Source of the DNA: Pseudoxanthomonas yeongjuensis
GTDB taxonomy: Bacteria > Pseudomonadota > Gammaproteobacteria > Xanthomonadales > Xanthomonadaceae
DNA: 64,000 nucleotides
Direction of reading: 5' to 3'
Assembly (NCBI RefSeq): GCF_010093345.1
Contig: NZ_PDWT01000001.1
Location: forward strand, 310,001 to 374,000
A program made the translations under genes and the position numbers. Each line of letters begins with the position of its first letter. Positions within the stretch are counted from its first letter, which is position 1. This document shows positions 1 to 64,000 of the stretch, in pieces. Below the pieces are notes generated by a model. That model ran no database searches and was not told the DNA's origin. It saw only the letters and a program-made list of their open reading frames with translations.

Positions 1-91
1 CCTGCATGCCTACGGCCCGATGGGGCTGGAAGCGTTGACGGTCGAGCGTTTCGTGGTTCGCGGTACCGGACAGACACGCAACCTGCCGTGA
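1..91 (+). CDS. C-terminal end of an unidentified protein (partial)
   Basis: An open frame enters from the left edge (frame beginning at base 2), encodes 29 residues ending in RGTGQTRNLP, and stops with TGA at 89-91. The composition is normal for this genome and no alternative frame is better. Too little remains to name the family. It is followed 8 bases later by a palindromic repeat, which is the usual position of these repeats downstream of genes here. Confidence 0.55.
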   Translation, partial: LHAYGPMGLEALTVERFVVRGTGQTRNLP

Positions 92-98
92 CAAGTTG

Positions 99-199
99 TC
101 GTCATTCCCGCGAAGGCGGGAATCGCTCTAATAGCAAAGGCGCTGGATGACCAGCCTTCGGCTGTTGAAGAGCGATTCCCGCCTTCGCGGGAATGACGA
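99..199. repeat. Palindromic intergenic repeat, gtcattcccgc family
   Basis: Two perfect 31-base inverted arms (99-129 and 169-199) flank a 39-base spacer. The arm core is gtcattcccgcgaaggcggg. The same arm recurs at 25771-25800, and a degraded copy lies at 18988-19041. It lies between two convergent genes and could act as a bidirectional transcription stop or mRNA stabiliser. No transposase is nearby, so it looks like a non-autonomous REP-type element. Confidence 0.9.
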
Positions 200-244
200 T
201 CAAAAACGGTGTCTCGGACGTTCCCTAATTAAAGAAGATCCTGC

Positions 245-1516
245 CTACCAGCTGTCTTCCAGCATCCGCGGCTTGCTGGCCAGGTAACCGCCGAACAGCA
301 GGACCAGTGCGCACAGGCCGAGGAAGGCGAAGGGCAAACCCCAGCCGTGGCTGTATTCGTGCAACAGGCCGAACAGCAGCGGGCCCAGGCACGACAGCGA
401 ATAGCCGACGCCCTGCATGAAGCCCGACAACGCGGCCGAGCCTCCCGGCGTGCGCGTACGCAGGTTGATCAGGGTCAGCGCCAGCGGGAACGTGCTGGGG
501 CCCATGCCCAGCAGCGCCACCCAGAGCACCGGCCATTTCATCGGCGCCAGCAGCAGGCCGGCGAACGCCAGCGCATAGAACACGAAACAACCCAGCACGA
601 TCAGGAACGGGTTGCGCATCCTCACCGCCAGTGCCGGCATGGTCAGCGCCGAGATCAGTCCCAGGGTCGAGAACAACGCCACCATCGCGCCGCCCAACGC
701 GGGGCTGCCGCCGGCTTCGACCAGCAGTTTCGGCAACCAGGTGAACATCGAATAGGTGATCAGCGAGGTCATGCCGAACATCAGGGCCATGCCCCAGGCG
801 ACCGGCGAGCGCCAGATGCGGCCGCCAGCGGCCGGCTCAGCCAGTTCCGGCGCCTCGTCGCCGGGCGTCACCGCGCTGTCGTGGACCTGGGCCAGCGGCG
901 ATGCGTGGCGGCGCTCGATGACCAGCAAGGTCGCCCACGGCAGCGTCGCCACGATCGCGAACAAGGCCCAGGAACCCAGCGATACCTGCCAGTTGGCCGC
1001 AGCCGCCAGCGGCACCGCGAACAGCGCGGGCAGGATGGTGCCCAGTTGCAGCACGGTGATGTACAGGGTGCTGACCGTGCCCACGCGATCGGCGAAATAG
1101 CGTTTCACCAGCGGCGGCAGCACGATGTTGCCGATGCCCATGCCGGCCAGCGCGATCGCCGAGCCGACCAGCAGGCCGGTGGTACCGCCCGCGGCCGAAC
1201 GCAGCAGCAATCCGGCGGTGGCCAGCAGCATGGACAACAGCGCGGTGCGTTCCAGGCCGATGCGGTGGGCGATGCCCGGGGTCAATGCGCCGAACAGCGC
1301 GAAAGCGGCGGTCGGCATCATCCCGAACACGCCGGTCATGGTTGCGCCGAAACCGAAGGTGCGGCCCAGTTCGTCGAGCAAGGGCGTCAACGAAGTGACG
1401 GCGGTGCGCAGGTTGAACGCGGACAGCACGATGCCGACCAGCACCAGGCCACGGCCGGACCAGAGCGATCCGGAAAGAGAGGAGGAAGTGCCTTGCGGCG
1501 GAGTGGGGTTATTCAT
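245..1516 (-). CDS. MFS transporter, CynX/NimT family
   Basis: A 423-residue, very hydrophobic protein with about 12 predicted membrane segments. It matches the CynX/NimT branch of the major facilitator superfamily (cyanate or 2-nitroimidazole transporters). The family-like N-terminal stretch SAFNLRTAVTSLTPLLDEL and the following GMMPTAAFALFG segment are the basis for the call. A cytoplasmic loop of about 40 polar residues near the middle separates the two six-helix halves. The ATG at 1516 gives a short polar N-terminus before the first helix. The gene stands alone: the repeat at 99-199 lies downstream and a tRNA gene on the same strand lies upstream. No cyanase or nitroimidazole gene is nearby, so the substrate is unknown. 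Confidence 0.85.
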   Translation of the reverse strand: MNNPTPPQGTSSSLSGSLWSGRGLVLVGIVLSAFNLRTAVTSLTPLLDELGRTFGFGATMTGVFGMMPTAAFALFGALTPGIAHRIGLERTALLSMLLATAGLLLRSAAGGTTGLLVGSAIALAGMGIGNIVLPPLVKRYFADRVGTVSTLYITVLQLGTILPALFAVPLAAAANWQVSLGSWALFAIVATLPWATLLVIERRHASPLAQVHDSAVTPGDEAPELAEPAAGGRIWRSPVAWGMALMFGMTSLITYSMFTWLPKLLVEAGGSPALGGAMVALFSTLGLISALTMPALAVRMRNPFLIVLGCFVFYALAFAGLLLAPMKWPVLWVALLGMGPSTFPLALTLINLRTRTPGGSAALSGFMQGVGYSLSCLGPLLFGLLHEYSHGWGLPFAFLGLCALVLLFGGYLASKPRMLEDSW

Positions 1517-1618
1517 GCACGGTGATTATCGTCGATGCGGATGACGCCGATGGGGCGTGGAACGTTGCGTCTTCCGTGTGTCGCGCGGTCGCTTGCCGTG
1601 GCATCCGGCCATCTCCGT

Positions 1619-1687
1619 GCGCCCATGGGCGCGAGCTCTTAACGGAAATTTCGGCGATCTGGACGAAGAGCTCGCGCCCATGGGCGC
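1619..1687. repeat. Inverted repeat with gcgcccatgggcgcgagctc arms
   Basis: Perfect 22-base arms at 1619-1640 and 1666-1687 are separated by 25 bases and followed by ctcctacagg, the tail typical of other repeats in this window. It lies between the MFS gene start and the tRNA terminator. This is another family of REP-like palindrome. Confidence 0.85.
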
Positions 1688-1732
1688 TCCTACAGGGGTG
1701 GCGATTCCTTCCGGTGATCGGCGAAGAGCCAC

Positions 1733-1757
1733 AAAAAAACCGGCACGGGGCCGGTTT
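1733..1757 (-). terminator. Rho-independent terminator of tRNA-Pro
   Basis: On the minus strand a 7-bp GC-rich stem (aaccggc at 1738-1744 pairing with gccggtt at 1750-1756) is followed by seven T residues (the A run at 1733-1739). It begins about 12 bases past the tRNA 3' end, which fits termination of a single tRNA transcript. Confidence 0.85.
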
Positions 1758-1768
1758 TCTGGTCTTCT

Positions 1769-1845
<77 letters not shown>

Positions 1846-1984
1846 ATGAAGCCGCGTATTGTATTCAGTCGGGCCGGGGTGGGGCAAGTAGTACGTGGGT
1901 TCCCGCCTGCCTGGGCCGTTCAGCCGCTAAAATGCCGGCTCGCCCTTACTTGCCGCTGTGCGGCCGCCATCCGGGAGTTTTCGC

Positions 1985-3391
1985 TTGATCAAGCCGCGCA
2001 CGCCGCCAGGGGTCATGGAGCTGCTGCCCCGCGACCAGATCGCCTTCCAGCGCATGCTGGACACGATCCGCCGCAACTACGAGCGTTTCGGGTTCCTGCC
2101 GGTGGAAACCCCGGTCTTCGAGCTGTCCGAGGTCTTGCTGACCAAATCCGGCGGCGAGACCGAGCGCCAGGTGTATTTCGCCCAGTCCACCGGCGCGCTG
2201 GAGAAATCCGGGAGCGAGGCGGATGGCGGGTCGAGATCCGCCCTGCCGGAGCTGGCCCTGCGTTTCGACCTGACCGTGCCGCTGGCCCGCTACGTGGCCG
2301 AGCACGAACACGAACTGGCCTTCCCGTTCCGCCGTTACCAGATCCAGCGCGTGTATCGCGGCGAGCGCGCCCAGCGCGGCCGTTTCCGCGAGTTCTACCA
2401 GTGCGACATCGACGTGGTCGGCAAGGATTCGCTGAGCATCCGCTTCGACGCCGAGATCCTGGCGGTGATCCATGCGGTGTTCTCGGAACTGGGCATCGGC
2501 GACTTCACCGTGCAGCTCAACAACCGCAAGCTGATGCGCGGCTTCTTCGAGGGCCTGGGCGTCGCCGATGGCGAGCAGCAGATGGCGGTGCTGCGCGAAG
2601 TGGACAAACTGGACAAACGCGGTGCCGACTACGTGCGCGAGACGCTGACCGGCGAAGGCTTCGGCTTGTCGGCGGAGACGGTGGAGAAGATCCTCGGATT
2701 CGTGGCCGTGCGTTCGACCAGCCATGCCGATGCGCTGGCCCGCCTCGACGCTCTGGGGCAGGGTAGCGACACCTTCAACCAGGGCGTCGCCGAACTGCGC
2801 GAGGTGCTGGAGTTGGTGCATGCGCTGGGCGTGCCGGAAAGCGATTACTGCCTCAACCTGTCGATCGCGCGCGGCCTGGATTACTACACCGGCACCGTGT
2901 GCGAAACCGTGCTCGACGATTTCTCGCAGATCGGCTCGATCTGTTCCGGCGGACGCTACGACGACCTGGCCAGCCACTACAGCAAGTCGAAGCTGCCGGG
3001 CGTAGGCATTTCCATCGGCCTGACCCGCCTGTTCTGGCAGCTGCGCGAAGCGGGCCTGGTGGCTGGCGTCGATGAAAGTTCGGTACAGGCGATGGTCGCG
3101 CTGATGGAGGAAACCCAGCTCACCGATTCGCTGGATATCGCCCGGCGCCTGCGCGCCGGCGGCATCAACACCGAAGTGCAGATGGAGCCGAAGAAACTGG
3201 GCAAGCAGTTCCAGTACGCCTCGCGCGCCGGGATCCGCTTCGTGGTCCTGGCCGGCGAGGACGAACTGGCGCGTGGCGTGGTCACGGTGAAGGACCTGGC
3301 CCGCGAGCAGCAATTCGAGGTGACGCGCGATGAGCTGGCTTCCAGCCTGCGCGTGGAGTTGGAACAGACTCGCGCGCTCGCCGGTCGCTGA
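1985..3391 (+). CDS. hisS: Histidine--tRNA ligase
   Basis: Class II aminoacyl-tRNA synthetase that charges tRNA-His. The motif 2 region ([29 protein letters not shown]), the histidine-binding motif GLDYYTGTV and the motif 3 segment [11 protein letters not shown] are all present. The C-terminal anticodon-binding domain follows from about residue 370. I chose the TTG start at 1985 ([16 protein letters not shown]), which has a GGGAG ribosome site seven bases upstream and makes 468 residues. An in-frame GTG at 1958 would add nine residues. The gene is followed 32 bases later by an aromatic amino acid lyase on the same strand. It lies about 4.6 kb from the histidine biosynthesis operon, with a diguanylate cyclase gene between on the other strand. 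Confidence 0.95.
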
Positions 3392-3401
3392 GAGAGCCTG
3401 C

Positions 3402-3433
3402 ATTCAATGAAACCGAGTATTCAATGAAACCGA
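3402..3433 (+). repeat. Tandem duplication of the lyase start region
   Basis: The 15-base unit attcaatgaaaccga occurs at 3402-3416 and again at 3419-3433, so the ATG start and its surroundings are duplicated. The first ATG (3407) opens a six-codon frame (MKPSIQ) whose TGA at 3425-3427 overlaps the true ATG at 3424 as ATGA. This could couple or dampen initiation of the lyase. Confidence 0.8.
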
Positions 3434-5319
3434 TCCGCCTCGATGGACAATCCCTGACCCGCGACCAATTGGTTGCGATCGCTTGTGGCGCCAGCGTCGG
3501 GCTCGACCCGGGCGCACTGAAAGCAGTGGCGCGCGCCGCCGATTTCCTCGCCGAGCAGGTGCGCCGGGAAGAGCCGATCTACGGCGTCTCCACCGGCTTC
3601 GGCAGCAACGCCGACAAGCTGCTGGGCGCGCATCCGTTGCGCGACGAACTGCCGGGCGCGCAGAAGTCCGGTCGCTCGCTGCACGAGGAGCTGCAGAACA
3701 ACCTGATCATCACCCACGCCGTCTGCGTGGGCGAGCCGATGTCCGCCGAAGTGGTGCGGGCGATGCTCGGTATCCGCATCAACACCCTGCTGCGTGGCCA
3801 TTCCGGTATCCGCGTGCAGACCCTGGAAGCGATGGCGGCGATGCTCAATGCCGGCATCGTGCCGGTGGTGCCGGAGCTGGGTTCGGTCGGCGCTTCCGGC
3901 GACCTGGCGCCGCTTTCGCATCTGGCGCTGGTGCTGCTCGGTGGTGGCGAAGCCTTCTACGAAGGCGAGCGCATGCCAGGTGCGCAGGCCCTGCAGCGTG
4001 CCGGGCTGACGCCGGTCAAGCTTTCCTACAAGGAAGGCCTGGCGCTGAACAACGGCACCGCGCAGATGCTGGCGATGGGCGTGCTGTCGCTGCACAAGCT
4101 GGATGCCTTGCTGGATACCGCCGATCTTGCCGCGGCGATGACCATCGATGCCTTCGCCGGCCGACTCGGCGCTTTCGCGGAAGAAGTGCACGCCTTGCGT
4201 CCGCACCCCGGACAGGTGCACGTGGCCTCGCGCCTGCGCGACCTGCTGCAGGGCTCCACCCTGGCCGATATTTCCTATCACCTGGTGCCGAAGTTCAAGC
4301 AATGGTTGCCGCACAGTTGGGACACACCGGAATCGCAGCAACTGCGTTTCGATATCGGCTGGGACTGGGTGCCCAGCGACCAGCGCCATGGACGCGAGAA
4401 GTTCTACGACCGCTTCCGCCCGTTCCGCGGCGGCAAGAAGCACCAGCCGCAGGACAGCTACTCGCTGCGCTGCATTCCGCAGGTGCATGGCGCGGTGCGC
4501 GACGCGGTGGCGCAAGCCAAGCGCGTGCTCGATATCGAATTGAATTCGGTCACCGACAATCCGTTGGTGTTCCCGGACAAGAGGGATGCGGCGCACGTGG
4601 AAGAGCAGGTGATTTCCGCCGGCCATTTCCACGGCATGCCGCTGGCCCTGGCGATGAGCTACGTGAAGGCCTCGATTCCGGTGCTGGCCTCGATCAGCGA
4701 GCGCCGGCTGAACAAGCTGGTCGACCCCGCCACCAACGACGGCCTGCCCGCGTTCCTCATCGGCAACGAAGACGGCACCGAGTCAGGCCACATGATCGTG
4801 CAGTACACCGCCGCGGCCATCGTCAACGACCTGGCCAGCCGCGCGCATCCGGCCTCGGTGTTTTCCATTCCCACCAGCGCCAACGCCGAGGACCATGTGT
4901 CGATGGGCGCGAACGAAGCGCGCCAGGTGCTGGCGATGACGCGGGACCTGGGCAAGGTGCTGGCGCTTGAGTTGTACACCGCGGCACAGGCGCTGGATTT
5001 GCGCATGGACATGATCAATGCCGCGCGCGACCTGTCGCGGCGTACCGATGCGGCGGCGTTCGCGGCGAAAGTGCAGGGTGGTCCGCATGGCGACGCAGCT
5101 GCCGACGGAGCGTTCCACAGCGAGGTCGAAGGCCTGCGCGCGGAGCTTGCGAAGGCCGATGAATTCCATCCGGGCCGTGCCGTCGCGGCGGCGCACACGG
5201 CGATCCGCACGGAGATCCCTTTCCTGGATCGTGATCGGGCGATGGATGGGGAAGTCGCCAGGGCGGTAAGCCTGGTGGAATCCGGCAGGTTGCTGGACGC
5301 GATACGTCAGGCTGGCTGA
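3424..5319 (+). CDS. HAL/PAL-family aromatic amino acid lyase, enlarged form
   Basis: A lyase of the histidine/phenylalanine/tyrosine ammonia-lyase fold. These enzymes remove ammonia through an MIO cofactor made from an internal Ala-Ser-Gly, here residues 157-159 in GSVGASGDLAPLSHL. Also conserved are Tyr53 in YGVSTGFGS, Asn210 in LALNNGTAQ, SYSLRCIPQVHGA, and TDNPLVF. The pair at 97-98 is Thr-His, closer to the Ser-His of histidine lyases than to the Phe-Leu or His-Leu of PAL and TAL. At 631 residues it is about 120 longer than HutH. Residues about 278-342, rich in W, R and K, lie just before the QDSYSLRC motif where HutH has about 20 residues. A further extension lies near 560-590. No hutU, hutI or hutG is nearby. 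The substrate is uncertain, and a role in specialised metabolism is as plausible as histidine breakdown. Confidence 0.8.
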   Translation: MKPIRLDGQSLTRDQLVAIACGASVGLDPGALKAVARAADFLAEQVRREEPIYGVSTGFGSNADKLLGAHPLRDELPGAQKSGRSLHEELQNNLIITHAVCVGEPMSAEVVRAMLGIRINTLLRGHSGIRVQTLEAMAAMLNAGIVPVVPELGSVGASGDLAPLSHLALVLLGGGEAFYEGERMPGAQALQRAGLTPVKLSYKEGLALNNGTAQMLAMGVLSLHKLDALLDTADLAAAMTIDAFAGRLGAFAEEVHALRPHPGQVHVASRLRDLLQGSTLADISYHLVPKFKQWLPHSWDTPESQQLRFDIGWDWVPSDQRHGREKFYDRFRPFRGGKKHQPQDSYSLRCIPQVHGAVRDAVAQAKRVLDIELNSVTDNPLVFPDKRDAAHVEEQVISAGHFHGMPLALAMSYVKASIPVLASISERRLNKLVDPATNDGLPAFLIGNEDGTESGHMIVQYTAAAIVNDLASRAHPASVFSIPTSANAEDHVSMGANEARQVLAMTRDLGKVLALELYTAAQALDLRMDMINAARDLSRRTDAAAFAAKVQGGPHGDAAADGAFHSEVEGLRAELAKADEFHPGRAVAAAHTAIRTEIPFLDRDRAMDGEVARAVSLVESGRLLDAIRQAG

Positions 5320-5322
5320 GCC

Positions 5323-5392
5323 TTGTAGAGCCGAGCTTGCTCGGCTGCTCTTGCCTGGATGGCAATGCAGCCGAGCAAGCTCGGCTCTACAA
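5323..5392. repeat. Palindromic repeat, tgtagagccgag family
   Basis: 26-base perfect arms at 5323-5348 and 5367-5392 surround an 18-base spacer, immediately after the lyase stop codon. The core is gagccgagcttgctcggctg. It may terminate or protect the lyase transcript and separates it from the convergent diguanylate cyclase gene. Confidence 0.9.
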
Positions 5393-5573
5393 AACCGCGA
5401 GAAGCTAGCGATTCTGGGTTGGCGCGTACGCCTTTGCCATGCTGCGCTCACCACCAAGTAGGCCGGCATTCGGAATGTCGCGCCGCACTTTCAAGCGCAG
5501 CTAATGTCACGCCAGGACAATATTTATTTGCGTTTGCATGACTGTGCCCGCAGGCGTTTGAAATCATTCGCGA

Positions 5574-7385
5574 TCAAAGCGTCCGCACGCAATCGCGCCC
5601 TTCCGCCTTGGCCGCGTACAAGGCCTGGTCCGCCACCTGCAGCGCCGATTCGACGCTGTTCTTCGCGGCGACGTCGACCGAATGCACGCCGATGCTGGCC
5701 GAGACCGGGATCACCAGTTCGCCGCTCACGCAGGGCCGGCGATTCAGGCTCTGCCGCAGCTCTTCGGCCACCGCGCTGGCCTGGGCCAGGTCCATGCCGG
5801 GCAGGGCGGCGATGAACTCCTCGCCGCCGAAACGCGCCAGCAGCGCGCCATGCGGGGCCAGCGCCTCGGCCATGGTGTTGGAGGTGCAGCGCAGGCAGTC
5901 GTCGCCGACCAGGTGGCCGTAGCTGTCGTTGATCTTCTTGAAATGATCCAGGTCGATCATCAGCAGCGAGATCGGATGGCGGCTGTTGCGCGCCTCCGAC
6001 AGCAGGTGCTCGAAGGCCTCGCGGAAATGGGTGCGGTTGTACAGGTCGGTCAGGCCGTCGTGGCGGCTGAACTCGCTGAGCCGATGGTGCGCGTCCTCCA
6101 GCTGCCCCAGTGCGTTGCGCAGTTCCGAGGTGCGTTGTTCGACCTTGTGCTCAAGCTGGTCGCGGGCTTCGCGCACGATGCGTTCGTTCTCGTTGCGCAG
6201 GGCCGCATAGCGGTAACCCAATGCGATCGATAACAGCAGCATTTCCAGCGCGGAACCGATCTGCACGCCGTACTCGGTGACGAAGTTCTTCGGCAGCAGG
6301 TTGAAAGCGATGGCCGCGAACATGCCGGTGCCCAGCAGGAACAGGAACCACGCCAGCAGGAACAACTTGGCCGGCTTGTAGCCGCGCCGCAGGACCACGA
6401 TGGTTTCCACCAGGATCCAGCCGATGCACGGGAACACCGCCGCCGATGCCAGCGGCACCACGCTGCGATAGGGCAACTGCGTGGCGGCGATGCCGAGGAG
6501 GACGAAGAAGGCGATGATCGCCAGCGCGACCCGGTCGCCGAAGCGCCAGCGCTGCTTCAGTTCCAGGAATATCCGCGCGAACTGCTGCATGCCGATCAGG
6601 GCCAGGCAGATCGACAGCGGCACCATGTGGTCGGCCAGCCACGCCGATCGCGGCCACAGGTATTCGAAGCCCAGTCCGTTGAGGGTGAACAGGACCAGGC
6701 CGAAGGCGCTGATATGGAACAGGTACCAGAAATAGCCGGGGTCGCGCAGGGTCAGCCACAGCACCAAGTTGTAGATGAAAAGCGCCAGCAGGATGCCGTA
6801 GTACAGGCCGATGGCGAACTGGGCATCGCGCGATTGCTCGATGAAGGCGGCGGGCGCGTACAGGCGCAACGGCACCTGCATCGAGCTTTCGCTCTGCACG
6901 CGGACCATCAGGTCGACGGTCGTGCCTTGCGGCACGCTCAACCAGAAATTCGGGTGCCGGTAACGGATGTTGCGCTGGTCGAAGGGCAGGTGATCGCCGC
7001 CCGAGGCGTGCACCACCCGGCCATCCGGATAGGTCGCATACAGATCGATGCGGTCGCTGAGTGCGTACTCCTGGGTCAGCAGCCACTTGTCTTCGGGGCT
7101 GTCCCGGTTGCTGACCTGCAAATGGAACCAGTAGGCGCCATCCTGGAAGCCGAAGGACGGGTTGTCGCCGGGTATCCGCTGGAAACCGCCCCCGGCCAGT
7201 CTTGCCCGGGCGGCGGCAAGATCGTCCTTGCCGGTTTCGTCGTGATGGAAGGTGGTGTACGGGGCCAGCGACACCTGCGCAGTGGATGCAGCGAGTTGCA
7301 GCGGCGTGCGCGCGAATGCGTTCGCTGCCAGCAAGGCAAGAAGGATCGATAACAGCCGAATCAGTCGACTCCGCCAACGCAGCAT
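5574..7385 (-). CDS. Membrane diguanylate cyclase with 7TMR-DISM sensor
   Basis: Predicted to make cyclic di-GMP from GTP. The order is a signal peptide (about 1-25), a periplasmic 7TMR-DISM extracellular domain (about 30-175), a block of seven membrane helices (about 190-385), a short coiled coil (about 390-440) and a C-terminal GGDEF domain. The active-site motif is GGEEF at about 520-524. The upstream RxxD inhibitory site is absent: PHGA stands in its place, so feedback inhibition by product is unlikely. The periplasmic domain type usually senses carbohydrate-like or other small ligands. I chose the ATG at 7385, 15 codons inside the longest frame, because it starts directly at the signal peptide. 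The gene is convergent with the lyase and divergent from the his operon. Confidence 0.88.
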   Translation of the reverse strand: MLRWRSRLIRLLSILLALLAANAFARTPLQLAASTAQVSLAPYTTFHHDETGKDDLAAARARLAGGGFQRIPGDNPSFGFQDGAYWFHLQVSNRDSPEDKWLLTQEYALSDRIDLYATYPDGRVVHASGGDHLPFDQRNIRYRHPNFWLSVPQGTTVDLMVRVQSESSMQVPLRLYAPAAFIEQSRDAQFAIGLYYGILLALFIYNLVLWLTLRDPGYFWYLFHISAFGLVLFTLNGLGFEYLWPRSAWLADHMVPLSICLALIGMQQFARIFLELKQRWRFGDRVALAIIAFFVLLGIAATQLPYRSVVPLASAAVFPCIGWILVETIVVLRRGYKPAKLFLLAWFLFLLGTGMFAAIAFNLLPKNFVTEYGVQIGSALEMLLLSIALGYRYAALRNENERIVREARDQLEHKVEQRTSELRNALGQLEDAHHRLSEFSRHDGLTDLYNRTHFREAFEHLLSEARNSRHPISLLMIDLDHFKKINDSYGHLVGDDCLRCTSNTMAEALAPHGALLARFGGEEFIAALPGMDLAQASAVAEELRQSLNRRPCVSGELVIPVSASIGVHSVDVAAKNSVESALQVADQALYAAKAEGRDCVRTL

Positions 7386-7551
7386 CCTGCTAACTCCCCA
7401 AAGTCTGTTTCCGGGTTGCGGGTCCACCACGGGGACCGGCCCCGAGTCTACTCTCGCCGGATCATGGCCCCAACGGGCTCCAGTCCGGATTCCTTTGTTA
7501 CTTGAACGGAATAACCGATGGCCCGGGGACAGGTCGTCGCTCGATGCCGGC

Positions 7552-7600
7552 TTGACGGGCGCCGCAGGTATCGACTAATGTAATAGCACGCTAATACATT
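7552..7600 (+). promoter_or_regulatory. Likely his operon promoter with TrpR-type operator
   Basis: A -35-like TTGACG (7552-7557) and a -10-like TAATGT (7576-7581) lie 18 bases apart. Overlapping the -10 and the expected start point is a near-perfect palindrome at 7577-7600: AATGTAATAGC, two bases, GCTAATACATT. Its core is GTAATAG-CACG-CTAATAC. The Escherichia coli trp operator is GTACTAG-TTAA-CTAGTAC, so half-site sequence and spacing agree except at one base per half. It lies 44 bases before the TrpR-family gene, consistent with autoregulation. This is inference from sequence. Confidence 0.6.
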
Positions 7601-7644
7601 GATACAAGCCGTTCCCATGGAAATATCCCCGTGAAGATGTCCGC

Positions 7645-7971
7645 ATGAAGCGCCGTTCCCCCGCCGATGACCGGGCCGCCTCCGCCTCGCTGCAGGCGCT
7701 GTCGCGGGCGTTGGCGTCCCTGGGCAAGCCCGAGGACGTGCGCGCCTTCCTGCAGGACCTGTGCACCCCCGCCGAACTGGAAGCCATGGCCGATCGCTGG
7801 CGGGTGGTGCCCTTGCTGCTCAAGGGCGTGCCTTACCGTGAAATCCACGACCTGACCGAGGTCAGCGTCACCACCATCGGGCGCGTGGCGCGCACGCTGG
7901 AGAGCGGTACTGGCGGTTACGCATCGGCATTGCGCCGCCAGCAGTCCCGTCCTGCCGCCGCTTCCCACTGA
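7645..7971 (+). CDS. TrpR/YerC/YecD-family DNA-binding regulator
   Basis: A 108-residue protein of the Trp repressor superfamily. Helices matching TrpR run through [18 protein letters not shown] and the helix-turn-helix [20 protein letters not shown] (about residues 60-85). YerC/YecD-type members lack the classical tryptophan-binding context, so the co-ligand is unknown. The gene ends 10 bases before hisG and is almost surely in the same transcript. Together with the TrpR-like palindrome overlapping the promoter upstream, this suggests it represses its own operon, possibly in response to histidine or another amino acid. The ATG at 7645 is the first good start, although its ribosome site is weak. 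Confidence 0.85.
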
Positions 7972-7981
7972 GTCCGCCCGA

Positions 7982-8896
7982 ATGAGTCCTTCAGTCGCCC
8001 CTGCGACGCGCGATCGCCTGCGCATCGCTATCCAGAAAAGCGGGCGCCTCGCCGAGCCCGCCCGTGCGCTGCTGGCAGCCTGTGGCCTGAGCTGGCGCGA
8101 AAGCCGCGACAAGCTGTTCTGTTACGGCGAATCGTTGCCGGTCGATCTGCTGCTGGTGCGCGACGACGACATCCCCGGCCTGATCGCCGACGGGGTCTGC
8201 GATTTCGGCGTGGTCGGGCGCAACGAACTCAATGAACAGGCCGCCGCCCGCGCCAGTTTCGGCCTGTCCGACGCCTATGCGGAAGTCCGCGCACTGGGCT
8301 TCGGCAATTGCAGGCTGATGCTGGCGGTGCCGGAAACCTGGGAATGGACCGGCGCCTCGCAATTGCACGACATGCGCATCGCCACCAGCTATCCGGCGAT
8401 CCTGGCCGGCTGGCTGGAGAAGCAGGGCGTGCGCGCCAGCGTGGTCGAATTGTCCGGCTCGGTGGAAATAGCGCCGAAACTCGGCACCGCCGACCTGATC
8501 TGCGACCTGGTATCCAGCGGCGCCACGCTGCTGGCCAACCAACTCAAGCCGGTGGAAACGCTGCTGGAAAGCGAAGCCGTGCTGGCCGGTCCGACGCGTG
8601 CGCTCGAGGACCAGCGCGCCGATCTGGCCGCGATGCTGCTGCGGCGGATGGACGGCGTGCTCAAGCTCAAGGACAGCAAGCTGCTGATGTTCCGCGCAGA
8701 ACCCGCCACCGTGCCCGCGTTGCTGCGACTGCTGCCCGATGCGGATCCGCCGACCTACCTGGCGGCCGAGAACGGTGGCCCGCTGTCGCTGCAGACCATG
8801 TGCCACGGCCTGGTGACCTGGCAACGACTGGAGGAGCTGGAGCGTGCCGGTGCCCAGGGCCTGATGGTGCTGTCGGTGGAAAGGTCGCTGGCATGA
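7982..8896 (+). CDS. hisG: ATP phosphoribosyltransferase (long form)
   Basis: First enzyme of histidine synthesis, joining ATP and PRPP. At 304 residues it is the long HisG type with a catalytic part (about 1-225) and a C-terminal regulatory domain (about 230-300) that normally binds histidine for feedback inhibition. Visible motifs are [12 protein letters not shown] at the N-terminus and the PRPP-binding region [18 protein letters not shown]. It does not need a HisZ partner, and none is present. Its TGA overlaps the hisD ATG (ATGA at 8893-8896), indicating translational coupling. Confidence 0.96.
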
Positions 8897-10191
8897 ACCG
8901 GCTGGACTGGCCGTCGCTGGATGCCGAAGCGCGCCGCGTCGCGTTGCTGCGCCCGGTGCAGCAAGTCGCCGCGGAAACACGCGACGCGGTGGCTGCGCTG
9001 CTTGAAGACGTGCGCGAGCGCGGCGATGCGGCTCTGCGCGAAATCACCGCGCGTTTCGACAAGGTCGCGCTGGAAGGTTTCGAGGTCGGCGAGGAGGAAT
9101 TCGCGGCCGCCGAAGCCGCGGTTTCCGATGAGCTGAAAGCCGCCATGGGCCAGGCCGCGCAGCGCATCGAGGCCTTCCACAAAGCCGGCATCGCCCAGCC
9201 GTACGCGGTGGAAACCGCACCGGGCGTGATCTGCGAACGGATCCTGCGCCCGATACGCCGGGTCGGCCTGTACGTGCCGGCCGGCACCGCGCCGTTGCCT
9301 TCCACCGCGCTGATGCTGGGCATCCCCGCACGGCTCGCGGGTTGCCCGGAAGTGCTGCTGTGCACGCCGCCGCGCAAGGACGGCAGCGCCGATCCGGCGG
9401 TGCTGGTCGCGGCAGGAATGACCGGCGTGTCGCGCGTGCTCAAACTCGGCGGCGCCCAGGCCATCGCGGCGATGGCTTTCGGCACAGGTTCGATCGGCAA
9501 GTGCGACAAGCTCTTCGGACCCGGCAACAGCTATGTCACCGAAGCCAAGCAGCAGGTCGCGCGCGCCGGCGTGGTCGCCATCGACATGCCGGCCGGTCCA
9601 TCGGAAGTGCTGGTCATCGCCGATGGCGGCGCGGATCCCGCCTTCGTCGCGGCGGACCTGCTTTCACAGGCCGAACATGGGCCCGATTCGCAGGTATTGC
9701 TGCTTTCGGACGATGCGGGGTTGCTGGCCGCGGTCGAACGGCAGATCGAATTGCAACTTGCACGACTGCCGCGCGCGGACATCGCCCGTATCGCATTGTC
9801 GGCCTCGCGCCTGGTCAAGGTGGAATCGCTGGAGCAGGCCTTCGCCATCAGCAACGATTACGCGCCGGAACACCTGATCCTGGCCCTGCGCGAACCGCGC
9901 GCCTGGCTGGACCAGGTCCAGGCTGCGGGTTCGGTGTTCCTTGGCGACTTCACGCCCGAAGCCCTGGGCGATTACTGCAGCGGCACCAACCACGTGCTGC
10001 CCACCAGCGGCGCGGCGGCGGCCTACAGCGGGGTCAACGTGTCCAGTTTCCAGAATTCCGTCAGCGTGCAGTCCGCTTCGCTTGCGGGCATCGCCGGCAT
10101 CGGCGCTTGCGCAGTGATCCTGGCCACGGCGGAAGGACTGGAAGCGCACGCCAATGCGGTCAGGTTGCGCATGCAGGAGGTCGCGGCATGA
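8893..10191 (+). CDS. hisD: Histidinol dehydrogenase
   Basis: NAD- and zinc-dependent enzyme that oxidises histidinol to histidine in two steps, the last reactions of the pathway. At 432 residues it has the normal family length. Recognisable segments include [20 protein letters not shown], the [11 protein letters not shown] motif, [13 protein letters not shown] carrying metal-site residues, and the conserved C-terminal part with [15 protein letters not shown]. The ATG at 8893 overlaps the hisG stop, and the gene ends overlapping hisC by four bases. A longer upstream reading frame runs through hisG but has no support as a start. Confidence 0.96.
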
Positions 10192-11270
10192 GCGACCTGC
10201 TTGCCCTGGTGCGCGAGGACCTGCGTGGTTTCGCCGGGTACAAGTCCGCGCGCAGCGAAGCATTGCAGGGCGACGTGTGGTTGAACGCGAACGAATCGGC
10301 ATGGCCCAATCCGGCCGATACCACCGCCAGCTGCCGTCGCTATCCCGACCCGCAACCCGTCGCCCTGCGCAGCGCGCTGGCTGCGCTCTATGCTTGCGAT
10401 ACATCGCAGCTGTTGGTCGGGCGGGGTAGCGACGAAGCCATCGACCTGCTGGTGCGCGCATTGTGCAATCCGGGCAAGGATGCGGTGGTCGTTACTCCGC
10501 CGGTATTCGGCATGTATGCGGTTAGCGCGCGATTGCAGAATGCACCGGTCATCGAGGTGCCTTTGCAGGAAGCTGCCGATGGCCTTGAGCCCGATCTCGA
10601 TGCCATCGCCAGGGCGGCGATCGAGGCGCGCGCGAAGCTCGTCTTCCTTTGCTCGCCCTCCAACCCGGCGGGGTCCGCGATTCCGCTCGCCGACATCGGG
10701 CGACTGGCGCAGCGGCTGGAAGGTGTCGCGCTGGTGGTGGTGGATGAAGCCTATGGGGAGTTCTCCGACATCCCGTCCGCAACCGCGCTGCTGCCTGATC
10801 ACTCCAACATCGTCGTCCTGCGGACCCTGTCCAAGGCCCACGCGCTGGCCGCCGCGCGCATCGGTGTGGCGATGGCCGACGCGTCGCTGATCGAAGTCCT
10901 GCGTCGTTGCCAGGCGCCTTATCCGGTGCCGACGCCTTGCGCGGAACTGGCGTTGGCGGGATTGGCGCCGGAAGCGTTGGCAGAAACCGCGAGGAGGGTC
11001 GCGCTGGTCCGGTCCGAACGGACCCGGTTGCAGGCGGCGCTCGCCGCATTGCCGGACGTACTGCGTGTATATCCGTCGCAGGGCAATTACCTGCTGGTCA
11101 GATTCCACGATGCCGAATCCGCGTTCCGTTCGCTGCTGGCGGCAGGCGTCGTGGTTCGCGACCAGCGGGCAGCCCCACAGCTTGGCGATGCGTTGCGCAT
11201 CACGATCGGTTCGCCGGAGCAGAACGATCGGGTGGTTTCCGCGTTGCGCCTGCAGGAGGCCGCCGCATGA
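10188..11270 (+). CDS. hisC: Histidinol-phosphate aminotransferase
   Basis: PLP-dependent class I/II aminotransferase that converts imidazole acetol phosphate to histidinol phosphate. The 360 residues include [10 protein letters not shown] near the N-terminus, [11 protein letters not shown] for cofactor phosphate contacts, [18 protein letters not shown], and [15 protein letters not shown], in which the Lys of LSK forms the Schiff base. The arginine in LRITIG near the C-terminus binds the substrate carboxylate or phosphate. It overlaps hisD and hisB by four bases each (ATGA type), so the operon is tightly coupled. Confidence 0.96.
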
Positions 11271-12340
11271 CCCCGATCCTGTTCATCGACCGCGACGGTA
11301 CCCTGATCGAGGAACCGTCCGACTTCCAGATCGATGCCTACGAGAAAATACGCTTCGTGAAGGACGTGGTGCCGGCATTGCTGAAGCTGCGCGACGCCGG
11401 CTACCAATTCGTGATCGTCAGCAACCAGGACGGCCTGGGCAGCGAGGGCTATCCGCGCGGATCCTTCGATGGTCCGAACAATCTGATGCTGCAGGTCTTC
11501 GAGAGCCAGGGCGTCGTGTTCCGCGATGTATTGATCGATTGCAGCTGGCCAAGCGACAACGCGCCCACGCGCAAGCCCGCGATCGGCCTGGTGGTTCCGT
11601 ACCTGCAGGACCGCGGCATCGACTGGCCGCGTTCGGCGATGGTCGGCGACCGCGACACCGATATCGCCTTCGCCGACAACCTGCGCATCCGCGGCTTCAA
11701 GCTGAAAAGCGCCCAGTTCGGCGGCGAGTGGGACTGGATGGGCATCGCCCATGAACTGGCCGATGCGCCGCGCCGCGCCGCGGTCGAACGCAACACGAAG
11801 GAAACAAGGATCCGTGTCGAAGTCGACCTGGATCGCATCGCCGAACCCGCCATCGCCACCGGTCTTCCGTTCTTCGACCACATGCTGGAACAGATCGGCA
11901 AGCATGGCGGCTTCGCGCTGGACATCCGCACCGACGGCGACCTGCACATCGACGAGCACCACACCGTCGAGGACACCGGACTCGCTCTGGGGCAGGCCTT
12001 GAAGGAAGCGCTGGGTAACAAGCGCGGGATCGGCCGCTATGGATTCACCCTGCCGATGGATGAAACGCTTGCCAGTGCGGCGCTGGATTTCAGCGGGCGC
12101 CCGTACTTCGTGTTCTCCGGTGAATTCAAGCGCGAGCGTGTCGGCGATCTGCCGACGGAACTGGTCCCGCATTTCTTCCGTTCCGTATGCGATGCGTCCG
12201 GCCTCAACCTGAACCTGCAGGTGCAGGGCGACAACGATCACCACAAGGTCGAGGCCTGCTTCAAGTCCTTCGCCCGCGCACTGCGCCAGGCGATCAAGCG
12301 TGAAGGCGCCGAGTTGCCCAGCACCAAGGGTGCGCTCTGA
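11267..12340 (+). CDS. hisB: Bifunctional histidinol-phosphatase / imidazoleglycerol-phosphate dehydratase
   Basis: A 357-residue fusion. Residues 1-165 are a HAD phosphatase with the DxDGT nucleophile motif ([12 protein letters not shown]) and [12 protein letters not shown]. Residues about 170-357 are the dehydratase with paired metal-binding segments [13 protein letters not shown] and [16 protein letters not shown], then [18 protein letters not shown]. It performs steps seven and nine of the pathway. The fused form is typical of gammaproteobacteria. The stop overlaps the hisH start by one base (TGATG). Confidence 0.96.
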
Positions 12341-12939
12341 TGAAAGTGGCTTTGGTGGATGCGGGTGGGGCGAACCTGGGTTCGGTGCGGTTCGCACTGC
12401 AGCGCCTGGGCGTGGAAGCCACACTGACCGGCGATGCGCAGGTGATCCGCACAGCCGATCGCGTGATCCTGCCCGGGGTCAGCACCGCCGGCACGGTGAT
12501 GCGCCGGCTGCGCGAACTGGACCTAGTGGAAACGCTGCGCAACCTGGACAAACCGCTGCTGGGGGTCTGCATCGGCATGCAGCTGCTGTTCGAAGGCTCC
12601 GACGAGGGCGACGTGGAATGCCTCGGCCTGTTGCCGGGCCGGGTAGCCAAACTGCCCGCCGGCCCGGGCATCCGTGTTCCGCACATGGGCTGGAACACGT
12701 TGCTGCCGGTGCGCAGCAATTCGCTGTCCGCGGGTATCGGTGGCGACGATCGCGCCTACTTCGTGCACAGCTACGCCGCGCCGGTGACGCCCGATTGCGT
12801 GTTTTCCTGCGAGCACGGCGCTGCCTTCGCGGCGGTCGTGCAACGCGGCAACGTGGCCGGCGCGCAGTTCCATCCGGAACGCTCGGCCGGGACCGGCGCG
12901 CGGTTGCTGCGCAATTTCCTCGAACAGGGGCTGGCATGA
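12340..12939 (+). CDS. hisH: Imidazole glycerol phosphate synthase, glutaminase subunit
   Basis: Class I glutamine amidotransferase, 199 residues, that supplies ammonia to HisF. The nucleophile Cys is in [14 protein letters not shown], the catalytic His in GAQFHPERS, with the Glu two residues later. The N-terminal motif [14 protein letters not shown] resembles the usual DYGxGNLxSV but has a GGA in place of the YG pair, a mild variation. It starts on the last base of hisB and overlaps hisA by four bases. Confidence 0.95.
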
Positions 12940-13673
12940 GCGGCTTCACCGTCTATCCCGCCATCGACGTGCGCGAAGGGCGCGTGGTCCGGCTCGCGCA
13001 GGGCGACTATGCGCGGCAAACCAGTTATGAGCGCGATCCTCTCGAGACCGCGCGCCGGTATGCAGATCAAGGCGCTACCTGGCTGCATCTCGTCGATCTG
13101 GATGCCGCGCGTGCCGGTGGCTACACCCTGGCACCACTGCTGAGCGAGATCCGTGCCTTCACCGGTTTGCGGGTGCAGACCGGAGGCGGCGTGCGTGAGC
13201 GCGACGATGTCGTGCGGATCCTCGCCGCAGGCGCCGCGCGCGTGGTCATCGGTTCGCTGGCGGTGAAGGATCCGGAACGGGTATTGGGATGGGTCGACGA
13301 ATTCGGCGTCGATCGCATCACCGTGGCGCTGGATAGCCGGCAGGATGAGGCCGGCCGCTGGCGCCTGCCAGTGCATGGTTGGACCGAGACCGCCGCGTCG
13401 ACGCTGGATGAACTCGCCGTGCGCTATGCCGACGCCGGCCTGGAACACCTGTTGAGCACCGATATCGCGCGTGATGGCATGTTGTCCGGCCCGAACGGCG
13501 ACCTGTACGCGCATCTGCGGGCCATCGCCCCAGGCTTGCAGGTGCAGGCATCCGGTGGCGTCCGTGACGTGGCCGACGTTGCCGCGGCGAAGGCTCAGGG
13601 TTGCGCCGGCATCGTGCTCGGCCGCGCACTGCTGGAAGGGAAGCTGGAGCTGGAAGAGGCCCTGGCATGCTGA
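12936..13673 (+). CDS. hisA: ProFAR isomerase
   Basis: A (beta/alpha)8 barrel of 245 residues that opens the ribose ring of ProFAR. The paired phosphate-binding sites are [11 protein letters not shown] and [10 protein letters not shown]. The catalytic Asp residues sit in [14 protein letters not shown] and [10 protein letters not shown]. HisA and HisF are homologous half-barrel duplications and lie next to each other here. The start overlaps hisH and the end overlaps hisF by seven bases. Confidence 0.96.
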
Positions 13674-14443
13674 GCCGGCGCATCATTCCCTGCCTGGACG
13701 TGCGCGATGGCCGCGTGGTCAAGGGCGTGCGTTTCCGCGACCATGTGGACGTGGGCGATATCGCGGAGCTGGCATTGCGCTATCGCGACGAGGGCGCCGA
13801 TGAACTGGTGTTCTACGATATCGGCGCCAGTCCGGAAGGCCGCTCCGTCGACCATGCCTGGGTGGAACGCGTTTCCAGCCTGCTCGACATCCCGTTCTGC
13901 GTGGCCGGCGGCATCCGCGACGTGGCGACCGCGCGCGCGGTGCTGCATGCGGGCGCGGACAAGATCTCGGTCAACAGTCCGGCGCTGGAACGGCCTGCGT
14001 TGATCTGCGAACTGGCCAATGCCTTCGGCGTGCAGTGCATCGTGGTCGGCATCGATTCGATCCGCGAAGCCGACGGCGAATGGCGGGTGCGCAGCAATAC
14101 CGGCGATCCTTCGAAGACGAGGGCGCTGCCATTACGCACTCTGGACTGGCTGGTCGAGGCGCAACGGCTGGGTGCCGGCGAAATCGTGTTGAACTGCATG
14201 GACAGCGATGGGGTGCGTCGTGGTTACGACCTCGCCCAGTTGCAGGAGGCGAGGACGCTTTGCGAAGTGCCGCTGGTGGCTTCCGGGGGAGCGGGAGAAA
14301 TGCAGCATTTCGCCGCCGTTTTCCGTGACGCCGATGTAGACGGGGCACTGGCTGCCAGCGTTTTCCACAGCGGCGCCATCGCCATTCCCGCGCTCAAGCG
14401 CTATTTGCGTTCGCAACAGATCGAGGTGCGCGATGCCGGATGA
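13667..14443 (+). CDS. hisF: Imidazole glycerol phosphate synthase, cyclase subunit
   Basis: Barrel subunit of 258 residues that closes the imidazole ring using ammonia from HisH. The N-terminal catalytic Asp lies in [20 protein letters not shown]. Other anchors are [20 protein letters not shown], the second Asp in [14 protein letters not shown], and the phosphate site [12 protein letters not shown]. It overlaps hisA by seven bases and hisIE by 11 bases. Confidence 0.96.
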
Positions 14444-15035
14444 GTTCGGAAATCTGGACTGGGAGAAAGGCGATGGTCTGCTGCCCGTGATCGTCCAGGA
14501 CGCCGCCAACCTGCGCGTGCTGATGCTCGGCTACATGAACGCCGAGGCGCTGGCGGCGACGCGGGCCAGCGGTTTGGTCACTTTCTACAGCCGCAGCAAG
14601 CAGCGTTTGTGGAAAAAGGGCGAGACTTCCGGCCACGTGCTGGAACTGGTGTCGGTAGAGGCGGACTGCGACAACGACACGTTGCTGGTGCTGGCCCGCC
14701 CGCAGGGACCGACCTGCCATCTGCAGCGTGCGAGCTGTTTTCCCGATGCACCCGGCGACTTCCTGGCCGACCTCGATGCGCTGGTCGCGCAACGCGAGCG
14801 CGAGCGTCCTGCCGGCAGCTACACGACCGGGTTGTTCGCGGGCGGCGTGCGCCGGATCGCACAGAAGGTGGGCGAGGAGGGCGTGGAAACCGCATTGGCC
14901 GCGGTCGCGCAGGACGATGAGGCATTACTGGGAGAAGCTTCGGACCTGTTGTTCCACATGATCGTGCTGCTGCGCGCGCGCGGGCTTTCCCTGCGTGACG
15001 TCGCAGGGGTGCTGGAGCAGCGGCACCGCAAATAG
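14433..15035 (+). CDS. hisI: Bifunctional phosphoribosyl-AMP cyclohydrolase / phosphoribosyl-ATP pyrophosphatase
   Basis: HisIE fusion of 200 residues. The N-terminal cyclohydrolase (about 1-110) has [31 protein letters not shown] and the metal-binding [12 protein letters not shown] with Cys in CHLQRASCF. The C-terminal MazG-like pyrophosphatase (about 115-200) has [14 protein letters not shown] and [13 protein letters not shown]. It is the last gene of the operon and is followed within a few bases by a palindromic repeat that may mark the transcript end. Confidence 0.95.
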
Positions 15036-15037
15036 GC

Positions 15038-15114
15038 CGCGCGTAGGAGCGACGTAAGTCGCGATGGGAATCTCAGGGGAATGGGTTTCGCGACTTACGT
15101 CGCTCCTACGCGCG
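15038..15114. repeat. Palindromic repeat, gtaggagcgacgtaagtcgcg family
   Basis: 27-base perfect arms at 15038-15064 and 15088-15114. The same arms recur at 22828-22900 and 40208-40300. It starts three bases after the hisIE stop and lies 52 bases before the phosphoesterase gene. It probably stabilises or ends the his mRNA. Confidence 0.92.
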
Positions 15115-15166
15115 CGCGCGTCGCCGGATCGGGCCATAATCCGCGCGACGCCACCGGGAGCCGTCC

Positions 15167-16753
15167 ATGCGCCTGCTCGTATCCATCGCCTTGTCGCTGC
15201 TGGCCGCGCCAGTGTTCGCGAAACCTGCGCCATGCGACGGAGGCATGGTCTGGGAAGACGCCAACGGCAACGGCACCCACGACCCCGACGAACGTCCACT
15301 GGCGGGTATCAAGGTTTCCGATGGCGCGGAACTGGCGCTGACCGATGGAACTGGCAGGTACCGGCTGCCCATGGTCGATGGACGCACAATGTTCGTGATC
15401 AAGCCGGCGCAATACGATCTTCCCGAACGCAAGGACGGCTTGCCTGATTTCTGGAACAACATCCGCAGCGAGGCCGGTCCCGCGCTGAAATACGGCGGTA
15501 TTCCCGCGGCCTTTCACGGATGCGGGGATTTCGGTCTGCTGCCGAAGCCGGCTGCTGCGGGGAACGCGACTCCACTCGACGTGCTGGTGTTCTCCGACAC
15601 CCAGACCAAGAGCCGGGCCGACATCGATTACTACAAGCGCGACATCGTCGAGCCGCTGGCAGGCAAGCACCAGGCCACGCTCGGTCTTACCCTCGGCGAT
15701 GTAGTCAACGACGATCTCTCGCTCTATCCGCAGCTCAACCAGGTCACGCGGATGCTGCAGGTGCCGTGGCTGCACATCGCCGGCAACCACGATCTCGACT
15801 TCGATGCGGCCGGCGACGAGGATTCGCTGCTGACCTACCGCAATACCTATGGCCCCGATACTTTCGCCTGGGAGGAAACCCAGGCGGTGTTCATCGGCAT
15901 GGATGATGTGGTTTACATGCCCGGCAAGAAGCCGGCCTACATCGGCGGACTGCGCGAGGACCAGTTCGCCTTCCTCGAAGCCTATCTGCCGACGATACCG
16001 AAGGACCGGTTGCTGGTGGTCGGCGTGCATATCCCGTTCTTCGACGCGGATCCCGGGCGTGAAACCTTCCGCCACGCCGACCGTGCACGGCTGTTCGCCT
16101 TGCTGAAGGATTTTCCGCACGTGTTGCTGCTCAGCGGCCACAGCCACACCCAGCAGCACGTGTACCACGGCGCCGGCAGCGACTGGCATGGGGCCGCGCC
16201 GCTGCACGAATACAACGTCGGCGCCGCCTGCGGGGCGTTCTGGTCGGGGGTGAAGGACGCGCAGGGCATCCCCGACGCGACCATGGCCGACGGTACGCCC
16301 AATGGCTACGCCAGCCTGCAGGTGCGCGCTGGCGGTGAATATTCGTTGGCCTGGCATCCGGCGCGGGATCCGGAGCGTGCGATGTCGCTGCATGCACCCA
16401 AGGCGCTGCGGAAGGGCGCATATCCCGCGTTTGCGGTCTACGCCAACGTGTTCATGGGCCAGGACGACAGCAAGGTGGAATATCGCGTCGATGCAGGCCG
16501 ATGGAAACCGATGGTGCTCGTGCGCCAGCCTGATCCGGCTTTGCTTGCAGAAAACACGAAGGACGATGCCGCCGACGCATTGCGTGGCTACGATCGTTCG
16601 CCCGAGGCGGAGCCTTCGCAGCACCTGTGGCGTGGTGCCTTGCCTACCGATCTGGCGGTGGGCGAACATCGGGTCGAGGTGCGCGCAAACGATCGATGGC
16701 GTGGCGAACAGACCGCCGCCACCGTGTATCGACTGCAGGAAGCTGCGGAGTAG
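15167..16753 (+). CDS. Secreted calcineurin-like phosphoesterase
   Basis: A 528-residue exported protein with a signal peptide (about 1-18, cleavage after VFA). The order is a small beta-rich N-terminal domain with DANGNGTHDPDERPLAGI, typical of metallophosphoesterase N-terminal modules, then the catalytic domain (about 135-390) and a C-terminal beta domain. Metal-site motifs are VFSDTQTKS, LGDVVNDD, AGNHDLD, VGVHIPF and SGHSHTQQH. In the first motif Gln replaces the usual His of DxH, a known variation in this branch. Substrates of this family are phosphoesters outside the cytoplasm, and none can be named here. It is followed after four bases by the YdeI-like gene. Confidence 0.85.
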   Translation: MRLLVSIALSLLAAPVFAKPAPCDGGMVWEDANGNGTHDPDERPLAGIKVSDGAELALTDGTGRYRLPMVDGRTMFVIKPAQYDLPERKDGLPDFWNNIRSEAGPALKYGGIPAAFHGCGDFGLLPKPAAAGNATPLDVLVFSDTQTKSRADIDYYKRDIVEPLAGKHQATLGLTLGDVVNDDLSLYPQLNQVTRMLQVPWLHIAGNHDLDFDAAGDEDSLLTYRNTYGPDTFAWEETQAVFIGMDDVVYMPGKKPAYIGGLREDQFAFLEAYLPTIPKDRLLVVGVHIPFFDADPGRETFRHADRARLFALLKDFPHVLLLSGHSHTQQHVYHGAGSDWHGAAPLHEYNVGAACGAFWSGVKDAQGIPDATMADGTPNGYASLQVRAGGEYSLAWHPARDPERAMSLHAPKALRKGAYPAFAVYANVFMGQDDSKVEYRVDAGRWKPMVLVRQPDPALLAENTKDDAADALRGYDRSPEAEPSQHLWRGALPTDLAVGEHRVEVRANDRWRGEQTAATVYRLQEAAE

Positions 16754-16757
16754 GGCC

Positions 16758-17333
16758 ATGCCCGTGCCTGACGACTTGCCCATCAAGCACTTCAAGGACC
16801 AGAAGGCCTGGGAGAAATGGCTGGTGGCGAATGCGGACGGGAAGGGCATCTGGCTGCAGATCGCCAAGAAGGATTCCGGAATCGCTTCGGTGAACTATGC
16901 CGAAGCGCTGGAGGTCGCGCTCTGCCACGGCTGGATCGACGGGCAGAAGCGTGGGCATGACGAACAGTTCTTCCTGCAGCGCTTCACCCCGCGTCGTCCA
17001 CGCAGCCTGTGGTCGAAGATCAATATCGCCCATGTGGAGCGCTTGATCGCCGCAGGGCGCATGCAGGCCAATGGCCTGCGCGAGATCGAGGCGGCCAGGG
17101 CCGATGGACGCTGGGACGCCGCGTATCAAAGCTTCTCCGGCATGGAAGTGCCTGTCGAACTCGTCGAAGCGCTGGAGAAGAACAGGAAGGCCAAGGCGTT
17201 CTTCGATCGGCTCGACAAGACCAACCGCTACGCGTTCTGCTGGCGCGTGCACACCGCGAAGAAAGCGGAGACGCGCATGGCGCGTGCGCGGAAATTCGTG
17301 GAGATGCTCGCCAGGGGCGAGAAAATACACTGA
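16758..17333 (+). CDS. YdeI/OmpD-associated-like protein
   Basis: A 191-residue soluble protein of the YdeI family. Family hallmarks are WLVANADGKGIWLQIAKK, the NYAEALEVALCHGWIDGQK core, RRPRSLWSKINIAHVERL and a C-terminal segment rich in Lys and Arg. Members have been linked to resistance to cationic peptides and bacteriocins, but the biochemical role is not settled. I start at the ATG at 16758, preceded by GGAG-like bases overlapping the previous stop. A longer upstream frame lies inside the phosphoesterase gene and is not used. It probably shares a transcript with the phosphoesterase and converges on the exporter gene. Confidence 0.85.
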   Translation: MPVPDDLPIKHFKDQKAWEKWLVANADGKGIWLQIAKKDSGIASVNYAEALEVALCHGWIDGQKRGHDEQFFLQRFTPRRPRSLWSKINIAHVERLIAAGRMQANGLREIEAARADGRWDAAYQSFSGMEVPVELVEALEKNRKAKAFFDRLDKTNRYAFCWRVHTAKKAETRMARARKFVEMLARGEKIH

Positions 17334-17343
17334 TCCGGGAGAA

Positions 17344-18216
17344 TCAGCTTTCCCGTGTCTTCTGAGCGCGCACGCTCAACCACGCGCCCAGCAGCAACAG
17401 TGCGATCGCCACCGCCTGCGACCAGTGCGGCGCGGCGCGGCCGGCCAGTACCAGCAACAGCGTGGACAGCAGCGGCGCGAGATAGGACAGGCTGCCCAGC
17501 AGCGCGATGTCGCCGTGCTTGGTGCCGTGGTCCCACAACAGGAAAGCCGCGCCAACCGGACCCAGACCCATCAGTGCCAACGCACCCCATTGCAGGGCGC
17601 TCGGCTGCACGCTCTGCTCGAAAGCCAGGTGCGCCATCGCCCCGAACATGGCGACCAATGCGCATGCCACCGTGATCGCTGCGCTCGGCACCGCGGCATG
17701 GCGGCGATTGAGCACCGAATACGCCGCCCAGATCACCGCTGCGCTCAAGGCCGCCAGGTAGCCGGGCAGGTAACGCGGCTGGATCTCGATGCCGCTGCCG
17801 CGGGTGACCAGGACGATGGCCGCGACCAGTCCCAGCAGGGTTCCGGCGACCTGCGCGCCGCGCACGCGCACGCCGGGCAACAGGCCGGCGAACAGCACGA
17901 TCAGCAATGGCCACATGTAATTGAGCAGGTTGGCTTCCACCGCGGGCGCGCGCTTGAGGGCGATGAAATACAGCGCGTGGTAACCGAACAGGGCGGCAGT
18001 AGTCAGCGCCAAGGCGGATAACGGCTGATGCAGTTCGCGCCAGCCGTGCCGGCCGTGAAGAACCGTGCGCGCGAATCCGAACAGCGCCGCGAAGCCGAAA
18101 CCGATCGCCAGCACCTCGAAGGGCGGCAGGCCTTCGGTCGCGGTGGTCAGCAGCGCCAGCGACGACCACAGCAGGATCGCCAGCAACCCGCTGAGGGTCG
18201 CGGTCTTGGTCGTCAT
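17344..18216 (-). CDS. DMT-family exporter, YddG-like
   Basis: A 290-residue EamA-type drug/metabolite transporter with about ten membrane helices in two repeats. The start MTTKTATLSGLLAILLWSS and the segment VEANLLNYMWPLLIVLFA resemble YddG, which exports aromatic amino acids. Methionine salvage genes lie directly upstream on the same strand, with mtnC ending 13 bases before this start. It may therefore be co-transcribed with them and export a related metabolite. The start at 18216 avoids a 74-residue extension that lies inside mtnC. The substrate is inferred from family likeness only. Confidence 0.82.
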   Translation of the reverse strand: MTTKTATLSGLLAILLWSSLALLTTATEGLPPFEVLAIGFGFAALFGFARTVLHGRHGWRELHQPLSALALTTAALFGYHALYFIALKRAPAVEANLLNYMWPLLIVLFAGLLPGVRVRGAQVAGTLLGLVAAIVLVTRGSGIEIQPRYLPGYLAALSAAVIWAAYSVLNRRHAAVPSAAITVACALVAMFGAMAHLAFEQSVQPSALQWGALALMGLGPVGAAFLLWDHGTKHGDIALLGSLSYLAPLLSTLLLVLAGRAAPHWSQAVAIALLLLGAWLSVRAQKTRES

Positions 18217-18229
18217 GGTCGTTGCGCGC

Positions 18230-18934
18230 TCAGTCGGGCAACTGGATGTCGGCGAAGCTGTCCACGCGCCGATGACCGTGCGCGGCCTCGCCCTCGCGAG
18301 GCTGCGGATAATCCTCGCGGCGATCGACCAGCACGGTCTGCAGCCCGGCCACGCGCGCCGCGTCCAGTTCTTCCACCACGTCCGACAGGAACAGGAGCGC
18401 CGACGGTTCGATCCCCACTTGTTCCGCGATCCGTGCATAGCTCCCGGCCTCGCGCTTGCCGCCGATCTCGGTGTCGAACCAGCCGGAAATCAACGGGCCG
18501 AGGTCGCCGGCATCGCTGTGGCCGAAGAACAGCTGCTGGGCCGGCACCGAGCCGGAGGAATACACGTACAGCGGCATCCCCGATTCGTGCCATCGGCGCA
18601 GCGCCGGCGCGGCATCGGGATAGATATGCGCGGTGAAATCGGCGTCGTGGTAGCCCGCCTTCCAGATCATTCCCTGCAAGGCCTTCAACGCGGTGTGCTT
18701 GCGGTCCTGGTCGATCCAGCCCTGCAGGGTCTCCACGATCATCTCGTCCTTGCACATGCTGCCGTGCTCGATGGCCACTTCATCCAGCCAGCGCCGCACT
18801 TCCGGATCATCGCTATGCGCCGCAACGAAGCCGGGCAGGGCGCGGCGCGCATACGGAAACAGCACGTCCTTGACGAAGGAGATGCTGCTGGTGGTGCCTT
18901 CGATGTCGGTGAGGATGGCGCGGGGAGTGGGCAT
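18230..18934 (-). CDS. mtnC: Acireductone synthase (enolase-phosphatase E1)
   Basis: HAD-family enzyme of the methionine salvage pathway that enolises and then dephosphorylates 2,3-diketo-5-methylthiopentyl-1-phosphate to acireductone. The 234 residues begin with the nucleophile motif [16 protein letters not shown], in which Glu-Gly-Thr follows the Asp as in other E1 enzymes. [18 protein letters not shown] and the late acidic motif [13 protein letters not shown] follow. It is upstream of the exporter and downstream of mtnD on the same strand. Confidence 0.95.
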
Positions 18935-18987
18935 GGGTCAGTGGTCGGGATTGGAGATGGGGTTCGCAAGTCCGGTCTTGCTAGTAC

Positions 18988-19041
18988 TCGTCATTCCCGC
19001 CTGCGCGGGGTTCTTAACAGCCGAATGGCTGGTCATGACGA
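18988..19041. repeat. Degraded gtcattcccgc repeat between mtnC and mtnD
   Basis: Starts tcgtcattcccgcctgcg, runs through a GCGGGG run and ends ggtcatgacg, so the outer cgtcat/atgacg ends are inverted but the inner arms have decayed. It lies within three bases of the mtnD stop codon. Confidence 0.65.
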
Positions 19042-19043
19042 AG

Positions 19044-19613
19044 TCACGTCGCTGCCGTAGGCTGCGTCAGGCCGTGATAGCGCGGGAACTTCTTCGCGAT
19101 GTCCTCGCCAGTGAAATGGCCGACCCAGCCGTCCGGCTCGGTGAAGAAGCGGATGGCGATGAAGCTGGGCTCGTCGCCCATGTCGAACCAGTGCAGGGTG
19201 CTGTCGGGCACGGCGATCAGGTCGTCCTGCACGCATTCCACCTCGTAGACCTTGCCCTTGACGTGCAGGGTGAACAATCCCGAGCCGGCGACGAAGAAGC
19301 GCACTTCGTCTTCCTTGTGGTAATGCTCGTCGAGGAACTTGGCGCGCATGGCCTCGCGCTGCGGGTTGTCCGGCGCGATGCTGACCACGTCCACGGTCTT
19401 GAAGCCGTGTTCGGCGACCAGTCGGTCGATGTCGCTCCTGTAGGCCGCCATCACTTCCTCGGGGCTGGCGCCCGGCGCGAGCGGATGCGAGGCCTTCCAG
19501 CGCTCGAAGGTCACGCCGATCTTCTGCAGTTCGGTGGCGATGAAATCGGGATCGAAGCTGGCGAACTCGGGGGTATCCGGGTTGTTTTCGTCGAAGATGC
19601 GCAGACGGCTCAT
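19044..19613 (-). CDS. mtnD: Acireductone dioxygenase
   Basis: Cupin metalloenzyme of the methionine salvage pathway that oxidises acireductone. With iron the product is the 2-oxo acid precursor of methionine; with nickel it makes CO and methylthiopropionate. The 189 residues carry the metal ligands in [13 protein letters not shown] (His, His, Glu) and the fourth His in STLHWFDMG. It lies between mtnC and mtnB, each separated by palindromic repeats, so the three genes may be processed into separate messages. Confidence 0.95.
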
Positions 19614-19675
19614 GGCGGGGGCTCGAGTGTCGTGGAAGGAGAAAGGGTAGCAAACACAGGATGGAAACTCGTGAC

Positions 19676-19817
19676 TGTAGGAGCGGCCCTTGGCCGCGAT
19701 GCTTTCGCGCGGTTTACAGGTCCGAGCCTGCTCGGACCTGTAAAAACCAGAGCATCGCGGCCAAGGGCCGCTCCTACGAAGCGGGGCAAAAGCATCGCAG
19801 GCAAGGCCTGCTCCTAC
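19676..19817. repeat. Nested composite palindrome between mtnD and mtnB
   Basis: 27-base outer arms (19677-19703 and 19751-19777) with core gtaggagcggcccttggccg enclose a second palindrome of another family (about 19714-19743, ttacaggtccgag/ctcggacctgtaa). A third related half-arm follows at about 19790-19817. One repeat appears to have inserted within another. Confidence 0.88.
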
Positions 19818-19827
19818 AAAGACACGG

Positions 19828-20469
19828 TCAACCGCGGCAGCCCAGCTTGCGCAGCTCCAGTTCGCAATGGAACAGGAACTCGAACGCTTCCAGGTGCCGG
19901 CGCGCCTCGGCCATGTCGCGGCCCCAGGCGTACAGACCGTGGCCGTCGATCAGGTAGCCCCACAGTTTCTGCCGGTCGAGCAGGGCATCGACCTGCGCGG
20001 CCAGCGTGTGCATGTCCTGGGTGTTGGCGAGCACCGGCACGTCCATGCTGTCGTCGTGGGTGCTGTTGCCGTGGAAGGCCTTCTGCAGTTCGTAGCCTTC
20101 CAGGCGGAGGTGGCCGGCGCCGGCGTACAGGCGCGAGGCGATGGTCTGCACCGGCGAATGGGTGTGCAGCACGCAGCCGATTTCCGGGAAGCGCCGGTAC
20201 AGCTGGGTATGCAGCAGGGTTTCCGCGGAAGGACGATGCTCGGTGGCCACGCCCTTGCCATCGAAATCGACCACCATGATGTCGTCGGCCGTCAGCCGGC
20301 CCTTGTCGCGCCCGGAGACGGTGATGGCCGCGTGGCGGTCGTCCAGGCGCTCGGAGAAATTGCTGCTGGTCGCCGGCGTCCATCCGGCCTGCGCCAGTTC
20401 GCGCACGTTGGCGATGATTTCCTGCGCGAGTTGCTGCAGGCGGACCGGGTCGTAAGGCAATGCGTTCAT
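19828..20469 (-). CDS. mtnB: Methylthioribulose-1-phosphate dehydratase
   Basis: Class II aldolase-fold zinc enzyme, 213 residues, of the methionine salvage pathway. Signature parts are [27 protein letters not shown], the metal-binding [13 protein letters not shown] and the later [17 protein letters not shown] with a third His. mtnB, mtnD and mtnC supply the middle of the pathway. mtnA and an MTA phosphorylase are not in this window. Upstream lies a terminator shared with the APC permease gene. Confidence 0.94.
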
Positions 20470-20502
20470 GCGCCGAGTTTACAAAACCCGGGTGACAAAC
20501 GA

Positions 20503-20528
20503 AAACGGCGCGGAATCCCGCGCCGTTT
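20503..20528 (-). terminator. Rho-independent terminator after the APC permease
   Basis: An 11-bp perfect stem, aaacggcgcgg (20503-20513) pairing with ccgcgccgttt (20518-20528), with a four-base loop. On the minus strand it is followed by TTTTCGTTTG. It lies between the permease stop (20553) and the mtnB start (20469). Confidence 0.82.
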
Positions 20529-20552
20529 CCCTGTTGCATCGCGAGCCGGTCG

Positions 20553-22097
20553 TCAGGCTTGCGGACCTTCGTGGAACGGCGGTTCCGGCTCCAGCCTGTC
20601 GGCGGCCGCGGCCTGATGGGCCACACTTCCAGGCGCAAGCTCGCTCTTTCGATAGCCGTAGACCGCATACACCACGGCACCGATGGCCGCCCAGATGAAG
20701 AACAGGCTGATGGTGTACATGGACAGGTTGAGGAACAGCAGGATGCAGCCGGCGATCGCCAGCGGGCACACCAGCCATACCAGCGGGGTGCGGAACGGAC
20801 GCGGACGGTTGGGCTGGGTCTTGCGCAGCACCAACACACCTATCGACACCATCATGAACGCGAACAGCGTGCCCGAGTTTGAGATGTCGGCCAGGATGCC
20901 CACCGGGAACAGCGCCGCGAACAGCGAGACGAACACGCCAGTGATGATGGTGACTACGTGCGGGGTGTGGAAGCGCGGGTGCACCTTCGACAGGATTCCC
21001 GGCAGCAGGCCATCGCGCGACATGGTGAAGAAAATGCGGGTCTGGCCATAGATCATCATCAGGATGACCGAAGGCAGCGCAAGAGCCGCAGCAATGCCGA
21101 TCGCATTGCCCCATTTGGCAAAACCAAGCATGCGCAGCACATGGGCCAAGGGCTCGTTGCTGCAAACCAGCGCTTCACTGCCTTTACAGGCGGCCGCCAG
21201 CTCCGGCGTGCCCGGATGCAGGGCCATTCCGTTCGCGCCCATCATCGGCTGGGCGCCATTGGCGCCCACTGCGCCGTAGCTCACCAGCATGTAGAAGATC
21301 GTGCACACGGCCAATGAAGCGATCAGGCCAATCGGGATGTTGCGGTTGGGATTCTTGGTTTCCTCGGCGGCGGTGGAGACTGCATCGAAACCCACGTAGG
21401 CGAAGAAGATGGAGGCGGCTGCACCCAGTACGCCAATCCCACCCAATGGGCTGCCCCAGCCGGTCGGGAAGAACGGCTGGAAGTTGACGTCTTTCGCTGC
21501 GGGAACGGCGATGAAGATGAAAGCGGTCAAGGCGGTAACCTTGATCAGCACCAATACCGCGTTGACCTTGGCTGACTTCGACGTGCCGATCACCAGCAGG
21601 AAGGTCACCAGCAGCGAAATCAGGAAGGCCAGCAGGTTGAAAGTGCCGCCTGCGTAGGGGCCGGTGCGCAATGCTTCGGGTATCTGGTAGCCAGCACTGA
21701 GCAGCAGGCCGTTCATGTAGCCCGACCAGCCCACCGCCACGGCACCGGCAGCCACTGCATATTCGAGTACCAGCGCCCAGCCCACGGTCCAGGCCAGCGC
21801 TTCGCCCATGACCGCATAGGTGTAGGTATAGGCGGAGCCGGAAACCGGGACCATCGCGGCCAGTTCGGAATAGGCCAGCGCAGCGAGGCCGCAGACCACG
21901 GCAGCGATCACGAACGCCACCATCATCGCCGGCCCGGCCTTCTGGCCCGCTTCGGCGGTCAACACGAAAATACCGGTGCCGATAATGGCGCCGACGCCCA
22001 GCATGGTCAGTTGGAAGGCGCCTAACTGTCGCTTCAGCGACTTTTTCTCGGCGGTGGCAAGGATCTGATCGAGCGGTTTTACACGCCAAGATGACAT
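20553..22097 (-). CDS. APC-family amino acid permease
   Basis: A 514-residue transporter with about 12 membrane segments, of the cationic-amino-acid/YhdG-like branch of the APC superfamily. Key parts are the first helix motif GVGAIIGTGIFVLTA, the ASIFFAYVGFDAVSTAAEE segment of helix 6 and TRIFFTMSRDGLLP. A short Cys-containing extracellular loop (AACKGSEALVCSN) is seen near residue 310. It likely imports amino acids by proton exchange; the exact substrate is unknown. The start at 22097 omits 15 upstream codons that lack family likeness. It is divergent from the Nudix gene. Confidence 0.87.
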   Translation of the reverse strand: MSSWRVKPLDQILATAEKKSLKRQLGAFQLTMLGVGAIIGTGIFVLTAEAGQKAGPAMMVAFVIAAVVCGLAALAYSELAAMVPVSGSAYTYTYAVMGEALAWTVGWALVLEYAVAAGAVAVGWSGYMNGLLLSAGYQIPEALRTGPYAGGTFNLLAFLISLLVTFLLVIGTSKSAKVNAVLVLIKVTALTAFIFIAVPAAKDVNFQPFFPTGWGSPLGGIGVLGAAASIFFAYVGFDAVSTAAEETKNPNRNIPIGLIASLAVCTIFYMLVSYGAVGANGAQPMMGANGMALHPGTPELAAACKGSEALVCSNEPLAHVLRMLGFAKWGNAIGIAAALALPSVILMMIYGQTRIFFTMSRDGLLPGILSKVHPRFHTPHVVTIITGVFVSLFAALFPVGILADISNSGTLFAFMMVSIGVLVLRKTQPNRPRPFRTPLVWLVCPLAIAGCILLFLNLSMYTISLFFIWAAIGAVVYAVYGYRKSELAPGSVAHQAAAADRLEPEPPFHEGPQA

Positions 22098-22256
22098 TCG
22101 GTGATTCCCCAGTGCCGTTGATCTGTGAGCCGGACCGGCCACGGATGGCCGGCGCGGGGTTGCCGAACCTTACCTGTCATACCAAAGTCGCACAAGGCGC
22201 GGCGACTTCGCCAGCGCCGATAATGCGACCCTGAACAGGCAGCCAGGAAAACATCG

Positions 22257-22814
22257 ATGGATGATCGGAATCGGGCAGGGCCCGTGGCATTGGCCGCGCA
22301 GCTGGTGTACTACCGGATACGCTGGCCGGGGGAATCCGCGGTGGTGGAGGATTTCCTGGCCTTGCTGGACGATCCGCTTGATCCGTTCGTGCGCGAGCGG
22401 CTCGCGGGCCATTTCACCAGCGGCGTATGGCTGGTCAGCGCCGACGGCGCACGGGTGCTGATGACCCATCACCGCAAGCTGGAGCGCTGGCTGCAGCTGG
22501 GCGGGCATGCCGACGGCGACACCGACATGGCCAGGGTGGCGTTGAAGGAAGCACAGGAGGAATCCGGTTTGCCCGGTTTGTCGGTCGAGGGGGATTCCAT
22601 CTTCGACCTCGACCGGCACTGGATCCCCGAGCGGAAAGGCGTGCCGGGGCACTGGCATTACGACGTGCGTTACGTGGTGCGTGCAGGCGCCGACGAGGAC
22701 TACGTGGTCAGCGACGAATCGCACGACCTGGCCTGGCGGCCGATCGCCGGTATGGCCGATGATCCGGACGAGTCGCTGAGCCGCATGGCGCGGAAATGGC
22801 TGGGAATGAGGTAG
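22257..22814 (+). CDS. Nudix hydrolase
   Basis: A 185-residue protein with a Nudix fold. The Nudix box lies at GGHADGDTDMARVALKEAQEESGL (about residues 82-105). It keeps the final EExG metal-binding part but has Lys instead of Arg in the REU position and an acidic-poor first half, so it is a divergent box. The substrate is presumably a nucleoside diphosphate derivative and cannot be named. It is divergent from the permease and followed by a palindromic repeat. Confidence 0.85.
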   Translation: MDDRNRAGPVALAAQLVYYRIRWPGESAVVEDFLALLDDPLDPFVRERLAGHFTSGVWLVSADGARVLMTHHRKLERWLQLGGHADGDTDMARVALKEAQEESGLPGLSVEGDSIFDLDRHWIPERKGVPGHWHYDVRYVVRAGADEDYVVSDESHDLAWRPIAGMADDPDESLSRMARKWLGMR

Positions 22815-22827
22815 CGATGCAGAGCGA

Positions 22828-22900
22828 CGTAGGAGCGACGTAAGTCGCGAAACCGGGATGACACGTTGTCGGCGACTTCGCGACTTACGTCGCTCCTACG
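22828..22900. repeat. Palindromic repeat, gtaggagcgacgtaagtcgcg family
   Basis: 23-base perfect arms at 22828-22850 and 22878-22900 match those at 15038 and 40208. It sits between convergent Nudix and serA genes. Confidence 0.92.
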
Positions 22901-22913
22901 CGCATGATATTGG

Positions 22914-24155
22914 TCAATACAGGACGCGGGTCCGCAGCGTCCCCGGGATCGCCGCCAGCGCCTCCCTCAGGTCCACGGCCTGCACGTCGGTCGCCGACAC
23001 GTCGATGACCACGTAGCCGACCTTGGCGTCGGTGCGCAGGAACTGGCCGTCGATGTTGATGCTGTGCTTGCCGAAGATCTCGTTGACCTGCGACAGCACG
23101 CCCGGCACGTTGCGGTGGATGTGCAGCAGGCGGTGGCTGGCGGCGTGTTCCGGCAAGGTCACTTCGGGGAAATTGACCGCCGACAGGGTCGAACCGTTGT
23201 CGCTGTAGCGCACCAGCTTGGCCGCGACCTCTATCCCGATGTTGTCCTGCGCCTCCAGCGTGCTGCCGCCCACATGCGGGGTCAGGATCACGTTGTCGTG
23301 GCCGGCCAGCGGCGAGACGAAGGCGTCGCCGTTGCCCTTGGGCTCCACCGGGAACACATCGACGGCCGCGCCGCCGACCTGGCCCGATTCCAGTGCTGCG
23401 GCCAGCGCGTCGATGTCGACCACCGTACCGCGGGCGGCATTGATCAGGTGCGCGCCGCGCTTCATCTTCGCGATCTGCTTCGCGCCGAACATGTCCCTGG
23501 TCGCCGGTGTTTCCGGCACGTGCAGGGTGACCACGTCCGAGCGCGCCAGCAGATCGTCCAGGTTCAGCGCCGAGCGCGCGTTGCCCAGCGACAGCTTGGT
23601 TTCGATGTCGTGGAAGACCACGTTCATGCCGATGGCCTCGGCCAGCACCCCGACCTGGGTGCCGATATGGCCGTAGCCGATGATGCCCAGGGTCTTGCCG
23701 CGGACTTCATGGCTGCCGGCGGCGGATTTCGACCAGCCGCCGCGGTGGCATTCGGCGCTTTTCTGCGGAACGCCGCGCATCAGCATGATCGCCTCGGCGA
23801 TGACCAGTTCGGCCACGCTGCGGGTGTTGGAATAGGGCGCGTTGAACACCGGGATGCCGGCCAGCTCGGCCGCGTCCGTGTCCACCTGGTTGGTGCCGAT
23901 GCAGAAGCAGCCGATCGCCATCAGCCGGCGCGCGTGCGCGAGCACCTCGGGGGTGAGCTGGGTGCGCGAACGGATGCCGATGATGTGGGCGTCGGCGATG
24001 CGCGCTTTCAGTTCGTCCTCGGGCAGCGACTTGGCATGCGCCTCGATCTGCGAATAGCCGGCCGCATGGAAGGTGTCGATGGCGGTCTGGCTGAGGCCTT
24101 CCAGCAGCAGGATGCGGATGTCCTGCTTGGGGTACGAGGTCTTCTTCTTCGACAT
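22914..24155 (-). CDS. serA: D-3-phosphoglycerate dehydrogenase
   Basis: First enzyme of serine synthesis, 413 residues, of the Escherichia coli type with a C-terminal ACT domain (about 335-413, ending GYVVIDVSATDVQAV) that allows serine feedback. NAD-binding GKTLGIIGYGHIGTQVG, the catalytic Arg in INAARGTVVD, and the His in TPHVGGSTLEAQ are present. Family members can also reduce 2-oxoglutarate to D-2-hydroxyglutarate. That is notable because the divergent neighbour looks like the dehydrogenase that removes this by-product. I use the ATG at 24155 (MSKKKTSY); the longer frame runs into the neighbour's upstream region. Confidence 0.95.
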   Translation of the reverse strand: MSKKKTSYPKQDIRILLLEGLSQTAIDTFHAAGYSQIEAHAKSLPEDELKARIADAHIIGIRSRTQLTPEVLAHARRLMAIGCFCIGTNQVDTDAAELAGIPVFNAPYSNTRSVAELVIAEAIMLMRGVPQKSAECHRGGWSKSAAGSHEVRGKTLGIIGYGHIGTQVGVLAEAIGMNVVFHDIETKLSLGNARSALNLDDLLARSDVVTLHVPETPATRDMFGAKQIAKMKRGAHLINAARGTVVDIDALAAALESGQVGGAAVDVFPVEPKGNGDAFVSPLAGHDNVILTPHVGGSTLEAQDNIGIEVAAKLVRYSDNGSTLSAVNFPEVTLPEHAASHRLLHIHRNVPGVLSQVNEIFGKHSINIDGQFLRTDAKVGYVVIDVSATDVQAVDLREALAAIPGTLRTRVLY

Positions 24156-24345
24156 GCGGGCGGCGGGACGTTGAGTGGCGGGACAGTCACTATGCCAGAT
24201 GGGGCGGGGGTTTGCTGCGGTGCGGCAGATGGTTTTCCGGTCTGCCAGCAGCAGTAAAAATGGTTTCAACCGCAACCACAAAACGGTTTCTGGACGCACC
24301 GCAACATCGCTGGCACGCTGGCTGCCCCCAACCGGATCGTTACCG

Positions 24346-25734
24346 ATGAGCAGCCCGCATCTCGACACCCTGTTGCAAGCCGTGCCGCAGTTGCGCTTGA
24401 AAAACGACCCGGCCGACCTGGAGCACTACGGCCGCGACTGGACCCGGCGCTGGGCTCCAGCCCCATTGGCGATCGCCTTGCCGGTCTCCATCGAGGAAGT
24501 CCAGGCCGTCGTGCGCTGGGCCAACCAGCATCGTGTCGCCATCGTGCCTTCCGGCGGCCGCACCGGCCTGTCCGGCGGCGCGGTCGCCGCGAACGGCGAG
24601 CTGGTGCTCAGCCTGGAACGGATGAACAAGGTGCTCGACTTCAACGCGGTCGACCGCACCCTGACCGTGCAACCCGGTATCGCCCTGGAGGCCGTGCACA
24701 ACGCCGCCCGCGAACACGGGCTGGAATACCCGGTGGATTTCGCCGCGCGCGGTTCCTGTTCCATCGGCGGCAACATCGCCACGAATGCCGGAGGCATCCG
24801 CGTGATCCGCTACGGCAACACCCGCGAATGGATCGCCGGGATGAAGGTGGTGGCCGGTAGCGGCGAGCTGCTCGACCTCAATCGCGGCCTGGTCAAGAAT
24901 TCCAGCGGCTACGACCTGCGCCATCTGATGATCGCCTCCGAAGGCACCCTGGGCATCGTGGTCGAAGCGACCCTGCGCCTGACCGATCCGCCGCCGCTGT
25001 CCAACGTGATGCTGCTGGCGTTGCCCTCGTTCGAGGTGCTGATGCAGGTGTTTTCAGCGTTCCGCGAGCGGTTGCAACTGGAAGCCTTCGAGTTCTTCAC
25101 CGATCGCGCCCTGCAGCACGTGCTGGCGCATGGCGCGCAGCAACCGTTCGAGGAAACCCACCCGTATTACGTGGTCACCGAATTCGCTTGCGGCGGCGAG
25201 GCGCAGGAAGCCGCGGCGATGGCCGCGTTCGAGGCCTGCATGGAAAGCGGCTGGGTCAGCGACGGCGTGATCAGCCAGAGCGACGCCCAGGCCGCGCAGC
25301 TGTGGCGGCTGCGCGAAGGCATCACCGAGAGCCTGGCGCGCTTCAAGCCGTACAAGAACGACGTATCGGTGCGGATTTCGGCGATGCCGGCCTTCCTCGC
25401 GGAAACGCAGAAGCTGCTGGGCGAGGCCTATCCGCATTTCGACGTGGTCTGGTTCGGCCACATCGGCGACGGCAACCTGCATATCAACGTGCTGAAACCG
25501 GACGATCTGGGCGATGCGGATTTCGTCGCCCAGTGCGAGCAGGTGACCAAGCTGCTGGCCGAATCGCTGAAGCGCCATGAGGGCAGCATTTCCGCCGAAC
25601 ACGGCATCGGCCTGGTCAAGAAGGGCTACCTGGGAAGCACGCGCAGCGCGGCGGAGATCGAGGCGATGCGCGGGATCAAGCGCGTGCTCGACCCGAACGG
25701 GTTGATGAATCCGGGCAAGTTGTTCGATCCCTGA
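24346..25734 (+). CDS. FAD-binding oxidoreductase, likely D-2-hydroxyglutarate dehydrogenase
   Basis: A 462-residue flavoprotein of the FAD-binding PCMH/GlcD superfamily. The FAD domain includes VPSGGRTGLSGGAVA and GGNIATNAGGIRVIRYGNTREW. The C-terminal substrate domain has FGHIGDGNLHINVL, whose His residues are expected metal ligands, and EHGIGLVKK near the end. The best fit is D-2-hydroxyglutarate dehydrogenase. The divergent serA gene supports this, since in pseudomonads SerA and this enzyme are functionally coupled. Glycolate or D-lactate oxidation is a less likely alternative. The ATG at 24346 begins the conserved region. Confidence 0.88.
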   Translation: MSSPHLDTLLQAVPQLRLKNDPADLEHYGRDWTRRWAPAPLAIALPVSIEEVQAVVRWANQHRVAIVPSGGRTGLSGGAVAANGELVLSLERMNKVLDFNAVDRTLTVQPGIALEAVHNAAREHGLEYPVDFAARGSCSIGGNIATNAGGIRVIRYGNTREWIAGMKVVAGSGELLDLNRGLVKNSSGYDLRHLMIASEGTLGIVVEATLRLTDPPPLSNVMLLALPSFEVLMQVFSAFRERLQLEAFEFFTDRALQHVLAHGAQQPFEETHPYYVVTEFACGGEAQEAAAMAAFEACMESGWVSDGVISQSDAQAAQLWRLREGITESLARFKPYKNDVSVRISAMPAFLAETQKLLGEAYPHFDVVWFGHIGDGNLHINVLKPDDLGDADFVAQCEQVTKLLAESLKRHEGSISAEHGIGLVKKGYLGSTRSAAEIEAMRGIKRVLDPNGLMNPGKLFDP

Positions 25735-25770
25735 CAGCTGGATGGCTTTTACCCGTCATTCCCCATTTGC

Positions 25771-25920
25771 TCGTCATTCCCGCGAAGGCGGGAATCGCTC
25801 CTGCTCTCCAGCCTTCTCTTCCAGGAACACAGTCGAGCATGCCCGGCTCTACAGAACGAGAGCGATTCCCGCCTTCGCGGGGTTTTCAACCGACGCATGT
25901 CGGGTCATGACGACGAGAGG
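25771..25920. repeat. Palindromic repeat, gtcattcccgc family (extended)
   Basis: The left arm 25771-25800 is identical to the arm at 99-128. The right arm at about 25860-25881 is inverted, with a further gtcatgacgacg tail to about 25920. An additional partial gtcattcccc lies at 25755. This fills most of the 314-base gap between the oxidoreductase and the next gene; no coding sequence is seen in the gap. Confidence 0.85.
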
Positions 25921-26048
25921 ACGAGGTCGAGCCGGGCAGATGCGCATCGATCTCGTCCAGACGGCAGGAATTCAGGCGAGTCGCAGCGATTGCGGTTAGT
26001 CTTCCCGCACCTGCCCACCGGGCTCACGCGAACCGAACCCTGCCTCCT

Positions 26049-26348
26049 ATGACCCGATTCTTTCTCGTTGCCGCTCTGCTGGCGTTTTCCGCACCGGCCT
26101 TCGCTTCCAGTTTCGCCGGCTCCTCGGCAGGCGCATCCTCGGCCGGCTCCTCGGCTTCCTCCGGCAGCACTTCCGGCGACGACAAAGTGGTGCTGCGGGC
26201 ACGCGATGACGCCGCCAGTTTCGTCGCCAGCGAAGGGCGCATCCGTGGCGCCCGGCTGGAAGCGGCCCTGCGCCAGCTCCGCGAACGCAACCCGGCCGCA
26301 CGCACCGCCAGCGACATGCAACTCGCGCAGGCCATCCTGGCCTTGTGA
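26049..26348 (+). CDS. Small secreted DUF2388-family protein
   Basis: A 99-residue protein with a signal peptide (about 1-19, cut after AFA) and a striking Ser/Gly/Ala stretch. The conserved DUF2388 core follows: DDKVVLRARDDAASFVASEG and GARLEAALRQLRER. The function of the family is unknown; older annotations calling it a Holliday-junction protein have no support. It overlaps the next gene by four bases (GTGA), and DUF2388 genes are commonly paired with DUF4105 genes in pseudomonads and relatives. Periplasmic location is expected. Confidence 0.8.
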   Translation: MTRFFLVAALLAFSAPAFASSFAGSSAGASSAGSSASSGSTSGDDKVVLRARDDAASFVASEGRIRGARLEAALRQLRERNPAARTASDMQLAQAILAL

Positions 26349-28198
26349 TCCTGCGGCACGGGCCGGTGAGCCGGCTGGCCTGGAACCTGGTCCCGTGCCT
26401 GCTGGCCTGCGCGGGAAATGCGCAGGCCGCGTTGCAGTTGCAACCTGAAACCGCATCGCTGACGCAGGAACAGGCTGCGGCCACGCGACAGCTGTTGGAG
26501 GCCGCCGTGCAACGGCTGCCCCCCGCATGGACGACCGCCCTGGACCGGCGCATCGATGTCGCATGGCGCGACGATCTGCCTGCCGAGGTCCACGGGCGCG
26601 CAAAAGCCAGGCAACTGCTGCTGAAACGCGCTCTGCTGTACGACTGGATGGCGCGCCCGCCGAATGCCGGAATCGATGAGCCTGCCACGCGCGCGGCGCT
26701 GTCGGCAGTGATCCACGAACTCGCGCATTTCTACGACCGCACGCCGCAAGGACGGTTGTCGCAGGATCCGCGCCTGCTCGATCTCGCCGGCTGGCAGGTA
26801 CGCCCGCTGCGATTCGGCCTGCGCACGCCGCACAACGCCTTCAGCGACCGCAGCCCGGATCGCTATGAATTGAGCCGGCCGTCGGAGTTCGTCGCGGTCA
26901 ACCTGGAGCACTTCCTGCTGGATCCGGACTACGCCTGCAGGCGTCCCGGCCTGCATCGCTATTTTTCAGGGCATTTCGGCTGGTCGCCGCCGCAGTCCGC
27001 CTGCGCATCGGGACAGGTTTTCCTGCAGGCCGATCCCGAAGACGATGAAGCGGCGTTGCTGCCATTGGAAGCGTCGCGCGTGTACGCAGTGGACTACCTG
27101 CTGGCCGAGGCCAACGAGCAGCCGATGAGCCGCTGGGGCCACAGCATGCTGCGGCTGGTGATCTGCGCGCCGGGACGTGCGCCGGGGCCGGACTGTCGCC
27201 TGGACCTGCGATACCACCGCGTGCTGTCGTTCCGCGCCTTCGTCGACGACGTGCAGATTTCCAGCTGGCGCGGGCTCACCGGTTCGTATCCCTCGCGATT
27301 GTTCCTGCTGCCGCTGGACCAGGTGATCGACGAATACACCAAGGTCGAGCTGCGCGGACTGCAGTCGATTCCGTTGCGCCTGGACCCGGCGGAAATCGCC
27401 GGTCTGCTGGAGCGCGCCGCGCAGTTGCACTGGGCCTATGACGGTCGCTATTACTTCATCGGCAACAACTGCGCGGTCGAGACCTTCAAGCTGCTGCACG
27501 ACGGCGTGCCGCGCCTGGCTGCGGAAAACCTGTCCAGCGTCACTCCGACCGGCCTGCTGCGGCGTCTGGAGAAGGCAGGCATCGCCGATGGCGCGGTCCT
27601 GGACGATGAGGCGGAAGCCTTGCGCCTGGGCTATCGCTTCGCGCCGGCGAGCGCGCATTACCAGGCCATGTTCGAGGTGGCGCGCGCCGGGCTCGCATTG
27701 CCGCAGCGTCGCGTGCAGGACTGGCTGGAATTGCCACCGGCCGAACGTGCGTCTTGGTTGGGCCGAGCCGACCTCCGCTCAAGCGCTGCATTGCTGTTGC
27801 TCGAAGAAGCGGCGCTTCGCCAGCAGGAATTGCTGGTGCGCGATGAACTCAAGCGCCGTTACCTGGGGCAGGGCAAGCAAGAGGCTAGTGACTTCGAGGG
27901 CGAAGCAGCGCTGCGTGAGCTCCTGCGCCTGGAGGGTTTCTTCAGCCGCCCGGCGGCCTTGTTGCCGGATAGCGGCTATGGGGTGCCGCAGGCGGATGAG
28001 CGCAGGGCCCTTGAGCTGGAGAGCGAACGGTATGCGGCGCAGTTGAAACGACAGGGCGTTGCCTTGCGCGCCGATGCGCGCCGGTGGTTGTCGCCGGGGC
28101 GCAGGGTGATGCTGGAAGGGACTGAAGCGAATATTGCCTTGCTGGGGGAACGGTTGCGGAGGTTGCACCAGGAACAAGGTGGGCTGCAGTTGCCGTGA
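26345..28198 (+). CDS. DUF4105-domain periplasmic protein with HExxH motif
   Basis: A 617-residue exported protein. It starts at a GTG overlapping the preceding stop and has a signal peptide (about 1-28). The N-terminal half contains an HELAHFYD motif (residues 124-131) of the zinc-protease type. The central DUF4105 domain follows with SRWGHSMLRLV, FVDDVQISSWRGLTGSYPS and YYFIGNNCAVETFKLL; the Cys in NNCA and the His in GHSM are the likely conserved catalytic-type residues of this domain. The C-terminal 200 residues are helical and charged. The role is unknown, and an envelope protease or hydrolase is the fair guess. Confidence 0.8.
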   Translation: MILRHGPVSRLAWNLVPCLLACAGNAQAALQLQPETASLTQEQAAATRQLLEAAVQRLPPAWTTALDRRIDVAWRDDLPAEVHGRAKARQLLLKRALLYDWMARPPNAGIDEPATRAALSAVIHELAHFYDRTPQGRLSQDPRLLDLAGWQVRPLRFGLRTPHNAFSDRSPDRYELSRPSEFVAVNLEHFLLDPDYACRRPGLHRYFSGHFGWSPPQSACASGQVFLQADPEDDEAALLPLEASRVYAVDYLLAEANEQPMSRWGHSMLRLVICAPGRAPGPDCRLDLRYHRVLSFRAFVDDVQISSWRGLTGSYPSRLFLLPLDQVIDEYTKVELRGLQSIPLRLDPAEIAGLLERAAQLHWAYDGRYYFIGNNCAVETFKLLHDGVPRLAAENLSSVTPTGLLRRLEKAGIADGAVLDDEAEALRLGYRFAPASAHYQAMFEVARAGLALPQRRVQDWLELPPAERASWLGRADLRSSAALLLLEEAALRQQELLVRDELKRRYLGQGKQEASDFEGEAALRELLRLEGFFSRPAALLPDSGYGVPQADERRALELESERYAAQLKRQGVALRADARRWLSPGRRVMLEGTEANIALLGERLRRLHQEQGGLQLP

Positions 28199-28239
28199 AT
28201 GGCGGGCAGGCTGGTCAGTGCGATTGAAATGACACCCTT

Positions 28240-28284
28240 CTCCTCCCCCTTGCACACCCTGCGGGCGCCGCAAGGGGAGAGGGA
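28240..28284. terminator. GC-rich hairpin between convergent genes
   Basis: ctcctcccccttgc (28240-28253) pairs imperfectly with gcaaggggagagg (28270-28282) in the 92-base gap between the DUF4105 gene and efpL. There is no clear U run, so it may be a repeat remnant or a weak bidirectional terminator. Confidence 0.45.
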
Positions 28285-28290
28285 GGGCAA

Positions 28291-28857
28291 TCAATCCGCT
28301 CTGCCGCCAAACTCACCCGTCGTCGTATTCACCAGCACCCGCTCGCCGTTGACGATGTACTCAGGAACCATGATCTCCAGCCCGGTGTTGAGCTTGGCCG
28401 GCTTCGGCCGCTTGGTGGCGCTGCCGCCCTTCAGTTCCGGCGGGGTCTCGACCACTTCCAGGGTCACGTGCTGCGGCAGCTGCAGGGCCACCGGCTGGTC
28501 GTCGATGATCTGCACGTAGCTGCCGGCCAGGCCGTCGGCGATGTAGCCGGCGTCGTCGCCGATCACGTCGGCGTCGAAGGTGTAGGGCGTGTAGTCCTCG
28601 TCGTCGAGGAATACGAACGCATCGCCATCCTTGTACGAGAACGTGGCCATGCGCCGGCTCAGCTCGACTTCCTTCAGCTCGTCGTCGCCACCGACGCTGA
28701 GGTCGTACTTGACGCCGCCGGGCACGCTGTACAGGGTGAAGCGGAACTTGACGTTGCCGCCGCGACCCTGCGGCGAGCTGCGTTCGATGTCGCGCACCTG
28801 GTACACGGTGCCGTTGTGGTCGACGACGTTGCCTTTCTTGATTTCGTGGGCTTTCAT
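28291..28857 (-). CDS. yeiP: Elongation factor P-like protein EfpL (YeiP)
   Basis: A 188-residue three-domain EF-P paralogue of the YeiP/EfpL type. It has the N-terminal KOW-like domain [16 protein letters not shown] and the EfpL-specific tip loop [14 protein letters not shown], with Arg where EF-P carries the modified Lys. The OB domains include [14 protein letters not shown] and [18 protein letters not shown]. It helps ribosomes through difficult sequences such as polyproline. The ATG at 28857 starts the conserved region; the longer frame runs into the upstream palindromic repeat and is not credible. Confidence 0.93.
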
Positions 28858-28887
28858 TGGAGTGCCGGGAATGGAGAATGGTTTTTT

Positions 28888-28960
28888 GTAGGAGCGGGCC
28901 TTGCCCGCGATGCTCTTGGCGGTATCGTGGAAAAGCATAGCGGGCAAGGCCCGCTCCTAC
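28888..28960. repeat. Palindromic repeat, gtaggagcgggccttgcccgcg family
   Basis: Inverted arms at about 28888-28913 and 28934-28960 share the core gtaggagcgggccttgcccg. One internal base differs (agcatag against agcatcg in the other copies). It lies between efpL and the SDR gene on the same strand. Confidence 0.92.
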
Positions 28961-28964
28961 GGGG

Positions 28965-29735
28965 TTATTTGGGAGCCAGGCGCACCGCGCCATCGAGGCG
29001 GATGGTCTCGCCGTTGAGGTAGCGGTTCCGCACGATGAAGGCCACGGTTTCGGCGAATTCCTCCGGCCGGCCCAGGCGGGCGGGGAAGGGGATCGAGGCG
29101 CCGAGGGACTTCTGCACCTCCTCGGACATGCCATCGACCATCGGCGTCCAGAAGATGCCCGGGGCCACGGTCATCACCCGGATGCCGAAACGCGCAAGCT
29201 CGCGCGCCATCGGCAGGGTCATGCCGACCACGCCGCCCTTCGAAGCCGAATACGCCGCCTGGCCGATCTGGCCTTCGTACGCCGCCACGCTGGCGGTGTT
29301 GACGATCACGCCGCGTTCGCCGTCTTCGCCCGCCGGGTTGTGCTGCATCAGGTTGGCCGCGGCCTTGGCCACGTTGAAGCTGCCGACCAGGTTGACCAGC
29401 ACGGTGCTGCGGAAGTTGGCAAGCGGCATGGGAGCTTCCTTGCCCAGCACGCGCCCGGCGCCGAGGATGCCGGCGCAGCTGATCGCGGCATTGAGGCCGC
29501 CGAGGAATTCCCGGGCGGCGGCGGCGTTGGCGGCCACGCCGTCCTCATCGGTGACGTCGGTGCGGAAATAGCGCGCGTTGCCTTCGCCCAGTGCGGCGAC
29601 CGCGGCCGCGCCCTTGTCGTCGTTGACGTCGAACAGGGCGACCTTGCCGCCGTTCGCCACGAGATGCCGGGCCACGGCCAGGCCCAGGCCGGAAACGCCG
29701 CCGGTGATCAGGGCGCGGGTATCGGAAAGCTGCAT
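28965..29735 (-). CDS. SDR-family 3-hydroxyacyl-CoA dehydrogenase-like protein
   Basis: A 256-residue short-chain dehydrogenase. The NAD site is TGGVSGLGLAVA, with Asp in LFDVND suggesting NAD over NADP. SCAGILGAGR replaces the usual NNAG, then VNTASVAAYEGQIGQAAYSASKGG carries the catalytic Ser, Tyr and Lys. It resembles HSD17B10/FabG-like enzymes that oxidise 2-methyl-3-hydroxybutyryl-CoA or 3-hydroxyacyl-CoA, fitting the nearby branched-chain degradation genes. It is flanked on both sides by palindromic repeats of the same family. Confidence 0.85.
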   Translation of the reverse strand: MQLSDTRALITGGVSGLGLAVARHLVANGGKVALFDVNDDKGAAAVAALGEGNARYFRTDVTDEDGVAANAAAAREFLGGLNAAISCAGILGAGRVLGKEAPMPLANFRSTVLVNLVGSFNVAKAAANLMQHNPAGEDGERGVIVNTASVAAYEGQIGQAAYSASKGGVVGMTLPMARELARFGIRVMTVAPGIFWTPMVDGMSEEVQKSLGASIPFPARLGRPEEFAETVAFIVRNRYLNGETIRLDGAVRLAPK

Positions 29736-29778
29736 GCGGGGGTCCAGCGCTGGGAAACGGGCATTTTACGCGATGTCC

Positions 29779-29850
29779 GTAGGAGCGGGCCTTGCCCGCG
29801 ATGCCTTTTGCGATATCGCCAAGAGCATCGCGGGCAAGGCCCGCTCCTAC
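29779..29850. repeat. Palindromic repeat that supplies the GNAT stop codon
   Basis: 26-base arms at 29779-29804 and 29825-29850, same family as 28888 and 59336. The right arm overlaps the 3' end of the GNAT gene, and the TAG stop of that gene lies inside the repeat. Confidence 0.9.
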
Positions 29851-30362
29851 AGGTCCAGCAGGTAGAAGGTATTGCAGCCTCCGTGTCCGGTATCGCCCAG
29901 GGGCGAGTCGATGCGCCTGAAGCCGCTGCGTTCGTACAGCCGCATCGCCGCGTCCATGCCGCCGAGGGTTTCCAGATAGCAACGGCCGAAGCCGGCGTCC
30001 CGGGCGGCCTGCAGGCAACGCGCCATCATCGCCGTGCCGGCGCCGATGCCGCGCGCCTCGGGCAGGAAATACATCTTGCGCAATTCGCAGGTGGCGCCAT
30101 CGCCGCCCACGAGCGGCGCGATGCCGCCGCCACCGATCACCGCGCCCCCCGCCTTCGCGGGGGCAGGCTTGCGTTCGACCACGAAGTAGGCCGAACGCGG
30201 TTCGGCATAGGCCCGGCTCATCCAGTCCACTTCCGGATCGCTGATCGCGAAGCCGCAGCCGACCGCACCGAATTCCGGCATCACCGTGCGGATGATGGCC
30301 GCGACCGCCGGGTCGTCGCGCGGCTCGATAGGACGCAGCAGGTACGCATTCGATTCAGGCAT
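29847..30362 (-). CDS. GNAT-family N-acetyltransferase
   Basis: A 171-residue acetyltransferase. The acetyl-CoA site is LPEARGIGAGTAMMARCLQ (the Q/RxxGxG/A motif), and YLETLGGMDAAMRLYERSGF is the usual C-terminal signature. The substrate is unknown. Its ATG at 30362 lies eight bases inside the end of the PAS-GGDEF-EAL gene, so the two are likely translated from one message. The stop codon TAG is contributed by a palindromic repeat. Confidence 0.87.
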   Translation of the reverse strand: MPESNAYLLRPIEPRDDPAVAAIIRTVMPEFGAVGCGFAISDPEVDWMSRAYAEPRSAYFVVERKPAPAKAGGAVIGGGGIAPLVGGDGATCELRKMYFLPEARGIGAGTAMMARCLQAARDAGFGRCYLETLGGMDAAMRLYERSGFRRIDSPLGDTGHGGCNTFYLLDL

Positions 30363-32943
30363 TGGAAACGCGTTCCTCCGGCGAGCGCAGGCGGCTGGCG
30401 AATTCATCCGGCGACAGGCCGGGCGCGAACAGGAAGCCCTGGCCGATCGGCACGCCGAGCTGGAGCAGGAACTGGCGTTGCGCCTCCGATTCCACGCCTT
30501 CGGCCACCAGTCCCAGGCCCAGGCTGCGGGCGATCGCCGAGACCGCCTGGCACACGGCCACGTCGGAACGGTTGTTGGGCACGCCCTCGGTGAACAGCTG
30601 GCTGATCTTCAGCCCGTGGATCGGCAGGCGGCGCAGGTAGTTGAGCGCGCTGTAGCCTTCGCCGAAATCGTCGATGGTCAGGACCACGCCCAGCGCGCGC
30701 AGTTCGGCGAAGGTCTTGAGCGTGGCCGGCGCGTCCTCGATCAGCACGCGTTCGGTGAATTCCAGTTCCAGCGCGGAGCCGGGAAGATCGTATTCGGCGA
30801 GCACCGCGCGCACGTTCTCGGCCAGCTCGTCGCCGGCGAACTGGCGATAGGAGACGTTGACCGCCACGCGCACGATGCCCAGACCCATGTCGCGCCATTC
30901 GCGCACCTGGCGGCAGGCTTCGCGCAGCACCCAGCTGCCGATGCGGACGATGTCGCCGGTGGTTTCGGCATGGCTGATGAAGAGATCCGGACGCAGCTCG
31001 CCGAGCTGGTGGTTCTGCCAGCGGATCAGCGCCTCGGCGGCGACGATGCGGCCGCGGCGCAGGTCGACCTGCGGCTGGTAGACCAGGCGGAATTCCTGGT
31101 TGTCCACCGCGCGCCGCAGTTGCGTCTCGATCTGCAGCCGGTCCTGCTGGCGGCGCGCCAGTTCCGGGGTGAAGGCCTGCCAGGCGTTGCGCGAGCGATG
31201 CTTGCTGTCGTACATGGCGATGTCGGCATGCTGGATCAGTTGCTGCGGGCGCAGTCCGTCGGCCGGCGCGCGGGCGATGCCGATGCTGGCGGTGATGGCG
31301 AATTCGTCCTTGTCGAAACGGAACGATTCGGCGAAAGCGCCGAGCACCGCGTCGGCCAGGCGTTCCGGCTGGGCCGGATCGCCGCTGGTATCGCAGACCA
31401 CCAGGAACTCGTCGCCGCCGAAGCGCGCCACCAGGCCCTCGGTGCCCACCGCATCGAGGATGCGCGTGGCGGCCTGCATCAACAGCTCGTCGCCGGCACT
31501 GTGGCCGAGCACGTCGTTGACGGTCTTGAAGCGGTCCAGGTCGATGTACAGCAGCGCGACCTGCGCGTGCACCGGGTCGATCAGGCGCGTGCCGAGTTCG
31601 TTGAGCACCGCGTCGCGGTTCATCAGTCCGGTCAGCGGATCGGTACGCGCCTGGATGCGCAGGGTTTCCTCGGCGCGCTTGTCCAGCGAGATGTCCTGCA
31701 GGGTGCCGGTGATGCGCGCGGAGGTCGGGTCGGTGGCTTCGGCCTCGCCGATGACGCGTATCCAGAAGGGGTGGCCGTCCAGCCGGCTGCCCTGCAGTTC
31801 CAGGTCGAAACCACCGCCGGTTTCGATCACCTGTTCCATCGCGCCGCGGAAGCGGCGGCGGTCGGGTTCGCGCAGGCAGGCCAGCATCGCCTCGATGCCG
31901 GTCGGCGCCTGCGCCGGCCCCAGGATGCGTACCGCCTCGTCGGTCAGGTAGATCCGGTCGCGGCCGGTGTCCCATTCCCAGCCGCCGATATGGGCCAGCG
32001 ACTGGGCGCGGTCGAACAGGGCGCTGTCGCGCTTGAGCGCGGTGACGTCGCTGAAGATCGAAGTGACCTGGGCCGGCTGGTCGCCACCGGCGGCGAATTG
32101 CGGCACCGAAGTCACCGTCAACCAGAGCAGTTGCTTGTTTTCGCGGTGGTACATGCCCAGCACCTGGCTCTCGACCACCTGGCCGGTGCTCAGCGCGCGG
32201 TACGAAGGCAATGCGTCCCTGGCCATCTCGCGGCCATGCTGGTCGACGATCCGCCAGTGGTCGAGGCTCAACTCCTCATCCATGCGCTTGCCTTCGCCGA
32301 CCCCGAAGATGCGCATCGCCGCGCGATTGGCGTAGACGATCTCGTGAGCCTGGTTCTGGACCACGATGCCCTTGTCGATCACTTCCATCAGTTCGCGGTA
32401 GCGCAGTTCCGCATCGCGCCGGCCGCTGAGGTCGCGAGCCACCGCGACCAGGCTCTTGCGGCCGTCGTAGACCAGGTTCGCCGAATGCACCTCGACGGGG
32501 AAGCGGGTGCCGTCGGCGCGCATGTTGGTGACCTCGATGACGTAGGTCTCGCCGCGGTTGAGGGTTTCCCAGACCGGTCCCATGTGATCGTGCGGAAGCT
32601 CGGGATTGAGCACGTTGATGTTCTTGCCGACGATCTCTTCGCGCGGCCGCTTGTAGGCGGCCATGCCGGCCTTGTTGAGGTCGAGCACGGTGCCGTCCTC
32701 GGCCAGGATGCTGACCGGGTCGGGCACCGCGTCGAACAGCGCCCGGTAACGCAGCCGCGCCTCGTCGGTTTCGGCGAGGGAGGCGTGCAGTGCGAGTTGA
32801 GCCTGCTCAAGCAGCGCGCGCAGGGCCGGATCCAGCGCGGAGCCGGCCAGTGCTTCCTGCAAGGACGCCAGCGTGGCGGCGACTGCTTCGCAAGTGGGCC
32901 TGGCGCCGGGATCAGCCGGATCCGCGGGTGGCCGCATGCTCAT
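30355..32943 (-). CDS. PAS-GGDEF-EAL cyclic di-GMP signalling protein
   Basis: An 862-residue cytoplasmic protein without membrane segments. An N-terminal helical part is followed by about three PAS domains (roughly 65-180, 185-300, 310-425), a GGDEF domain with intact RFGGDEF, and an EAL domain with AAEALIRW, ELEFTER and DDFGEGYSALNYL. The GGDEF domain lacks the RxxD product-inhibition site. The EAL motifs are close to active consensus, so the protein may make or degrade cyclic di-GMP in response to a PAS-bound signal. The start at 32943 overlaps the hmgL stop (ATGA). A larger frame reaching back through hmgL is not used. Confidence 0.9.
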   Translation of the reverse strand: MSMRPPADPADPGARPTCEAVAATLASLQEALAGSALDPALRALLEQAQLALHASLAETDEARLRYRALFDAVPDPVSILAEDGTVLDLNKAGMAAYKRPREEIVGKNINVLNPELPHDHMGPVWETLNRGETYVIEVTNMRADGTRFPVEVHSANLVYDGRKSLVAVARDLSGRRDAELRYRELMEVIDKGIVVQNQAHEIVYANRAAMRIFGVGEGKRMDEELSLDHWRIVDQHGREMARDALPSYRALSTGQVVESQVLGMYHRENKQLLWLTVTSVPQFAAGGDQPAQVTSIFSDVTALKRDSALFDRAQSLAHIGGWEWDTGRDRIYLTDEAVRILGPAQAPTGIEAMLACLREPDRRRFRGAMEQVIETGGGFDLELQGSRLDGHPFWIRVIGEAEATDPTSARITGTLQDISLDKRAEETLRIQARTDPLTGLMNRDAVLNELGTRLIDPVHAQVALLYIDLDRFKTVNDVLGHSAGDELLMQAATRILDAVGTEGLVARFGGDEFLVVCDTSGDPAQPERLADAVLGAFAESFRFDKDEFAITASIGIARAPADGLRPQQLIQHADIAMYDSKHRSRNAWQAFTPELARRQQDRLQIETQLRRAVDNQEFRLVYQPQVDLRRGRIVAAEALIRWQNHQLGELRPDLFISHAETTGDIVRIGSWVLREACRQVREWRDMGLGIVRVAVNVSYRQFAGDELAENVRAVLAEYDLPGSALELEFTERVLIEDAPATLKTFAELRALGVVLTIDDFGEGYSALNYLRRLPIHGLKISQLFTEGVPNNRSDVAVCQAVSAIARSLGLGLVAEGVESEAQRQFLLQLGVPIGQGFLFAPGLSPDEFASRLRSPEERVSNA

Positions 32944-33833
32944 GCGCCGGACAGGGCCCGGCTCACCTTGCTGCCGGTTTCGCGCCCGAGCAGGGCCGAC
33001 AGCCACAGGCCGGTTTCGCTCAGCATGGCGGCGTCGACGCCGGTTTCCAGCCCCATTCCATGCAACAGGTAAACCACGTCCTCGCTGGCGACATTGCCGC
33101 TGGCGCCCTTGGCGTAGGGACAGCCGCCGGTGCCGGACACGGCGGAATCGACCACCGCCACGCCTTCTTCCAGGCAGGCGAGGATATTGGCCAGGGCCTG
33201 GCCGTAGGTGTCGTGGAAATGCACCGCGAGTGCGGACAAGGGAACTTCGCTGGCGACGGCCTTGAGCATCGCGCGGGCCTTGCGGGGGGTGCCGACCCCG
33301 ATGGTATCGCCGAGCGAGACCTCGTAACAGCCCAGCGCATGCAGGCGCGCGGCGACCCGGACCACGTCGGCCACCGGTACCTCGCCCTGGTAGGGGCAGC
33401 CCAGCACCGTGGACACGTAACCACGCACCTTCACTCCGTCGGCCCGGGCCCGTTCCAGCACCGGGCGGAAGCGCTCGATGGATTCGTCGATGCCGGCGTT
33501 GATGTTCTTGCGGTTGAAGGCTTCCGAGGCCGCGGTGAACACCGCCACTTCCTGCGCGCCGACTTCGCGCGCCCGTTCGTAGCCTTTCTCGTTCGGCACC
33601 AGCACCGGATAGGAGATGCCCGGCCTGCGTGCGATGGCGCCGAATACTTCGGCCGCATCGGCCAGTTGCGGAACCCACTTCGGACTGACGAAACTGGTGG
33701 CCTCGATGCTGCGCAGCCCGGTCCGCGACAGGCGGTCGATCAGCTCGATCTTGTCGGCCGTGGCGATGATGGCCTTTTCGTTCTGCAGGCCGTCGCGCGG
33801 GCCGACCTCGACGATGCGGACGAAGTCGGTCAT
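32940..33833 (-). CDS. Hydroxymethylglutaryl-CoA lyase
   Basis: Last step of leucine degradation, splitting HMG-CoA into acetyl-CoA and acetoacetate. The 297 residues hold the N-terminal VEVGPRDGLQNE, the metal ligands in LAVHFHDTYGQ and the signature region VSGTGGCPYAKGASGN with the catalytic Cys. It is embedded in a minus-strand series: a lipoprotein gene overlaps its start by four bases and the cyclic di-GMP gene overlaps its end. A link between leucine breakdown and signalling is possible but not shown. Confidence 0.95.
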   Translation of the reverse strand: MTDFVRIVEVGPRDGLQNEKAIIATADKIELIDRLSRTGLRSIEATSFVSPKWVPQLADAAEVFGAIARRPGISYPVLVPNEKGYERAREVGAQEVAVFTAASEAFNRKNINAGIDESIERFRPVLERARADGVKVRGYVSTVLGCPYQGEVPVADVVRVAARLHALGCYEVSLGDTIGVGTPRKARAMLKAVASEVPLSALAVHFHDTYGQALANILACLEEGVAVVDSAVSGTGGCPYAKGASGNVASEDVVYLLHGMGLETGVDAAMLSETGLWLSALLGRETGSKVSRALSGA

Positions 33834-34441
33834 GGGGTCTCCAGCGCAGGCGCGCGGCGCAGTGTCATCGGTGGGGCCTGGCCTTGCCCGAACAGGCCGG
33901 GATGTTTGAGCAGCACATCGCGCAGTTGCGCTTCGTCGCCGGGAATGACGTAGTTGAGCTGGTCTTGCGCCCTGGCGGACAGTTCGTGCTGGTCGACCAT
34001 GCGCTTGACCGTGTCCACGTCGATGGTTTCGAGCTTCAGGATATCGCCCTGGATGCGGTAGCGCACCAGGCTGACGCTGCTGCCCGGGGTCCTGTCCGGC
34101 GACAGCGTGTCGGAACCGGCGAACAGGCGGATGAGGTCTTTTTCGCCCAGCACCAGGTAATGCTCGCCACCCAGTGCGAAACCCGAGGCCTGCACCTCGG
34201 CCTTGCGGGCCGGCTTGTCCGCGGTCTGGCTCATCGAGAGAGTGGCGTGGCACTGCCCATCGACTGTCGCGTAGTCGTCCGTGGTCAGCTTCTCCGCTTC
34301 CTCGGCGCTGTTGGCGATCGGCAACCAACGCCCTTCCAGGCGCGCATCGCAGGCCAGCGGCAGCGGCGACCTTTCGAAGGTCACGCAGCCGGCCAGCGAC
34401 AGGAACAGGAGGACCAGCAGCAAGCGGGTGCGCGAGAGCAT
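33830..34441 (-). CDS. Predicted lipoprotein of unknown function
   Basis: A 203-residue protein with a lipoprotein signal peptide ending in the lipobox LAGC (about residues 16-19). The mature part begins with a small domain (ACDARLEGRWLPIANSAEEA) and continues with mixed beta-rich sequence (YLVLGEKDLIRLFAG). I do not recognise a named family. It overlaps hmgL by four bases and follows mccA by 88 bases, so it is placed within a leucine-degradation transcript although an envelope location is expected. Confidence 0.75.
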   Translation of the reverse strand: MLSRTRLLLVLLFLSLAGCVTFERSPLPLACDARLEGRWLPIANSAEEAEKLTTDDYATVDGQCHATLSMSQTADKPARKAEVQASGFALGGEHYLVLGEKDLIRLFAGSDTLSPDRTPGSSVSLVRYRIQGDILKLETIDVDTVKRMVDQHELSARAQDQLNYVIPGDEAQLRDVLLKHPGLFGQGQAPPMTLRRAPALETP

Positions 34442-34529
34442 GAAGACTCCGTGGTTGTCAGGTGCAAACGCGAATCACCGCCGCATCCGGCCTGGAGGGC
34501 GGTGCGCGGGATGAGTCGCATGAGGGGGA

Positions 34530-36530
34530 TCACGCCTGCGGTTCCAGTGTCGCCAGCACGGCGTCGGCTTCGACGAAATCGCCGGCCGCGGCGCGCAGTT
34601 CGGCCACCACCCCGTCGCGCGGCGACCTGATCGCCAGTTCCATCTTCATCGCCTCGATCACCAGCAACTCCTGTCCGGCGACCACGGCCTGGCCTGGGCT
34701 GGCCTTGAGCACGACCACGCGCCCTGGCATCGGCGCGACGATGCGGCCGTCGTTGCCCGAGGCGGTGGCGCTCTTCGGCCGATACACCGGCACCAGCGCA
34801 AGGCTCAATCTCTGCTCACCGTCGTGCACGGTGACCCGGCGTTGATCGGCGTGTACCCGGAATCGTCGCGCCTGGTCGCCCAGGCGCAGGCTCAACCCGC
34901 CGGCATGGAGCCGGGCGCCACTGATCGGCTGGCTTTGGCCGTCGGATTCGATCACGTATTCGCCGGTTGCGCCTTGCGCCACCAGAGCGAGTTCCTCGCC
35001 ACGATGCAGGAACACCAGCGGGCGACGGCCGGCATGGCCCAGGCGCCAGCCATCGGCGATCGCCCAGGGAGAGCATGGATCGTTCGAGGCCTCGGCCTGC
35101 ACGTGGGCCCCGGCTTCCTGGAGCAGCAGGGTCGCGGTCGCGGCGGCATGGAGCAGGGCCGGATCGACGGCATGCGCCGGCATGAATTCTTCGAGATGCC
35201 GATCCAGGTAGCCGGTATCGATGTCGCCTTCGACGATCGCCGGGTGGCGCACCAGTCGCTCGAGGAAATCGATGTTGGACTTCGGACCGACGATTTCGCA
35301 GGCGGCCAGCGCATCGCGCAGGCGGGCGAGGGCGGAGGCGCGATCCTGGTCGCACACGATCAGCTTGGCGATCATCGGGTCGTAGAAGATGCTGACCACG
35401 TCGCCTTCGACCACGCCGGAATCGATGCGTACCTGCGGCGAAGACGGCGGCAGCAGCAGTTTCTCCAGCTTGCCCGAGCCGGGCAGGAAACCGGCTTCGG
35501 GATCTTCCGCGTACAGCCGCACTTCGATGGCGTGGCCGTGTTGCGGCACCTGCTGCTGGGTGACCGGCAGGGCGTCGCCCGCGGCGATGCGCAACTGCCA
35601 TTCGACCAGGTCGAAGCCGGTGGTCAGTTCGGTGACCGGGTGCTCGACCTGCAGGCGCGTGTTGATCTCCATGAAATAGAACGCGCCGTCGGGATCGACG
35701 ATGAATTCCACCGTGCCCGCGTTGACGTAGTCGATGGCGTGCGCGGCCTGCACCGCGGCCTCGCCCATCGCCGCGCGCAGTTCCGGGGTGAGGAAAGGCG
35801 AGGGCGATTCCTCCAGCACCTTCTGGTAGCGGCGCTGGGCGGAACATTCGCGTTCGTTGAGGTGGATGGCGTTGCCATGCGCGTCGCCGAAGATCTGGAT
35901 CTCGATATGCCGCGGCGTCCGCACATAGCGCTCCAGCAGCACGCGGTCGCGGCCGAAGGCATTGCCGGCTTCGCGCTGGCAGCTTTCCAACTGGGAGATG
36001 AATTCATCCAGGCGGTGGACGATGCGCATGCCCTTGCCGCCGCCGCCGTGCGCAGCCTTGATCATCAGCGGGAAGCCGATCCGCGCCGCTTCGCGCGACA
36101 GCACGTTAGGCGACTGGTCCTCGCCCGTGTAGCCGGGCACCACCGGCACGCCGGCCGCCATCATCAGGTCCTTGGCCCCGGCCTTGCTGCCCATCTTGCG
36201 CATGGACGCGGCCTTGGGACCGATGAAGACCATGCCCGCGTTCTCGACCGCGTCGGCGAAGTCCGCGTTCTCCGACAGGAAGCCGTAACCCGGATGGATC
36301 GCCTGCGCACCGCTGCGCCTGGCGACTTCGAGGATCGCGTCGCCACGCAGGTAGCTGTCGGCGGGACGCGGCCCGCCGATCGGATAGGCCTCGTCCGCCT
36401 GGCGCACATGCTGCGCATCGGCGTCGGCTTCCGAATACACCGCCACCGTGCGGATGCCGAGCTTGCGGCAGGTACGGATCACGCGACAGGCGATTTCGCC
36501 GCGGTTGGCGATGAGGATCTTGGAGAACAT
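34530..36530 (-). CDS. Methylcrotonyl-CoA carboxylase, biotin-containing alpha subunit
   Basis: A 666-residue acyl-CoA carboxylase alpha chain. The biotin carboxylase part (about 1-450) has ILIANRGEIACRVIRT, the ATP-grasp GGGGKGMR loop and EINTRLQVEHPVTE. A linker and the biotin carrier domain follow, with EAMKMEL at 626-632 (biotinylated Lys at about 629). It works with the beta subunit encoded at 42113-43720 to convert 3-methylcrotonyl-CoA to 3-methylglutaconyl-CoA. The gene context with methylglutaconyl-CoA hydratase and HMG-CoA lyase points to the leucine rather than the propionyl-CoA enzyme. The ATG at 36530 starts at the conserved MFSKILIANR. Confidence 0.93.
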   Translation of the reverse strand: MFSKILIANRGEIACRVIRTCRKLGIRTVAVYSEADADAQHVRQADEAYPIGGPRPADSYLRGDAILEVARRSGAQAIHPGYGFLSENADFADAVENAGMVFIGPKAASMRKMGSKAGAKDLMMAAGVPVVPGYTGEDQSPNVLSREAARIGFPLMIKAAHGGGGKGMRIVHRLDEFISQLESCQREAGNAFGRDRVLLERYVRTPRHIEIQIFGDAHGNAIHLNERECSAQRRYQKVLEESPSPFLTPELRAAMGEAAVQAAHAIDYVNAGTVEFIVDPDGAFYFMEINTRLQVEHPVTELTTGFDLVEWQLRIAAGDALPVTQQQVPQHGHAIEVRLYAEDPEAGFLPGSGKLEKLLLPPSSPQVRIDSGVVEGDVVSIFYDPMIAKLIVCDQDRASALARLRDALAACEIVGPKSNIDFLERLVRHPAIVEGDIDTGYLDRHLEEFMPAHAVDPALLHAAATATLLLQEAGAHVQAEASNDPCSPWAIADGWRLGHAGRRPLVFLHRGEELALVAQGATGEYVIESDGQSQPISGARLHAGGLSLRLGDQARRFRVHADQRRVTVHDGEQRLSLALVPVYRPKSATASGNDGRIVAPMPGRVVVLKASPGQAVVAGQELLVIEAMKMELAIRSPRDGVVAELRAAAGDFVEADAVLATLEPQA

Positions 36531-36534
36531 CGGT

Positions 36535-36927
36535 TTATCCAGGTAGATGGCACACCGCCTCGACATTGTGTCCATCGGGATCGGTGATGTAGGCGCCGTA
36601 GTAGTCCGGGTGGTAGTGCGCACGCAGACCGGGCGCGCCGTTGTCGCGGCCACCGGCGGACAGGCCGGCCGCGTGGAAGGCATCGACCTTGGCGCGGCTG
36701 TCGGTGGTGAAGGCGATGTGGGTATGCGCGGCGACGCCGCGGGCGTCGCTGCCGATCCAGAAGCTGGGCTTGTGGTCGCGTCCGAAGCCCGCCGCCCAGG
36801 TACCGTCGCCGGTCTGTTCGGGCGTGACTTCCATGAGTAGCGATGCGCCGATGACGGCGAACAGTTGTTCGTAGAACGCCTTGCTCCGCGCGTAGTCGGA
36901 GACGGGGATGCCGGTATGGTCGATCAT
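36535..36927 (-). CDS. VOC-family (glyoxalase-fold) protein
   Basis: A 130-residue protein of the vicinal oxygen chelate fold, with paired beta-alpha-beta-beta-beta units. It has His in MIDHTGIPVSDYARS, AAHTHIAFTTDS in the middle and a C-terminal ITDPDGHNVEAVCH with the usual metal ligand Glu. The reaction is unknown. It overlaps the hydratase gene by four bases and ends five bases before mccA, so it is translated in the middle of the leucine-degradation message. A role with an acyl-CoA intermediate is inferred from context only. Confidence 0.82.
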   Translation of the reverse strand: MIDHTGIPVSDYARSKAFYEQLFAVIGASLLMEVTPEQTGDGTWAAGFGRDHKPSFWIGSDARGVAAHTHIAFTTDSRAKVDAFHAAGLSAGGRDNGAPGLRAHYHPDYYGAYITDPDGHNVEAVCHLPG

Positions 36928-37721
36928 CGCTTTTCTTCTTGGTTCGCCCACGAGGGCGCTCGTTTGTCCAGGAAAGCGGAAAGCCCTTCCTGTCCTTCCT
37001 GTGAAACACGCAGCCTCGCAATGAGGTCCGCGTTGTCGGAATCGAGGATGTCGCGATCGCTTTCGCCCGCGACACGGGTCACCAGCGTTTTCGCGCTCGC
37101 CGCCGCTATCGGTCCGGCTTTCAGCAACAGGTCGATCTGGCGCTGCACTGCCGAATCGAGCTGTTCTTCCGGGACCACCTGGTGCAGCAGCCCGATCTGC
37201 AGCGCGGTCTGCGCATCGAAGATCTCGGCGGTGGCGAACCAGCGCCGCGCCTGGCGCGGGCCTATCGCGGCGATCACGTAGGGCGAGATCACCGCCGGCA
37301 GCAGGCCCAGTTTGCTTTCGGTCAGCCCGAACCTGGCCCCCGGCACGCCGATGGCGATATCGCAGCACGCCACCAGGCCGACCCCGCCGCCGAAGGCCGC
37401 GCCATGCACGCGGGCCACGGTCGGTTTGGGCAGTTCGTCCAGGGCGCGCATCAGGTGGGCGAGGGCAAGCGAGTCTTCGCGGTTCTCGGCCTCGCTGGCG
37501 GCGGCCATGCCGCGCATCCAGTTGAGGTCGGCCCCGGCGGAAAACGAGGCGCCGGCCCCTTCCAGGACCACGACACGGATCGCGGGGTCGGCGCCGGCGG
37601 CGGCCAGCGCGGCGGTCAATTCGGCGATCAGCCCCGCGTCGAAGGCGTTGTGCAGCGCCGGCCGGTTCAAGCGCAGGCGCAGGACCGCGCCTTCCCGTAA
37701 CAATTCCAGCATCTGCGGCAT
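36924..37721 (-). CDS. Enoyl-CoA hydratase, likely methylglutaconyl-CoA hydratase
   Basis: A 265-residue crotonase-fold enzyme. Visible parts are FSAGADLNWMRGM for the CoA pocket, the oxyanion-hole segment GAAFGGGVGLVACCDIAI and FGLTESKLGLLPAVISPYV with the catalytic Glu position. Next to mccA and HMG-CoA lyase it most likely hydrates 3-methylglutaconyl-CoA. The start at 37721 skips a 44-residue extension into the divergent promoter region of feoA. It heads the minus-strand leucine operon. Confidence 0.9.
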   Translation of the reverse strand: MPQMLELLREGAVLRLRLNRPALHNAFDAGLIAELTAALAAAGADPAIRVVVLEGAGASFSAGADLNWMRGMAAASEAENREDSLALAHLMRALDELPKPTVARVHGAAFGGGVGLVACCDIAIGVPGARFGLTESKLGLLPAVISPYVIAAIGPRQARRWFATAEIFDAQTALQIGLLHQVVPEEQLDSAVQRQIDLLLKAGPIAAASAKTLVTRVAGESDRDILDSDNADLIARLRVSQEGQEGLSAFLDKRAPSWANQEEKR

Positions 37722-37795
37722 CACAACCCTTCCCGGCGGCGAGGCTGAATGATAGCCGGTCGCCCGCGACCCACGTGCGGGCAGCGCAGCGATGG

Positions 37796-37820
37796 TAGAA
37801 TGAGAACAATTCCTATTTGA
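37796..37820 (+). promoter_or_regulatory. Possible Fur box before feoA
   Basis: The AT-rich stretch tgagaacaattccta (37801-37815) within tagaatgagaacaattccta agrees with the 7-1-7 Fur consensus at about nine of 14 positions, in an otherwise GC-rich region 10-30 bases before the feoA start. Fur control of feo genes is well established. The match here is only moderate. Confidence 0.45.
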
Positions 37821-37829
37821 GCCCTGTAC

Positions 37830-38078
37830 GTGACGTTGACCGACCTGCCGCACCGAACCCTGGCCATAGTCGATTCCGTGCAGGAAGTGGGCGAAAACGA
37901 CAATATCGCGCGCCGTTTGCGCGAGTTGGGTTTCGTCGATGGCGAACAGGTGCGGATCGTGGCCCAGGGCCCGCTCGGGGCCGAGCCGCTGCTGGTGCAG
38001 GTCGGTTTCACCCGCTTCGCCCTGCGCCGCAGCGAAGCGGCCCGCGTGCGTTTGCGACCGGCGGGAGACGGGATGTGA
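37830..38078 (+). CDS. feoA: Ferrous iron transport protein A
   Basis: An 82-residue SH3-like protein that supports FeoB. The fold is visible in IARRLRELGFVDGEQVRIVAQGPLG and VGFTRFALRRSEAARV. It starts at a GTG and ends overlapping the feoB GTG (GTGA), which indicates translational coupling. It lies divergent from the leucine-degradation operon with about 108 bases between starts. Confidence 0.92.
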   Translation: MTLTDLPHRTLAIVDSVQEVGENDNIARRLRELGFVDGEQVRIVAQGPLGAEPLLVQVGFTRFALRRSEAARVRLRPAGDGM

Positions 38079-39958
38079 GCGCCGCCGCCTTTCCGCTGCG
38101 CCTGGCCCTGGTCGGCAATCCGAACTGCGGCAAGACCGCCTTGTTCAACCAGCTGACCGGCAGCCGCCAGAAGGTCGCCAATTACGCCGGCGTCACCGTA
38201 GAGCGCAAGGAAGGGCGCCTGCACAGCGCCAGCGGCCGCAGCTATGCGGTGCTGGACCTGCCAGGGGCCTACAGCCTGAACGCCGCCAGCCTGGATGAAG
38301 CCATCACCCGCGACCTGTGCCGCGGTTTCCTGCCTGGCGAACCCGCGCCGGACGTATTGGTCTGCGTGGTCGACGCCACCAACCTGCGCCTGCACCTGCG
38401 CTTCGCGCTGGAGGTGCGGGAACTGGGCAAGCCGATGATCCTGGCCGTGAACATGGCCGACGTCGCGCGGCGCCGCGGGATCACCATCGACCTGGAAGTG
38501 CTGCAGCGCGAGCTGGGCGTGCCGGTGGTCGAAACCGTCGCGGTCAGGCGCAATGGCGCCCGTGCGCTGGTCGAGCGGATCGACCGCCTGGTCGCCGAGC
38601 CGCATGTCCCGCGCGTCCACCTGGCCGAAGGCGCGGCTTCCGGAGCAGCGTCGGCGCAGGCGCTGCATCACGAAACCATCCGCTTGCTTTCGGCCGCGGT
38701 CGGCATGCCCACCCGCACGGCCAGGATCGACGATGCGCTGGATCGCTGGCTGCTGCATCCGGTGTTCGGGTTGCTGGCCCTGGCCGTGGTCATGTTCCTG
38801 ATCTTCCAGGCGGTCTATGCCTGGGCCACGCCGATGATGGACGCGATCGAAGCCGCCACCGGCTGGCTCGGCGCGAGCGTCGGCAGCGTATTGCCCGAAG
38901 GTCCGCTCAACAGCCTGCTGGTGGACGGCATCATCGCCGGCCTCGGCGGGGTGATCGTGTTCCTGCCGCAGATCCTGATCCTGTTCGCCTTCATCCTGGC
39001 GCTGGAGGAATCCGGCTACCTGCCGCGCGCGGCGTTCCTGCTCGACCGGATGATGGCCTCGGCGGGATTGTCGGGGCGTTCCTTCATCCCGCTGCTTTCC
39101 AGTTTCGCCTGCGCCATTCCCGGAATCATGGCCACGCGTTCCATCCAGGATCCGCGCGATCGCCTGGCTACGATCCTGGTGGCGCCACTGATGACCTGCT
39201 CGGCGCGCCTGCCGGTCTATGCACTGCTGATCGGTGCGTTCATTCCGCAGAAACAGGTCTGGGGCGTGCTCAACCAGCAGGGCCTGGTGCTGTTCGGCCT
39301 GTACTTCGCCGGTGTGGTCAGTGCGCTGATCGTGTCCTGGGTGATGAAGAAATGGCGTCGCGACAAGAGCGAGCATCCCTTGTTGCTGGAGCTGCCTTCG
39401 TACCGCATCCCGCATCCGCGCGACCTGCTGATCGGTTTGTGGGAGCGTGCCTGGATCTTCCTGCGCCGGGTCGGCGGCATCATCCTCGCGCTGACCATCC
39501 TGCTCTGGTTCCTGTTGTCGTTCCCCGGCGCCCCCGTCGATGCGACCATGCCGGCGATCGATTACAGCTTCGCCGGCCGCATCGGTCACGCGATGACCGC
39601 GATCTTCGCCCCGATCGGTTTCAACTGGCAGATCTGCATCGCCCTGATCCCGGGCATGGCCGCGCGCGAAGTGGCGGTATCGTCGCTGGCCACGGTGTAT
39701 GCGCTGTCGGCCGCGGACGACGATGCCGCCGCGCAGGCGCTTACGCCGTTGATTTCCGACGGCTGGTCGCTGGCCACCGCGCTGTCGCTGCTGGTGTGGT
39801 TCATCTATGCGCCGATGTGCATCTCGACCCTGGCCACGATCAAGCGCGAGACCAATTCGTGGAGGAAGATGTCCTACGCCACGATCTACCTGTTCGCACT
39901 GGCCTATGCCGCATCGCTCCTGACCTACCAGGTCGCGGTGCTGCTGGGGGCGGGATGA
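38075..39958 (+). CDS. feoB: Ferrous iron transporter FeoB
   Basis: A 627-residue inner-membrane Fe(II) transporter. The N-terminal G domain has the P-loop GNPNCGKT (residues 14-21), DLPGAYSL for G3 and NMAD for G4, followed by a helical GDI-like part. The membrane part has two Gate motifs, visible in SFACAIPGIMATR and LIPGMAAREVAVSS. The total is shorter than Escherichia coli FeoB (773) because of a reduced C-terminal region, as in other xanthomonads. The GTG start overlaps the feoA stop. The downstream Cys-rich gene overlaps by four bases. Confidence 0.95.
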   Translation: MSAAAFPLRLALVGNPNCGKTALFNQLTGSRQKVANYAGVTVERKEGRLHSASGRSYAVLDLPGAYSLNAASLDEAITRDLCRGFLPGEPAPDVLVCVVDATNLRLHLRFALEVRELGKPMILAVNMADVARRRGITIDLEVLQRELGVPVVETVAVRRNGARALVERIDRLVAEPHVPRVHLAEGAASGAASAQALHHETIRLLSAAVGMPTRTARIDDALDRWLLHPVFGLLALAVVMFLIFQAVYAWATPMMDAIEAATGWLGASVGSVLPEGPLNSLLVDGIIAGLGGVIVFLPQILILFAFILALEESGYLPRAAFLLDRMMASAGLSGRSFIPLLSSFACAIPGIMATRSIQDPRDRLATILVAPLMTCSARLPVYALLIGAFIPQKQVWGVLNQQGLVLFGLYFAGVVSALIVSWVMKKWRRDKSEHPLLLELPSYRIPHPRDLLIGLWERAWIFLRRVGGIILALTILLWFLLSFPGAPVDATMPAIDYSFAGRIGHAMTAIFAPIGFNWQICIALIPGMAAREVAVSSLATVYALSAADDDAAAQALTPLISDGWSLATALSLLVWFIYAPMCISTLATIKRETNSWRKMSYATIYLFALAYAASLLTYQVAVLLGAG

Positions 39959-40197
39959 GCATGTCGCTGCTGCTGCAGTACGCGATCATCGCGCTGGCGG
40001 TGCTGCTGAGCGCGTGGGGGGTGGCGAAGAAGCAGTTTCCCGGCGGCGTGCGCAAGCTGCGCGTGGCGATCGCCTTGCCGCTGCTGCGCGAAGGCAAGCC
40101 GGCGTGGTTGCGTTCGATCGGGCGCCGGGTCGCCCCGGCGACCCGGACCAGCGGTTCCGCGTGCGGCGGCTGCGACAACTGCGGGCCCGAGCGCTGA
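39955..40197 (+). CDS. Small Cys-rich membrane protein linked to FeoB
   Basis: An 80-residue protein with one N-terminal membrane helix (about 5-22) and a basic middle. The C-terminal tail has CGGCDNC, a possible iron or zinc ligand cluster. It resembles FeoB-associated Cys-rich membrane proteins in design and position. It overlaps feoB by four bases (ATGA), and xanthomonads keep such a gene after feoB. It is too short and variable to name with certainty. It may replace FeoC, which is absent. Confidence 0.75.
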   Translation: MSMSLLLQYAIIALAVLLSAWGVAKKQFPGGVRKLRVAIALPLLREGKPAWLRSIGRRVAPATRTSGSACGGCDNCGPER

Positions 40198-40207
40198 GCA
40201 GAAAGCG

Positions 40208-40300
40208 CGTAGGAGCGACGTAAGTCGCGAATCATTTTGCGTGCCCCCCCCGATGCGCTCAGGCGACGGGTTTTCGGTCGCGACTCACGTCGCTCCTACG
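40208..40300. repeat. Palindromic repeat, gtaggagcgacgtaagtcgcg family
   Basis: 23-base arms at 40208-40230 and 40278-40300 with one mismatch (ctcacg for cttacg). It stands between the convergent feo and Zn-ribbon genes. Confidence 0.9.
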
Positions 40301-40312
40301 GTCGCGTAGGGA

Positions 40313-40690
40313 TCAGTGATCCCTGCGTCCGCGCGGACCCTTCAGGTCGCTGCGCGGCACGGCTTCCACCGCCAGGGTGAAAGTGCGCTCCTCGTCGACC
40401 TGCATCGCGCCCACGCCGACGACGTGGCGCGCGATCTCGTCGCCGCGGCCGTTCCTGATCGTCAGCACGACCGTATATTCCCAGGCGGCGCCTTCGGCCG
40501 GATGCTTCACCGTGCCCTGCACGCGCAGGGGCACGATGGTTTCGGCCGCGCGCCTGGCGGTGACCGCGGCCTCATCGAAACGCAGGTGATGCTTGCACGC
40601 CGGGCAGACGCTCGCGCTTTCGAGGATGGTGGTCTTGCAATGCGGGCAGCTGCGCGTCGCGCCCGCAGTGCCCGGACGCGGCGTGCTCAT
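40313..40690 (-). CDS. Zinc-ribbon protein of unknown function
   Basis: A 125-residue protein. The N-terminus has a CPHC-(13)-CPAC zinc ribbon (about residues 15-33). The rest is a beta-rich domain (AWEYTVVLTIRNGRGDEIARHVVGVG) and a basic C-terminus. I do not recognise a named family. It overlaps the bactofilin gene by four bases (ATGA), so it is translated from the same message and may act with the bactofilin. Confidence 0.72.
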   Translation of the reverse strand: MSTPRPGTAGATRSCPHCKTTILESASVCPACKHHLRFDEAAVTARRAAETIVPLRVQGTVKHPAEGAAWEYTVVLTIRNGRGDEIARHVVGVGAMQVDEERTFTLAVEAVPRSDLKGPRGRRDH

Positions 40691-41220
40691 GAAGCCGCGT
40701 CGTTACCCGTTTCCTTGCCGCCGGATTTCGACGTGGAGGCCGCCTTGCCGTCGTCCCAGCCGAAGTCGGCCTGGCCGCGCATGCGCGAACCGGCGGCGAC
40801 GGTCAGCGAACCCGCCTTGAGGTCGCCGATGATCACGCCCGAGCTGAGCAGTTCGACCCGCGACGCCGCCTCGATATTGCCTTCGAGCTCGCCGGCGATG
40901 GTGACCTTCTTGGCACGCACGCCGCCGTTCAACTTGGCTCCGGTCTCTATGGTCAGGTCGCCCTGCACATTGACGTCGCCCTTGAACTTGCCGGCGATGC
41001 GGACATGGCCGGTGCCTTCGATCTTGCCCTCGATGGTCAGGTCGGCGGCGATCAGCGATTCCTTGGGTTCACGCTCGTTGCTGGCAGCGGGCACGGCGCG
41101 CGGCGGCGCGGTGGTCGTGGGCGAGAAGTCGGCGGCGGTGGCCGGCGCATCGCGCACGGGTTCCGGCGGCAGCGGGATCGAATCCTTGCGGGCGGGGTTC
41201 TGATCCTTCCAGATAGACAT
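40687..41220 (-). CDS. Bactofilin
   Basis: A 177-residue polymer-forming cytoskeletal protein. Disordered Pro-rich tails flank the central bactofilin domain (about residues 55-150), which is a right-handed beta-helix. The repeating LTIEGKIEGTGHVRIAGKFKG, VNVQGDLTIETGAKLNGGV and KVTIAGELEGNIEA rungs are clear. Bactofilins assemble without nucleotides and organise cell shape, stalks or wall enzymes. No M23 peptidase neighbour is seen here, unlike in many bactofilin loci; the partner gene is the zinc-ribbon protein. Confidence 0.92.
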   Translation of the reverse strand: MSIWKDQNPARKDSIPLPPEPVRDAPATAADFSPTTTAPPRAVPAASNEREPKESLIAADLTIEGKIEGTGHVRIAGKFKGDVNVQGDLTIETGAKLNGGVRAKKVTIAGELEGNIEAASRVELLSSGVIIGDLKAGSLTVAAGSRMRGQADFGWDDGKAASTSKSGGKETGNDAAS

Positions 41221-41360
41221 CGGCGTGGTCTCCAGCGAAGTACGGGGGATCGCAGACTATCGCGGTCCAGTGACGATTTTGCTGTGACCGCGCTCACCAA
41301 AATGCTCGCCTGAGCACAGGTTTGGCGCCGGGACTTCAGGTAACACCTGATATCTGAACG

Positions 41361-42109
41361 TCAGCGCCCGCCCGCCACGTCGATGAATGCGCCGGTCGTA
41401 TACGAAGCTTCCGCGGACAGCAGCCACAGGATCGCCTGCGCGACTTCCTCCGCCTGGCCGCCCCGGCCCAGCGGCACCGCGATGCCTTGACCCGTTCGAT
41501 CCGGTCCGGCTCGCCGCCGCTGGCATGCATCCCGGTATGGATGAAACCGGGGCGCACCGCATTGACCCGGATGCCCTCGGCGGCGACTTCAGCGGCCAGC
41601 CCGCGGGTGAAGCTGTCGATCGCGCCCTTGCTGGCCGCGTAGTCGACGTACTCGTTCGGGGAACCGGTGCGCGCGGCCACGGAAGAGACATTGACGATGG
41701 CCCCGCCGCGTCCGCCTTGTGCGGTGGACATGCGCAGCACGGCTTCGCGTGCGCACAGGAAGCTGCCGATCACATTGGTGGCGAACACGCGCTGCAGGCG
41801 GGCCGCGTCGATCGATTGCACGCGAGTCTGTCGCTCCAGGATGCCGGCGTTGTTGACCAGAGCCGTGACCGGACCCAGTTGCCGGTCGATGGAGTCGTAC
41901 AGGCGCAGCACCTCGGCTTCGACCGATACGTCCGCGGCGACCGCGATGGCCCGGCCGCCTTCGCGGTCGATCGCCTCCACGACCCGCATCGCCGTTGCCT
42001 GGTCGCGCAGGTAATTCACGCAGACCGCATAACCGCGCCGTGCCGCCAACATTGCCGTGGCCGCGCCGATGCCGCGCCCGCCGCCGGTGACCAGCAGGAT
42101 CCCGTCCAT
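41361..42109 (-). pseudogene. SDR-family oxidoreductase with a frameshift near the C-terminus
   Basis: A short-chain dehydrogenase. NADP site TGGGRGIGAATA, NNAGI, SVAARTGSPNEYVDYAASKGA with the catalytic Tyr and Lys, and VNAVRPGFIHTGMHA are all intact through PDRIERVK. At about 41483-41490 one base is missing: the expected ending IAVPLGRGGQAEEVAQAILW through FIDVAGGR is encoded in another frame, stopping at 41361. The uncorrected frame gives a Cys/Arg-rich tail ending at 41336. This is either a sequencing error or a recent inactivation. It starts three bases after mccB on the same strand. Confidence 0.82.
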
Positions 42110-42112
42110 CGC

Positions 42113-43720
42113 CTACATCCGGAACACGCCGAATTTCGCCGGCTCGATCGGTGCATTGAGCGAAGCCGAGATCGCCAGCCCCAGCACGCGCCGCGTATCC
42201 GCGGGATCGATGATGCCGTCGTCCCACAGGCGCGCGGTGGCGTACCACGGACTGCCCTGCGATTCGTACTGTTCGCGGATCGGCGCCTTGAACGCTTCCT
42301 CTTCGTCCGCGCTCCACGACTTGCCGGCGGCTTCGATGCCGTCGCGCTTGACCGTGGCCAGGACGCTGGCGGCCTGTTCCCCGCCCATCACGCTGATGCG
42401 GGCGTTCGGCCACATCCACAGGAAGCGCGCGCCGTAGGCGCGGCCGCACATGGCGTAATTGCCGGCGCCGAAACTGCCGCCGATGACCACGGTGAACTTG
42501 GGCACCGACGAACACGCCACCGCGGTGACCATCTTGGCCCCGTCCCTGGCGATGCCGGCGTTCTCGTATTTCTTCCCGACCATGAAGCCGGTGATGTTCT
42601 GCAGGAACACCAGCGGGATGCCGCGCTGGTTGCACAGTTCGATGAAGTGCGCGCCCTTGAGCGCGCTTTCGGCGAACAGGATGCCGTTGTTGGCGATGAT
42701 CCCGACCGGATAACCGTGCAGGTGGGCGAAGCCGGTGACCAGGGTCTTGCCGTAGCGCGCCTTGAACTCGTCGAACCGCGAGCCATCGACGATCCTCGCG
42801 ATGACCTCGCGGATGTCGAACGGGCGCCGGGTGTCCTGCGGCACGATGCCGTACAGCTCATCGGCGGCGTACAGCGGTTCGCGCGGTTCGCGCAGGGCCA
42901 GGGTCGTAGTCTTGGTACGGTTGAGGTTGCCGACCAGGTTGCGTGCGATCTGCAGCGCATCGCGGTCGTCCTCGGCGAAGTGGTCGGCCACGCCGGAAAC
43001 GCGGGTGTGCACATCGGCGCCGCCCAGCGCCTCGGCATCCACCACTTCGCCGGTCGCCGCTTTCACCAGCGGCGGGCCGCCGAGGAAGATCGTGCCCTGT
43101 TCCTTGACGATGATGCTCTCGTCGCACATCGCCGGCACGTAGGCGCCGCCGGCGGTGCAGCTGCCCATGACCACGGCGATCTGCGGGATGTTCTCGGCGC
43201 TGAGCCGGGCCTGGTTGTAGAAGATGCGGCCGAAGTGTTCGCGGTCGGGGAAGACCTCGTCCTGCAGCGGCAGGAAGGCGCCCCCGGAATCGACCAGGTA
43301 GAGGCAGGGCAGGCGGTTCTCGCGTGCGATCTCCTGCGCGCGCAGGTGTTTCTTTATCGTCATCGGGAAATAGGTGCCGCCCTTGACCGTGGCGTCGTTG
43401 GCCACGATCACCACTTCCAGTCCCTGGACCCGGCCGATGCCGGCGACCATGCCGGCCCCCGGGGCCGCGTCGTCGTACATGCCTTCGGCGGCCAGCGCGG
43501 CGATTTCCAGGAACGGCGAGCCCGGGTCGAGCAGGGCGGTGATGCGTTCGCGCGCCAGCAGCTTGCCGCGTTCGGTGTGTTTGTCGCGGGCCTTCTGGCC
43601 GCCGCCACCGGCCACGCGCGCGAGGCGCTGGTCCAGTTCTTCCACCAATGCGCGGTGGTAAGCGGCGGTATCGATGAATTCGGTGGAGCGTGGATCGAGT
43701 TGCGAAGCCAGTACCGACAT
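42113..43720 (-). CDS. Methylcrotonyl-CoA carboxylase, beta (carboxyltransferase) subunit
   Basis: A 535-residue biotin-dependent carboxyltransferase. It has the N-terminal [18 protein letters not shown], CoA-binding [20 protein letters not shown] and [14 protein letters not shown], and the C-terminal [18 protein letters not shown] and [13 protein letters not shown]. It transfers carboxyl from biotin on the alpha subunit (34530-36530) to 3-methylcrotonyl-CoA. The two subunit genes lie about 5.6 kb apart on the same strand, split by feo and the bactofilin pair. The ATG at 43720 gives [10 protein letters not shown]. Confidence 0.94.
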
Positions 43721-43784
43721 GCCATCGACGCCTGCGGAAGGAGACGACAAGGATACAACCCGACCCGTTCTACGCCCTAGAAAC

Positions 43785-43812
43785 GACAAAGCCCGCGTAG
43801 GCGGGCTTTGTC
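43785..43812 (-). terminator. Strong terminator after alanine-rich lipoprotein 1
   Basis: A perfect 12-bp stem, gacaaagcccgc (43785-43796) with gcgggctttgtc (43801-43812), and a four-base loop. It is placed 31 bases after the lipoprotein stop on the minus strand. The loop and stem also face the mccB start, so mccB probably needs its own promoter. Confidence 0.85.
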
Positions 43813-43842
43813 GGACTCGCAGCGGATGGCTGCAGTCGGTGC

Positions 43843-44250
43843 TTACTTCTTGGCGGCTTCTTCGGCCTTGTCCGCGACTTCCTTGGCTTTGTCGGCCAGG
43901 TCGGAAGCCTTGTCGGCGGTTGCCGCAGCGGCATCGGCGACGGCGTCGGTGGAGGCGGCAGTAGCGTCCTTGGCGGCATCGGTGGTCGCGGCAGCGGCGT
44001 CGCCGGCGGCGGCGGCGGTCGCGTTCGCGGCGTCGGTCACCGAGGCGGCGGCGGAATCAGCGGCAGCGGAAGCCGAATCGGCGGCAGCGGTCGCGGCATC
44101 GCCAGCGGCGTTGGCGGCGGTGTCGGCAGCGGTGGCGGCCTGGTCGGCGGCGGCGGCGGCGTCGTTGGCGGCCTGGTCGGTCTGGGCCTTGTTGCAGGCG
44201 CTCAGGGCCAGCACGGAAGCAGCGAGCAGGACATAGAACTTGGTCTTCAT
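43843..44250 (-). CDS. Alanine-rich lipoprotein 1
   Basis: A 135-residue protein with a short lipoprotein signal peptide and lipobox LSAC (about residues 16-19). The mature part is a long helical run built almost only from Ala, Asp, Thr and Ser with heptad-like spacing, ending in a basic tail ([18 protein letters not shown]) with Lys last. The C-terminal KK and the coiled-coil design recall murein (Braun) lipoprotein, which is far shorter (58 mature residues) and less Ala-rich. An outer-membrane to peptidoglycan spacer is a fair hypothesis. It has its own terminator, suggesting abundant expression. Confidence 0.72.
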
Positions 44251-44330
44251 GGTTTTTCTCCGGTGGGTTGTATGGAACAGATCGGCAATACAGGCGGAGT
44301 CTGGAATGCCACCCCCTCGGCCTGATACTG

Positions 44331-44363
44331 AAAAAGGCCGCCGGCATGCACCGGCGACCTTTT
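44331..44363 (-). terminator. Terminator after alanine-rich lipoprotein 2
   Basis: On the minus strand, AAAGGTCGCCGG and CCGGCGGCCTTTTT form a stem around tgcatg, followed by five T residues. It lies about 40 bases after the stop of the 44400-44741 gene. Confidence 0.82.
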
Positions 44364-44399
44364 CCATTTTACGCTAGCTTGAAGCGATACCTTGCGGTA

Positions 44400-44741
44400 T
44401 TACTTCTTGGCTTCTTCTGCAGCGTCCTTGGCCTGGTCGGCCGTGTCGGCAGCAGCAGCGGCCGTGTCGGCAGCAGCGTCGGCGGCGGCAGCGGTCGGAG
44501 CAGCGGCAGCGTCGGTAGCGGCCGTGGCAGCAGCGTCGGCAGCCTGGGCGGCGGCGTCGGCGGAAGTCTGGGCGGCATCGGCCGTGGCAGCGCCGGTAGC
44601 GGCGGCGGCGTCGGCAGCAGCCTGGGCTTCGGTAGCCGTGGCGGCAGCGTCGGTCGCGGCGTCAGCAGCCTGCTCTTTGTTCGAGCAAGCAGCCAGGGCC
44701 AGGCCCAGAGCCAGCGCGATCAGCGTCTTGTTGATGGTCAT
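44400..44741 (-). CDS. Alanine-rich lipoprotein 2
   Basis: A 113-residue paralogue of the next downstream gene. It has a lipoprotein signal with lipobox LAAC (about 16-19), then an uninterrupted helical region of Ala, Asp, Thr and Gln repeats, ending DQAKDAAEEAKK. It shares with lipoprotein 1 the closing KK and the composition, although the sequences are only loosely alignable. It is expected to lie in the periplasm, anchored to a membrane. Each gene has its own hairpin terminator. A TTGACA-like -35 at 44815-44820 (minus strand) lies upstream. Confidence 0.72.
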   Translation of the reverse strand: MTINKTLIALALGLALAACSNKEQAADAATDAAATATEAQAAADAAAATGAATADAAQTSADAAAQAADAAATAATDAAAAPTAAAADAAADTAAAAADTADQAKDAAEEAKK

Positions 44742-44873
44742 TTTGCATTTCCTCGTCGTTTAGATGGCAACGCGCTATTGCGCGCCGGTGACATGATGAC
44801 AATCCGGATTCGGCTGTCAAGCGGTTGCGCAGTTATTTTTGTCAACTTGTTGTTAAACGTGCTCCGGAAGGCA

Positions 44874-46049
44874 TCACGTCAGCTCGATGGCGATAGCGGT
44901 CGCCTCGCCGCCGCCGATGCACAGGGAAGCGATTCCACGCTTGCCGCCGCGCTTGCGCAAGGCATGGACCAGGGTCACCACCAGGCGGGCACCGGAGGCG
45001 CCGATGGGGTGTCCGAGGGCGGTGGCGCCGCCGTTGACGTTGACCTTGGCGTGGGGGATGCCCAGTTCCTGGATCGGAGTCATGGCCACGACCGCGAAGG
45101 CCTCGTTGATCTCGAACAGGTCCACGTCCGCCACTGTCCAGCCCACCTGCTTCAGCAGTTTTTCGATCGCGCCGACCGGTGCGGTGGTGAACCATTGCGG
45201 TTCCTGCGACCAGGTGCTGTGGCCGACGATACGGGCCAGCGGGGTGATTCCGCGCCTGGCCGCCTCGTCGGCGCTGAGCAGGATCGTGGCCGCGGCGCCG
45301 TCGGAAATGCTGGAGGAACTGGCGGCGGTGACCGTGCCGTCCTTCTTGAAGGCGGGCTTCAGGCCCGGGATCTTGGCGATGTCGGACTTGCCCGGCTGCT
45401 CATCGGTGGCGAACTCGACCTCGCCCTTGCGCGTGGTCACCTTGACCGGGACGATCTCGTCGGCGAATGCGCCCGACTGCTGCGCGGCCTGCGCGCGGGT
45501 GACCGATTCGATGGAATACGCGTCCTGGGCTTCGCGGGTGAAGCCGTACTTCTCCGCCGTGGCTTCGGCGAACACGCCCATGGCCTGGCCGTCATAGGGA
45601 TTGACCAGTCCGTCCCAGGACATGTGGTCGACCGCCTGGAAATTGCCGAAACGGTTGCCGGTGCGCGAGTTGGGGATCATGTGCGGAGCATTGGTCATCG
45701 ACTCCATGCCGCCAGCGACCACGACCGTGGCAGAGCCGGCCTTGATCAGGTCGTGGCCCAGCATGATCGCCTTCATGCCCGAACCGCAGACCTTGTTGAT
45801 GGTGGTGCAACCGGTGGAAACCGGCAGGCCCGCGGCCAGCGACGCCTGGCGGGCGGGTGCCTGGCCGAGGTTGGCCGGCAGCACGCAACCCATGATCACT
45901 TCGGAGACGTCGGCAGCCGGGATGCCGGATTGCTCCAGCGCGGCCTGGATCGCGGCGGCGCCGAGGGTCGGGGTGGGAACGCCGGTGAACTGGCCGAGGA
46001 AGGAACCGATCGCGGTGCGCTTGGCCGCGGCGATGACGATGTCGGACAT
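44874..46049 (-). CDS. Acetyl-CoA C-acetyltransferase (thiolase)
   Basis: A 391-residue biosynthetic-type thiolase. The nucleophile Cys is in INKVCGSGMKAIM (about residue 88), the His in GHPIGASGARL and the second Cys in SLCIGGGEATAIAIE. It reversibly joins two acetyl-CoA or cleaves acetoacetyl-CoA, the likely final product path of leucine catabolism after HMG-CoA lyase. It stands between isovaleryl-CoA dehydrogenase and the lipoproteins, with a palindromic repeat upstream. Confidence 0.93.
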   Translation of the reverse strand: MSDIVIAAAKRTAIGSFLGQFTGVPTPTLGAAAIQAALEQSGIPAADVSEVIMGCVLPANLGQAPARQASLAAGLPVSTGCTTINKVCGSGMKAIMLGHDLIKAGSATVVVAGGMESMTNAPHMIPNSRTGNRFGNFQAVDHMSWDGLVNPYDGQAMGVFAEATAEKYGFTREAQDAYSIESVTRAQAAQQSGAFADEIVPVKVTTRKGEVEFATDEQPGKSDIAKIPGLKPAFKKDGTVTAASSSSISDGAAATILLSADEAARRGITPLARIVGHSTWSQEPQWFTTAPVGAIEKLLKQVGWTVADVDLFEINEAFAVVAMTPIQELGIPHAKVNVNGGATALGHPIGASGARLVVTLVHALRKRGGKRGIASLCIGGGEATAIAIELT

Positions 46050-46138
46050 GGGGGAACTCCAGTAAATGAACTTCTAGATGAGCTTCGGATTATCGGCTAT
46101 CCGGGATGGACGGTGGTAAGGGGCTGAGCTGGGGGCAT

Positions 46139-46202
46139 GTAGGAGGGGCTTCAGCCCCGACAATTTCTCACCGAAAGCGTCGGAGCTGAAACCCCTCCCA
46201 CA
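46139..46202. repeat. Imperfect palindromic repeat tgtaggaggggcttcagccccgac
   Basis: Arms at about 46139-46162 and 46179-46202 are imperfect inverted copies. It is another family of REP-like element, between the thiolase and isovaleryl-CoA dehydrogenase genes on the same strand. Confidence 0.75.
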
Positions 46203-46229
46203 GTTCGATTCCGCGCATGCGCAGGATGA

Positions 46230-47417
46230 TCAGCCCCGACCCTCGAACAGTTCGCGGCCTATCAGCATGCGCCGGATCTCGTTGGTGCCCGCGCCGATCG
46301 CGTACAGCTTGGCGTCGCGCAACAGGCGTCCGGTCGGGTATTCGTTGATATAGCCGTTGCCGCCCAGCGCCTGGATGGCTTCCAGCGCGACCTGCACGCA
46401 GGCCTCGGAGGCGTGCAGCAGGCAGCCGGCGGCGGCGGCGCGCGACCGGTGGCCGGCATCGTAGTCGCGTCCCACCTGGTAGGCGTAGGCGCGGCTGGAC
46501 TGCAACGCGGTGTACATGTCGGCGATCTTGCCCTGCATCAGGCCGAAGGTGCCGATGGCCGCGTCGAACTGCTTGCGCTCGCGCACATAGGGCAGGGCGG
46601 CGTCCAGCGCGGCCTGCATCAGCCCCAGCGGGCCGCCGCTGATCACCAGGCGCTCGGTGTTGAGGCCGGCCATCAATACCTTGACCCCGTTGTTGACATC
46701 GCCCAGCACGTTTGCCGCCGGGATCTCGCAGTCCTCGAACACCAGCTCGCAGGTATTGCTGCCGCGCATGCCCAGCTTGTCCAGCTTCTGCGCGGTGCGG
46801 AATCCCTTCATGGTTTTTTCCACGATGAAGGCGGTGATGCACTTGGATCCGCATTCCTTGCCCGCGGTGCGCATGTACACCACCAGCACGTCGGCCTCGG
46901 GGCCGTTGGTGATCCACATCTTGCTGCCGTTGGCCACCCACGTATCGCCGCGAAGCTCGGCCCGGCAACTCATCGAGCCGACCACGTCCGAACCCGCGCC
47001 CGGCTCGCTCATCGCCAACGCACCCTTCCACTCGCCGGTGCACAGCTTCGGCAGGTACTTCAGGCGCTGCGCTTCGGTGCCGTTGGCGTACAGGTTGGAA
47101 ACGCAGAGGTTGGAATGGGCGACGTAGCTCAGGCCGACCGAGCCCGAGGCCCGCGAAATCTCCTCCATCGCCACCAGGTGGGCCAGGTAGCCCATGTCGC
47201 TGCCGCCGTATTCGCCGGGCACGGTCAGCCCCAGCAGGCCCAGTTCGCCCAGCTTCGGCCACAGATCCTGCGGGAATGCGTTATCGCGGTCGATCGCTTC
47301 GGCGCGCGGCGCGATCTCGCTGTCGGCGAAGCGGCGTACGGTCTCGCGCAAGGCGTCTATCTCTTCCCCTAACGGAAATCCACCTAGTGAAGCAGCACCT
47401 GTTGAAGCGGGTCGCAT
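46230..47417 (-). CDS. Isovaleryl-CoA dehydrogenase
   Basis: A 395-residue acyl-CoA dehydrogenase. The FAD site is in [16 protein letters not shown] and [16 protein letters not shown], and the C-terminal FAD contact in [18 protein letters not shown]. The catalytic Glu lies in [17 protein letters not shown], the position characteristic of isovaleryl-CoA dehydrogenase rather than the later site used by most acyl-CoA dehydrogenases. It carries out the FAD-linked step of leucine breakdown. The ATG at 47417 starts [10 protein letters not shown], and a longer frame back through the leucine dehydrogenase gene is not used. It follows that gene by 41 bases. Confidence 0.94.
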
Positions 47418-47458
47418 TCGGTCCTCCCCTTGTCGCGGCCTTGGATTGCACGATGAAC

Positions 47459-48559
47459 CTAGTGTTCTCCGCGCAGGTGTCCCATGAAACGCGGCGCGGT
47501 GCGTCCCAGCGGCAGCTTGAGCTTGCCGATGGAGGCGATGCGCGCCTCGGCGATGCGGTCGGCGGCGTATTGCGGGGCGATGCCCTCGCGCTCCGACAAC
47601 TCGAAGATCTTGCCGACGTTGTGGTAGATGTTGCGCATCAGGCGCATGGCGCGTTCGCGGTTGTAGCCGTCGATCTCCAGCGACACGTTCATGACCCCGC
47701 CGGCGTTGACCGCGTAATCCGGTGCGTAGAGGATCCCGCGTTTGGCCGCTTCGTCGCCGGTCTTGTGCGACATCTGGTTGTTGGCCGTGCCGCAGATGAC
47801 CTTGGCCTTGAGTCGCGGCAGGGTCTCGGCGTTGATCGCGTATTCGAATGCGCAGGGCGAGAACACGTCCACCGGCAGGTCGTAGATCTCGTCGGGCTTG
47901 ACCGCCTCGGCGCCGTATTCCTCGACAGCGCGTTCGACCAGCGCCGGATTCAGGTCGGCGACGAACAGCTTGGCCCCGCGTTCCTTGAGCAGCTTCAGGA
48001 ACTCCATGCCGATGTGGCCCAGGCCCTGCACGGCGAAACTGTACTTGCCGACCTCCTCGTTGCCGAACTTGTTGTTCAAGGTGGCCATCAGGCCCTGCAA
48101 CGCGCCGTAGGCGGTGAACGGCGCCGGATCGCCGGAACCGCCGTGGACCTGGTGCACGCCGACCACGTACTCGGTCTCGCGGTACACATGCTCCATGTCG
48201 TTGACGTCGGTGCCCATGTCCTCGGCGGTGATGTAGCGGCCGCCCAGCGAATCGACGTAACGGCCGAGGGCGCGGAACATCGCTTCGGTCTTGTCCTTGG
48301 TGGGGTCGCCGATCAGTACCGCCTTGCCGCCGCCCACGTTGAGCCCGGCCAACGCGTTCTTGTAGGTCATGGTGCGGCTGAGCCGCAGCGCATCGGTCAC
48401 CGCATCGGCCGTATCGGGGTATGAGCGCATGCGCACGCCGCCCAGGGCCGGACCGATCACGGTGCTGTGGATGGCGATGATCGCCTTCAGCCCCGCGTCC
48501 TTGTTGTTGCAGAACACCACCTGTTCGTGGCCGGAAGTGTCTAGGGTTTCGAAAATCAT
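47459..48559 (-). CDS. Leucine dehydrogenase (Glu/Leu/Phe/Val dehydrogenase)
   Basis: A 366-residue NAD-dependent amino acid dehydrogenase. The catalytic Lys is in [14 protein letters not shown] and the Rossmann motif in [15 protein letters not shown], with the nucleotide-preference Asp in FVADLNP. The length and the sequence [15 protein letters not shown] favour leucine over glutamate dehydrogenase. It deaminates leucine at the start of the pathway, just upstream of isovaleryl-CoA dehydrogenase in the same direction. No branched-chain keto-acid dehydrogenase genes are in this window. I chose the ATG at 48559 ([10 protein letters not shown]). Confidence 0.9.
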
Positions 48560-49256
48560 GGGGAGGGCTCCGAATTGCGCTGCCATCTGGCTGCTGCAAG
48601 TTGCCAGGAACTTTGCCTAAGAGGTTGACCGGAAACAAAAAAGCGACGATGCCAGGAGCGGGCAAGGGCGTCGCAGGCTGCCAGTCTAATCCAATCGTCG
48701 TTGCCGGGTCGGCAACCCGCAGCCAGTGCAGCGGGCCGGCTTCCCGCAGCGCCGCGTTGCAATGTCGCCCGGTGCGGACAGGCGTTGCCATTCGGGCAGG
48801 CTCTTGCGGCAGGGAAGTTCCGAACAATTCCGGGAAGCAGGCGCGACTGCTGAAATGCCGTTCGTGATGAGCCCCGGATCAAGCCTGCCCCGTACTCGAT
48901 ACGGGGTCCGGGGCGCCACGTCGGGCTCTCGGCACCTACCGTACGGGAAACTCAAGACATAAGAGCTCTTAGACACGGATCAGAGCGGAAAAGACAGATA
49001 CAGCGAAAGACAGATACAGCGTTTGCTTTATCCGTGGTTTCCGCTCTGATCCGTGTCTAAAGGCTTCTGCCTTTCCTGCTTTGCGCAATGAGCGCGAAAG
49101 AGGGAATTAGTCAGAGACTCCTTGGGCAGTGAGGTTGCGACGGGTTCCGCCCGGGTTCCGAATCGGCTCTGTCCGTCTTCGCGATACGTCCTGCAGGCCA
49201 GGGGCGACGAGGGCGCCCGCTACAATCGCCAGTCTCCGGCAACCCGAAGCAAACGC
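48560..49256. other. Divergent intergenic region with a compound inverted repeat
   Basis: About 700 bases separate leucine dehydrogenase from the TPR-sulfotransferase gene. I see no convincing coding sequence: the open frames here are short or lack ribosome sites. It holds the promoters of two divergent genes, a ccccgtactcgatacggggt hairpin near 48890, and the repeat at 48969-49060. Confidence 0.6.
48969..49060. repeat. Long inverted repeat with internal tandem repeat
   Basis: Perfect 23-base arms at 48969-48991 and 49038-49060 (ttagacacggatcagagcgg outermost). Inside, the 16-base unit aaagacagatacagcg occurs twice in direct order (48990-49005 and 49006-49021). The design differs from the simpler palindromes elsewhere in the window. 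Confidence 0.85.
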
Positions 49257-50840
49257 ATGACCTTATCCGCCCAGCAGACCTGGCACGACGCCGAACGCCT
49301 GTTGCAGGCCCGGCAGCACGCCGCGGCCCGCGCCGGATACGAGTCCATTGCCGGCGATCCGGACTGGACGCTGCCGGCGAACCTGCGCCTGTCCGCGATC
49401 GCCCTCCAGGACGGGCGCCTGCGCGATGCCGTGGCCCACGCGCTGGCGGCGTATGCGGTGCGGGAACCGGACCCGGTGCTGCTGGAGGCCCTGTGCCGGC
49501 AACTGATCGCGGTGGGCGAACTTGAAGCCGCAGTCGATTGCGCGCAATCCCCGGTGGTGTCGCAGGCGCACGACCCGGAGGTGCTGGCGGGCGTCGGCAA
49601 ACTGATGAGCGAGCAGTCCTTCCCCGATCTCGCTCTGCCGTTGCTGCGACGGGCGAATCGCTTGGGAATGGACGCGCCTTCATTGCATTACCTGATCGGC
49701 CTGGCGGAAATGTACGCCGGCGACCTGGGCAGCGCGGGTAACGAATTCGATCATTGCCTGCAGGCCGATCCCGACTTCGCTCCCGCGCACCGGATGCGCG
49801 CCAGACTGCGTAGGCAGACCGTCGCCGACAACCATGTCGACGCCCTGGCCGCGGCGATCGCGCGCATGCCCGGCGATGCCGCCGATGCGCCGCCGCTGTA
49901 TTACGCCCTGTTCAAGGAACTGGACGATCTGGACCGCAGGGATGAGGCCTGGCAGGCGCTGGAAACCGGCATGCGCCTGCGCCGGCGGCAGGTGGATTTC
50001 GATGCCGACGCCGAGGCGCGCCTGTTCGATCAGTTGCAGCGAAGCGGCGCTGCCGGGATCACGCGCACTCTCGGTGCGGATGACGCAGGCCCGTCGCCGA
50101 TCTTCATCGTCGGCATGCCGCGTTCCGGCACGACCCTGCTGGAACGCATCCTCGGCGCGCACCCGCAGGTCGCCGACGCCGGCGAGTTGCGCGACTTCAC
50201 CATGCAACTGCGCTGGATGTGCGATCGCGCCGGCGGTCCGCAACTCGACCTGGATCTGGCGCAACGCGCCGAGGCCATCGACATGGCCGAACTCGGCCGC
50301 CGCTATCTGTCGCATACCCGTTGGCATGCCCGTGGCAAGCCGTTCTACACCGACAAGCTGCCGGCCAACTTCGTCCATGCCGGCTACATCGTCCGCGCCC
50401 TGCCGCAGGCGCGGATCCTGCACATGGTCCGCGAGCCCATGGACACCTGCTTCTCCAACCTCAAGGAACTGTTCGCCAACGCCTATCCGCACAGTTACGA
50501 CCAGGCCGAGATGGCCGGCCATTTCCTGCGCTACCGGCAGCTGATGGCGCATTGGCACCGGCAATATCCGGGCAGGATCCTGGACGTGCGTTACGACGCG
50601 CTGGTCGCCGAGCCGGAGCGGGTGGCGCGCGAAGTGCTGGATTTCTGCGGCCTGGCCTGGGATCCGTCGGTGGTCGCCATCGAGGCCCGTACCGGTGCGG
50701 TGGCCACCGCCAGCAGCGTGCAGATGCGCGAGCCCATCCACCAGCGTTTCATCGGCCAATGGCGCCGTTACGAGGACTGGTTGCAGCCCCTGCGGCAGAC
50801 CCTGGAGGCGGGCGGCCTGGGGCGGGACGCCGGATCCTGA
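49257..50840 (+). CDS. TPR-sulfotransferase fusion protein
   Basis: A 527-residue protein. The N-terminal half (about 1-260) is helical with tetratricopeptide-type repeats (DAERLLQARQHAAARAGYESIA; LHYLIGLAEMYAGDLGSAGNEF). The C-terminal half is a sulfotransferase domain. The PAPS 5'-phosphate loop is FIVGMPRSGTTLLERIL (about residue 282) and the 3'-phosphate site is near LHMVREPMDTCFSNL. The acceptor is unknown; proteins of this layout act on peptides or glycans. The ATG at 49257 is used because the 45 upstream codons look non-coding. It precedes TetR by 54 bases on the same strand. Confidence 0.87.
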   Translation: MTLSAQQTWHDAERLLQARQHAAARAGYESIAGDPDWTLPANLRLSAIALQDGRLRDAVAHALAAYAVREPDPVLLEALCRQLIAVGELEAAVDCAQSPVVSQAHDPEVLAGVGKLMSEQSFPDLALPLLRRANRLGMDAPSLHYLIGLAEMYAGDLGSAGNEFDHCLQADPDFAPAHRMRARLRRQTVADNHVDALAAAIARMPGDAADAPPLYYALFKELDDLDRRDEAWQALETGMRLRRRQVDFDADAEARLFDQLQRSGAAGITRTLGADDAGPSPIFIVGMPRSGTTLLERILGAHPQVADAGELRDFTMQLRWMCDRAGGPQLDLDLAQRAEAIDMAELGRRYLSHTRWHARGKPFYTDKLPANFVHAGYIVRALPQARILHMVREPMDTCFSNLKELFANAYPHSYDQAEMAGHFLRYRQLMAHWHRQYPGRILDVRYDALVAEPERVAREVLDFCGLAWDPSVVAIEARTGAVATASSVQMREPIHQRFIGQWRRYEDWLQPLRQTLEAGGLGRDAGS

Positions 50841-50848
50841 AAGAACCG

Positions 50849-50879
50849 ACGAACGGGTTTGAATAAAACGAACGGTCGT
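50849..50879 (+). promoter_or_regulatory. Candidate TetR operator with repeated acgaacgg
   Basis: The octamer acgaacgg occurs at 50849-50856 and 50868-50875, 19 bases apart. The second extends to acgaacggtcgt (50868-50879), in which acga and tcgt are inverted. It lies 16-46 bases before the GTG start of the TetR gene, as expected for autoregulation. If the gene instead starts at TTG 50859, part of the site would be coding. Confidence 0.45.
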
Positions 50880-50894
50880 GCTATTAATTCCGTC

Positions 50895-51494
50895 GTGAGC
50901 CTTCCCATCGCCACCTCCAAAGGTGCCGCCACGCGCGAACTGATCGTCGAGCGTGCCTTCGCCATCGCCCGCCGCAATGGCCTGGAAGGCCTGTCCATCG
51001 GCGAACTGGCCAATGCGGTCGGCATGTCCAAGAGTGGGGTGTTCGCCCATTTCGGCTCCCGCGAGGACCTGCAACTGAGCGTGCTGGAGTGGACCGCGGG
51101 GCGTTTCACCGAGATCGTGGTGCGCCCGGCACTGGCCCAGCCACGTGGTCTGCGACGCCTGCGCGCCATCGTTTCGGGCTGGTTCGACTGGGTGCTGATG
51201 CACGAGGAAGGCTGCGTGATCCTGGCCGCTGCCGGCGAGTACGACGGCCGCCCGGGCCTGATGCGCGATCGCATCGTCGGCTGGCTGGGCCAGTGGAACG
51301 TCCAGCTGGTCAAGGCGGTGAGCCATTGCATCGAGTCCGGCGAACTGGCCGCCGACACCGATCCCGAACTGATGGCCTTCGAGCTGGCGGCGCTTGCCGA
51401 TGGCCTGCACAACACGCGCCTGATCGACCCGACCCGCGCCGAAGAAATGGCGCGTCGCTCGTTCGAACGACTGATCCGCTCGTACTCCCCCTGA
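50895..51494 (+). CDS. TetR/AcrR-family transcriptional regulator
   Basis: A 199-residue repressor-type protein. The N-terminal helix-turn-helix is clear in ELIVERAFAIARRNGLEGLSIGELANAVGMSKSGVFAHFGSREDL. The C-terminal ligand-binding domain (about 75-195) is of the TetR_C YdeH-like type with GCVILAAAGEYDG. I prefer GTG at 50895 because it begins at the conserved part; TTG at 50859 would add 12 residues across the proposed operator. It overlaps or lies just before an alpha/beta hydrolase gene and probably controls it. Confidence 0.88.
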   Translation: MSLPIATSKGAATRELIVERAFAIARRNGLEGLSIGELANAVGMSKSGVFAHFGSREDLQLSVLEWTAGRFTEIVVRPALAQPRGLRRLRAIVSGWFDWVLMHEEGCVILAAAGEYDGRPGLMRDRIVGWLGQWNVQLVKAVSHCIESGELAADTDPELMAFELAALADGLHNTRLIDPTRAEEMARRSFERLIRSYSP

Positions 51495-51514
51495 TGTCCA
51501 TCGAGGAAACCGCC

Positions 51515-52456
51515 ATGGCTGCCGTGACTACGCCTGCGAATAGCACGATCGTACTAAAATCATTGAGGAATTCGCTTCGTTCCATTGCCATGCGCACCGG
51601 CTTCGCCGTCGGCAGTTGGCTGATGCCGCGGGCGACGCTGCATCGCGCGTTCCGCCTGTTCGGCACGCCGATGCCGGGCGCGCGCGAAAAAGCGCTGGCT
51701 GCCGACACCCTGGGCGCACGCATCGAAATGCTCGAACACGATGGCTACCGCGTCGCCACCTACACGTGGGGCGATCCGGCCGCGCAGCCGCTGGTGCTGC
51801 TGGCGCATGGCTGGTCGAGCTACGGTCTGCGGTTCGCACCCTGGATACGCGCGCTGCGCCAGGCCGGGTACGCGGTGATCACCTTCGACCAACTGGCGCA
51901 TGGCCGCAGCAGCGGCAAGCGCGCGACCTTGCCGTCTTTCGCCGAAACCCTGTTCCAGGTCGCCAGGCACTATGGCCCGCTCGCTGCGGTGGTCGGACAT
52001 TCGCTGGGCGGCGCCGCGACCATGCTCGCCTTGTCCAGGGGCATGCAGGCAGAGCGCTCCGTGCTGATCGCGCCGGCCGCCGACCCCATGGCCGCCGGCG
52101 ATCGTTTCGGGCGCGCGGTGGGGCTGGCGCAATCGCTGCGCGACCATCTCTTCGACGAGTGGGAAAAGCGCTTCCAACTCCCGGTCGCCAGCATGCAGGT
52201 ACACGTCAACGCCCCCTTCATCGCCCGCCCGGCGCTGGTCGTGCACGACCTGGAGGACCGCGAAGTGCCGTGGGCCGAAGGCGAACGCTATGCGCGCTAC
52301 TGGCCGCAGGCGCGCCTGCTCAGCACCACCGGCCTGGGCCACCACCGCATCGCCGCGCAGCCGGAAGTGATCGCCGATGCGCTGCGCTTCCTCGCTGGGG
52401 AAACCGTCGGCGAGCGCGTGGTGTCCTCGCCCAATCTGCCGTTTGGCGTCGCCTGA
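51515..52456 (+). CDS. Alpha/beta hydrolase
   Basis: A 313-residue serine hydrolase. The nucleophile elbow is VVGHSLGGAATMLAL, the oxyanion-hole segment LLAHGWSSYGLRFAPW, and the catalytic His sits in TTGLGHHRIAAQPE with Asp in LVVHDLEDREVPW. The substrate is unknown. The gene may be read from the ATG at 51494, which overlaps the TetR TGA, or from the ATG at 51515. I prefer 51515 because a GAGG ribosome site stands eight bases before it. Its location suggests it is controlled by the TetR protein, perhaps for an ester or lipid substrate. Confidence 0.85.
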   Translation: MAAVTTPANSTIVLKSLRNSLRSIAMRTGFAVGSWLMPRATLHRAFRLFGTPMPGAREKALAADTLGARIEMLEHDGYRVATYTWGDPAAQPLVLLAHGWSSYGLRFAPWIRALRQAGYAVITFDQLAHGRSSGKRATLPSFAETLFQVARHYGPLAAVVGHSLGGAATMLALSRGMQAERSVLIAPAADPMAAGDRFGRAVGLAQSLRDHLFDEWEKRFQLPVASMQVHVNAPFIARPALVVHDLEDREVPWAEGERYARYWPQARLLSTTGLGHHRIAAQPEVIADALRFLAGETVGERVVSSPNLPFGVA

Positions 52457-52556
52457 ACCTCCTAGCAGGCGACGTACGGGTGGGAATGGAAGCCCGCCCA
52501 ATTTTGGCCGCATAGGGAGATAACGCGCCGGCCGTTACAATCGGGGCCTGTCCCGC

Positions 52557-55500
52557 ATGAGAGCGCGCATGAGCACGCCGGCTTCCAATCTTCCCGCCAC
52601 GCAACACGACCACTCGCCGTTGCGTTTCGTCACCGCCGCCAGCCTGTTCGACGGGCACGACGCGGCGATCAACATCATGCGCCGGCTGATCCAGGGGCAG
52701 GGCGCCGAAGTGGTCCACCTGGGCCACAACCGCAGCGTCGAGGACGTGGTCCGCGCCGCGTTGCAGGAAGACGCCGACGCGATCGCGCTGTCGTCCTACC
52801 AGGGCGGCCACGTCGAATACTTCAAGTACATGGTCGACATGCTGAAGGAGCGCGGCGCGCCGCACATCCGCGTGTTCGGCGGCGGTGGCGGCACCATCAC
52901 CCCGGAGGAGATCCGCGAGCTGCAGGCCTACGGCGTGGAGCGCATCTACCACCCCAACGACGGCATGCACATGGGCCTGGTGCAGATGATCGAGGATGTG
53001 GTGGAACGCGCCAGCGAGCACCGCCTGCCCACCGACAAACCCGCCCATATCGCCATCGACGACGAGATCTCCATCGGCCGCATGCTCAGCGCGATCGAAG
53101 AAGGCGCGCTCGACGAATCCGAACTCGTCCGCCTGCGCAAGCAATGGCAACTGGCCGGCAGTAAGACCCCGGTGGTCGGCATCACCGGCACCGGCGGCGC
53201 CGGCAAGTCGTCGGTCACTGACGAACTGTTGAACCGGTTCCTCGCCAGCTTCCCGCAGATGCGCATGGCGGTGATCTCGGTCGATCCCACCCGCCGCCGC
53301 ACCGGCGGCGCGCTGCTCGGCGACCGCATCCGCATGAACTCGCTGCGCAGCCATCGCGTGTACATGCGCTCGATGGCCACGCGCCGCCAGCACGCGGCCA
53401 CCAACAGGGTGCTGAAGGACTGCATCGGCTTCCTTAAGGGACTGGGCTACGACCTGGTCATCGTCGAGACCGCCGGCATCGGCCAGAGCGATTCGGAGAT
53501 CGTCGACCTGGTCGATTTCCCCATGTACGTGATGACCAGCGAATACGGCGCGGCCAGCCAGCTGGAGAAGATCGACATGCTCGACTTCGCCGAGCTCATC
53601 GTGCTCAACAAGTACGACAAGCGCGGTGCCGAGGACGCGTTGCGCGACGTGCGCAAGCAGTGGAAGCGCAACCGCGTCGCCTTCCAGACCGCCGACGAGG
53701 ACGTGCCCGCGTATCCGACCATCGCCAGCCAGTTCAACGACCCCGGCATCAGCTGGATGTTCGTCAACCTGTGCCGGCTGCTGCGCGAGAAGCTCGCGCT
53801 GCCGGCGAACAAATGGACGCCTCAGCTCGACACTTCGCTGAAGGAACCGCGCGCCACCGTGCTGATCCCCGGCGCACGCGTGCGCTACCTGGCCGAGATC
53901 GCCGAGCAGGGCCGCGGCATCAACAAGGCGGTCGAGCAGCAATCCGAGATCGCCAGCCGCGCGCAGCATTTGTGGGAATCGTTGCGCGAGATCGGGGATG
54001 GAAAGTTGCCGAAGGCGCTGGAGTTGTTTGCCTTTGATTCCCTTCTCCCCTCGGGAGAAGGTGCCCGAAGGGCGGATGAGGGAATGAGCCATCAGTCTCT
54101 AGGTAACGTTCCTGAGCAAGTCACTCCCCCTCCCTCATCCGGCGCTTCGCGCCACCTTCTCCCGGAGGGAGAAGGGAAGCATGTGGATCGCTCGCTCCTC
54201 ACCCTGCGCCAGCGTTACCAGGACGCGGTGCAGTCGCTGACCAACGAAAACCTCAAGCTGCTGCGCGACTGGCCGCAGCGACTGAAGTCGATCACCGACG
54301 AACACTTCACCTACGAAGTGCGCGGCAAGGCGGTCACCGGCGAGAACTACCGGCAGTCGCTCAGCCACCAGCCCATTCCCAAGATCGCCGCGCCCACCTA
54401 CAAGTCGTGGGGCGAGTTGCTGACCTTCCTCGGCAAGGAAAACCTGCCGGGCAGCTATCCCTACACCGGCGGCGTGTATCCATACCGCCGCAGCGGCGAG
54501 GACCCGATCCGCATGTTCGCCGGCGAAGGCACGCCGGAGCGCACCAACCGCCGCTTCCATTACCTGTCGGTCGGCCAGCCGGCCGCGCGCCTGTCCACCG
54601 CCTTCGACAGCGTGACCTTGTATGGCGAAGACCCGGCGCCGCGTCCGGACATCTACGGCAAGATCGGCAACTCGGGCGTCAACATCCCGACACTCGATGA
54701 CATGAAGAAGCTGTATTCCGGCTTCGACCTGTGCTCGCCGACGACCTCGGTGTCGATGACCATCAACGGCCCGGCGCCGATGATCCTGGCGATGTTCATG
54801 AACACCGCCATCGACCAGCAGGTGGAGCTGTACCTGAAGCAGGATGAGCAGCGCTGGAAGGATGCGCAGAAGAAGATCGACGGGATTTTCGAAGGCCGCC
54901 AGCGTCCGCAGTACCACGGCGAGCTGCCGCCGACCAACAATGGCCTCGGCCTCGGCCTGCTCGGCGTCACCGGCGAGCAGGTCGTCGATGCCGATACCTA
55001 TGCGCGGATCAAGGCGCAGACCCTGAAGACCGTGCGCGGCACCGTGCAGGCCGACATCCTGAAAGAGGACCAGGCGCAGAACACCTGCATCTTCAGCACC
55101 GAGTTCGCCTTGCGCATGATGGGCGACATCCAGCAGTACTTCGTCGACAACGGCGTGCGCAATTTCTACTCGGTGTCCATTTCCGGTTATCACATCGCCG
55201 AAGCCGGGGCGAACCCGATCAGCCAGCTCGCCTTCACCCTGAGCAACGGCTTCACCATCGTCGAGTACTACCTGGCCCGCGGGATGAAGGTGGACGATTT
55301 CGCCGCCAACCTGTCGTTCTTCTTCAGCAACGGCATGGATCCGGAGTATACCGTGATAGGCCGCGTCGCCCGCCGCATCTGGGCCCGCGCCATGCGCGAG
55401 CGCTACGGCGCCAACGAACGCAGCCAGATGATGAAGTACCACATCCAGACCTCGGGCCGCTCGCTGCACGCGCAGGAAATCCAGTTCAACGACATCCGCA

Positions 55501-56198
55501 CCACGCTGCAGGCCTTGTACGCGCTGTTCGACAACTGCAACTCGCTGCACACCAACGCCTACGACGAAGCCATCACCACGCCGACCGAGGAATCGGTGCG
55601 CCGCGCGGTCGCCATCCAGATGATCATCAACAAGGAACTTGGCCTCAACTTCATCGAGAACCCGTGGCAGGGCAGCTTCGCCGTCGAGTACCTGACCGAC
55701 CTGGTGGAAGAGGCGGTGTACAAGGAATTCGAGGCGATCAGCGAGCGCGGCGGCGTGCTCGGCGCGATGGACACCATGTACCAGCGCGGCAAGATCCAGG
55801 AAGAGTCGCTGTACTACGAACACAAGAAGCACGACGGCAGCCTGCCGCTGGTGGGCGTCAACACCTACCTGCCGCGCGAGCACGGCGGCGATATCGTCAC
55901 CGAGATCGAGCTGATCCGATCGACCGAAGAAGAGAAGGGCCAGCAGATCGCCAACGTGCTCGGCTGGCAGCGCTCGCGCAATGCCTTCGCGCCTGCGGGC
56001 GAGACTTCGCACGGGCATGTGGTGGAGTCGGAAGACCAGGAGGCCCATGACGGCCACGGCCTGGCCTACCTGCAGAACGCCGCGCGCGAACGCCGCAACG
56101 TGTTCGAAGCCCTGGTCGAGGCGGTGAAGACCCACAGCCTGGGCCAGATCAGCCACGCGCTGTACGACGTGGGTGGGGAATACCGCCGGAACATGTGA
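52557..56198 (+). CDS. icmF: Fused isobutyryl-CoA mutase
   Basis: A 1213-residue coenzyme B12 mutase with its G-protein chaperone built in. The B12-binding domain comes first (about 25-150) with the lower-ligand motif [13 protein letters not shown] (His34) and [14 protein letters not shown]. The MeaB-like GTPase follows (about 205-455) with P-loop [12 protein letters not shown] at 208-219 and NKYDKRG. The catalytic TIM barrel (about 550-1100) has [23 protein letters not shown]. It interconverts isobutyryl-CoA and butyryl-CoA or similar branched acids. It is about 120 residues longer than the 1093-residue Cupriavidus enzyme. Residues about 495-540 come from a palindromic repeat inserted in frame. 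An ATG at 52569 is a possible alternative start. Confidence 0.94.
54042..54176 (+). repeat. Intergenic-type palindromic repeat inside icmF
   Basis: Left arm cccttctcccctcgggagaa through gatgaggga (54042-54085) and right arm tccctcatccggcgcttcgc through gagaaggg (54131-54176) are inverted copies with a few mismatches. This element type is common between xanthomonad genes. Here it is in frame and encodes [15 protein letters not shown] and [15 protein letters not shown] in the linker between the G domain and the mutase domain. Confidence 0.85.
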
Positions 56199-56414
56199 CG
56201 CCGTGCCCCGCACGGTCCTGATTACCGGTTCGGAGGTCATGGCGCCACCCGACCGGTGGGGATCGAACCGGCGGACAGGAAAGCTCCGCGGCCGCTCCCC
56301 CGGTCTGTTCCAGGCGCTTTGCGGCCTGGCTGCGCTGCTGTTGCAGGCGGAGGTTTACTCCGGTCTTCCTGCCGGTTAGCTTGCGGGTGGGGAATACGGC
56401 AAACGGGGAAGGGA

Positions 56415-57968
56415 ATGGGAATTCGCATGCGGGGCGCTTGCGCAAGGATGCTGCTTGGATTGCTGGCCTTGCCAGGATTGGCCCAGGCCCAGGCCCAGGC
56501 CCAGCCGCGGACGCCACCGGCTCCGCCCGAAGCGCTGATCGCCTATTTCGCACAGGTGCGGCAGGCCGAGGTCATCCAGGATCCGGAACAGCGGTGCCTG
56601 GCGTATCCGGATCTGCCCGACAACGCCTGGCCCGCTGGCGCCGCCCAGTCGCGCTGCCTGACCGTGCGCGCGCCGGTGCTGCCGCTGGCGGAGATCGAAT
56701 CCCGGCTGGCCACGGCCGATGGCGGTGCCTGGCTGGAACAGCGCCTCGACGAAATGCTCGACGCGAACGATGAACCGCGCGAACGCGACCGGATCTTCGC
56801 CGTGCTCAACCTGTTCGATGCCAGCGAGCGCGCCGGCAGCGTCGCTACCCTCTGGTTGCGGCAGATGCCGCAAAGCCCGTTCGCGCTCACCGCCATGGGC
56901 AAGCACCGCGCCGCGCAGGGCTGGGCCTCGCGCGGCACCCAATACGTCTACAAGACCTCCGACGCGCAGTTGCAGCGCATGCGCCAGCTGTTCGCCGGGG
57001 CTGCGCCGCTGTTGTCCGATGCGCTGGAGCGCGAACCGCGGCTGACGCCGGCTTGCGTGGCCCTGGCCGAAATCGGGCGGCAATCGTCCGATACCCTGCA
57101 GCGGTCGGCACTGGAACAATGCCTGCAGGCCGATCCGCTTTCCTATTACGTCGTGTGGGAATGGATGAACAGCGCCACGCCCAAGTGGGGCGGCTCGATG
57201 GAGGCGATGGACATGGTCGCGGCGTACATCCGCCAGCGTGGACCGGAAAATCCCACACTGTATTCGTTGCTGTCGCAGCCGCCCGGCTACGAGGCCTCGC
57301 TGATGGACAAGTACGCCGACGGCCAGGAAGGTTTCGTCGCCGCCTCGCGTGCCGGGCCGGGCGCCTACATGATGAGCAAGGCGGGCTATGCCTACTGGGC
57401 GAAGGACGACCCGTGGATGGCGCTGGTGTACTGGTCGCAGGCGATGCGCTTCTGGCCGGACGACATGGAGGTGCGTGGCATGCGGGGCAGGGCCTTGCAC
57501 CATGTCCGCGACTACGCATGGGCGGTGAAGGACCTGCTGCCGGCCGCCGCCGCGGACGGCAGCGACCTGGAGTTGCAGTACGCCACCGGCTCGACGTTGC
57601 TGGAGCTTCGGCGTTTCGAGGAGTCGCGGCCGTACCTGTTGCGTGCGCAGAAGCAGCCGGGCCGCCAGCTGGCCGCGCTGGAGCGCTATTGCTTCACCTG
57701 GATCAACTACTGGGAAGGCTTGAAGACGAAACAGGCGCGCGATTGCACCGCCGCGCTGGTCAGCCAGGTACCCACCCATGGCGAGTACTGGGGCTGGCGC
57801 TACACCACGTTGTCGGCATCGCGCGATGAGCGATGGGTGGAGGCGGCGGGGCAGTTCCTGCTGTACGCCAATCCCAGGGATCCACGACAACAAGCGTTGA
57901 AGAAGGACTTGCTGGCCAGCGGTGTGCAGCCGGCGAAATCCGGCAGTGGCAAACGGGGGAATCCATGA
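56415..57968 (+). CDS. Secreted DUF4034-type TPR-like protein
   Basis: A 517-residue exported protein with a signal peptide (about 1-30, ending LAQAQAQAQ). The rest is helical with tetratricopeptide-type pairs such as YMMSKAGYAYWAKDDPWMALVYWSQAMRFWPDDMEVRGMRGRA. The WGWRYTTLSASRDERW end and the ...YYVVWEWMNSATPKWGGS segment resemble DUF4034 proteins. The function is unknown. The start at 56415 has a GGGAAGGG run just upstream. It overlaps the next gene by four bases (ATGA), so the two are a translational pair. The 216 bases before it carry no gene I can support. Confidence 0.75.
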   Translation: MGIRMRGACARMLLGLLALPGLAQAQAQAQPRTPPAPPEALIAYFAQVRQAEVIQDPEQRCLAYPDLPDNAWPAGAAQSRCLTVRAPVLPLAEIESRLATADGGAWLEQRLDEMLDANDEPRERDRIFAVLNLFDASERAGSVATLWLRQMPQSPFALTAMGKHRAAQGWASRGTQYVYKTSDAQLQRMRQLFAGAAPLLSDALEREPRLTPACVALAEIGRQSSDTLQRSALEQCLQADPLSYYVVWEWMNSATPKWGGSMEAMDMVAAYIRQRGPENPTLYSLLSQPPGYEASLMDKYADGQEGFVAASRAGPGAYMMSKAGYAYWAKDDPWMALVYWSQAMRFWPDDMEVRGMRGRALHHVRDYAWAVKDLLPAAAADGSDLELQYATGSTLLELRRFEESRPYLLRAQKQPGRQLAALERYCFTWINYWEGLKTKQARDCTAALVSQVPTHGEYWGWRYTTLSASRDERWVEAAGQFLLYANPRDPRQQALKKDLLASGVQPAKSGSGKRGNP

Positions 57969-58702
57969 AAAGGAACATGCGCGTGGTGCCGATGGCGCTG
58001 TTCTTGGCGACGGCGACGGCGAGTGCGGTCGCGGTTGCGGTTGCGGCGCCTCCAGTCGAGCGCCCGACGGTTTCGCCGGTGCTGCCACTGACCGCGCAGG
58101 TGGAGGGCAAGGGTTACGCGCAATGGTCGGCGGCCTGGTGGCAGTGGGCGATGTCGATGCCGGTGGAACCCTATGTGGATCCGGACGGCCGCTTTTGCGA
58201 CCTGGGCCAGGAAGGACCGGTCTGGTTCCTGGCCGGGACGGACGGCAGCTTCGATGCGCAACGCGAATGCCGCATACCGCTCGGGAAATACCTGTTCCTG
58301 CCGATCATCAACATGATCCACCAGACCCCGTTGGGGGTGAAGAAGGAAGGCAAGGTGGCGTCGTGCAAGGAGCTGCAGGCGTCGGCCGCGGTCAACAACG
58401 ATCACCTGGTCAGCGCGGTGGTGTTGATCGATGGGGCGCTGGTCAAGAACGTGGTGTCCTACCGGGTGCGCAGCGAGGGCTGTTTCCCGATGTACCCGAA
58501 GCTGCCGGAAGACGATCGCTACATCACCCCGGTCGCGGCCAGCGATGGCTACTGGCTGATGATCGAACCCCTGCCGATCGGCCGGCACACGATCACCGTC
58601 GGCGCCAACTACGGCGCGCCCGGAGGCGGCTACCACCACATGGTGCAGAATTTCGAATACGTGCTGCAGGTGGGCATGCAGGACGGATTCGTGATGCGGT
58701 GA
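57965..58702 (+). CDS. Secreted protein of unknown function
   Basis: A 245-residue protein with a signal peptide (about 1-28). The mature part has AAWWQWAMSMPVEPYVDPDGRFCDLGQEGPVWFLAG and a run of aromatic and Gly residues, with several Cys (FCDLG, RECR, SCKEL, GCFPM) that may form disulfides. It ends in a beta-rich segment (TITVGANYGAPGGGYHHMVQNFEYVLQVG). I do not recognise a named family. It overlaps the DUF4034 gene and probably works with it outside the cytoplasm. Confidence 0.75.
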   Translation: MKRNMRVVPMALFLATATASAVAVAVAAPPVERPTVSPVLPLTAQVEGKGYAQWSAAWWQWAMSMPVEPYVDPDGRFCDLGQEGPVWFLAGTDGSFDAQRECRIPLGKYLFLPIINMIHQTPLGVKKEGKVASCKELQASAAVNNDHLVSAVVLIDGALVKNVVSYRVRSEGCFPMYPKLPEDDRYITPVAASDGYWLMIEPLPIGRHTITVGANYGAPGGGYHHMVQNFEYVLQVGMQDGFVMR

Positions 58703-58789
58703 TGGCCGCGGGCCGGCGGCGATGGTTCCGTGTGTCGGCGGTTATCATGGCCGGCATGTACTCCGGCATCCGCGACAGGTTCCCTCTCC

Positions 58790-59323
58790 ATGCGTAATCC
58801 CCTGCAGGAACAACTGCTCAAGGCCGGCCTGGCGAAGAAGTCCAAGCTGGACCAGGTGGCGCGCGAGCAGGCGAAGCAGCGGCATGCGAAATCGGCGCCT
58901 GCAGTCAACGTCGAACAGGCCGAGGCCGAACGCATTCGCCTGGAGAAGGTCGAGCGCGACCGCGCGCTGTCGGCCGAGCGCAACGCGCAGGCGAAGGCGC
59001 AGGAACTGCGTGCGCAGGTGCGGCAGATCGTGGAGCAGAACCGGCTCAAGCCCGAGGGCGGGATCGACTACCGCTTCACTCACAACGGCGCGATCCGCAG
59101 CCTGCTGGTCACCGATGCGCTGCGCCGGCAACTGGCCAACGGCAGCCTGGTCGTCGCCTGCCACGACAGCGGCTATGCGATCGTGCCGCGCGCCGTCGCG
59201 GAGAAGATCGAGGCGCGCGACCCGGCCATGATCGCGCTCGACCATGGGCGCAATGCATCGGCTGCGCCTGACGACGACGACCACTACAGCCAGTTCAAGG
59301 TGCCGGACGACCTGATCTGGTAA
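58790..59323 (+). CDS. DUF2058 (YaiL-like) nucleoprotein/polysome-associated protein
   Basis: A 177-residue DUF2058 protein. The start MRNPLQEQLLKAGLAKKSK is typical, followed by a long charged coiled-coil region (about 20-95) and the conserved C-terminal part with GIDYRFTHNGAIRSLLV, VVACHDSGYAIVPRAVAEKI and DDHYSQFKVPDDLIW. YaiL was described as polysome-associated, but the role is not settled. It stands alone, with a palindromic repeat after it. Confidence 0.88.
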   Translation: MRNPLQEQLLKAGLAKKSKLDQVAREQAKQRHAKSAPAVNVEQAEAERIRLEKVERDRALSAERNAQAKAQELRAQVRQIVEQNRLKPEGGIDYRFTHNGAIRSLLVTDALRRQLANGSLVVACHDSGYAIVPRAVAEKIEARDPAMIALDHGRNASAAPDDDDHYSQFKVPDDLIW

Positions 59324-59335
59324 CCCCGGCGCGAC

Positions 59336-59411
59336 GTAGGAGCGGGCCTTGCCCGCGATGCCCTTCGCGTGGTCCCGCATGAAAAGCATCGCGGGCAAGG
59401 CCCGCTCCTAC
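59336..59411. repeat. Palindromic repeat, gtaggagcgggccttgcccgcg family
   Basis: 26-base perfect arms at 59336-59361 and 59386-59411, identical in core to those at 28888 and 29779. It lies 12 bases after the DUF2058 stop. Confidence 0.93.
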
Positions 59412-59475
59412 GGGGTCGTTCGCGGCTATCGTGCAACCGGCGTAGCATCGCGCAACACCCGACCTGGAGCGCCGC

Positions 59476-60984
59476 ATGCCCCCGTCCTACCGTAGCCGTC
59501 CTCCTGCTCTTTCCGTAGCCATGCTGGTCGTCCTGCTCGGCGCACCGGTGATGGCCTCCGCTGTCGAGGCCGACATGGCCGCCCTCCAGCGCACCGTCGC
59601 CGCGCAGCACGACGCCTCGCTCAAGCGGCTGCAGGACTGGATCGCGCTGCCGTCGATCGCCGCCGAAGACCTCAACTCGCGCGAAGGCGCCGAGTACATG
59701 GCGACGCTCGCCCGCGAGGCTGGCTTCCAAAAGGTCTCGATCCTCGACACCGACGGCAAGCCGGGCGTGTTCGCCACGCTCGATGCCGGTGCGCAGAAAA
59801 CCGTGGGCCTCTACTTCATGTACGACGTGAAGCAGTTCGATCCTGCCGAATGGTCCTCGCCACCGCTTGAATCGAAGCTCGTCGACAAGCCCGGCCTGGG
59901 CAAGGTCCTGGTCGGACGCGGCGCGGTCAACCAGAAGGGCCCGCAGTCGGCCTTGCTCGCCGCGCTGCACGCCATCAAGGCCGCCAACCAGAAGATGCCG
60001 GTGAACCTGGTGCTGGTGGCCGAAGGCGAAGAGGAGATCGGCTCGCCGCATATCGGCCAGCTGGTGCATCGCCCGGAAGTGGAAGCCGCCTTGCGCGATA
60101 CCGTCGGCGTGTTCATGCCTTCGGCCTCGCAGGACGCCGAAGGCAACGTGACCATCAGCCTCGGCGCCAAGGGCGTGATCGAGCTGGAGCTGGTCGCCAG
60201 CGGCGAGAAGTGGGGCAGGGGTCCGAAGAAGGACGTGCATTCCTCGCTCAAGGCCATGGTCGACAGTCCGGCCTGGCGGTTGGTGAAGGCGCTGGACACG
60301 CTGGTTTCCGACGACGGCAACACCATCGCCATCGACGGCTATCCCGTGGCGCCGCCGATCAGCGCCGAACACAAGGCGATGATCGCCGCCGCCACAAAGG
60401 TGCGCAGCGAAGCCAAGAGCAAAAAGCTGCTGGGCGTGGACCACTGGATCGACGATCTGCCCTGGCAGCAGGCCAACGAGCGCCTGGTTTCGCAGCCCAC
60501 GGTCAACATCGAGGGCCTGGTCGCCGGCTACACCGGCCCGGGCGGCAAGACCGTGCTGCCGAGCCGCGCGGTGGCCAAGATGGATTTTCGCCTGGTGCCG
60601 GGCATGAAGAAGGACGACGCGGTCGCCGCGCTGAAGGCGCACCTGGCCAAGCGCGGCTACGGGGACATCGAGGTCAACGTCAGTGGCGGTTATGACGGCA
60701 CCCAGTCGTCCGCCGATGCGCCGCTGATCCAGGCGCAGCGCGCGGTGCTGGAACGCCGCGGGATCAAGCCGCTGTTCTGGCCGCGCAACGCGGGCTCGTA
60801 TCCGGGCTTCGTCTTCACCGATGCGCCCTTGAGCCTGGCCTCCGGGCACTTCGGCCTGGGCAATGGCAGCGGCGCGCATGCGCCGGACGAGTACTACCTG
60901 ATCGAATCCAGCAACCCGGCGGTGCAGGGCTACGACGGTGCGGTGATGTCGTTCGTCGAGTATCTGTACGAACTGGGCAAGTGA
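59476..60984 (+). CDS. Secreted M20-like hydrolase with altered metal site
   Basis: A 502-residue exported protein of the peptidase M20/M25/M40 fold, with a signal peptide (about 1-29). The dimerisation domain is about 200-370. Canonical zinc ligands in the family are His in a GHxD motif, Asp in GRGxxDxKG, and Glu in EGxEE. Here the first reads YFMYDVKQFDP with Met115 at the His position, the second GRGAVNQKGP with Asn152, while AEGEEEIGS (183-190) keeps the acidic residues. GSGAHAPDEYYLIES near the end fits the final His-Glu region. It may bind one metal only or be catalytically changed. It stands alone. Confidence 0.82.
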   Translation: MPPSYRSRPPALSVAMLVVLLGAPVMASAVEADMAALQRTVAAQHDASLKRLQDWIALPSIAAEDLNSREGAEYMATLAREAGFQKVSILDTDGKPGVFATLDAGAQKTVGLYFMYDVKQFDPAEWSSPPLESKLVDKPGLGKVLVGRGAVNQKGPQSALLAALHAIKAANQKMPVNLVLVAEGEEEIGSPHIGQLVHRPEVEAALRDTVGVFMPSASQDAEGNVTISLGAKGVIELELVASGEKWGRGPKKDVHSSLKAMVDSPAWRLVKALDTLVSDDGNTIAIDGYPVAPPISAEHKAMIAAATKVRSEAKSKKLLGVDHWIDDLPWQQANERLVSQPTVNIEGLVAGYTGPGGKTVLPSRAVAKMDFRLVPGMKKDDAVAALKAHLAKRGYGDIEVNVSGGYDGTQSSADAPLIQAQRAVLERRGIKPLFWPRNAGSYPGFVFTDAPLSLASGHFGLGNGSGAHAPDEYYLIESSNPAVQGYDGAVMSFVEYLYELGK

Positions 60985-60988
60985 AAAT

Positions 60989-61141
60989 GTAGGCTGGGTT
61001 GGCTCTATCAACCCAGCAAGCGGGAGGCTGGAACCAAAGCGCTGGGTTGATGAAGCCAACCCAGCCTACGGCTCTCCATCAACCCGGCAAGCGGGAGGCG
61101 GGGACAAGGGCGCTGGGTTGGTGAAGCTGACCCAGCCTGCG
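60989..61141. repeat. Tandem 63-base repeat forming a compound palindrome
   Basis: Copy 1 (61008-61070, beginning tcaacccagcaagcgggagg) and copy 2 (61079-61141, beginning tcaacccggcaagcgggagg) are diverged direct repeats eight bases apart. The outer gtaggctgggttggct (60988-61003) and internal agccaacccagcctac form inverted pairs. It follows the M20-like gene directly and ends 50 bases before the Pvc16-like gene. Confidence 0.85.
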
Positions 61142-61190
61142 TTCCTGGCGTATCTTCAAGCCACTGAACGCAGCGAGGGGGGGGGTCGCC

Positions 61191-61712
61191 ATGTCGTCGG
61201 ACCAGTTGATTGCAGTCGCCACGGATGCCTTGCGTGGCTTGATCCAGGCGGTGCTGCCCGCGGGCAGTGCGGTGCTGGTGGGGCCGCCTTCGCCGGAGGC
61301 CGAAGAGGTCTCGGGCTTGTCGGTGCATCTGTACCGGGTCGGGGTGTTGCCGCTGGTGCGGGCGGTGCCGGTGCTGGGTGCGGATGGGCGGCGGATGCGG
61401 CCGGAGATCGGGCTGCAGCTGGATTACCTGGTCAGCGGGCTGGGCGGGGAGGCGCTGGAGGAACTCGGTCTGCTTGGGACTGCGTTGCACGCGCTGGCGG
61501 ATTCGCCGGTGCGCGAGCGGCAGTCGTTGTCGGCGTTGTTGTCGGAACCGGATCGGTTGGCTTCGGTGGCGCCGGGATCATTGAGCATCCAGTGGCGGGT
61601 GTTGGACCTGCCGCTGGACCAGGTGTCGGGGGTGTGGCTGGCGAGTGGGATGCGGCAGCGGGGTGGGGTGTTCTGCAGGGCTGAGGCGGTTTGGCAGGCG
61701 GTGCAGGGTTGA
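61191..61712 (+). CDS. Pvc16-like (DUF4255) protein
   Basis: A 173-residue soluble protein. The pattern of LRGLIQAVLPAGSAVLVGPPSP, then VSGLSVHLYRVGVLPLVRAV and MRPEIGLQLDYLVSGLGGEALEELGLLGTALHALADSPV matches the DUF4255 domain of Pvc16. That protein caps the sheath/tube end in extracellular contractile injection systems. No sheath, tube, baseplate or ATPase gene is seen in this window, so it is an orphan here. Base composition is very GT-rich on the coding strand. It is followed by a membrane-protein gene 26 bases later. Confidence 0.72.
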   Translation: MSSDQLIAVATDALRGLIQAVLPAGSAVLVGPPSPEAEEVSGLSVHLYRVGVLPLVRAVPVLGADGRRMRPEIGLQLDYLVSGLGGEALEELGLLGTALHALADSPVRERQSLSALLSEPDRLASVAPGSLSIQWRVLDLPLDQVSGVWLASGMRQRGGVFCRAEAVWQAVQG

Positions 61713-61738
61713 GATTGGAAATTGAAGGGGGACTTCAA

Positions 61739-62332
61739 GTGGAAATAAAGCAAAGTCGTAATTCCAACCGTATCCGTTATCAGTTTGGGGAAGACGAACT
61801 GAACTACTCGCTCGAAGACAGTTCGGGTAGCCGGTCTTTCTCGGTTCAGTACACCGATATCAGTCGCGATCGGCAGACGCTGGAAGAGCGCAATCAGTGG
61901 TTGCGGAATGCGGGGTTGTTGTGGATCGCGTTGGGTGGCGTGCTGACAGCGATGAGCTATTTCGGCGAGGGCCCGTTCCGGGCGTCGTTCTGGTTGTGGA
62001 TCGGGTTGGGTTGTTATGCGGTGTACTGGTTCCGGCGCACGAAGTTCACGATCCTGCCCACCGACAAGGGCAATCTGTTGGTGATCGACAACGACGACGG
62101 TCCGCGCCTGATCCAGGAGATCGAGTCGCGCCGTGCGGCGCAGTTCCTGCGCGAATACGACTTCATGGATGCGGACGAGACGCCGGAACAGCAGCGCAAG
62201 CGGTTCAAATGGTTGCACAGCGAGGGGGCGTTGTCGGATGAGGAATTTCAGAGGCGGGTTGCGATGATTGGTGAAGTGGGGGTAAAGGGTGCGGCTGAGG
62301 CAGTTGTCGGATCGCGGCAGACGTTGAATTAG
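61739..62332 (+). CDS. Two-helix membrane protein of unknown function
   Basis: A 197-residue protein. A soluble N-terminal part of about 60 residues (NRIRYQFGEDELNYSLEDSS) is followed by two membrane helices (about 65-80 and 88-105: LLWIALGGVLTAMSYF and FWLWIGLGCYAVYWF). A cytoplasmic tail of about 90 residues follows with EQQRKRFKWLHSEGALSDEEF, a short helical SHOCT-like motif. I chose GTG at 61739 because AAGGGGG stands seven bases before it; TTG at 61709 overlaps the Pvc16-like stop and is possible. The family is not recognised. Confidence 0.68.
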   Translation: MEIKQSRNSNRIRYQFGEDELNYSLEDSSGSRSFSVQYTDISRDRQTLEERNQWLRNAGLLWIALGGVLTAMSYFGEGPFRASFWLWIGLGCYAVYWFRRTKFTILPTDKGNLLVIDNDDGPRLIQEIESRRAAQFLREYDFMDADETPEQQRKRFKWLHSEGALSDEEFQRRVAMIGEVGVKGAAEAVVGSRQTLN

Positions 62333-62525
62333 CCGTTGCTGAGTTCAGGGAAGGATGGGGTCAGTGAAATAATTACCTCCGTTTCCTTTAGTCGTTTAGT
62401 CGAGCGCGGAGGGAGGGGCGGACTGGGACAGGGCGGGCTGCAGCTGGTGGATCGCGCCGGTGTTGAGCAGTTGGCCCAGGTCGGCGAAGCCGCCTGCGCG
62501 GATGATGCAGAGGGGGTTGAAAGAA

Positions 62526-63368
62526 ATGATGCCCATCAACCTCCGTGGGGACGGAATGAACGGACTGAAGAATGTACGCAACCGCCGCGATGATACGTTG
62601 ACGCGGGTGGGGTGGGATCGGCTGGAGACGATGCTGGCTGATTACTATCGGGCGCAAGGCTGGAGTGTTGACCATGTCGGCACTGGTAGTGGCCGCACCC
62701 GGTTCGATGGCGGCATCGACCTGAAACTGCGCAAGGACGGCGAGTACGTCCTGGTCCAATGCAAGCACTGGAACGCCAAGCAGGTCACCCACAACGCCGT
62801 GCACGAACTGCTCGGCATCAAGGTCAACGAGAACGCCACCGGCGCCATCGTCGTTACCAGTGGCGAGTTCACCCAGGCTGCCAAAGAAGCCGCTACGCGC
62901 CTGGGTCACGTCCAGCTCATTGATGGCGATGCGCTGCGTGCCATGCTCGGCCCGCAACTGGAAGGCATGGCATCGACTATGCCGCCGCCGCTGCCGCGCG
63001 CCTCAACACACTACCGTAACCGCAAAAGAAAACCACCCGCCGACCGTGGTCCATTGCTAGTTGGCGCTCTGATCGGTGCTCCATTGGTTTGTTACGCTGT
63101 GTACCGCCTGCTCACCTTTCCTTTCTTTAGTCATCGGATCGAAGTCGATCTTCCGCAGCGTGTCCAACCCGTTGCCCAGTCACCAAAGACAGCCCGCGTC
63201 CCTGTGGAGAAGCCCGCGATCAGTCCTACGACCGAGCAATCGCCGGTCCTCGAAAAGGGAATGACTGGCGCTGAGCTCGAAGAATGGAAGCGCAAGAACG
63301 ATGAGTCCATGCGTATCCTGGAAGAGAACGACAAGCGGGACCAGGAACAGGCGGATTCCGAACGATGA
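62526..63368 (+). CDS. Membrane-anchored Mrr-type restriction endonuclease-like protein
   Basis: A 280-residue protein. The N-terminal part (about 30-150) is a PD-(D/E)xK nuclease of the Mrr group. GWDRLETMLADYYRAQGWSV leads to FDGGIDLKLRK and VLVQCKHWNAKQV, giving the catalytic Asp and Gln-x-Lys. VHELLGIKVNENATGAIVVTSGEFT follows. A membrane helix (LLVGALIGAPLVCYAVYRLL, about 178-197) and a charged coiled-coil tail come next. Mrr nucleases cut methylated or foreign DNA. The membrane segment suggests an anchored defence or stress protein. The start among ATG 62526, 62529 and 62556 is uncertain. Confidence 0.78.
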   Translation: MMPINLRGDGMNGLKNVRNRRDDTLTRVGWDRLETMLADYYRAQGWSVDHVGTGSGRTRFDGGIDLKLRKDGEYVLVQCKHWNAKQVTHNAVHELLGIKVNENATGAIVVTSGEFTQAAKEAATRLGHVQLIDGDALRAMLGPQLEGMASTMPPPLPRASTHYRNRKRKPPADRGPLLVGALIGAPLVCYAVYRLLTFPFFSHRIEVDLPQRVQPVAQSPKTARVPVEKPAISPTTEQSPVLEKGMTGAELEEWKRKNDESMRILEENDKRDQEQADSER

Positions 63369-63431
63369 GCGCGGAAGATCCCTATGCCGCACCCGGCGCG
63401 GCGGTCAGCGATCCTGCCGATCCTGCAAAAC

Positions 63432-63484
63432 AAAGGGGCCAGAGTGAATATCCGTTTGAATCAGATATTTCCTCTGGCCCCTTT
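63432..63484. mobile_element. Short inverted repeat resembling a REP/IS200-type end
   Basis: Perfect 13-base arms aaaggggccagag (63432-63444) and ctctggcccctt (63472-63484) flank 27 bases, including agtgaata. This resembles the ggggtcagagtgaat sequences that border REP-associated transposase units in related genomes. No transposase gene remains. A related half-site ggggtcagtgaa lies at 62357. Confidence 0.55.
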
Positions 63485-63523
63485 ATAGCGGTGTGGGGTC
63501 CGCCGCTTCCAGTGTGGAAGCAG

Positions 63524-63595
63524 TCACGAAGCGGTGCCACCCAGTTTTTCATGCGGACGCTCGCCGGCGAGGGTACTGACCGGCGAGCTTCGTGA
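63524..63595. repeat. Compound hairpin with interrupted stem
   Basis: tcacgaag (63524-63531) and ctcgccgg (63560-63567) pair with ccggcgag (63580-63587) and cttcgtga (63588-63595), so on one side the two arms are adjacent and on the other they are 28 bases apart. It lies just after the transposon-like repeat and may be part of the same relic. Confidence 0.55.
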
Positions 63596-63630
63596 TCAGA
63601 GCAACGAGCTGACAAAAGCAAACGTGGCGA

Positions 63631-64000
63631 TCAGAGCATGGCGTCCCGCGATTTCTCTGCACGCGCTGCGCCGATGGCGGTCTCCACCTTTTTCACTTCC
63701 TCGGGCGGCGGCAGCACGGCGGGCATTCCCAGGCTCTGGATCCACAGCTCGCGGCACCAGCCTTTGGTGTGATACAGGTGGTGATCCTCGTCTTCTTCGA
63801 CCTCGTCGAACGCGGCCTTGAGCGCTTTAGCGACCGTGTCGCTGGCCTCGTCGGCCACCCGGCCGATCAGCTCCCAGTTCGAGTGGTCCTTGGTTTCCGC
63901 AAGCACCACGCATTCGCACGCTACCAGCTCGGCTGCGGCAGGTTCCGCGTCTGCAATGGCCATCTCGATCGCCTGCACCAGTGCGGCGCCGTTGTGGGCC
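63631..64000 (-). CDS. Hypothetical, possibly ferritin-like protein (partial)
   Basis: An open frame on the minus strand that enters from the right edge (AHNGAALVQAIEM...) and ends at 63631 after about 122 residues. It is helical and acidic, with two stretches rich in His and Glu (CECVVLAETKDHSNWEL and EVEEDEDHHLYHTKGW). The pattern of paired Glu and His suggests a ferritin-like four-helix bundle, but no confident family can be named. The start codon lies outside the window. Confidence 0.6.
   Translation of the reverse strand, partial: AHNGAALVQAIEMAIADAEPAAAELVACECVVLAETKDHSNWELIGRVADEASDTVAKALKAAFDEVEEDEDHHLYHTKGWCRELWIQSLGMPAVLPPPEEVKKVETAIGAARAEKSRDAML

Follow-up and report, generated by a model that had tools for sequence, protein, structure and literature searches.

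A predicted operator for HisR, a TrpR-family regulator, was identified at positions 7577-7600 (assigned to neither strand) of a 64,000-nucleotide stretch of Pseudoxanthomonas yeongjuensis DNA (the window), upstream of the hisR-his operon. We are highly confident in the prediction that a histidine-loaded HisR dimer binds this site and represses hisR and hisGDCBHAF-hisIE by covering the -10 element. With histidine as its co-repressor, the dimer would bind both half-sites and cover the -10 hexamer TAATGT as well as the predicted start near 7588. RNA polymerase would be kept off sterically, and hisR and hisGDCBHAF-hisIE would be repressed together. When histidine falls, HisR would leave the operator and the operon would be transcribed.

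The site is a near-perfect palindrome of 24 bp with an 11-2-11 layout, AATGTAATAGC-AC-GCTAATACATT. Analysis with a repeat finder placed its 11-nt arms at 7577-7587 and 7590-7600, with a gap of 2 nt and complementarity at 10/11 positions, in agreement with the single mismatch described in the first-pass annotation of this DNA. The palindrome lies 44 bp before the start of hisR (7645-7971). Positions 7580-7597 read GTAATAG-CACG-CTAATAC, and the E. coli trp operator is GTACTAG-TTAA-CTAGTAC. The half-site layout of the trp operator, with one base changed per half, had also been claimed and is borne out by the sequence; the central four bases differ completely (CACG compared with TTAA). The window site thus has the 7-4-7 layout of a TrpR-type operator and overlaps the promoter. 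It would work like a TrpR operator, which does not make the protein a TrpR.

The 20-bp core (7579-7598) matches the HisR arrangement TGTAnTAr-n4-yTAnTACA with zero mismatches. When up to three mismatches were allowed, this arrangement was found once in the 64-kb window, as the zero-mismatch site, compared with 0.17 matches expected from shuffles. The operator was also the sole exact match in the 3.94-Mb genome, where the next best matches have 2 mismatches. Weaker genome matches were not above a reversed control pattern (24 versus 51 per strand), and no hisR or hisG was identified near such matches in 14 fetched loci. A wider HisR regulon was rejected, as the 2-mismatch sites had no hisR or hisG nearby and did not exceed the control pattern.

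Conservation of the palindrome upstream of hisR, the check proposed in the first-pass annotation, was examined across relatives and held: order-wide, the operator was present in 169/169 homologous loci with 0-3 mismatches (0-1 in 156), and hisG followed hisR in 168/169. In the other families of the order, 53/60 loci had 0-1 mismatch. Among 80 named relatives (from Pseudoxanthomonas, Xanthomonas, Stenotrophomonas, Lysobacter, Luteimonas, Arenimonas, Dokdonella and others), the operator lay within 250 bp of hisR with no mismatch in 45, one in 30 and two in 5; a control stretch of equal size, downstream in the same loci, gave at least 4 mismatches. A stricter motif (centre CRCR, at most one mismatch) was then searched in 54 family genomes. 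This analysis revealed exactly one match in each of 36 genomes and none with the reversed-pattern control. All 36 sites adjoin hisR, 31 by the coordinates of hisR hits and 5 by tblastn, which placed hisG next to the site in those 5 genomes too.

Absence followed the same pattern. Six of the 54 family genomes have no hisR, and no stricter-motif site was found in them. Of the 14 family genomes identified without hisR, hisG is missing from 13, and the remaining one has only a hisG fragment, located at the end of a contig. In a further family (f8), the hisG of genomes lacking hisR is divergent (25-34% identity to the window HisG), and the one operator-like site in these genomes is an A/T-rich match with 2 mismatches (locus L201); the two f8 genomes that possess hisR retain such a site. 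By these counts, presence of the site goes with presence of the regulator, and absence with absence. The L201 match was rejected as a remnant operator and, being A/T-rich with 2 mismatches, was taken as chance. The his genes at the f8 loci without hisR (L190-L205) may be of different origin and under different control. Ten near-complete family genomes with no detectable hisR or hisG (G002, G003, G034, G037, G054, G075, G082, G102, G168 and G182) are probably auxotrophic for histidine or rely on a divergent HisG.

Domain searches supported the first-pass reading of a TrpR/YerC-family gene followed by the his genes, in family and in order, with the exception that the last gene, given as hisI, is a fused hisIE. 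All genes of the operon lie on the plus strand, and neighbours overlap or almost touch. The first, hisR (7645-7971), encodes a 108-aa TrpR-family repressor of the YerC/YecD type (PF01371, TIGR02531) and is followed after a 10-nt gap by hisG (ATP phosphoribosyltransferase, 7982-8896; PF01634, TIGR00070). Then come hisD (histidinol dehydrogenase, 8893-10191; PF00815), hisC (aminotransferase class I/II, 10188-11270; PF00155 together with operon position), hisB (phosphatase-dehydratase fusion, 11267-12340; PF00475 with HAD-type N-terminal matches), hisH (glutamine amidotransferase, 12340-12939; PF00117), hisA (12936-13673; PF00977), hisF (13667-14443; PF00977) and hisIE (14433-15035; PF01502 and PF01503). 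A membrane diguanylate cyclase gene (7TMR-DISM and GGDEF; 5574-7430, minus strand) lies between hisR and an upstream lyase gene; it and hisR are divergently oriented and share a single intergenic region. Further upstream, the histidyl-tRNA synthetase gene hisS (1958-3391) adjoins a tRNA-Pro (cgg) gene (1769-1845, minus strand) and is followed 32 bases on by this HutH-like lyase gene (3424-5319). The lyase is atypical: the 631-aa product scores under the hutH equivalog cut-off, and its two separate stretches of similarity to the hutH model suggest an insert. No HisR-like site was found at the hisS-lyase pair (1958-5319).

The hisR product matched the Trp_repressor family PF01371 with 91.2 bits (cut-off 27; E = 4e-26), and the genome encodes no other PF01371 protein. 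It passed the YerC/YecD model TIGR02531 (52.2 bits, cut-off 42.2) and failed the TrpR model TIGR01321 (28.9 bits, cut-off 67.25). Among named relatives, Pseudoxanthomonas sp. CF125 has the most similar HisR sequence (89%). A six-helix fold was predicted (pLDDT 90), with 3kor, 3frw and 3g1c, all of the YerC/HisR type, as its nearest structures and TrpR coming next. The functional roles of the TrpR residues are those generally attributed to them. In a HMMER alignment, TrpR T44, R54, T81 and R84 have identical counterparts in HisR (T41, R51, T77 and R80), and T77 and R80, on the DNA side, are invariant among homologues. TrpR L41, L43 and G85 are replaced by D38, C40 and V81, which are invariant in 26 homologues; the tryptophan-pocket residues G85, L41 and L43 are not found in HisR.

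The same D, C and V letters occupy the pocket positions in Firmicutes HisR/YerC structures. As D38, C40 and V81 are common to the Firmicutes proteins, the residues speak for a pocket of the histidine type rather than the Trp type, and histidine is much more likely than tryptophan to be the effector. The assignment of histidine as effector extends a result for a distant homologue in Firmicutes, whose operator is different: a requirement of histidine for DNA binding has been shown only for Ruminococcus gnavus HisR, according to PMC9413887. The Firmicutes proteins (R. gnavus; 3kor, 3frw, 3g1c) resemble the window HisR in family, fold, pocket letters and control of histidine genes. In contrast, identity is about 30%, the Firmicutes operator (cacTTTAnnnnnnTAAAgtg, of the form cacTTTA-n6-TAAAgtg) is unlike the window operator, and the recognition helix reads VTTIGR in the window HisR and TATISR in the Firmicutes structures.

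At the window locus, the -35 hexamer TTGACG (7552-7557, plus strand) and the -10 hexamer TAATGT (7576-7581, plus strand) are separated by an 18-bp spacer, and the -10 shares bases with the left operator arm; the spacing and an overlap with the palindrome had been noted in the first-pass annotation. TAATGT is identical to TATAAT at only 3/6 bases and a consensus promoter scanner made no call at this pair, so the promoter is weak taken by itself. Its putative assignment at 7552-7581 rests on the comparison of relatives, in which the distance of TTGAC to the operator and the TAA of the -10 are conserved. With a predicted start near 7588, the leader would be about 57 nt long. No run of His codons was found between 7588 and 7645, and no Rfam match to a known RNA leader was identified at the operon; neither a leader structure with His codons, as in a his attenuator, nor a T-box was detected at the locus.

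Comparison of relatives revealed that the promoter takes several registers around the operator. In 106 unique family loci, TTGAC began at two sharply defined distances, 26/27 bases upstream of the operator in 49 and 7/8 bases upstream in 10. From the distal TTGAC a 17/18-bp spacer leads to TAATGT (TAA plus the left arm), and from the proximal TTGAC a spacer of the same length leads to TACATT in the right arm. TAA preceded the operator in 62/69 loci with distal TTGAC/TTGTC compared with 4/16 with the proximal element (Fisher P = 5e-7, relatedness of the loci ignored). The TT after the operator was kept in distal and proximal classes alike. For the most part, the left-arm TAA is retained only in loci using it as -10. 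Many of the order's other families show a third layout: TTGnnn, a 17/18-bp spacer and a TAnnnT whose end lies about 3-11 bases upstream of the operator. Examples include L049, L104, L120 and L124 for the right arm, the window and L047 for the left arm, and L137 and L148 for the upstream layout. When the three promoter states were placed on a HisG tree built with FastTree, at least 11 changes were required, and 7 for left versus right. Each locus was given the register of its best-scoring promoter call; a control indicated that the operator's own sequence partly favours right-arm calls, and the firm right-arm cases are the loci with TTGAC at 7/8. Many right-arm loci have their predicted start on or beside the ATG, and their hisR mRNA is possibly leaderless.

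On balance, we consider it probable that in Lysobacterales the operator stays fixed while the promoter moves, the -10 being supplied by the left arm, the right arm or an upstream TATnAT-like hexamer. The arms would then double as -10 elements and repression would be kept through the changes of register. A transcript start at some distance from 7590 is compatible with autorepression, as relatives with this operator use other promoter registers.

Other readings of the site were weighed against repression by histidine-loaded HisR. A tryptophan-responsive TrpR linking the synthesis of histidine to tryptophan would account for a half-site one base off the trp operator, for the common fold and for the identity of T41, R51, T77 and R80 to their TrpR counterparts. 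The E. coli TrpR/trp operator system is like that of the window in fold, half-site layout, four-base centre and promoter overlap. In contrast, HisR scores below the TrpR cut-off, its pocket carries the D38, C40 and V81 of the Firmicutes HisR/YerC structures in place of L41, L43 and G85, the centre of its operator differs, its sole genome target is his and not trp, and R. gnavus HisR responds to histidine. This makes a TrpR very unlikely, and a tryptophan regulon was rejected on the family model and the pocket residues. A reading as an RNA element (attenuator or leader hairpin) or as mere promoter sequence has in its favour that the repeat would be transcribed in part, and that enterobacterial his operons are regulated by attenuation. 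With no Rfam leader at the operon and no His-codon run in the leader region, RNA attenuation was rejected. Furthermore, the right arm is kept even where only the left arm serves as -10, and in the right-arm register most of the operator sits inside the promoter spacer, leaving an RNA or promoter role extremely unlikely.

Conservation alone cannot separate repression from activation. The palindrome could belong to another regulator, or HisR could be an activator there, readings left room by an operator position relative to the promoter that differs among relatives. Another regulator is at odds with the joint presence and joint absence of site and hisR. Across all main registers, the operator either overlaps the core promoter or comes immediately after it, a placement that suits a block and not activation. 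We regard both readings as highly unlikely. Autorepression of hisR-his by its TrpR-family protein, as first proposed from the window sequence, fits the conservation of the site, its single occurrence, its joint absence with hisR and the promoter spacing; we infer it here with the effector amended to histidine.

The hisR-his operator is an instance of a published and already known system. In the sections available to us, Ashniev et al. 2022 (BMC Genomics 23:558, PMC9413887) describe the HisR regulator, its proteobacterial motif with 20-bp sites and its position upstream of hisR-his, and name the Xanthomonadales; their regulon for that order differs in nothing essential from the window system. 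The right half as printed there, yTnTTACA, has one mismatch to the window site, whereas the symmetric yTAnTACA fits fully. The same sections refer to Su et al. 2018 for a putative TrpR-like gene in the his operon of Xanthomonas oryzae pv. oryzicola, like the window a xanthomonad his operon containing such a gene, and describe its sites, effector and mechanism as unstudied. They contain no mention of a promoter sliding around the HisR operator. A literature search for binding, effector or transcript-start experiments on proteobacterial HisR returned nothing beyond PMC9413887. Our analysis adds the near-universal conservation of the operator in the order, its standing as the only such site per genome, and the probable sliding of the promoter.

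Taken together, these data confirm the published prediction of TrpR-family control of histidine genes in xanthomonads on many more genomes. With one site per genome, one target and an effector switch between two branches of one family, the system provides a test case. The movement of the promoter under a fixed operator would also constitute a natural experiment, a modest point on regulatory evolution.
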